Virus record (IMG/VR): IMGVR_UViG_3300030106_004662
Location: 37,674 to 59,605 of that record
Origin: a virus
Strand: one strand, 5' to 3'
DNA length: 21,932 bases
Each line of letters starts with the position of its first letter. The first letter of the stretch is position 1. The position numbers and the translations under genes were made by a program. This document shows positions 1-21,932 of the stretch, in pieces. The notes under the pieces were generated by a model. It saw only the letters and a list, made by a program, of their open reading frames with translations, was not told the origin of the DNA and did not search any database.

Positions 1-2
1 AT

Positions 3-419
3 ATAGAACAAAAAGAAAAATTTGACCGAGTCGATGACTCGGTATGTGCAGTGCGTTCCGCACTACAAGAAGGTATTCTGCCTGGGGGTGGATTAGCTCT
101 ATGGAGATTAACTCCTGAAATAAAAGAAGAGTATGAGTGTATAGACGAAGAGGTTGCTGATAAAATATTAAACACAGCTCTACAAGCTCCATTAACTCAA
201 ATATTAAAAAACGCTGGCCGAACTCCAGAAGAAATAATGATTAAGGATCTAATAGATGATACCAATGGTTTTGATGTAAAGAACGGAAAGTATGGAGACA
301 TGTTTAAAATGGGAGTTATTGATCCACTCAAAGTAACAAAGAATGCATTGATAAACGCAACCAGTGTGGCGACTACAATATTATCAACTAATGCAATTGT
401 TACACATGGAAGGGCTTAG
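3..419 (+). CDS. groEL: Chaperonin GroEL, C-terminal part (5' end outside window)
   Basis: The reading frame is open to the left edge, so only the last 138 residues of a 60 kDa chaperonin are visible. They cover the end of the apical/intermediate region and the C-terminal equatorial domain, which binds ATP. Motifs seen: RVDDS near residues 9-13, whose second Asp matches the ATPase-active Asp398 of E. coli GroEL; the nucleotide-contacting GGG at residues 28-30; and GVIDPLKV, whose Asp matches Asp495. The protein stops at THGRA without the Gly-Gly-Met tail common in bacterial GroEL. An ATP-driven folding cage acting with the GroES encoded 105 bp downstream is the expected role. A phage rather than host origin is inferred from the surrounding virion genes. 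Identity is near certain; completeness of the upstream part cannot be judged. Confidence 0.96.
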   Translation: MEQKEKFDRVDDSVCAVRSALQEGILPGGGLALWRLTPEIKEEYECIDEEVADKILNTALQAPLTQILKNAGRTPEEIMIKDLIDDTNGFDVKNGKYGDMFKMGVIDPLKVTKNALINATSVATTILSTNAIVTHGRA

Positions 420-564
420 TATTATAGTTGTAATATGTTTAGGAGTAGGAATAGTAGTTGGCATGTATGTATCATCACAAATAGACAACAATTCAGAATT
501 AAAAAAAAATTTAAATAAATTCGATGAAACCCATAGGAAAATATCTGGTAATAAAAAAGATTAA
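406..564 (+). CDS. Small single-span membrane protein between groEL and groES
   Basis: Predicted 52-residue protein starting at the ATG that overlaps the groEL stop by 14 bases. A longer frame exists upstream, but it lies inside groEL coding sequence, so the later ATG is preferred. Residues 4-24 form a hydrophobic, Gly/Val/Ile-rich stretch that reads as one transmembrane helix; residues 25-52 are charged and probably lie in the cytoplasm. The 3' end overlaps groES by 41 bases, so the three genes look translationally coupled. I do not recognise a family. It could be an accessory membrane peptide or a spurious frame; the clean hydrophobic-then-charged pattern and its position filling the gap favour a real gene. 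Confidence 0.6.
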   Translation: MEGLSIIVVICLGVGIVVGMYVSSQIDNNSELKKNLNKFDETHRKISGNKKD

Positions 565-781
565 AGAAGAACTCAAAACATCATCTGGATTATTACTGTC
601 AAATGAAGACGCAAACAATTTTAGATATAAAAAAGGAGAGGTTATTGAGCCTGGAACAGATATAAATGTAATAAATAAAGGGGACTTAATATATTACGAT
701 AAAGCAGCTGGACACGAAATGTTTATCAAGGATAAAGTATATACTGTTATTCTTGAGAGAGATGTCGTTGTTGTTTTATAA
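524..781 (+). CDS. groES: Co-chaperonin GroES
   Basis: An 85-residue protein with the GroES/Cpn10 layout. It begins MKPIGKYLVIKK, like the first beta strand of GroES. The mobile loop that docks into GroEL is visible as TSSGLLL (about residues 19-25). Then come KGEVIEPG, KGDLIYYD and a closing hydrophobic strand ending VVVVL. It is slightly shorter than the usual 95-97 residues, mainly in the roof region. It should cap the GroEL ring whose gene lies just upstream, in the order groEL-membrane peptide-groES, the reverse of the usual bacterial groES-groEL order. Its 3' end overlaps the convergent minus-strand gene by 35 bases. Phage T4 gp31 is the classical precedent for a phage-encoded GroES analogue needed for capsid protein folding; a similar job is inferred here. 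Confidence 0.93.
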   Translation: MKPIGKYLVIKKIKEELKTSSGLLLSNEDANNFRYKKGEVIEPGTDINVINKGDLIYYDKAAGHEMFIKDKVYTVILERDVVVVL

Positions 782-1220
782 ACTTATTTAATTCTATAAT
801 CATATTTCTGTAAACCTTATCCATGTAGGTAGCGTCATGTCTAAAAAGCGGATTCGAGCTCGGAGACTCTGCGATCTCCTCGCCATTTAACTTCTTATAT
901 AAAGTGTTTACCAATCTTTTACCTTTATAAGATAATTCATATAATGTAGCTTCGTTGCCTTGTCGCTTACGCCAAACATGAATATATCCTTGTTTTAATA
1001 ATCTATAAAACCTGGGTTCGTCCCAAGACATACACTGTTCAAACTCTTTGAATTTAGTTTTGTTAAAGATATGTTCGCTATAAAGGAAAAATAGCATATC
1101 TATATCTGGAGTTCCGATTTTGTATTTGGCTTTAGCCCAATACCTTATCACCCTCCAATACTTCATATAATCGTTTGAGGGTTGAACTCGATCGTAGTTC
1201 TTTCTTATTATATTTGACAT
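747..1220 (-). CDS. Winged-helix (MarR-like) DNA-binding protein, putative regulator
   Basis: A 157-residue protein on the minus strand, the only leftward gene in the window. Residues about 35-115 read as a winged helix: a helical IDMLFFLYSEHIF segment, a recognition-like helix around DEPRFYRLLKQGYI, then a two-strand wing with WRKRQGNEATLYELS, followed by a long helix beginning KGKRLVNTLYKK. The pattern is MarR/PadR-like, but the family is not certain. The C-terminal 25 residues look helical and may dimerise. The start codon sits between two opposed promoter cores, so the protein is well placed to control itself and the rightward gene block. Its 3' end overlaps groES tail to tail. Regulation is inferred; the gene itself looks solid. 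Confidence 0.8.
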   Translation of the reverse strand: MSNIIRKNYDRVQPSNDYMKYWRVIRYWAKAKYKIGTPDIDMLFFLYSEHIFNKTKFKEFEQCMSWDEPRFYRLLKQGYIHVWRKRQGNEATLYELSYKGKRLVNTLYKKLNGEEIAESPSSNPLFRHDATYMDKVYRNMIIELNKFIKQQRHLSQE

Positions 1221-1241
1221 TAAATTTAATTTGTATCTTTG
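1213..1241 (+). promoter_or_regulatory. Rightward Bacteroidota-type promoter for the small basic gene island
   Basis: A -33-like TTTG at 1213-1216 and a -7 box TATCTTTG at 1234-1241, separated by 17 bases, match the Bacteroidota primary sigma factor consensus. The predicted transcript start near 1245 leaves a leader of about 29 bases before the ATG at 1274. It is the best-formed promoter in the window, being the only one with both boxes at good spacing. The -33 box runs into the start codon of the minus-strand regulator. Confidence 0.75.
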
Positions 1242-1251
1242 TAATCACAAA
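1238..1251. promoter_or_regulatory. Candidate operator: 14-bp dyad between opposed promoter cores
   Basis: TTTGTaatcACAAA is a perfect 5-bp inverted repeat with a 4-base centre. Its two arms contain the TTTG ends of the two facing -7 boxes. A dimeric winged-helix protein bound here would cover both promoters. The dyad is short, and part of it (TTTGTAATCA) recurs at the promoter near 5301, so an operator role is only an inference. Confidence 0.35.
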
Positions 1252-1255
1252 ACTA
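1248..1255 (-). promoter_or_regulatory. Candidate leftward promoter core for the regulator gene
   Basis: On the minus strand this reads TAGTTTTG, fitting TAnnTTTG, and would start transcription near 1244, about 24 bases before the regulator start codon at 1220. No convincing -33 box was found. The core faces the rightward promoter, so the two predicted start sites nearly coincide. In AT-rich DNA a single core of this kind can arise by chance. Confidence 0.4.
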
Positions 1256-1273
1256 CTAAAAAATATATTTACT

Positions 1274-1627
1274 ATGCCTACAGTTACAGTTAATGGAAAG
1301 AAAAAAGTTTTTCCTTACAATGCAGTTGGAAAAGCTCAAGCTGACTTTTATGCAAGAATGCATGGGGGTAAAAAGAAGAATAATCCTGGGCCTAAAAGTG
1401 AAGTAAAGTCTTCTAAAAATAAAAGCAAATTAGAGAAAGAGATAGAGAAAAACAAAAAAGATAAAAAAGATACAAGGCTTGCTGATCAAATATATACAAA
1501 ATCAAAAGTAGACGCGAGTCTTAAAAAAGAAGGATACCACACAGCTAAAGGTATTAGAGGAACGAAAAAATCACAGTATCATGAGACAGGCATGGGTAAC
1601 ATGTCGGGAACAGCAATGTTCAGTTAA
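1274..1627 (+). CDS. Small basic protein, paralogue of the 2827 protein
   Basis: A 117-residue Lys-rich protein. The ATG at 1274 is chosen because it follows the promoter by a normal leader, and because the protein then begins MPTVTVNGK, matching the start of the 56-residue protein at 2827. The shared part (residues 1-46) has the pattern MPTV, FPYNA(V/I)GKAQA and GGKKK(N/D)NPG. The rest (about 47-117) is a charged Lys/Glu linker ending in a Gly/Ser-rich tail (residues 90-117), which the short paralogue lacks. No catalytic motif is visible and I do not know the function. It is the first gene of the rightward unit of small basic proteins. Confidence 0.8.
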   Translation: MPTVTVNGKKKVFPYNAVGKAQADFYARMHGGKKKNNPGPKSEVKSSKNKSKLEKEIEKNKKDKKDTRLADQIYTKSKVDASLKKEGYHTAKGIRGTKKSQYHETGMGNMSGTAMFS

Positions 1628-1644
1628 TATTAAAAAATTATAAA

Positions 1645-2034
1645 ATGAAAACAGTAGCCCTTAGAAAAAAAGCAAAGCTTAGTAAAGAGAGAAAAAGACT
1701 TAACAAGTTAGTTAAGAAAAGAAAAAAAACTACAGAAAAAATATCTAAACTTCAGAAAAAGAAAAAAACTAAAAAAACTAAATTAGGTAAAAAGCTTGTA
1801 GAAATTCGTGAAAACTTAGCAAAGAAAAAGAACACGAGAATACAGAAAAAAATTAATAAAAACCCTGAAGCAATAAAAGATAGAGAAAGGGGAAAAATGA
1901 TAGAAAGTTCAGGAAATCTTGTTAATAAGATTACAACAGGTGGTCCAAAAAAACCTATGCGTCCAGGACCTACAAAAGAAAGGGCGAAGAAAAGAACGGG
2001 TAGAGCTATTTCTACCCTGGGTAAAAAACTTTAA
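1645..2034 (+). CDS. Very Lys-rich protein (129 aa)
   Basis: By my count about 38 Lys and 12 Arg in 129 residues, with few acidic residues, so the protein should be strongly positively charged. Residues about 10-75 look like a basic helix or coiled coil; the C-terminal 40 residues contain a Pro/Gly-rich patch (GGPKKPMRPGP) and end LGKKL. Such proteins bind nucleic acid non-specifically. A role in condensing the phage genome or as an internal head protein is possible but only inferred. It follows the 1274 gene by 17 bases and precedes the 2038 gene by 3 bases, so it is surely in the same operon. No homologous family recognised. Confidence 0.72.
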   Translation: MKTVALRKKAKLSKERKRLNKLVKKRKKTTEKISKLQKKKKTKKTKLGKKLVEIRENLAKKKNTRIQKKINKNPEAIKDRERGKMIESSGNLVNKITTGGPKKPMRPGPTKERAKKRTGRAISTLGKKL

Positions 2035-2037
2035 GAC

Positions 2038-2727
2038 ATGTCAGATAGAAAAGTAAAAAAAAGTAGAAAGACTACACCTAAAAAGTCTACTAAAAAGGTA
2101 GTAATAAAGGACACGCAAAAAAGAGCTGTTAAAGAATCTTTTACTTCAAAACGAGGCCACTCTATTCGTTATGGAAAAGACACAGACTCTGTTGCCGCAA
2201 GAAGGGCTTCTATTAAAAAGCAAAAAGCTGACAGAATACAAAAAGAAAAAGCAGAAAAGGCTAAACTAAAAAAAGAGAAGAGAGATAAGAAAGCTAAAGA
2301 AAGAAAAGAAAAAAGAGATAAAAGGGCTGTTGAAAGAGAAAAAAGAACTCAAGAAAGAATTAAAAAGACAACAGAGAGAAAGCTTAAGAGAGAAGCTAAG
2401 AAAGTAGAGAAGACACAAAAAAAGGCCACTAAAACTAAAGGAACTGATAAAGGTTCTAAGAATCAATCTAAAGCTAAAGAACAGTTTGATAAAAGTGTAG
2501 CAAAAAAAGTCGATAGAGAGGCAAAAGCGGCAGAAAAATCTAAAGCAGCAAAGAAAAGGTTAGAGGAAAGAAAGAAAAAAAATGAAGCTACTTTAAAAAG
2601 AAAGTTAGAGTCTAATGAAAAAAGAAAAGAAAAAAGTATTAGCAGAAGTAAAAGACAAAGAACTCGTAGGTACAGCAGAGCCCGTAAAGACTCTTTTGCA
2701 AAAAGATTCAGCGGAAGATTCAATTAG
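2038..2727 (+). CDS. Highly basic Lys/Arg/Glu-rich coiled-coil protein (229 aa)
   Basis: A 229-residue protein dominated by Lys, Arg, Glu and Ala. Residues 1-60 are basic with Ser/Thr; residues about 60-200 form an almost unbroken charged helix with alternating K/E runs (for example REKRTQERIKKTTERK); the last 30 residues are Arg/Ser-rich (SRSKRQRTRRYSRARKDS). Histone-like or scaffold-like behaviour would fit the composition, but no domain is recognised. The A-rich sequence also opens frames on both strands that are compositional shadows. A different frame beginning at 2615 overlaps the final 113 bases and may be a separate gene. The coding call is supported by tight spacing to the previous stop (2034) and by its length. 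Confidence 0.7.
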   Translation: MSDRKVKKSRKTTPKKSTKKVVIKDTQKRAVKESFTSKRGHSIRYGKDTDSVAARRASIKKQKADRIQKEKAEKAKLKKEKRDKKAKERKEKRDKRAVEREKRTQERIKKTTERKLKREAKKVEKTQKKATKTKGTDKGSKNQSKAKEQFDKSVAKKVDREAKAAEKSKAAKKRLEERKKKNEATLKRKLESNEKRKEKSISRSKRQRTRRYSRARKDSFAKRFSGRFN

Positions 2728-2803
2728 ACATAGTAAGTATTATTATGATTATACCAGAAACTTGTCTTACGAGCAAGCTAAAGAGTTTGAAAAAAATAAT
2801 TAG
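2615..2803 (+). CDS. Possible small acidic-tailed protein overlapping the 2038 gene
   Basis: A 62-residue frame whose first 37 codons lie inside the 3' end of the previous gene. The part beyond that gene encodes a Tyr-rich tail (SKYYYDYTRNLSYEQAKEFE) that looks like ordinary protein rather than noise, and it fills the gap up to the promoter at 2804. No ATG occurs after 2615, so this is the only obvious start. The overlap is unusually long for this otherwise neatly tiled genome. Alternatives are a +1 frameshift product extending the 2038 protein, a non-ATG start nearer the tail, or a non-coding frame. Confidence 0.5.
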   Translation: MKKEKKKVLAEVKDKELVGTAEPVKTLLQKDSAEDSIRHSKYYYDYTRNLSYEQAKEFEKNN

Positions 2804-2811
2804 TATATTTG
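2804..2811 (+). promoter_or_regulatory. Bacteroidota-type promoter core
   Basis: TATATTTG fits TAnnTTTG and would start transcription about 12 bases before the ATG at 2827. The core begins immediately after the stop of the 2615 frame. No TTG at the usual -33 distance was found. Confidence 0.5.
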
Positions 2812-2826
2812 TAAAAAATTAAAATT

Positions 2827-2997
2827 ATGCCAACAGTAAGTTACAAGTGCGGAGATACGGGTAAGATGAAAAAGAAAACTTTCCCATACAATGCAATAGG
2901 AAAAGCACAAGCTGCTGAGTTTGCAAAAACTATGGGCGGCAAGAAAAAAGATAATCCGGGATACGGAATGGAAAAAAAAATGAAGTCTAACTATTAA
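2827..2997 (+). CDS. Small basic protein, short paralogue of the 1274 protein
   Basis: A 56-residue protein. It starts MPTVSYKCGDTGKMKKK, continues FPYNAIGKAQAAEFAK, and has MGGKKKDNPG, so it is nearly all the shared module of the 1274 protein, with an eight-residue Cys-containing insertion near the start (CGDTGK, residues 8-13). It ends shortly after that module. It lies directly behind its own promoter core. The pair looks like an old tandem duplication in which one copy gained a long charged tail. No enzymatic motif is visible; function unknown. Confidence 0.78.
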   Translation: MPTVSYKCGDTGKMKKKTFPYNAIGKAQAAEFAKTMGGKKKDNPGYGMEKKMKSNY

Positions 2998-3007
2998 AAT
3001 AAAAAAA

Positions 3008-3214
3008 ATGAAACAAGGTTATAACGACAGACTTGATGAGTCTATAGGTGGAAAACACAAAGGTAAACACTCTCAGTCTATGAAAGATCGTAGAGATGAG
3101 TCAAAAGGAATGGCTAAAAAGATGACAGGTCATGCTTACTCTGGAGACCACAATATGGATAAGCACTATCCTAAAAGTGTAAAAGGAAAGATCGGTTCTT
3201 TAATTAGAAAGTAA
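3008..3214 (+). CDS. Small basic protein with DRLDES / DRRDESKGM repeat
   Basis: A 68-residue protein rich in Lys, His, Gly and Ser. It contains two related motifs, NDRLDESIGG (residues 6-15) and KDRRDESKGM (26-35), suggesting an internal duplication of about 20 residues. Several His residues (HKGKHS, GHAYSGDHNMDKHY) could bind metal but are not in a recognised arrangement. The stop overlaps the next start as TAATG, so translation is probably coupled. Similar DRLDES-type small proteins are, from memory, frequent in marine phage sequences, without known function. Confidence 0.75.
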   Translation: MKQGYNDRLDESIGGKHKGKHSQSMKDRRDESKGMAKKMTGHAYSGDHNMDKHYPKSVKGKIGSLIRK

Positions 3215-3420
3215 TGGCTAAAAAAGGAAGAACTAAAAAAGACTTTCCAGAAATTAAAAAAGAAGACCAAGGTAAATTTACATCTTGGGCAAAAAAGAAC
3301 GGATTCGAAGACGCGTGTAGCGCTGCCGATGCAGTTATGAAGAGGAAAGATAAGTACTCTACAAAAGTTGTAAAGATGGCTAACTACGCAAAAAACTTCG
3401 GGTGCAGAATGAAAAAATAA
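3214..3420 (+). CDS. Small basic protein, KGRTKKDFP type
   Basis: A 68-residue protein that begins MAKKGRTKKDFPEIKKED and continues with an apparently helical domain: FTSWAKKNGFEDACSAAD, then VMKRKDKYSTKVVKMANYAK and a basic GCRMKK end. The amphipathic pattern (W, F, V, Y, F spaced along helices) indicates a folded domain rather than a simple basic tail. Two Cys residues are present. It shares the MAK(K/R)GRTKK start with the protein at 5903, but the domains after it differ. The start overlaps the previous stop by one base. No function can be assigned. Confidence 0.78.
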   Translation: MAKKGRTKKDFPEIKKEDQGKFTSWAKKNGFEDACSAADAVMKRKDKYSTKVVKMANYAKNFGCRMKK

Positions 3421-3426
3421 ATTATT

Positions 3427-3567
3427 ATGGGAAAATTATTAGTATGGTTAGGTAATGAAATATCAAGCCTAACATGTAAATTAAAATGCAAATGGAACTG
3501 GCTATTAGACAAGATTACTTTTAATGTTACTTCTTGTCCACAAAACATTTGCACTTGTAAAAAATAA
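3427..3567 (+). CDS. Cys-rich 46-residue protein
   Basis: A short gene filling the gap between 3420 and 3574, with ATG and TAA in good positions. The product has five Cys in 46 residues: a CxxxC pair (17 and 21) and a second group, C37, C42 and C44, as CPQNICTC. Trp and Leu residues give a partly hydrophobic N-terminal half (LLVWLGNEIS). The arrangement could bind zinc or form disulfides; it resembles no motif I can name. Its compositional contrast with the Lys-rich neighbours argues against a random frame. It is too short for strong coding statistics. Confidence 0.6.
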   Translation: MGKLLVWLGNEISSLTCKLKCKWNWLLDKITFNVTSCPQNICTCKK

Positions 3568-3573
3568 AATCAA

Positions 3574-3789
3574 ATGAGAAGAACAAAGATTAGTGATTTG
3601 CCTGCTCGTTTAAAATCCAGAAGCGCTGGAATATCAAGATCCAGAGGATTAGGAGATACGGTAGAAAAATTTACTAAAGCTACAGGAATAAAAAAAGTAG
3701 TTGATTATGTTGCTGAAAAAACAAATAAAGACTGCGGATGCAATAAAAGAAGAGACACTCTTAATAGAATGTTTCCTTATGACAAATAA
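3574..3789 (+). CDS. Small basic protein with CGCNKRRDTLN motif
   Basis: A 71-residue protein. The first 25 residues are Arg/Ser-rich; then comes GLGDTVEKFTKATGIKKVVD (26-45), a probable helix, and a C-terminal DCGCNKRRDTLNRMFPYDK with two Cys separated by one residue. From memory, the combination of a GLGD...TGI...KV segment and a C-terminal CGC motif recurs in Bacteroidota phage proteins of unknown function. It sits 11 bases before the first surface-protein gene, so it may be a minor virion or assembly factor. No biochemical role is assigned. Confidence 0.78.
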   Translation: MRRTKISDLPARLKSRSAGISRSRGLGDTVEKFTKATGIKKVVDYVAEKTNKDCGCNKRRDTLNRMFPYDK

Positions 3790-3800
3790 AAAATAAAAAA

Positions 3801-4289
3801 ATGGCATATCAAAAATTACAAGTAGGATCAGGATTAAAGGTTGCACCAAGCGCAACGGTTATGATACCTGACCCTTCAAGCAAGGTTTTATCAGGAACCA
3901 CAACTGCTACCACAGCAGATAAATTGGTAGTTGGTACAGCTACTTTTCTTTCGGATGGAATCCAAATAAACGCAATTGTATACAACACAACAGACAATAC
4001 AGCTGCTTATGTTACAGCTATAGATAGTGACACTACTTTAAGTTTGTCGGTAGACATCATGGCAAACGCTGAAAACTTTGTAATTTACAATCGTCCTACA
4101 AATGGATGTATATTATATGTGGGTACAGCTGGAGATCTTACAGTACAAATGGCTACTGATAAAGATGTTCCACCAGCTACTGTTACTGAAGTTACATTTA
4201 AAAACGTAGCTAACGCTTCTTTTCTACCAACACAAGTGGTTCGTGTAGATAATTCTTCAGTGGCTACTAACATAATAGCACTTTGGTAA
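3801..4289 (+). CDS. Virion surface/decoration-like protein with the shared beta module
   Basis: A 162-residue protein, rich in Thr, Ala, Val and Asn, with the alternating pattern of an all-beta structural protein. Residues 31-96 hold a module also seen in the 20599, 21444 and capsid proteins: a Thr-rich start, a GIQINAIVYNTT segment, then VTAIDSDTTLSLS and a closing FVIY. Residues 101-162 (GCILYVGTAGDLTVQM... FLPTQVVRV) form a second beta domain of the kind found in phage spike-base or decoration proteins. No signal peptide or membrane segment. The start follows the previous stop by 11 bases, with an A-rich leader. The role in the virion is an inference from composition, shared module and neighbours. 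Confidence 0.75.
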   Translation: MAYQKLQVGSGLKVAPSATVMIPDPSSKVLSGTTTATTADKLVVGTATFLSDGIQINAIVYNTTDNTAAYVTAIDSDTTLSLSVDIMANAENFVIYNRPTNGCILYVGTAGDLTVQMATDKDVPPATVTEVTFKNVANASFLPTQVVRVDNSSVATNIIALW

Positions 4290-4290
4290 G

Positions 4291-5058
4291 ATGCCTACAG
4301 GAATTGGAGCTGGCATAGCGGGGTTAGTTTTTAAAAACAAAGTGGGTTCTTCCACACCACCACCATCTTTTGAAAATCTTTATTCAGTAATGTTTAATGG
4401 AGTAGACCAATCTCTTAGACTATTAAACACAGCTCCTCTATTAGGAACCGGAGGAACAGGAGATTGGAGTGTTTCTTTTTGGATAAAACCAGCTTCAATT
4501 ACATCTGGAAATCAAAGACTATGGGCGTTTGGAGCGGGCGGAACTCAACAAACACAAATGTTTATACAATCTTCTGGAAATCTACAGTTTAGCGGACCTT
4601 GGTCTGACGGGTTTTCATCACCTGGTAATGGATTAGTAGCGGGACAATGGGCTCATATTGTTTATAGAGTAAATAGAGCTTCATCAAGTTTGAATGTTGG
4701 ATATGTAACAAACGGGGTAAATATTAATAATAAAAATCAAAGTATTTCTACAACCTTTGATGATACTGGCCATACTTATTTTGGAAGAAATGTAGGTAGC
4801 TTTGGATTTAGGGGGCACATGGATGAATTTGCAATCTATAACAAATATTTAAGCAACGCTGAAGTTACAGAAATATATAACTCCGGAGCACCAAACGATC
4901 TTTCAACTCTATCTACATCCGCTAATTTACAACATTGGTGGAGAATGGGAGACCCTTTAGGTCAGCCTTCATACCCTACTATTGCGGACACTGTTGGATC
5001 TCTTGATGTGAATATGGTTAACCAAGCAGACACAGATATTACTACAGACGTCCCATAA
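4291..5058 (+). CDS. LamG / concanavalin A-like carbohydrate-binding virion protein
   Basis: A 255-residue protein. After a Gly-rich N-terminus (1-27), residues about 30-200 carry the hallmarks of the LamG-like jellyroll (Laminin_G_3 type): YSVMFNGVDQSLRL, WSVSFWIKP, GQWAHIVYRVNR, a strand containing TYFGRN, and GHMDEFAIYNKYLSNAEVTE before YNSGAP. The last 50 residues include LQHWWRMGDP and TIADTVGSLDVNMVN, typical of the end of such proteins. These folds bind sugars, so this is probably a fibre- or capsid-surface lectin contacting host glycans. It begins 1 base after the 3801 gene ends and its TAA overlaps the next ATG. Fold assignment is strong; the ligand is unknown. Confidence 0.85.
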   Translation: MPTGIGAGIAGLVFKNKVGSSTPPPSFENLYSVMFNGVDQSLRLLNTAPLLGTGGTGDWSVSFWIKPASITSGNQRLWAFGAGGTQQTQMFIQSSGNLQFSGPWSDGFSSPGNGLVAGQWAHIVYRVNRASSSLNVGYVTNGVNINNKNQSISTTFDDTGHTYFGRNVGSFGFRGHMDEFAIYNKYLSNAEVTEIYNSGAPNDLSTLSTSANLQHWWRMGDPLGQPSYPTIADTVGSLDVNMVNQADTDITTDVP

Positions 5059-5285
5059 TGTTATTTTCTATATTAGACATATCACTTTTAAATGATGTAA
5101 ACTACAATGAGGTTACAGAAGACTCTGATTTAACAGTTAGAAAAAATGTCGACCAAACGCTTTTTATCATAGGATTTCCAGCAAATAAAATACCTTCAAT
5201 AGCAGAGGGAGAGGTTCATTATACTAATCAAGAATTACTGGATCTTACCATCAACCCTGTAAATGGTTGGGTACAAGAAGAATAA
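5058..5285 (+). CDS. Small acidic protein following the LamG gene
   Basis: A 75-residue protein whose start overlaps the LamG stop as TAATG. It is acidic, with a likely beta pattern (DLTVRKNVDQTLFIIGFP) and a C-terminal segment with GEVHYTNQELLDL. The first residues are mildly hydrophobic but do not look like a signal peptide. Close coupling suggests it assembles with or helps fold the LamG protein, as small fibre-assembly partners do elsewhere, but there is no sequence motif to prove it. A promoter core follows 12 bases after its stop, so it is the last gene of this unit. Confidence 0.68.
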   Translation: MLFSILDISLLNDVNYNEVTEDSDLTVRKNVDQTLFIIGFPANKIPSIAEGEVHYTNQELLDLTINPVNGWVQEE

Positions 5286-5296
5286 AATATTTATAT

Positions 5297-5304
5297 TATC
5301 TTTG
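5297..5304 (+). promoter_or_regulatory. Bacteroidota-type promoter core before the lysis region
   Basis: TATCTTTG, followed by TAATCA, gives a 14-base string identical to the one at 1234-1247. The predicted start near 5308 lies almost on the ATG at 5310 and 68 bases before the holin-like gene at 5376. There is no TTG at the proper -33 distance; the nearest is at 5267-5269. Confidence 0.6.
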
Positions 5305-5309
5305 TAATC

Positions 5310-5372
5310 ATGAATTGGACAGTTACTACAACATGGGGCCAGCACCCTTATAAATATATAATAAAAAAATAA
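5310..5372 (+). CDS. Possible 20-residue leader peptide before the lysis genes
   Basis: An ATG 5 bases after the promoter core opens a 20-codon frame (MNWTVTTTWGQHP...) that ends 3 bases before the next gene. If the promoter works as predicted, the message would be essentially leaderless. It could be a regulatory leader peptide, a tiny protein or a chance frame in 63 bases. Support is only positional: promoter in front, tight spacing behind and two Trp residues. Confidence 0.3.
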   Translation: MNWTVTTTWGQHPYKYIIKK

Positions 5373-5375
5373 ACT

Positions 5376-5540
5376 ATGAAACCAGCGATCAAAGACACTG
5401 CCGAAGTGTTAGCTGCTAACGGAGGAGCTTTAGGATTAAGCTTGTCTCAATGTAACGAAATCCTTCAATTCATCTCTCTTCTATTAGCAATCGCCTTTAC
5501 GATATATAAGTTTGCTAAAGTGAGAAAAGATGAAATATAA
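5376..5540 (+). CDS. Small membrane protein, holin candidate
   Basis: A 54-residue protein. Residues 1-15 are a soluble, possibly amphipathic helix (MKPAIKDTAEVLAAN), residues 16-28 are Gly/Ser-rich, and residues about 29-46 (ILQFISLLLAIAFTIYKF) form one transmembrane helix, followed by a basic-acidic KVRKDEI tail. The size, single span and charged C-terminus fit a small phage holin. The gene overlaps the endolysin gene by 11 bases, the classic holin-endolysin arrangement. Two other holin-like genes lie at 6893 and 7099, so this may instead be an antiholin or an accessory. Membrane location is well supported; function is inferred from context. Confidence 0.7.
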   Translation: MKPAIKDTAEVLAANGGALGLSLSQCNEILQFISLLLAIAFTIYKFAKVRKDEI

Positions 5541-5901
5541 GTATTTTGATTTAACAGAGTTTGATTCTCCAGACGAACCTGGTTCTGGAAAACACATGCA
5601 GCATGAGTTTTTAAAAATGCTTGATTTAGCTCGTGAGGAAGCAGGCATTCCTTTCAAAATAACATCAGGATTTCGTACTGACGCTTACAATAAAGATTTA
5701 TTAAAAAGAGGATACAAGGCCTCCAAAAACAGTTCTCATCTAAGTGGATGCGCAGCTGATATAGCCTGTTCTTCGTCAGAAAAAAGAATTAAAATAGTCA
5801 AGGCTTTAATTAAGGTTGGTTATACAAGATTGGGGATTGCAAAATCCTTTATACATGTGGACAACGACCCAAGTAAGTCTGACGCAATATGGTTATATTA
5901 A
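5530..5901 (+). CDS. Endolysin: M15 family zinc peptidase
   Basis: A 123-residue single-domain enzyme of the Peptidase_M15 (PF08291-like) family, which cleaves peptidoglycan peptide crosslinks. The typical motifs are present: TSGFRT (45-50), then SSHLSGCAAD (68-77), which supplies zinc ligands His70 and Asp77, and FIHVD (107-111), which supplies His109. There is no signal peptide or cell-wall-binding domain, so it needs a holin to reach the wall, and the overlapping upstream membrane protein is the obvious partner. The length is normal for a minimal phage M15 endolysin. An alternative role as a virion-associated lysin cannot be excluded, but the lysis-cassette context makes endolysin the best call. 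Confidence 0.9.
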   Translation: MKYKYFDLTEFDSPDEPGSGKHMQHEFLKMLDLAREEAGIPFKITSGFRTDAYNKDLLKRGYKASKNSSHLSGCAADIACSSSEKRIKIVKALIKVGYTRLGIAKSFIHVDNDPSKSDAIWLY

Positions 5902-5902
5902 T

Positions 5903-6073
5903 ATGGCAAAAAGAGGAAGAACAAAAAAGAAAGGAAACAAAATATGTCCAGCAGGTATAGCTTGGGCAAAAAGAACTTTTGATAAATATCCGTCAGCTTA
6001 TGCAAATTTAGCTGCGAGTAAATATTGTAAAGATCCTAATTACGCAAAATCATCTAAAAGAAAAAAGAAATGA
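5903..6073 (+). CDS. Small basic protein, KGNKICPAGIAWAKRTFDKYPSAYAN type
   Basis: A 56-residue protein; the ATG at 5903 is one base after the endolysin stop. A longer frame reaches back into the endolysin gene but is not needed. It starts MAKRGRTKKKGNKICPAG and continues with AWAKRTFDKYPSAYANLAAS and KYCKDPNYAK, ending in a Lys run. The central Trp/Phe/Tyr-bearing segment looks like a small helical fold, and the two Cys (16 and 46) could pair or bind metal. From memory, proteins with this core are common in marine phages and algal viruses and are annotated as conserved domains of unknown function. Its stop overlaps the next start as ATGA. Confidence 0.8.
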   Translation: MAKRGRTKKKGNKICPAGIAWAKRTFDKYPSAYANLAASKYCKDPNYAKSSKRKKK

Positions 6074-6198
6074 ATTTAAAACAAATAAAAGAAGTTGTAA
6101 AACAACTAAAAGGCGCTTCAAAAATGCACGCTCAACAAGCTGCTAAAATTGAAAAAATGATAAAAACAATGAAGCCTAAGCCTAAAAAGAAAAAGTAA
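6070..6198 (+). CDS. Tiny Lys/Gln-rich helical protein (42 aa)
   Basis: A 42-residue frame linked to both neighbours: its ATG overlaps the previous TGA (ATGA) and its TAA overlaps the next ATG (TAATG). The product is one predicted amphipathic helix (QIKEVVKQLKGASKMHAQQA, then KIEKMIKTM) with a Pro/Lys tail. This perfect tiling is the main evidence that it is real. The sequence would suit an oligomeric coiled coil or a DNA/RNA-binding peptide, but nothing specific is recognised. Confidence 0.68.
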   Translation: MNLKQIKEVVKQLKGASKMHAQQAAKIEKMIKTMKPKPKKKK

Positions 6199-6440
6199 TG
6201 GCTGGTGAATTAAAAAAATGGTTGGATGAAAAATGGGTTCGTATTGGTACTGATGGAGAAATAAAGGGGCCGTGTGGTACAAGTAAAAACAAAAAGAACC
6301 CAGATAGATGTTTACCTTTAGCAAAAGCTAAAAGTTTATCAAAAGAAGAAAGAGCTAAAACAGCTAAAAAGAAAAAAAGATTTGGAAGAAAAGGAAAACA
6401 ATTTGTAAGTAATACTAAAAAAGCAAAAGTAAGGTCATGA
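6198..6440 (+). CDS. Small basic protein with CGTSK...CLPLAKAKSLSKEER motif
   Basis: An 80-residue protein. Residues 1-20 contain LKKWLDEKWVRIG; residues 24-55 hold GPCGTSKNKKNPDRCLPLAKAKSLSKEER with two Cys 13 residues apart; the rest is Lys-rich. The W-V-x-I-G, PCG, (R/K)CxPxAKA pattern is, from memory, that of a conserved family of unknown function found in marine phages and giant or algal viruses, sometimes annotated as a DUF. The conserved Cys pair suggests a metal- or nucleic-acid-binding peptide. Both ends overlap neighbours by single start/stop junctions (TAATG and ATGA), so it is expressed with the block. Confidence 0.8.
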   Translation: MAGELKKWLDEKWVRIGTDGEIKGPCGTSKNKKNPDRCLPLAKAKSLSKEERAKTAKKKKRFGRKGKQFVSNTKKAKVRS

Positions 6441-6598
6441 AAAAAATGAGTAAACAAGATATGGATAAAATCCCTATGAGAAATAAGGATATAAAAAAAC
6501 TAACTGAAAAACAAAAAAAAATAGCAAGGGCAGCACATCCTTATAATGAAATAACTGGTGCTGACTTTAAAGCTTTAAGAGAACAAAAAAACGCATAA
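6437..6598 (+). CDS. Small basic protein (53 aa)
   Basis: A 53-residue frame with ATGA coupling to the upstream gene and a TAA at 6596-6598. The product begins MKKMSKQDMDKIPMRNKDI and has a more ordinary C-terminal half: KIARAAHPYNEITGADF, followed by KALREQKNA. The second half suggests a short conserved helix pair. It fills the space between two recognisable genes exactly. No function recognised. Confidence 0.7.
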   Translation: MKKMSKQDMDKIPMRNKDIKKLTEKQKKIARAAHPYNEITGADFKALREQKNA

Positions 6599-6602
6599 TG
6601 TT

Positions 6603-6893
6603 ATGGTTAATAAAAAAAACATGGCGTGCAATAAAGTTAGACCTTCTTATAAAAGGGGTAAAAAAAAGATGGTCAAAGCTTGTGAAGGGGGAAAAGAAAA
6701 GCTTATACACTTTGGAGCAAAAGGATATGGACATAATTACTCAGCAGCTGCAAGGAAAAGTTTTCGAGCAAGACACAAGTGTGGAACAGCAAAATCAAAA
6801 CTAACCGCTCGATATTGGGCGTGTAAACATTTATGGGCAGGCAAAGGAGGGTCTACAAAATCCAGTCCAAAAAGTAGAAGAGGAAAATACTAA
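6603..6893 (+). CDS. Small basic Cys-containing protein, HFGAKGYGHNYSAAARKSF type
   Basis: A 96-residue protein. Two starts are possible: ATG 6603, or ATG 6621 giving MACNKVRPSYKR; the conserved-looking part begins later, at MVKACEGGKEK. The core has HFGAKGYGHNYSAAARKSF, then RARHKCGTAKSKLTARYWAC and KHLWAGKGG, with aromatic, His and Cys residues spaced like a compact small fold. From memory, this core recurs in marine phage genomes with no known function. A competing frame at 6598 begins with a TAATG overlap but yields an unlikely sequence, and it reads across this conserved core out of frame. The TAA overlaps the next ATG. Confidence 0.8.
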   Translation: MVNKKNMACNKVRPSYKRGKKKMVKACEGGKEKLIHFGAKGYGHNYSAAARKSFRARHKCGTAKSKLTARYWACKHLWAGKGGSTKSSPKSRRGKY

Positions 6894-7102
6894 TGGAAGA
6901 TATTTTAAAATTAATAGAAGGTTACGGATTACCATTGGTATTATTACTTGGCGCACTTTACGCCTTGTATAGATTTTTCTTTTTTAGCATTCACGAGGTA
7001 AAGAATACATTTTCAAAGCATCACGAAAAGAATGCAGAAAATATGCAAGAGATAAAAAATAAAATAGATATAATATTAGAATACATAAGAAAAAAATCAT
7101 GA
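6893..7102 (+). CDS. Small membrane protein with coiled-coil tail, holin-like
   Basis: A 69-residue protein: a short acidic N-terminus, a transmembrane helix at about 12-32 (GLPLVLLLGALYALYRFFFF) and a charged helical tail (NAENMQEIKNKIDIILEYIR) with a heptad-like pattern. This one-span-plus-coil layout resembles small phage holins or holin-associated proteins of the BhlA/UviB kind, but specific residues do not prove it. It is coupled to the upstream basic gene (TAATG) and to the three-span holin gene downstream (ATGA), which strongly suggests that the two membrane proteins work together, for example as holin and regulator. Confidence 0.72.
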   Translation: MEDILKLIEGYGLPLVLLLGALYALYRFFFFSIHEVKNTFSKHHEKNAENMQEIKNKIDIILEYIRKKS

Positions 7103-7491
7103 GTATATTAAATAAAATATTAGGAAAAGGAGCTTTAGATTTTGCAGGCAAAGCCGCTGAAATAGCAGATAAATTTATTCAAACAAAAGAAGAAAAAGCA
7201 GCTTTTGAAATGGAAATGAAAAAAGTTGTTATTGAAGCTGAGGCTGAAATACAGAAACAAGTTAGTGAAAGATGGAAAAGCGACATGACAAGCGATTCTT
7301 GGTTGAGTAAAAATGTTAGACCTATGGTGTTAATATTTTTAGTTGTATGTACTGTTTTGATGATATTTATAGACGCTGGCTCTATTAAATTTCATGTAGA
7401 AGAAAAATGGACAGATCTTTTGCAATTAGTTTTAATAACTGTAATTGGAGCTTATTTTGGAGGAAGATCATTTGAAAAAGTAAAAAAATAA
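7099..7491 (+). CDS. Holin of the 3-TM gene-transfer-agent type
   Basis: A 130-residue protein matching the GTA_holin_3TM (PF11351) layout. An N-terminal amphipathic helix (LNKILGKGALDFAGKAAEIAD) is followed by a charged helix (25-65) containing ERWKSDMTSDSWLSKNVRP, the family's signature, then hydrophobic spans at about 76-92 (MVLIFLVVCTVLMIFID) and 107-122 (LLQLVLITVIGAYFGG), ending GRSFEKVKK. It should form holes in the inner membrane that release the M15 endolysin encoded 1.2 kb upstream. The start overlaps the previous stop (ATGA) and the stop overlaps the next gene. Of the three membrane proteins here this is the best-supported holin. Confidence 0.85.
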   Translation: MSILNKILGKGALDFAGKAAEIADKFIQTKEEKAAFEMEMKKVVIEAEAEIQKQVSERWKSDMTSDSWLSKNVRPMVLIFLVVCTVLMIFIDAGSIKFHVEEKWTDLLQLVLITVIGAYFGGRSFEKVKK

Positions 7492-7625
7492 TGGCTAAAT
7501 TAAATTCATACATTTTTAAAGGAAACAAACAAAAGAAAAGACCAGGGGTTCATTCTAAAACAAAAACCAGTTCTTTAAAATCCAGCAAACATTATCGTAA
7601 ACTTTATAGGGGTCAAGGAAAGTAA
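7491..7625 (+). CDS. Small basic protein, KRPGVHSKTKTS...KLYRGQGK type (44 aa)
   Basis: A 44-residue protein starting in a TAATG overlap with the holin gene. It is basic and has the recognisable string KKRPGVHSKTKTSSLKSSK, with a C-terminal YRKLYRGQGK. From memory, this RPGVHSK...YRGQG peptide is widespread in phages of Bacteroidota, typically next to lysis or structural genes, without known function. It is the last gene before a 57-base gap that contains the next promoter. Confidence 0.8.
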   Translation: MAKLNSYIFKGNKQKKRPGVHSKTKTSSLKSSKHYRKLYRGQGK

Positions 7626-7635
7626 AATACATTCC

Positions 7636-7668
7636 TTAAGTTTTATTATCTTTGCATTGTTAACTTAA
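7636..7668. repeat. 7-bp inverted repeat flanking the 7647 promoter core
   Basis: TTAAGTT at 7636-7642 and AACTTAA at 7662-7668 are perfect inverted copies around a 19-base centre that holds the TATCTTTG box. The arrangement could be a two-half-site operator. It is not a terminator, having no GC stem or T run. Both arms are AT-only apart from one base, so chance is possible. Confidence 0.35.
7647..7654 (+). promoter_or_regulatory. Bacteroidota-type promoter core before the fibre block
   Basis: TATCTTTG lies in the gap between the lysis region and the fibre genes. The predicted start near 7658 gives a leader of about 25 bases to the ATG at 7683. No -33 TTG was seen at the usual spacing. Confidence 0.65.
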
Positions 7669-7682
7669 TAAAATAAAATACA

Positions 7683-7928
7683 ATGAAAAAGATTAAAGAC
7701 GAGGAGTTAAAATCTCTTCAAGAATTAAACACTGAGTTTAACCAAGTTAAAACACAGTTAGGAGACTTAGCTTTACAAAAGCATTCTTTATGTTTAAGAG
7801 TAGATCAAATTAAAGCTCAGTTTCAATCTTTAGAAGCTTCTTTAATGGAGACCTACGGAAAGGACGCTGTAATTAGTTTGGAAACTGGAGAAATAAAAGA
7901 AAAAGAACCTAATGGCGAAAATAAATAA
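7683..7928 (+). CDS. Coiled-coil protein upstream of fibre genes (81 aa)
   Basis: An 81-residue protein, helical along most of its length (residues 5-58, with LKSLQELNTEFNQVKTQLGD and later QIKAQFQSLEASLMETYG), then a short DAVISLETGEI segment and a charged tail. The heptad pattern indicates a coiled coil. Similar small proteins ending YGKDAVI(S/N)...TGE are, from memory, common in phages of Bacteroidota, but no function is known. The gene is first after the promoter at 7647 and overlaps the first fibre gene by 17 bases, which suggests an assembly partner of the fibres. The A-rich leader AATACA precedes the ATG, with no Shine-Dalgarno sequence. Confidence 0.78.
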   Translation: MKKIKDEELKSLQELNTEFNQVKTQLGDLALQKHSLCLRVDQIKAQFQSLEASLMETYGKDAVISLETGEIKEKEPNGENK

Positions 7929-8442
7929 TACAAGCGCATATCCTAATGTTATTCCTACAGCTGATGATTTTGTAGTTTTAACAGATGTTACAGATAATGA
8001 TAAAACAAAAACCTCAAAGGTTTCAGACTTTCAATCTTTTTTTGGAAACAAAACAATTAGAAGGACTGTAACTTCAGCAGAAATATTAAGCTGCAATACT
8101 AATCCTGTTACTATTATACCTGGTGTTGTAGGCCATTTTATTGTTCCTATAAGCGTTTTATTTAAGTATAACTTTGGAACCACGCCTTATACTGCTAATA
8201 ATCGTTTTTTCATAGACATTGGGGGCAACGATCCTCAGAGTCGTTGGTGTGTTGCACCAAATTTAAACGCTGTAGCAGCCAATAAAATTACTGTTAATGG
8301 ACAAGATGTTGCAGGACAGATACCCGACAATCCTAAGACCTTACCAAACAATGATATATTGTTTTTAAACGCTACAGCAAACCCAACATTAGGAGATGGA
8401 ACTTTAGATATTGATATATTATATAGAATTGTAAGCGCATAA
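7912..8442 (+). CDS. Short fibre-like protein sharing the N-terminus of the long fibre
   Basis: A 176-residue protein. Residues 1-38 (MAKINNTSAYP, PTADDF, TDVTDND) closely match residues 1-38 of the 675-residue fibre encoded next, with about half of the positions identical by eye. In fibres this is where the protein joins the virion. Residues 48-176 are a beta-rich domain (for example TIIPGVVGHFIVPISVLFKY, ending DGTLDIDILYRIVSA) that would be the distal, possibly receptor-facing part. No repeats are present. Two proteins with the same base and different tips suggest that both occupy equivalent sites or form a heteromeric fibre. The next gene starts 2 bases after its stop. Confidence 0.8.
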   Translation: MAKINNTSAYPNVIPTADDFVVLTDVTDNDKTKTSKVSDFQSFFGNKTIRRTVTSAEILSCNTNPVTIIPGVVGHFIVPISVLFKYNFGTTPYTANNRFFIDIGGNDPQSRWCVAPNLNAVAANKITVNGQDVAGQIPDNPKTLPNNDILFLNATANPTLGDGTLDIDILYRIVSA

Positions 8443-8444
8443 TT

Positions 8445-10472
8445 ATGGCAAAAATAGAAAACACCACCGTCTACCCTACAGTCACACCGACTGCGGAAGA
8501 TTTATTAATAGGAACTGATGTTAGTAATGAAAACAATACAGTTACTTTTAAAATAAGTTCTTTAACTACTTCATCAACCTTACAGGGATTGCAATCTGTT
8601 TTAGATACAGGTAATTCAGCCACTCAGACAATGCAGCTTACAGGAAGTATTCTTTTACTTGGAGGTGCAAACACTGGATTTATAGATTTATGTCAAATAA
8701 AGTTAGGAGGAAGTTATGGTGCGGCTGGTCAAGTTTTAACATCACAAGGATCTGGCTCTTGTGCTACATGGACTACAATTACTTCATCAACACAAGGTTG
8801 GGAGGACACGCTGATAGTTGACCCCCAGTCAAGTGTTGCCGCAACTATGACAGGAGCTCTCTTTACAGTTGAAGCTGCGGGGGGAGGTATATCTTTAACC
8901 ACAGGGTCTACATTAACAACGGACTCATCTGTAGTTAGTACTTTTGGGGGCGATGTTAATTTAGGAACTACTTTAAATTTTGGAGCATCCACTACATTAA
9001 ATGATAGCACTGGATCAACCGGAACAACAGGAGCTGTACTGACGGTGGGAGCTACAGGTTACCCTGTATGGGGAACACTTCCTGTGCCATCTACGCCTAA
9101 CTTACAACAAGTTTTAACAGTGGGTAATACAGCAAATGGAGTAGGAATACAACTGACCGCTACATCTCCTTTATCATTAGACGCAACCTCAAATATAGTT
9201 TCGGCTGGAACAAATACTTTTAGCGGAAACAACACATTTTCAGCAAACGGAACAACATTAAGTACAGCAGGAATATCTTTAACAGGAACCTTATATGCTG
9301 GTGGTTCAGTTGGTACCACCGGACAAGTTTTAATCTCAACAGGCACAGGTGTTCAATGGTCGTCATCGGCTGGGGTTACATCTGTAACCGAATCTTTAGG
9401 AACTTCTACAGGAACACCAGCAACTATATCTCCTACAACAGGAAATGTGAATATTCAGTTTAATGCTTATGCTGGAGGATCTAACGTAGGGCACGTTCCG
9501 GCAGGAGGAACTGCGGGCACTTTCTTACAAGGAAATGGTAGTTGGGGCACCGTTTCTTTACAAAATTTAAGCTCTGTTTTAGCTCAAGGAAATACAGCTG
9601 CAAACAGCATAACACTAACAGGAGCCTCAAATTCTATAACCGCCTATACAGGCGTATTTACAGCTATACAAGATAGTACCGGATCTACAGGAGCAGCTTC
9701 TAATGTAATAGTAGCAGACGGAACAGGAGGATGGGCTTGGGGATCTCCAGCATCAGGAGCGGTAACAAGTGTATCAACGGCCGCTTCAGGAACATCAAGT
9801 GGAAACCCATTAACTATAACCCCTACTACAGGAGCAGTAACAGTAGCTTCTAACGCTTATGCTGGAACTACTAATGTTGGACATGTTCCAACAGGAGGTA
9901 GTGCTACAACATTCTTGAGAGGAGACGGAACTTGGGTAACACCAACCGCCTCTACAACTACAGACAGTTTAGTAATAACTCAAAAATTTGCTGGTTCGGG
10001 AGTTTATGCTACAGGCAATCCTTATACTTTCCCTGGAGTAGATCAAACTGGTTTTAATACTGGAACAGAAAATATAAACAACGTTCTTCCTAATGTGCCT
10101 GGGGTGTCAGCTTTTACCGCTGTCGACCACATGGCAGGATTCTTCTTTCAAAATCCCAGCGTAGGATCATGCGGAACTGCGATAGATGATTTAGCAATAT
10201 GTTCGATACAAATTTCTTATTTTTCAACAGTTACAGGGGTTCATGCTGTTGCTATTTACTCAGGAAATCCTTGCGATCCTGAATCAGCTATGACTTTAGT
10301 GGGAACTTGCACTTTTGAGGTTGCGTCAGAAATTATATACTGTTGCGGTATGACTTTACGATCTGAAACATTAGCAGCTGGATTAGGGTTATATCTCACC
10401 GTAACACCACCATCTACAGAGCTTTCAAACAGCTTTATGGGTAGAGTAAATATTAAGTTTACATCAAATTAA
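8445..10472 (+). CDS. Long tail/receptor-binding fibre protein with internal repeats (675 aa)
   Basis: A 675-residue Gly/Thr/Ser-rich protein with trimeric-fibre character. Residues 1-40 are the base module shared with the upstream protein. The shaft carries three repeat kinds: L-Q-x-x-x-x-V-L-x-x-GN units at about 46-67, 220-240 and 372-393; G(S/T)xGxxGxVL...W units at about 87-110, 188-211, 286-307 and 411-434; and a long 60-residue unit at 311-370 and again at 440-499 (NAYAG, NVGHVP, TFL, GxW). Residues about 507-675 form a separate tip with seven or eight Cys (SCGTAIDDLAICS, GTCTF, IYCCGM), unusual for a phage fibre, and probably bind the receptor. Low-complexity shafts evolve fast, so homology may be seen only at the two ends. 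Confidence 0.87.
   Translation: MAKIENTTVYPTVTPTAEDLLIGTDVSNENNTVTFKISSLTTSSTLQGLQSVLDTGNSATQTMQLTGSILLLGGANTGFIDLCQIKLGGSYGAAGQVLTSQGSGSCATWTTITSSTQGWEDTLIVDPQSSVAATMTGALFTVEAAGGGISLTTGSTLTTDSSVVSTFGGDVNLGTTLNFGASTTLNDSTGSTGTTGAVLTVGATGYPVWGTLPVPSTPNLQQVLTVGNTANGVGIQLTATSPLSLDATSNIVSAGTNTFSGNNTFSANGTTLSTAGISLTGTLYAGGSVGTTGQVLISTGTGVQWSSSAGVTSVTESLGTSTGTPATISPTTGNVNIQFNAYAGGSNVGHVPAGGTAGTFLQGNGSWGTVSLQNLSSVLAQGNTAANSITLTGASNSITAYTGVFTAIQDSTGSTGAASNVIVADGTGGWAWGSPASGAVTSVSTAASGTSSGNPLTITPTTGAVTVASNAYAGTTNVGHVPTGGSATTFLRGDGTWVTPTASTTTDSLVITQKFAGSGVYATGNPYTFPGVDQTGFNTGTENINNVLPNVPGVSAFTAVDHMAGFFFQNPSVGSCGTAIDDLAICSIQISYFSTVTGVHAVAIYSGNPCDPESAMTLVGTCTFEVASEIIYCCGMTLRSETLAAGLGLYLTVTPPSTELSNSFMGRVNIKFTSN
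9375..9941 (+). repeat. Duplicated 60-residue unit within the fibre gene
   Basis: The coding repeats lie at 9375-9554 and 9762-9941 (protein residues 311-370 and 440-499), offset by 129 residues. Both start VTSV, contain SPTTG or TPTTG, NAYAG, NVGHVP, and TFL followed by a G-x-W. At the DNA level they have diverged, so recombination between them is possible but not obvious. They sit either side of an LQ-type and a GSTG-type unit, suggesting duplication of a larger block. Confidence 0.75.
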
Positions 10473-10483
10473 ATATAAATGAA

Positions 10484-10702
10484 ATGGACATTAGAAAAAT
10501 ATCAGTTGGCGCAGATTATAAATCTGGCGCTATGCATTACATTGTTGGCCAACATGTATTAGGAGGAAGTCACGCAATCCATCTTATACAAGAAGAGCCA
10601 GAATCTTATAAAATCTGGATACAAAAAGAAGAAGAAGTATATCTTTGGAAAGAGCTTTTAAAAACACTTCCTGTATCAGTTGAATTTAATATAAATTTTT
10701 AA
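10484..10702 (+). CDS. Small conserved-looking protein, MDIRKISVGADYKS type
   Basis: A 72-residue protein. It begins MDIRKISVGADYKSGAMHYI and ends with PVSVEFNINF; the middle (IHLIQEEPESYKIWIQKEEE followed by VYLWKELLKT) has alternating beta strands and a short helix. The strong aromatic/acidic patterning indicates a small folded domain. From memory, this family is frequent in marine phage genomes near structural genes; function unknown. Its stop overlaps the start of the two-lobed GroES-like gene (TAATG), so the two are probably made together, and it may act in the same assembly step. An alternative ATG at 10479 is in another frame and was not used. Confidence 0.8.
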   Translation: MDIRKISVGADYKSGAMHYIVGQHVLGGSHAIHLIQEEPESYKIWIQKEEEVYLWKELLKTLPVSVEFNINF

Positions 10703-11262
10703 TGAAATCACCTTTTAGTTTTATTGTCAAACCTTACAATAGTAAGCGTTATGACAATATTAAGAATATAGAAAACATAGATTTAATTACAAGCACATCA
10801 AAAGAAGATGCGTCTTCTTCAAATAGGTTTGCTATTGTCGTAGAAACACCCATTAATTACAAGGGGCCTATAAAAAAAGGAGACACTCTTCTTGTTCACC
10901 ATAATGTTTTTAAATATTATAATGATATGAAGGGAAGAGAAAAAAGCGGTAAGAGTTATTTTAAAGATGATTTGTTTTTTGTAGATAACGATCAGTTTTT
11001 TTTATACAAACAAAAAGACAGGTGGAGTGCTCACGGAAAGTACTGTTTTGTAAAACCTATTGATGCAGAAGATTTTTTTATAGACAAAGGAAAAGAAGAG
11101 CCTTTAGTGGGTATAATTAAATATATAAATCAAGAATTAATAAATAAAGGCGTAAAAGAAGGTGATAAAATTTCTTTTACCCCAAACAGTGAATATGAGT
11201 TTAGAGTAGATAATGAAAAACTTTACAGAATGTTTACTAATAATATAACTATGATTTTATGA
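10702..11262 (+). CDS. Two-lobed GroES-like protein, putative second co-chaperonin
   Basis: A 186-residue protein not identical to any GroES I know, but with the GroES pattern twice. The N-terminal lobe (about 5-103) starts FSFIVKP, has a variable Ser-rich loop (28-41) where GroES has its mobile loop, then GPIKKGDTLLVHHNVF and DLFFVDNDQFFLYK. The C-terminal lobe (about 114-186) starts YCFVKPI, then PLVGIIKY, VKEGDKISF, EYEFRVDNEKLYRM and a closing NITMIL, closely matching the KxGDxVxF...G-x-E...(V/I)DxxxYxxx...DIxxxx end of Cpn10. The predicted fold is therefore a tandem GroES domain. Plant chloroplast Cpn20 is the known precedent for two fused Cpn10 domains. It could cap the GroEL encoded at the left edge, or be a structural relative with another job. 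Confidence 0.62.
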   Translation: MKSPFSFIVKPYNSKRYDNIKNIENIDLITSTSKEDASSSNRFAIVVETPINYKGPIKKGDTLLVHHNVFKYYNDMKGREKSGKSYFKDDLFFVDNDQFFLYKQKDRWSAHGKYCFVKPIDAEDFFIDKGKEEPLVGIIKYINQELINKGVKEGDKISFTPNSEYEFRVDNEKLYRMFTNNITMIL

Positions 11263-11831
11263 TTTATATTGTAGATGATTTTATAGACTCTAATATTTTA
11301 AGCTCTGTAAACGAGTATTTAAATAATGGAGATTTTAAAAAACAAGTTAGTGGAAATAAAAACTTTTACATTAAAGAGTCTCCGCAAGAGTTTAATAAAT
11401 ATATGTTAAATAAACTTATATCATACGAAGTAAGAGATTTAGAAAATATATTAAGTTTTTTTAGAGTTTCTACTGATGAGTTAGACACTTCTTGGCGTAT
11501 ACACTCTGACCTAAATATAAACGGCCAAAAACCTGACAGAGCTTTAGTTTTATACTTGTCTCCAAGAGAAAAAGAAGAACTTCATGGCACCGCTTTATGG
11601 GAGCATGATATATATGGTGGTCAAATACCTACAGATATAACTAATGAGGAGTATGATAAAATGATAAATGTGGATGCAAATAATTTAGAAAAATGGAGAC
11701 TTAGTACTGTGGTGGGTTATGAGTTTAACAGGATGGTGTCTTACCCTTCTTCTTATTTTCACAGTAAATATCCTAACAAGTCATGGAAGGAGGGTAGAAA
11801 GGTTTTTGTAATGTTTTATAAATATAAATAA
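11259..11831 (+). CDS. 2OG-Fe(II)-dependent oxygenase (prolyl-hydroxylase-like)
   Basis: A 190-residue protein with the double-stranded beta helix signature of 2-oxoglutarate/Fe(II) oxygenases. WRIHSDLNI supplies the HxD iron ligands (His82 and Asp84), YFHSKYP supplies the distal His168, and WKEGRKVFVMFYKYK supplies Arg180 at the usual position for 2OG binding. Other characteristic parts are RALVLYLSP, GTALWEHD and TVVGYEFNRMVSYPSS. These enzymes hydroxylate proteins, nucleic acids or small molecules; the substrate here is unknown. The start overlaps the GroES-like stop (ATGA), and the gene precedes the terminase genes, an odd place for an enzyme. Modification of a virion or host protein is possible but only inferred. 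Confidence 0.85.
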   Translation: MIYIVDDFIDSNILSSVNEYLNNGDFKKQVSGNKNFYIKESPQEFNKYMLNKLISYEVRDLENILSFFRVSTDELDTSWRIHSDLNINGQKPDRALVLYLSPREKEELHGTALWEHDIYGGQIPTDITNEEYDKMINVDANNLEKWRLSTVVGYEFNRMVSYPSSYFHSKYPNKSWKEGRKVFVMFYKYK

Positions 11832-11832
11832 A

Positions 11833-12111
11833 ATGGACAGTAAAGAAATTAAATTACAAATTATAGAGGCTGGTAAAAAAGCTGTAAAACAGTTAATTAA
11901 GGTTGCTAAAGAAGATATTATAAAATACGACAAAGATGATGAGTTAGCAGCAGATAGATTAAAAAACGCAGCAGCCACAAAGAAGTTGGCAATATTTGAT
12001 GCTTTTGAAATATTAAATAGAATAGAAAGTGAAAAAGCATTGTTAGAAGGAACAGTTAAAGAAAAGAAAAACACAACACCAAAAGGATTTGCAGAATCAA
12101 GATCAAAATAA
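11833..12111 (+). CDS. Putative small terminase subunit
   Basis: A 92-residue helical protein directly upstream of, and overlapping by 23 bases, the large terminase gene, the standard place for the small subunit. Residues 1-75 are two or three charged helices (KKAVKQLIKVAKEDI, AADRLKNAAATKKLAIFDAF, EILNRIESEKALLEG); the C-terminus reads KGFAESRSK. No clear helix-turn-helix is visible, and it is shorter than many small terminases (140-180 residues), so the assignment rests on position and helical content. In its family role it would recognise phage DNA and regulate the large subunit's ATPase and nuclease. It starts 1 base after the oxygenase stop. Confidence 0.62.
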   Translation: MDSKEIKLQIIEAGKKAVKQLIKVAKEDIIKYDKDDELAADRLKNAAATKKLAIFDAFEILNRIESEKALLEGTVKEKKNTTPKGFAESRSK

Positions 12112-14335
12112 TTTATATAGAATAATAAAAGATGTTATTCCTAAAAATGTATTGAGCAATAAAAATAGAGCTCATACATGGGATTATGGGTATAATGAAA
12201 AATATGATATTGTAATTATTTCAAAAGACGGAACATTAGGAGAAATATATGAAATCAACGGTTTAAAAGTTGGACTACCCTTGTATTCAAAAGACATTAT
12301 AAAAAGATCTGATAAAAAAGAAGACCAATATTGGGAGGCTTCTGAACTACATAAAGATTTAAAAAGAATAAAATCTATTTTTCAATGGCATGAGACGCCA
12401 GATGAATTTAAAGGTAAGTGGGTAGACTACATTGAAAAAGAGTTTGATAGAAGAGAATATGGTACGTTTTTTATGAACAACGGAGTCCCTACTTATATAA
12501 CAGGAACTCACTATATGTATTTACAATGGACAAAGATTGACGTAGGTCACCCAGACTTTAGAGAGGCAAACAGAATATTTTATATTTTTTGGGAGGCATG
12601 TAAGGCAGACAAAAGAAGCTTTGGAATGTGTTATTTAAAAATAAGACGTTCAGGGTTTTCTTTTATGAGCTCATGTGAAGGGGTAAATAAAGCTACTATT
12701 ACTAAAGACGCAAGAATAGGTATTTTGTCTAAAACAGGTTCTGACGCTAAAAAAATGTTTACAGATAAAGTTGTGCCTATATCTAATAATTATCCTTTCT
12801 TTTTTAAACCTATTCAAGATGGTATGGATAAACCTAAAACAGAATTAGCATACCGAGTTCCAGCCTCTAAGATTACAAAGAAAAACATGCACACTTTAGC
12901 TGATGAAGAGTTAGAGGGTTTAGACACCACAATAGATTGGAAAAACACGGGTGACAATAGTTATGATGGAGAAAAGCTACAATTATTATTACACGATGAA
13001 AGTGGTAAGTGGGAAAAACCTGATAATATTTTAAATAACTGGAGGGTAACTAAAACTTGTTTACGTTTAGGTAGCAAAGTTATAGGAAAGTGTATGATGG
13101 GTTCTACTTCTAATGCTTTAGATAAAGGAGGAAATAATTTTAAGTCTTTATACTACGATTCTTTTCCTAACAAAAGAAACGCTAATGGTCAAACAAAAAG
13201 CGGTCTTTATTGTTTGTTTGTTCCTATGGAGTGGAATTTTGAAGGGTATATAGACAGATATGGCATGCCGGTATTTAGAACCCCAGTACAACCTGTTATT
13301 GGGGTAGATGGAGAAGATATTAAAATAGGAGCTTTAGATTATTGGGAAAATGAAGTAAATTCTTTAACTCATGACGCAGATGCTTTGAATGAATTTTATA
13401 GACAATTTCCAAGAAGCGAGTCTCATGCCTTTAGAGATGAAAGCAAACAATCTATATTTAATTTAACTAAAATATACCAACAAATAGACTATAATGATTC
13501 TTTAATTATGAGTCATCATTTAACAAGAGGATCGTTTCATTGGGAAAACGGAATAAAGGATAGTAAAGTAATATGGTCGCCAAATAAACAAGGGCGATTT
13601 TTAGTAAGCTGGACTCCTCCTAAAAATTTACAAAACCGCATAGAAACAAGAAGAGGGTTAAAATATCCGGGCAACGAACATTTAGGATCTTTTGGTTGTG
13701 ACTCTTATGATATTTCTGGGGTTGTTGTAGGTAAGGGGTCTAATGGTTCTTTGCATGGTTTGACTAAATTTAATATGGATCAAGCTCCAAGTAATGAGTT
13801 TTTTTTAGAATATATTGCAAGACCTCAGACTGCTGAAATATTTTTTGAAGAAGTTTTAATGGCTTGTATTTTTTATGGAATGCCTATCTTGGCAGAAAAC
13901 AACAAGCCCAGACTTTTATATCACTTTAAAAACAGAGGATACAGAGGTTACAGCATGAATAGACCTGACAAAGTTTATACTAAACTTTCTAAAACAGAAA
14001 GAGAATTAGGAGGTATACCTAATACTTCGGAAGATGTGAAACAGTCTCACGCAGCAGCAATAGAATCTTATATTGAAAAGTATGTAGGTATAGATTTAAA
14101 TGGAGATTTTAGAACAACTGGAGACATGGGGTCAATGTTTTTTCAAAAAACATTAGAAGACTGGGCAAAGTTTGATATTACTAACAGAACAAAATATGAC
14201 GCTGCTATAAGCTCTGGACTGGCTATTATGGCCAACCAAAAGCATCTTTATACACCATCTAAACAAAAATCAAAAATAAGTATTAACTTTGCAAAATACA
14301 ATAACAGTAGTACTATAAGTAAAATAATTACATGA
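12089..14335 (+). CDS. terL: Large terminase subunit (packaging ATPase/nuclease)
   Basis: A 748-residue protein with the two-domain TerL layout. ATPase: the Walker A position is taken by KIRRSGFS (184-191), a deviant P-loop lacking GKS/T; Walker B is LLLHDESGKW (299-308), with Asp303-Glu304; and a probable coupling motif is MMGST (336-340). Nuclease of RuvC type: GCDSYD (536-541) with Asp538, AENN (602-605) with Glu603, and YDAAISSGLA (703-712) with Asp704 as the third acid. The N-terminal 120 residues (YGTFFMNNG, PTYITGTHYMYLQW) are an adapter seen in phages with long TerLs. It translocates DNA through the portal encoded next and cuts it. Length (748) is above the common 450-600, chiefly in the N-terminus. 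Its TGA overlaps the portal ATG. Confidence 0.92.
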   Translation: MQNQDQNNLYRIIKDVIPKNVLSNKNRAHTWDYGYNEKYDIVIISKDGTLGEIYEINGLKVGLPLYSKDIIKRSDKKEDQYWEASELHKDLKRIKSIFQWHETPDEFKGKWVDYIEKEFDRREYGTFFMNNGVPTYITGTHYMYLQWTKIDVGHPDFREANRIFYIFWEACKADKRSFGMCYLKIRRSGFSFMSSCEGVNKATITKDARIGILSKTGSDAKKMFTDKVVPISNNYPFFFKPIQDGMDKPKTELAYRVPASKITKKNMHTLADEELEGLDTTIDWKNTGDNSYDGEKLQLLLHDESGKWEKPDNILNNWRVTKTCLRLGSKVIGKCMMGSTSNALDKGGNNFKSLYYDSFPNKRNANGQTKSGLYCLFVPMEWNFEGYIDRYGMPVFRTPVQPVIGVDGEDIKIGALDYWENEVNSLTHDADALNEFYRQFPRSESHAFRDESKQSIFNLTKIYQQIDYNDSLIMSHHLTRGSFHWENGIKDSKVIWSPNKQGRFLVSWTPPKNLQNRIETRRGLKYPGNEHLGSFGCDSYDISGVVVGKGSNGSLHGLTKFNMDQAPSNEFFLEYIARPQTAEIFFEEVLMACIFYGMPILAENNKPRLLYHFKNRGYRGYSMNRPDKVYTKLSKTERELGGIPNTSEDVKQSHAAAIESYIEKYVGIDLNGDFRTTGDMGSMFFQKTLEDWAKFDITNRTKYDAAISSGLAIMANQKHLYTPSKQKSKISINFAKYNNSSTISKIIT

Positions 14336-16767
14336 AAGAAGTCCAGATAGATATAAAGTCTGCTGCATTTCCAGATCAGTTTGTACCTGATTCCAAAAAG
14401 GCTACAAAAGAGTTTGGACTACAAGTAGGTCAAGCAATACAATATGAGTGGTTTAGAAGAGATGGTTTATCGTGTAGGTTCTATGATCAATTTAGAGAGT
14501 TTCATAAACTACGTTTATATGCCAGAGGAGAACAGTCTGTTGGTAAATATAAAAATGAATTAGCTATTGATGGCGATTTATCTTACCTTAATTTAGACTG
14601 GACCCCGGTTCCTATTATTCCAAAATTTGTAGACATTGTGGTAAACGGAATGTCAGATAGATTGTTTGATGTTAAGTGTTATGCTCAAGACGCTTTGTCA
14701 GCCGAAAAAAGAAATCAGTTTCAACGTATGGTTGAAAAAAACATGTTGTCTAAAAACTTATACCAGCAAATAGAACAAGATTTTGGGGTAAATGTTTTTG
14801 AAGTAAACCCCGATCAACTTCCAGAAAACGATACTGAAATGGAACTGTATATGCAGTTAAATTATAAGCCGGCTGTTGAAATAGCAAACGAGGTTGCAAT
14901 AAACACTATGCTTGAGGAAAATCATTACAACGACACGCGAAAAAGAGTTGATTACGATATATGTACTTTAGGTATTGGAATGTGTAAACATACTTTTAGG
15001 GAAGGGGACGGTATAAAAGTAGAGTATGTAGATCCTGCTAATGTTGTATATAGCTATACAGAAGACCCGTATTTTAAAGATTGTTTTTATTGGGGAGAGT
15101 TAAAGACGATTCCTATAACTGAAGTTTTAAAAATCAATCCAGAGTTAACTGAAAAAGATTTAGAAGAAATATCAAAATATAGCCAATCGTGGTACAACTA
15201 TTATAATACAGCTCAAATGTATGAAAATAGTATGTTTTACAAAGACACTTGCACCTTGTTGTTTTTTAATTATAAAACTACAAACAGTTTTGTTTATAAG
15301 AAAAAAGCAATGACTGATGGAAGTTTTAAAACTGTAGAAAAAGACGATCAGTTTAACCCGCCTCAAGAAATGCAAGAAGAGGGTAAGTTTGAAAAAGTAG
15401 AAAAAAGAATTGACGTTTGGTATGAAGGGGTGATGGTAATGGGAACAAACATCATAATAAAATGGGATATGATGAAAAATATGGTGCGTCCTAATTCCGC
15501 AAGTCAATATGCTATGCCTAATTATGTAGCTTGTGCGCCAAGAATGTATAAAGGCGTTGTTGAATCATTAGTTAGAAGAATGATACCTTTTGCCGATCTT
15601 ATACAGATAACTCATTTAAAATTACAACAAGTTGTGGCAAGGGTTGTTCCAGATGGTGTCTTTATAGATGCAGACGGTTTGAATGAGGTTGACCTGGGAA
15701 CAGGGAATGCTTATAATCCTGAAGATGCTTTAAGATTGTATTTTCAAACAGGTAGTGTTGTGGGTAGAAGTTACACTCAAGACGGTGAATTTAATAATGC
15801 TAAAGTTCCTATTACTCAATTAACAGCTAATAGCGGAGGCTCAAAGATGCAAATGCTTATTGGTAATTATAATCATTACTTAGATATGATAAGATCTGTA
15901 ACAGGACTAAACGAAGCAAGAGACGGATCTACTCCAGATCCTAATTCTTTGGTGGGGGTTCAAAAATTAGCCGCGTTAAATTCAAATACCGCAACCAGAC
16001 ATATATTACAGTCAAGTTTATTTATTACAAAAACTATTGCGGAAGCTCTTTCTTTAAGAGTTGCAGATGTTTTAGAATATGCTGATTTTAAAGACGAGTT
16101 TGCTATGCAGGTTGGTAAATACAACTTAGGTGTATTAGAAGAAATAAAAAATCTATATATATATGACTTTGGTATATTTATAGAAATGAGTCCAGACGAA
16201 GAGCAAAAACAACAGTTAGAGGCTAATATACAAATGGCTTTATCTAAACAAGATATTAATTTAGAGGACGCCATTGATATTCGAGAGGTTAAAAACTTAA
16301 AAATGGCTAATCAAGTTTTAAAAATGAAAAGAAAGCAGAAGATGGAGGCTCAGCAACAACAAGAAATGCAAAAGCAACAGATGCAACAACAAGGGCAAAT
16401 GCAGTCTCAACAAGCTGCGGCTCAAGCTGCTCAACAAAAAATGCAAATGGAAATGCAAACAAAAATGCAAATACAACAAGCAGAAGCAGCTATGGAAATA
16501 GAGAAACAAAAAAATGAAGCGGCCTTAAAACAACAACTAATGGCTGTAGAATTTAGCTATCAAATGCAGTTAAAAGGAATGCAAGAAAAACAAATGGACG
16601 ATAGAGAAAAAAGCAGAGAAGAAGGAAAGTCAAGAAGGATAGCCGAGCAAAACACTCAACAGTCTAAACTAATAGAGCAAAGAAAAAGAAACCTTCCTGC
16701 TATAAAATTTGAATCCAACGAAGATAGTTTAGATGGATTTGATTTAGCGGAATTTGAACCAAGATAA
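14332..16767 (+). CDS. Portal protein with long Gln/Met-rich C-terminal coil
   Basis: An 811-residue protein directly after TerL. The core (about 1-660) has portal features: a conserved-looking start, a wing region with long helices (NEVAINTMLEENHYN), the IPFADLIQITHLKLQQVVA segment, and TANSGGSKMQMLIGNYNHYL followed by VTGLNEARDG, as in podovirus- and crAss-type portals. Residues about 671-757 are a low-complexity Gln/Met/Lys/Glu helix (MEAQQQQEMQKQQMQQQ and onward) that probably forms a coiled coil or barrel lining the inside of the capsid, followed by a basic region (EEGKSRRIAEQN) and an acidic tail (SLDGFDLAEFEP). As a dodecameric ring it should form the DNA gate and nucleate head assembly. 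Identity rests on position, size and motifs rather than a catalytic site. Confidence 0.87.
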   Translation: MKEVQIDIKSAAFPDQFVPDSKKATKEFGLQVGQAIQYEWFRRDGLSCRFYDQFREFHKLRLYARGEQSVGKYKNELAIDGDLSYLNLDWTPVPIIPKFVDIVVNGMSDRLFDVKCYAQDALSAEKRNQFQRMVEKNMLSKNLYQQIEQDFGVNVFEVNPDQLPENDTEMELYMQLNYKPAVEIANEVAINTMLEENHYNDTRKRVDYDICTLGIGMCKHTFREGDGIKVEYVDPANVVYSYTEDPYFKDCFYWGELKTIPITEVLKINPELTEKDLEEISKYSQSWYNYYNTAQMYENSMFYKDTCTLLFFNYKTTNSFVYKKKAMTDGSFKTVEKDDQFNPPQEMQEEGKFEKVEKRIDVWYEGVMVMGTNIIIKWDMMKNMVRPNSASQYAMPNYVACAPRMYKGVVESLVRRMIPFADLIQITHLKLQQVVARVVPDGVFIDADGLNEVDLGTGNAYNPEDALRLYFQTGSVVGRSYTQDGEFNNAKVPITQLTANSGGSKMQMLIGNYNHYLDMIRSVTGLNEARDGSTPDPNSLVGVQKLAALNSNTATRHILQSSLFITKTIAEALSLRVADVLEYADFKDEFAMQVGKYNLGVLEEIKNLYIYDFGIFIEMSPDEEQKQQLEANIQMALSKQDINLEDAIDIREVKNLKMANQVLKMKRKQKMEAQQQQEMQKQQMQQQGQMQSQQAAAQAAQQKMQMEMQTKMQIQQAEAAMEIEKQKNEAALKQQLMAVEFSYQMQLKGMQEKQMDDREKSREEGKSRRIAEQNTQQSKLIEQRKRNLPAIKFESNEDSLDGFDLAEFEPR

Positions 16768-16796
16768 TTGGCTAAAATAATATAATAATTATATAT

Positions 16797-16804
16797 TAAC
16801 TTTG
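16797..16804 (+). promoter_or_regulatory. Bacteroidota-type promoter core before the scaffold/capsid genes
   Basis: TAACTTTG fits TAnnTTTG and predicts a start near 16808, about 18 bases before the ATG at 16826. The spacer between 16768 and 16797 is very AT-rich; the nearest TTG, at 16768-16770, is too far away for a -33 box. A capsid unit with its own promoter would allow high capsid expression. Confidence 0.6.
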
Positions 16805-16825
16805 TAAAAATTTAAATTAAATAAA

Positions 16826-17974
16826 ATGGAAAATAACGAAAAACCTAAATTCACGGTAAAAGCTGTGGAAGGAGTTGAAGAAAAATCAACTCAAGAATTG
16901 GAACAAGAGCTTCTTGATAAACATGAAGAAAAATTTGAAGCAGCTCCAAAAGAAGAAAAACAAGTAGAGCAAGTTGATACAAGCTCTGAAAAAATAGAGG
17001 AGCCTGTTGCTGAAACGCAAGAGCCCCCAAAGCAGGATGAAGGAATAAAAGATACTGATATTCTTAAATATATTAAGGATAGGTATGATAAAGAAATATC
17101 ATCTGTTGATGATTTGTTTACTCAAAGAGAGGCAAATGAAGATTTACCAGAAGATGTTTCAGCGTTCTTTAAATATAAAAAAGAAACGGGTCGAGGTATT
17201 GAAGACTTTATGCGATTGCAAAAAGACTACAATGACTTAGACGAAGACATTGTGCTGGCTGATTACTACGCGGCTACAGAAGAAGGTTTGGACGCTATTG
17301 ATATTCAAGATTTGATGGATGATAAATTTGGATACGATGCTGAACTGGATGATGAAAAAGCTGTAAAAAAAATCAAGTTAGCCAAAAAAAGAGAACTTTC
17401 AAAAGCGAGAAAGTTTTTTAATGAGCAGAAAGAACAATACAAGCTACCACTTGAGTCAAGCCCGGGAGTTAGTTCTGAAGCAAATGAAGAATATAATCGC
17501 TATAAAAGTTATGTAGAGGAGTCTAAAACTCGTGAGGAAGCCATGAATAAAAGGTACGATTGGTTTGTCCAGAAAACAAATGAGGTTTTCAATAGTGATT
17601 TCAAAGGTTTTGAGGTTACTGTTAATGACAAAACTTATAACTACCGACCTGGTGATACATCTGAACTCAGAAACAAACAGTCAGATTATAATACATTTAT
17701 AAAACCGTATTTAGATCAAGAGACTGGAATGATGAAAGATGCTAAAGGATACCACAGAGCAATGTCAATTGCAATGAATCCTGAAAAATTTGCCAGATTT
17801 TTTTATGAGCAAGGAAAGTCCGAAGCTATTGATGATGTTGCTAAAAAATCAAAAAACATTGATATGGTAAGGAATAAACCTCAAGCCTTCAGTAAAAACG
17901 GATTAAAGATTCGTCCAGTTGGAGACACAACGAGCGGAAAAGGACTCAAAATAAAAAGTATAAAAAGAGTATAA
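16826..17974 (+). CDS. Putative capsid scaffolding protein
   Basis: A 382-residue protein between portal and capsid genes, the usual scaffold position. Residues 1-80 are highly acidic and disordered-looking (Glu/Lys/Pro-rich: QEPPKQDEG, EEKQVEQVD). Residues about 85-215 are helical and strongly charged, including DLPEDVSAFFKYKKETGRG and DLDEDIVLADYYAATEEGLD. The remainder is more mixed, ending in a basic tail (SGKGLKIKSIKRV), which in many scaffolds contacts the capsid protein. No protease motif was found. It should guide procapsid assembly and leave before DNA packaging, but identification is by context, charge pattern and size. Its gene follows the promoter at 16797 and precedes the capsid gene by 18 bases. 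Confidence 0.72.
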   Translation: MENNEKPKFTVKAVEGVEEKSTQELEQELLDKHEEKFEAAPKEEKQVEQVDTSSEKIEEPVAETQEPPKQDEGIKDTDILKYIKDRYDKEISSVDDLFTQREANEDLPEDVSAFFKYKKETGRGIEDFMRLQKDYNDLDEDIVLADYYAATEEGLDAIDIQDLMDDKFGYDAELDDEKAVKKIKLAKKRELSKARKFFNEQKEQYKLPLESSPGVSSEANEEYNRYKSYVEESKTREEAMNKRYDWFVQKTNEVFNSDFKGFEVTVNDKTYNYRPGDTSELRNKQSDYNTFIKPYLDQETGMMKDAKGYHRAMSIAMNPEKFARFFYEQGKSEAIDDVAKKSKNIDMVRNKPQAFSKNGLKIRPVGDTTSGKGLKIKSIKRV

Positions 17975-17992
17975 ACTAAAAAATTTAAAAAA

Positions 17993-19447
17993 ATGGCGGT
18001 AAATGCAACTCCAGGGTTTGACTTAATTCCATCAGCGGAACGAGTAACCCTACAATCAAACTACATTACCAACTTCGACTTTTTAAATCAGTATCTTCCA
18101 GATACTTATGAAAAAGAGTTTGAAAGATATGGTAATAGATCAATCTCATCTTTCTTAAGAATGGTGGGAGCTGAAATGCCTACTAACTCTGACATGATAA
18201 AATGGGCAGAGCAAGGTAGACTACACATTAAATACACTAACGTTAATGCTGACAGTGCTGCTGGTACTGATTCAGGAGCAACGTTTACTGTAAACGATGT
18301 ATTAAACCCAACTATTCCAGGCGGTACAACTACTGCTGGTAACGGTGGTATTGCAATAAGAATAGGACAGACTGTTATGATTTCTGATAATACGGCTGGT
18401 TCTAACTTAAGCAATAAAGCAATTGTAACAGATGTTAACTACACTACAGGCGTAGTAACTGTTTCTTTTTACGAAGCGGCAGGGCAAGCTATGGCTGTAA
18501 ACACTACAGTTACAATCTGGATTTATGGTTCTGAATTTAAGAAAGGAACTGAAGGGATGGCTGAGACTTTAGAGTCTGATGACTTCATCTTTGACAATAA
18601 GCCTATTATTATTAAAGATAAGTATGCTGTTTCTGGTTCTGACATGGCGCAAATTGGATGGATTGAAATCACTTCAGAAGATGGTGCTAATGGTTACTTA
18701 TGGTACTTAAAGTCAGAGCACGATACAAGATTAAGATTTGAAGATTATATGGAAACAGCTTTAGTTGAGGCAGTTCCTGCTGAGTCAGGTTCTGGTGCGG
18801 CTATTCATTTTGGTAACGCTGCTGGTACAGATGGCCAGGGTGGTTCTGAAGGAGTATTCCATGTTGTAGCTCAAAGAGGTAATGTTTATGGTGGAGGTAA
18901 TCCAACTACATTAGCTGACTTTGATTCAATTATTCAAAGACTTGACAAGCAAGGTGCTATTGAAGAGAATGTTATTTTCATGAACAGACAATTCACATTT
19001 GATATGGACGATATGTTAGCTGCTCAAAACTCTTACGGAGCGGGTGGTACATCATACGGTTTATTTGATAATGATGAAGAAATGGCTCTTAATTTAGGTT
19101 TCACAGGATTCCGTAGAGGATATGACTTCTACAAGTCTGACTGGAAATACCTAAACGATCCTACAATGAGAGGTGGTTTAGTAGGCGGAGGAATCAATGG
19201 ACTTTTAGTTCCAGCTGGTTCTACTACAGTATATGACCAGATCTTAGGTAAGAACGCGAAGAGACCATTCTTACATGTTAGATACAGAGCTTCTGAAACT
19301 GAAGACAGACGTTACAAAACTTGGATGACTGGTTCAGGTGGCGGAGCAAGAACTTCTTCTTTAGACGCAATGGAGGTTCACTTCTTAACAGAAAGAACTG
19401 TATGTACTTTAGGTGCAAACAACTTCTTCTTGTTCCAAAATGCATAA
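17993..19447 (+). CDS. Major capsid protein with inserted beta domain
   Basis: A 484-residue protein following the scaffold candidate and followed by a strong terminator. It has an N-arm (1-45, LIPSAERVTLQSN), a helical region (KEFERYGNRSISSFLRMVGA, 41-60), and then an insertion (about 82-180: Gly/Thr/Asn-rich, IPGGTTTAGNGGIAI, then IVTDVNYTTGVVTVSFYE) that resembles the recurring beta module. The shell domain follows, with EGMAETLESDDFIF, the AVSGSDMAQIGWIEI helix and a C-terminal SSLDAMEVHFLTERTVC segment. Codons look shifted towards C-ending Phe/Asn/Tyr and GGT Gly, as in a highly expressed gene. The HK97 fold is inferred from the phage context, not proven. There is a short A-rich leader (AAATTTAAAAAA) and no Shine-Dalgarno. 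Confidence 0.88.
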   Translation: MAVNATPGFDLIPSAERVTLQSNYITNFDFLNQYLPDTYEKEFERYGNRSISSFLRMVGAEMPTNSDMIKWAEQGRLHIKYTNVNADSAAGTDSGATFTVNDVLNPTIPGGTTTAGNGGIAIRIGQTVMISDNTAGSNLSNKAIVTDVNYTTGVVTVSFYEAAGQAMAVNTTVTIWIYGSEFKKGTEGMAETLESDDFIFDNKPIIIKDKYAVSGSDMAQIGWIEITSEDGANGYLWYLKSEHDTRLRFEDYMETALVEAVPAESGSGAAIHFGNAAGTDGQGGSEGVFHVVAQRGNVYGGGNPTTLADFDSIIQRLDKQGAIEENVIFMNRQFTFDMDDMLAAQNSYGAGGTSYGLFDNDEEMALNLGFTGFRRGYDFYKSDWKYLNDPTMRGGLVGGGINGLLVPAGSTTVYDQILGKNAKRPFLHVRYRASETEDRRYKTWMTGSGGGARTSSLDAMEVHFLTERTVCTLGANNFFLFQNA

Positions 19448-19460
19448 TGCATAAATAATT

Positions 19461-19490
19461 GAGGGGGGATTAATCTCCCCCCTTTTTTTT
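19461..19490 (+). terminator. Rho-independent terminator after the major capsid gene
   Basis: A 7-bp stem, GGGGGGA (19463-19469) with TCCCCCC (19476-19482), a 6-base loop and eight T residues (19483-19490). It is the strongest GC stem in an AT-rich region and lies 14 bases after the capsid stop, so most capsid transcripts probably end here. Confidence 0.92.
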
Positions 19491-19497
19491 AACTTTA
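19490..19497 (+). promoter_or_regulatory. Weak candidate promoter core after the capsid terminator
   Basis: TAACTTTA differs from TAnnTTTG only in the last base and lies about 17 bases before the ATG at 19514, a spacing like the other promoters here. The last-base mismatch and the AT-rich background keep this weak. Confidence 0.25.
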
Positions 19498-19513
19498 ATT
19501 AAATTATAATAAA

Positions 19514-20272
19514 ATGAAAAAAGCAAAAAAAATATTCGTAGATAAGACATATCGTCTTAAAAAAGATATAGCTCCTTTGAGTTATATGTTATCCTCACAT
19601 CACACCAGAAGATCACCTTTATTACACTTTGATGAAGAGACTGGTGAAAACAAACAATTAAGATATGCTCGTAATCAAAAATCTCCTTTTATAGATGAGC
19701 AAGATGGAAATGCTATAATGGAGCCTATAATTTTTGAAGACGGGTTTTTACATGTTCCAAAAAATAATCAAGTACTACAAGAGTTTTTATATTATCACCC
19801 TTCAAGAAATACTGTTTTTGAAGAGATGAATAAAGAAAGAGACGCTTCTGAAGAGTTTGAAGTAATGGAGGCTCAACTAAATGCACAAATTGCTGCTAAA
19901 GAGCTATCGTTAGAAAAGTTAATTGCAGTTGGTCGTATTTTAATAGGGGGAACAGCAAACAAAATGTCAACAGCAGAATTAAAAAGAGATATTTTATTGT
20001 TCGCTCAATCTGAGCCTGAAACTTTTATGGAAGTATTAGAAGATCCAGATTTAACTTTTGAAGACGAAGTTAGACAGTTTTTTGATGAAAAACTTTTAAC
20101 TTTTAGAAATAAAAATAAAGATGTTTATTTTAATATACCTGGTAACAAAAAGAAAATGTTAACTATTCCTTTTAATGAAGACCCTTACCATATTGTATCG
20201 TCTTATTTAAAAAGTGATGATGGGTTAGAAATTTATAAAGGACTAATAAAGCTACTTAAATTAGATTCATAG
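19514..20272 (+). CDS. Conserved-looking structural or assembly protein (252 aa)
   Basis: A 252-residue protein. The N-terminal 80 residues have a basic start (MKKAKKIFVDKTYRLKKD), a patch SSHHTRRSPLLHFDEETGEN and then QKSPFIDEQDGNAIMEPI. The middle is an acidic helix (FEVMEAQLNAQIAAKELSLE) and a GRILIGG...STAELKRDILLFA segment. Residues 167-252 contain an FDEKLLTFRNKNKDVYFNIP strand-like part and a helical end. The pattern recalls proteins next to capsid genes in other Bacteroidota phages, but no function is known to me. It starts after the capsid terminator and a weak promoter, and its end is 7 bases from the next promoter core, so it appears to be a unit of its own. Confidence 0.78.
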   Translation: MKKAKKIFVDKTYRLKKDIAPLSYMLSSHHTRRSPLLHFDEETGENKQLRYARNQKSPFIDEQDGNAIMEPIIFEDGFLHVPKNNQVLQEFLYYHPSRNTVFEEMNKERDASEEFEVMEAQLNAQIAAKELSLEKLIAVGRILIGGTANKMSTAELKRDILLFAQSEPETFMEVLEDPDLTFEDEVRQFFDEKLLTFRNKNKDVYFNIPGNKKKMLTIPFNEDPYHIVSSYLKSDDGLEIYKGLIKLLKLDS

Positions 20273-20279
20273 TTATTCG

Positions 20280-20287
20280 TATCTTTG
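20280..20287 (+). promoter_or_regulatory. Bacteroidota-type promoter core
   Basis: TATCTTTG, beginning 8 bases after the preceding stop; the predicted start near 20291 gives a leader of about 27 bases before the ATG at 20318. It probably drives the 20318 and 20599 genes, which end at the terminator at 21380. Confidence 0.65.
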
Positions 20288-20317
20288 CGTTTTATTAACC
20301 CATTAAAATTTTTAACT

Positions 20318-20596
20318 ATGGACAAATTTTTATCAGTACCTGTTACAGGTCAAACAAATTTCTTTCTTAGCGTTTCAGATGTAATCGCTATTACAAGATC
20401 AAGTGATACTGAGACTATTATCACTTACAACAGTGGAAACACAGCGACTATCACTCATGCAAGTGTTGGAGCTGCGGATTACGAAATGAGAGACTCTCTT
20501 CAAAATGCTATGAGTTTAGCATTAGAAACACAGTGGACTAATGTGGTTGCAGCATACGTTCCTACGAAGGCGGTTTCAGCAATAGCTATAGCTTAG
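20318..20596 (+). CDS. Small structural protein related to the 20599 C-terminal domain (92 aa)
   Basis: A 92-residue protein. The ATG at 20318 is used because an upstream in-frame TTG lies inside the promoter core. Residues about 5-82 (FLSVPVTGQTNFFLSV, TIITYNSGNTATI, SLQNAMSLALETQWTNVVAA) resemble residues 165-235 of the next protein: both have a beta hairpin and then a helix with LE(T/S)xWT. The small size and the pairing suggest a head-decoration or neck component, or a partner that forms mixed oligomers with its larger neighbour. Function not recognised. It is followed after 2 bases by the 20599 gene. Confidence 0.72.
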   Translation: MDKFLSVPVTGQTNFFLSVSDVIAITRSSDTETIITYNSGNTATITHASVGAADYEMRDSLQNAMSLALETQWTNVVAAYVPTKAVSAIAIA

Positions 20597-20598
20597 AT

Positions 20599-21360
20599 AT
20601 GGCAAAGTATGTAGGCGTACAAATTCCTATATATAGCGGCTCCGTTGCAACAGGAGCAGCTATAGCGGTTTCAGGGACTACCGATGGAGCGGCAACAGGA
20701 AAATTAACTGATAGTAGTGAAACATTTACTTCAACAGCTAATGTAGGAGATTATGTTTTTTTAGCTAACAGAAGCTTTGCTAAGGTTACTGCTGTAGATA
20801 GTAATACTGTATTAAGTATTAGCGGATCAGCAACTGCAACTCTTGAAGGATCAGGAGTAGCGTACAGTTTGGTAGCTGCGGCTAACGCATTTTCTGGACA
20901 ATTAAGTGGTGCGGCTTTTTTAACTGATATTAAAGGAGGGGATATGATTGTTAATCAAACAACTAACCAATTCTTTAAAATAACTGATGTAATTAGCGAC
21001 ACTACAGTGACTATTGAAAAGGCTGGAGGATTATTAAATGGAGACGAGTTCTTTATTTTATCTGACAGAAAAGATGGTCCTAACCGAAAAGTTAGAGTAG
21101 ACAATGCTACTTTAATTAGAGGTAACGCGGCTACTGGCCAAGTAACTGTTCATTACAAAAGAGGCGCTACTAATCAAAAACTTACGTTTAATTTAGGAGA
21201 CACTCCTTCTGCGGCTTTTGATGTATTTTCTACACAGTTTAAAGAAACTGCTCAACAAGTTTTAGAAAGTAAGTGGACAGATATAACTATTACTATGCCT
21301 TACGTTGATTCAGACGGTACAGCTGGTATTCAGTGGGCAACAAGTTTTACCTTCGCGTAA
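20599..21360 (+). CDS. Beta-rich structural protein with repeated module (253 aa)
   Basis: A 253-residue Thr/Ser/Ala/Gly-rich protein. Two copies of a beta module are visible: residues 25-91, with ANVGDYVFLANRSFAKVTAV and DSNTVLSIS, and, less exactly, residues about 98-154, with KGGDMIVNQTTNQFFKITDV and SDTTVTIE. Residues 165-235 form a third domain related to the small upstream protein (VHYKRGATNQKLTFNLGD ... QQVLESKWTDITI). The last 15 residues include GIQWATSFTFA. The all-beta composition, with little Lys and few Cys, is typical of decoration, fibre or neck proteins. The gene is followed by a terminator. Role inferred; not matched to a named family. Confidence 0.78.
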   Translation: MAKYVGVQIPIYSGSVATGAAIAVSGTTDGAATGKLTDSSETFTSTANVGDYVFLANRSFAKVTAVDSNTVLSISGSATATLEGSGVAYSLVAAANAFSGQLSGAAFLTDIKGGDMIVNQTTNQFFKITDVISDTTVTIEKAGGLLNGDEFFILSDRKDGPNRKVRVDNATLIRGNAATGQVTVHYKRGATNQKLTFNLGDTPSAAFDVFSTQFKETAQQVLESKWTDITITMPYVDSDGTAGIQWATSFTFA

Positions 21361-21379
21361 ACACTATTGTTATATTTTT

Positions 21380-21417
21380 AAGAGGGGCTCTAAAAAAATT
21401 AGAGCCTCTTTTTTTTT
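21380..21417 (+). terminator. Rho-independent terminator after the 20599 gene
   Basis: Left arm AAGAGGGGCTCTAA (21380-21393) pairs with TTAGAGCCTCTT (21399-21410) with a 2-base GG bulge and a 5-base A loop, followed by a T run to 21417. It lies 19 bases after the stop and only 3 bases before the next promoter core, a compact terminator-promoter junction. Confidence 0.88.
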
Positions 21418-21419
21418 GT

Positions 21420-21427
21420 TATCTTTG
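21420..21427 (+). promoter_or_regulatory. Bacteroidota-type promoter core for the right-hand gene
   Basis: TATCTTTG followed by TAAAAAG; the predicted start near 21431 gives a leader of about 13 bases to the ATG at 21444. It directly abuts the terminator T run, so no room remains for a separate -33 box. Confidence 0.65.
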
Positions 21428-21443
21428 TAAAAAGTTTTTCAAG

Positions 21444-21932
21444 ATGCCTATAAATGATGTAAGAAATACTGTATTGGCTATTGCCAACAAGAACAACTAC
21501 GGATATATTTCTCCGCAGGATTTTAATCTTTACGCAAAACAAGCTCAACTTGATATGTTTGAAGATTATTTTTATCAGTATAACAACTGGATAAATAGAG
21601 AAAACAATCGTAGCTCAGGCAGTGGTTATGCAGATATAATAAAAGGATTAGAAGAAGTTATTGACACTTTTTCGGTACAAGCGTTTTTAACTTTAGTTAA
21701 TGCTGGTGGAGCGATAAATGCTCCTTCTGGATTGTCAGGTCCTTCGGCTTATTTTTTACCTAATGACTATTATTTAATCAATAAATTATACAGATACCCA
21801 ACTCTAAGAGTTGCAGGAACAACCACAACAGCTTTAGCTGGTAGTAACACATTAATTGATACAAATACTGATTTTTTAGCAGCCGGAGTTCAGCCAGGTG
21901 ATTTGGTTATTAATACAAGCGCTACAGGTGTG
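21444..21932 (+). CDS. Putative neck/connector protein, 3' end outside window
   Basis: The frame runs to the window edge, giving 163 residues. The N-terminal part is helical: MPINDVRNTVLAIANKNN, then YGYISPQDFNLYAKQAQL and DMFEDYFYQYNNWINREN, a pattern I associate, from memory, with a head-tail connector or neck protein in phages of Bacteroidota. FLPNDYYLINKLYRYPTLRV (104-123) is followed by a stretch that starts the recurring beta module (VAGTTTTALAGSN, then GVQPGDLVINTS). Rightward orientation and position downstream of capsid genes fit a neck component. The C-terminal part, and therefore the family, cannot be checked here. The coding call is firm. Confidence 0.78.
   Translation, partial: MPINDVRNTVLAIANKNNYGYISPQDFNLYAKQAQLDMFEDYFYQYNNWINRENNRSSGSGYADIIKGLEEVIDTFSVQAFLTLVNAGGAINAPSGLSGPSAYFLPNDYYLINKLYRYPTLRVAGTTTTALAGSNTLIDTNTDFLAAGVQPGDLVINTSATGV

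Follow-up and report, generated by a model that had tools for sequence, protein, structure and literature searches.

A predicted tandem GroES-like protein encoded ahead of the terminase gene in a group of bacterial viruses

Results

Genes at the locus

The DNA analysed here, which we call the window (21,932 nucleotides), runs from position 37674 to position 59605 of a virus record of 59,605 bases. Near its start lie the C-terminal end of a phage GroEL gene and a gene for a single-domain phage GroES, both of them, as a first-pass annotation of the window had it, about 10 kb upstream of an open reading frame (ORF) for a 186-residue protein with two GroES-like halves (Table 1). The bounds listed for this ORF are exact, from an ATG start to a TGA stop; its first base is the last base of the preceding ORF (1 nt overlap), and its stop shares 4 nt with the ATG of the next. 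Further 3' follow a DUF6445-type gene, a 92-aa ORF and the genes for terminase and portal, with the terminase ORF starting 826 nt downstream, which agrees with the earlier placing of the gene beside the packaging genes. The DUF6445-type product contains HSD ... FHSKYP ... GR, which resembles what we take to be a 2OG-Fe(II) dioxygenase motif; a PDB sequence search with it gave 0 matches. In Maribacter phage Panino, a gene labelled minor coat protein sits one gene from GroEL.

Table 1. Position and assignment of features in the window
Feature	Position	Strand	Basis
Phage GroEL, C-terminal end (525 aa in the whole record, short run of N)	3..419	+	Pfam/PHROG
Single-domain phage GroES, 85 aa	524..781	+	Pfam Cpn10 E 2.8e-11
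Tandem GroES-like protein, putative co-chaperonin, 186 aa	10702..11262	+	ORF, phrog_13932 E 3.9e-23, AlphaFold2 model, VIA Cpn20 match
Predicted N-terminal GroES-like barrel, ~residues 1-104	10702..11013	+	Separate model, VIA rows 1-14; weak sequence signal
N-half loop, residues 20-40, lowest model confidence; hydrophobic pair L28-I29	10759..10821	+	pLDDT, 84 relatives
HHN motif, residues 66-68, after GD motif	10897..10905	+	Conservation in 84 sequences
Predicted C-terminal GroES-like barrel, ~residues 109-186, shorter loop	11026..11259	+	VIA Z up to 9.4 to GroES; hhalign 95%
DUF6445 / phrog_1644 'minor coat protein' family gene	11259..11831	+	Pfam and PHROG matches; 4-nt overlap with tandem gene
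Terminase large subunit	12089..14335	+	phrog_6681 E 2.4e-176
Portal protein	14332..16767	+	phrog_6547 E 5.4e-150

The tandem ORF is a real gene under purifying selection, because its dN lies far below its dS: 0.005 against 0.089 for one relative (L001), 0.087 against 0.95 for another (L002), and sum dN / sum dS = 0.10 for 40 of 52 relative pairs (85-95% DNA identity). Selection, synteny and structure together rule out that the protein arose by chance or artefact.

Family and distribution

The protein aligns over residues 1-182 of 186 with positions 1-195 of 200 of phrog_13932, 'co-chaperonin GroES'. PHROG 13932 (Callevirus, Elemovirus, Baltivirus and Panino) is the same family at the same place before the terminase, with no essential difference. 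The earlier claim of an undescribed system is thus hard to uphold, since besides the PHROG label many isolate records read co-chaperonin GroES or chaperonin cpn10, and the available text of PMC8776804 counts 'chaperonin cpn10' among the core proteins of Pervagoviridae. The literature searched, which covered few subscription papers, yielded no description of a tandem layout for phage Cpn10. What we take as new is the Cpn20-like tandem layout, the fixed place before the terminase and the tie to a single GroES.

A search of the phage collection found tandem relatives at E <= 0.01 in 85 records, namely 68 of Flavobacterium phage elemo, 15 of Cellulophaga phages, 1 of a Maribacter phage (Panino) and MW202828; among the matches listed, the elemo records are near copies of one another. 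The window protein is 61% identical to that of MW202828 and <40% to those of the other isolates. Of 560 candidate stretches from viral contigs, 557 encode a relative, and a second, profile-led scan found one in at least 575 of 600 stretches.

The terminase starts at most 3 kb downstream of the tandem gene (0 to 1340 nt, alignment-projected) in 182 of 182 loci, which were fetched by tandem-gene similarity, include many close relatives and hence are not independent. Starting from 193 loci, 188 matched, 185 were left once two cut-off genes and the window's own piece had been dropped, and 182 of these had at least 600 nt downstream. A DUF6445-type gene, sought by tblastn with the window protein, stands between the tandem gene and the terminase in 51 of the 182.

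Predicted fold of the whole protein and of its halves

For the whole protein, with 84 relatives aligned, AlphaFold2 predicts two GroES-like barrels (pLDDT 83.2, pTM 0.74). The best solved structure found by Foldseek is 7ekq_R, a Cpn20 co-chaperonin subunit (E 2.2e-4), which also comes first over the whole length in VIA (Z 10.1, 158 residues, rmsd 4.5, model range 1-186), at 11-12% identity; the likeness to chloroplast Cpn20 noted in the first-pass annotation is thereby borne out. In VIA rows 2-16, single Cpn10, GroES or gp31 chains cover roughly residues 103-186 (Z 9.4 to 7.0). In a viral library the top match is a 99% identical protein, followed by 'Chaperonin cpn10' of phi18:3.

Modelled alone, the N-half (residues 1-108) reaches pLDDT 84.5 and pTM 0.74. 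Its VIA rows 1-14 are all Cpn10, GroES, gp31 or Cpn20 chains (Z 7.5 to 6.0, where values below 8 can reflect merely a common arrangement), with the GroES-like domains of alcohol dehydrogenases ranking after them; VIA re-ranks Foldseek's own matches only. In Foldseek itself the best match is GroES with a probability of 1.00 but an E of 0.016, so that the rank agrees and the signal is weak. Altogether, the models confirm, at the level of prediction, the two-lobed tandem protein proposed earlier: a GroES beta barrel is predicted for both halves, and each half ranks Cpn10-type chains first.

Sequence evidence for each half

Cpn10-type motifs occur in both halves, as first described: FSFIVKP and KYCFVKP, KKGDTLLV and KEGDKISF, and the late D-x-x-x-(F/Y) strand. 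Each half was compared by hhalign with a GroES profile (20 phage single GroES proteins plus E. coli), with 60 column-shuffled controls each. For the C-half the probability is 95% (score 44.8, top shuffle 15.9); for the N-half it is only 13%, with a score of 22.2 against 17.5 for the top shuffle and 21 aligned columns. Compared with its own C-half, the N-half scores 18.8 against 15.9 (probability only 6%, 14 columns), and its profile matches are short and confined to the GD motif region. The sequence signal of the N-half is thus above that of the shuffles, yet small and much weaker than that of the C-half, which is the clearer Cpn10, as had been claimed; the profile-profile search proposed in the first-pass annotation leaves the C-half clear and the N-half only weakly matched. 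Duplication of the phage's present single GroES as the origin of the tandem gene finds no support, the halves being barely alike by sequence.

Searches with established profiles point the same way. Pfam Cpn10 (PF00166) gives 17.9 bits on the window protein, under its cut-off of 21.1, and covers residues 131-182 only; in five isolates tested, the cut-off is passed by phi38:1 (28.2) and phi13:2 (31.9), both in the C-half, with no Cpn10 match in the tandem proteins of elemo, Panino and MW202828. Among the 84 relatives, 46 match Pfam Cpn10 at E <= 0.1; a Pfam scan of the 84 N-halves found Cpn10 in none, and phrog_3188 matches just 4 of them. Pfam, NCBIfam and PDB sequence searches detect the C-half only, and the profile of the 84 relatives matches 7ekq_R with an E of only 0.67, in the C-half. 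The assignment of the N-half as GroES-like rests on structure prediction. On the strength of the separate N-half model, itself a prediction, we reject the reading that only the C-half is GroES, despite sequence searches that see the C-half alone.

Loops and conserved residues

The weakest stretch of the tandem model is the loop of the N-half (pLDDT 53 for residues 21-30 and 54 for residues 31-40). Aligned by eye on VKP and VKR, it is in register with the GroES mobile loop, L28-I29 corresponding to I25-V26. All 84 relatives have V, I, L, M or F at residue 28, and 81 of the 84 have one of these at residue 29. The C-half loop is shorter: P119-G137 spans 18-21 residues in 82 of the 84, and some neighbouring hydrophobic pair occurs in 77, with no fixed hydrophobic triplet. 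In the N-half of 84 sequences M1, P50, D61 and N68 are invariant, and G60, H66 and H67 are among the residues conserved to at least 90%; Baltivirus has DVN in place of HHN. GD-x4-HHN belongs to the best conserved parts of the family, and we know of no GroES counterpart or chaperonin role for it.

Co-occurrence with phage GroEL and single GroES

We examined 36 viral contigs, selected by length, and four named phages, 40 records in all, each of which carries the tandem family by construction. A phage GroEL is found in 26 of them. Matches to phrog_3188 occur in 34; in three (G002, G011 and G035) they lie only within the tandem gene, which leaves 31 with a single GroES, whose span holds one stop codon in G004, G005 and G026. 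The company of phage GroEL and single GroES claimed in the first-pass annotation is thus common, and the record of the window has all three genes. A single GroES is present in all 26 GroEL-bearing records and in five Baltivirus-type records without GroEL (four full-length genomes and one 32.5-kb contig). The nine records with neither gene hold 1.1 to 9.0 kb of upstream sequence and, as a matter of judgement, were set aside as cut off.

The single GroES lies beside or one gene from GroEL, and the tandem gene in a separate block before the terminase. When both genes share a strand, GroEL precedes the tandem gene by 8.6 to 18.4 kb, leaving aside G004 and G013, whose GroEL is placed towards the opposite end of the contig; in elemo-like records it is on the opposite strand at 4.6 to 12.5 kb (12.5 kb in G024). 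In the elemo phages, unlike in the window's group, the tandem gene is encoded on one strand and GroEL and GroES on the other, at about 5 kb (L085, 14234-16047 and 21200-21742). Baltivirus phi13:2 has a single and a tandem GroES (L088, 7718-7966 and 18339-18941) and no GroEL of its own; both its GroES proteins would hence use host GroEL or none.

The Baltivirus-type phages rule out that the tandem gene always accompanies a phage GroEL. A family found widely in phages lacking GroEL and bound to another partner had been named beforehand as a sign against the chaperonin reading; the five Baltivirus-type records bear this out in part, for the absence of GroEL. The tie of the tandem gene to the single GroES is thus no looser than that to phage GroEL, in what are few independent lineages (about six).

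Terminase relatives are found in 87 phage records, which by organism counts, among the matches listed, are the 85 above plus two of Tenacibaculum phage Gundel_1. The family search found no tandem gene, single GroES or GroEL in Gundel_1, and its ORFs matched local chaperonin profiles with nothing better than E 0.027; the same profiles clearly found the tandem and single proteins of phi13:2 and the tandem protein, single GroES and GroEL of Panino. A very diverged Cpn10 in Gundel_1 is possible, because the same single-GroES profile misses the gene of the crAss-like phage phi14:2. A search for GroES in plasmids gave 1 record only.

Compared with E. coli GroEL, the window GroEL keeps the ATP-site residues D52, D87 and D398 as well as T89-T91, Y199, F204 and L237, and has I at 259. 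Its groove carries E234 (L in E. coli), A263 and A264 (V in both cases) and L203 (Y); because of these differences, ordinary docking cannot be assumed. Mass spectrometry found the GroEL of phi38:1, in methylated form, both in infected cells and in samples of free virions, and the available text of PMC13288928 does not name the tandem protein alongside it. According to the accessible part of PMC5332604, GroEL homologs are present in 36 environmental genomes of the group 2 that includes phi38:1, and phi38:1 structural homologs in all 78 group 2 genomes. For Panino, GroEL and GroES homologs are given in the part of PMC11590407 at hand. In the accessible text of PMC9980608, the word chaperonin occurs solely within a reference.

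Cpn10-like genes in crAss-like phages

In cr108_1, cr111_1 and PhiCrAssBcn16 the annotated terminase is preceded, two or three genes ahead, by a single-domain Cpn10-like gene; phi14:2 and DAC15 have one at a similar place, with the terminase unlabelled. In phi14:2 we take the 806-aa hypothetical protein gp105 for the terminase. In DAC15, the long gene at the terminase place (L199, 8326-11658) is labelled 'DarB-like antirestriction' and is perhaps a mislabelled terminase. GroEL is present in three of the five records, and the label 'putative 10kDa chaperonin' in two (PhiCrAssBcn16 and cr111_1); phrog_3188 missed the Cpn10-like gene in two (phi14:2 and DAC15). A profile of the five sequences matches GroES at 95.7%, the tandem C-half at 45% and the N-half at 6%, and a search with phi14:2 gp107 matches only its own two records. 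The crAss-like (Steigviridae) 'putative 10kDa chaperonin' is thus Cpn10-like and near the terminase as the tandem gene is, but it has one domain and 126-148 aa. Taken together, these loci show that several groups of Bacteroidota phages have a Cpn10-like gene near the terminase, whether or not a phage GroEL is present.

Discussion

To our knowledge, tandem Cpn10 lids are known from plastids only. Cpn20/Cpn21 of chloroplasts and apicoplasts join two GroES-like domains head to tail in a single chain, the layout predicted for the phage protein; the phage protein differs in being encoded by a bacterial virus, in its low identity and in a strongly diverged N-half with the HHN motif. Its C-half loop is short, whereas Plasmodium cpn20 keeps a mobile loop in both domains, as stated in the available part of PMC3542282. 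Plants and green algae encode a single Cpn10 besides Cpn20 (PMC5780408, accessible text); chloroplast Cpn20 and Cpn10 form functional hetero-oligomers of seven GroES-like domains, and Cpn20 alone also works, as far as PMC5780408 and PMC3542282 were available.

A second precedent comes from phage T4, which is not known to have a GroEL of its own and whose single-domain gp31 works on host GroEL and is needed for folding of the major capsid protein. As we propose for the tandem protein, gp31 is a phage-coded replacement for GroES, a role it assumes according to the available part of PMC6318259, and both tandem halves match 1g31 / 2cgt.

We consider it probable that the tandem protein is a phage co-chaperonin for head assembly that acts on phage or host GroEL. 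In favour are the whole-length match to Cpn20, the Cpn10-type chains ranked first for each half, the N-half loop with its retained hydrophobic pair, the frequent company of GroEL and single GroES, the neighbouring terminase, the lack of all three chaperonin genes in the searches of Gundel_1, the ATP-site residues kept by the window GroEL and the detection of phi38:1 GroEL in infected cells. Against it speak the retention of the protein in Baltivirus-type phages that lack GroEL, the weak Cpn10 signal of the N-half, the short C-half loop, the conserved GD...HHN stretch and the altered groove residues of the window GroEL. What we infer further concerns docking on GroEL, the make-up of the ring and the client proteins. 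A two-barrel lid subunit would cap the GroEL ring during head assembly, and phage head or packaging proteins would fold within the capped chamber. The flexible loop of the N-half may dock on GroEL by its hydrophobic pair, while the C-half would keep the GroES body with a shorter loop. The partner would be phage GroEL where present and otherwise host GroEL, as with T4 gp31.

Such a protein could instead be a repurposed GroES fold that has lost its contact with GroEL and now helps terminase or portal to assemble or dock. The fixed place before the terminase in all loci, the retention of the gene without phage GroEL in Baltivirus-type phages, the conservation of GD...HHN and the crAss-like Cpn10-like genes, near the terminase and without GroEL in 2 of 5 records, would all suit this reading. 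We nevertheless regard it as unlikely: the flexible N-loop has retained its hydrophobic pair, and a single GroES accompanies the tandem gene in every GroEL-bearing and every Baltivirus-type record, while Gundel_1 shows none of the three genes. The position of the gene at the head of the structural block would also suit a role in the virion itself, as a minor component such as a connector or head protein, instead of one in assembly. This is highly improbable given the GroES-like predicted fold; moreover, in phi38:1 and phi13:2 the neighbours are often labelled 'structural' and the tandem gene is not, which by itself is no proof.

Within the co-chaperonin explanation, the architecture of the lid can be conceived in more than one way. 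The two genes might give two separate lids, a tandem ring (e.g. of seven chains, with the N-barrels on GroEL) and an ordinary single-GroES heptamer for other clients. Their presence in the same genomes but in different blocks would be in line with this arrangement, to which we assign a low probability; as one architecture of a co-chaperonin, its likelihood overlaps with that of the co-chaperonin explanation as a whole. As a tentative alternative, the lid could be mixed, with seven barrels contributed by tandem and single GroES, e.g. three tandem chains and one single. Because the tandem protein brings an even number of barrels and the GroEL ring has seven sites, the single GroES would be the odd partner. 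A mixed lid would explain why the single GroES follows the tandem gene even without GroEL (31 versus 26 of 40 records) and why neither the single nor the tandem gene is seen in Gundel_1, and it fits the co-occurrence at least as well as two kinds of lid do. If true, it would be a patterned lid presenting unequal faces on phage or host GroEL.

Should a tandem Cpn10 lid be carried by a large group of phages, this layout would exist outside plastids too. These phages would then offer a small system, with one copy each of GroEL, single GroES and tandem GroES and with the terminase as a fixed neighbour, for studying how a lid with an even number of barrels fits onto a ring of seven sites and which head proteins depend on it; the full set is present in the isolates phi38:1, Calle, elemo and Panino.

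As to the clients, the first-pass annotation had thought of a large capsid or fibre protein. A large capsid is doubtful, as the related isolate Calle is given 60.3 nm in what is apparently the capsid column of the available part of PMC8776804. Elsewhere in the window, positions 1175-3789 on the plus strand hold a run of small Lys-rich ORFs (150, 129, 229, 62, 56, 68, 68 and 71 aa), some with GGKKK, which could encode DNA-binding or head-internal proteins.
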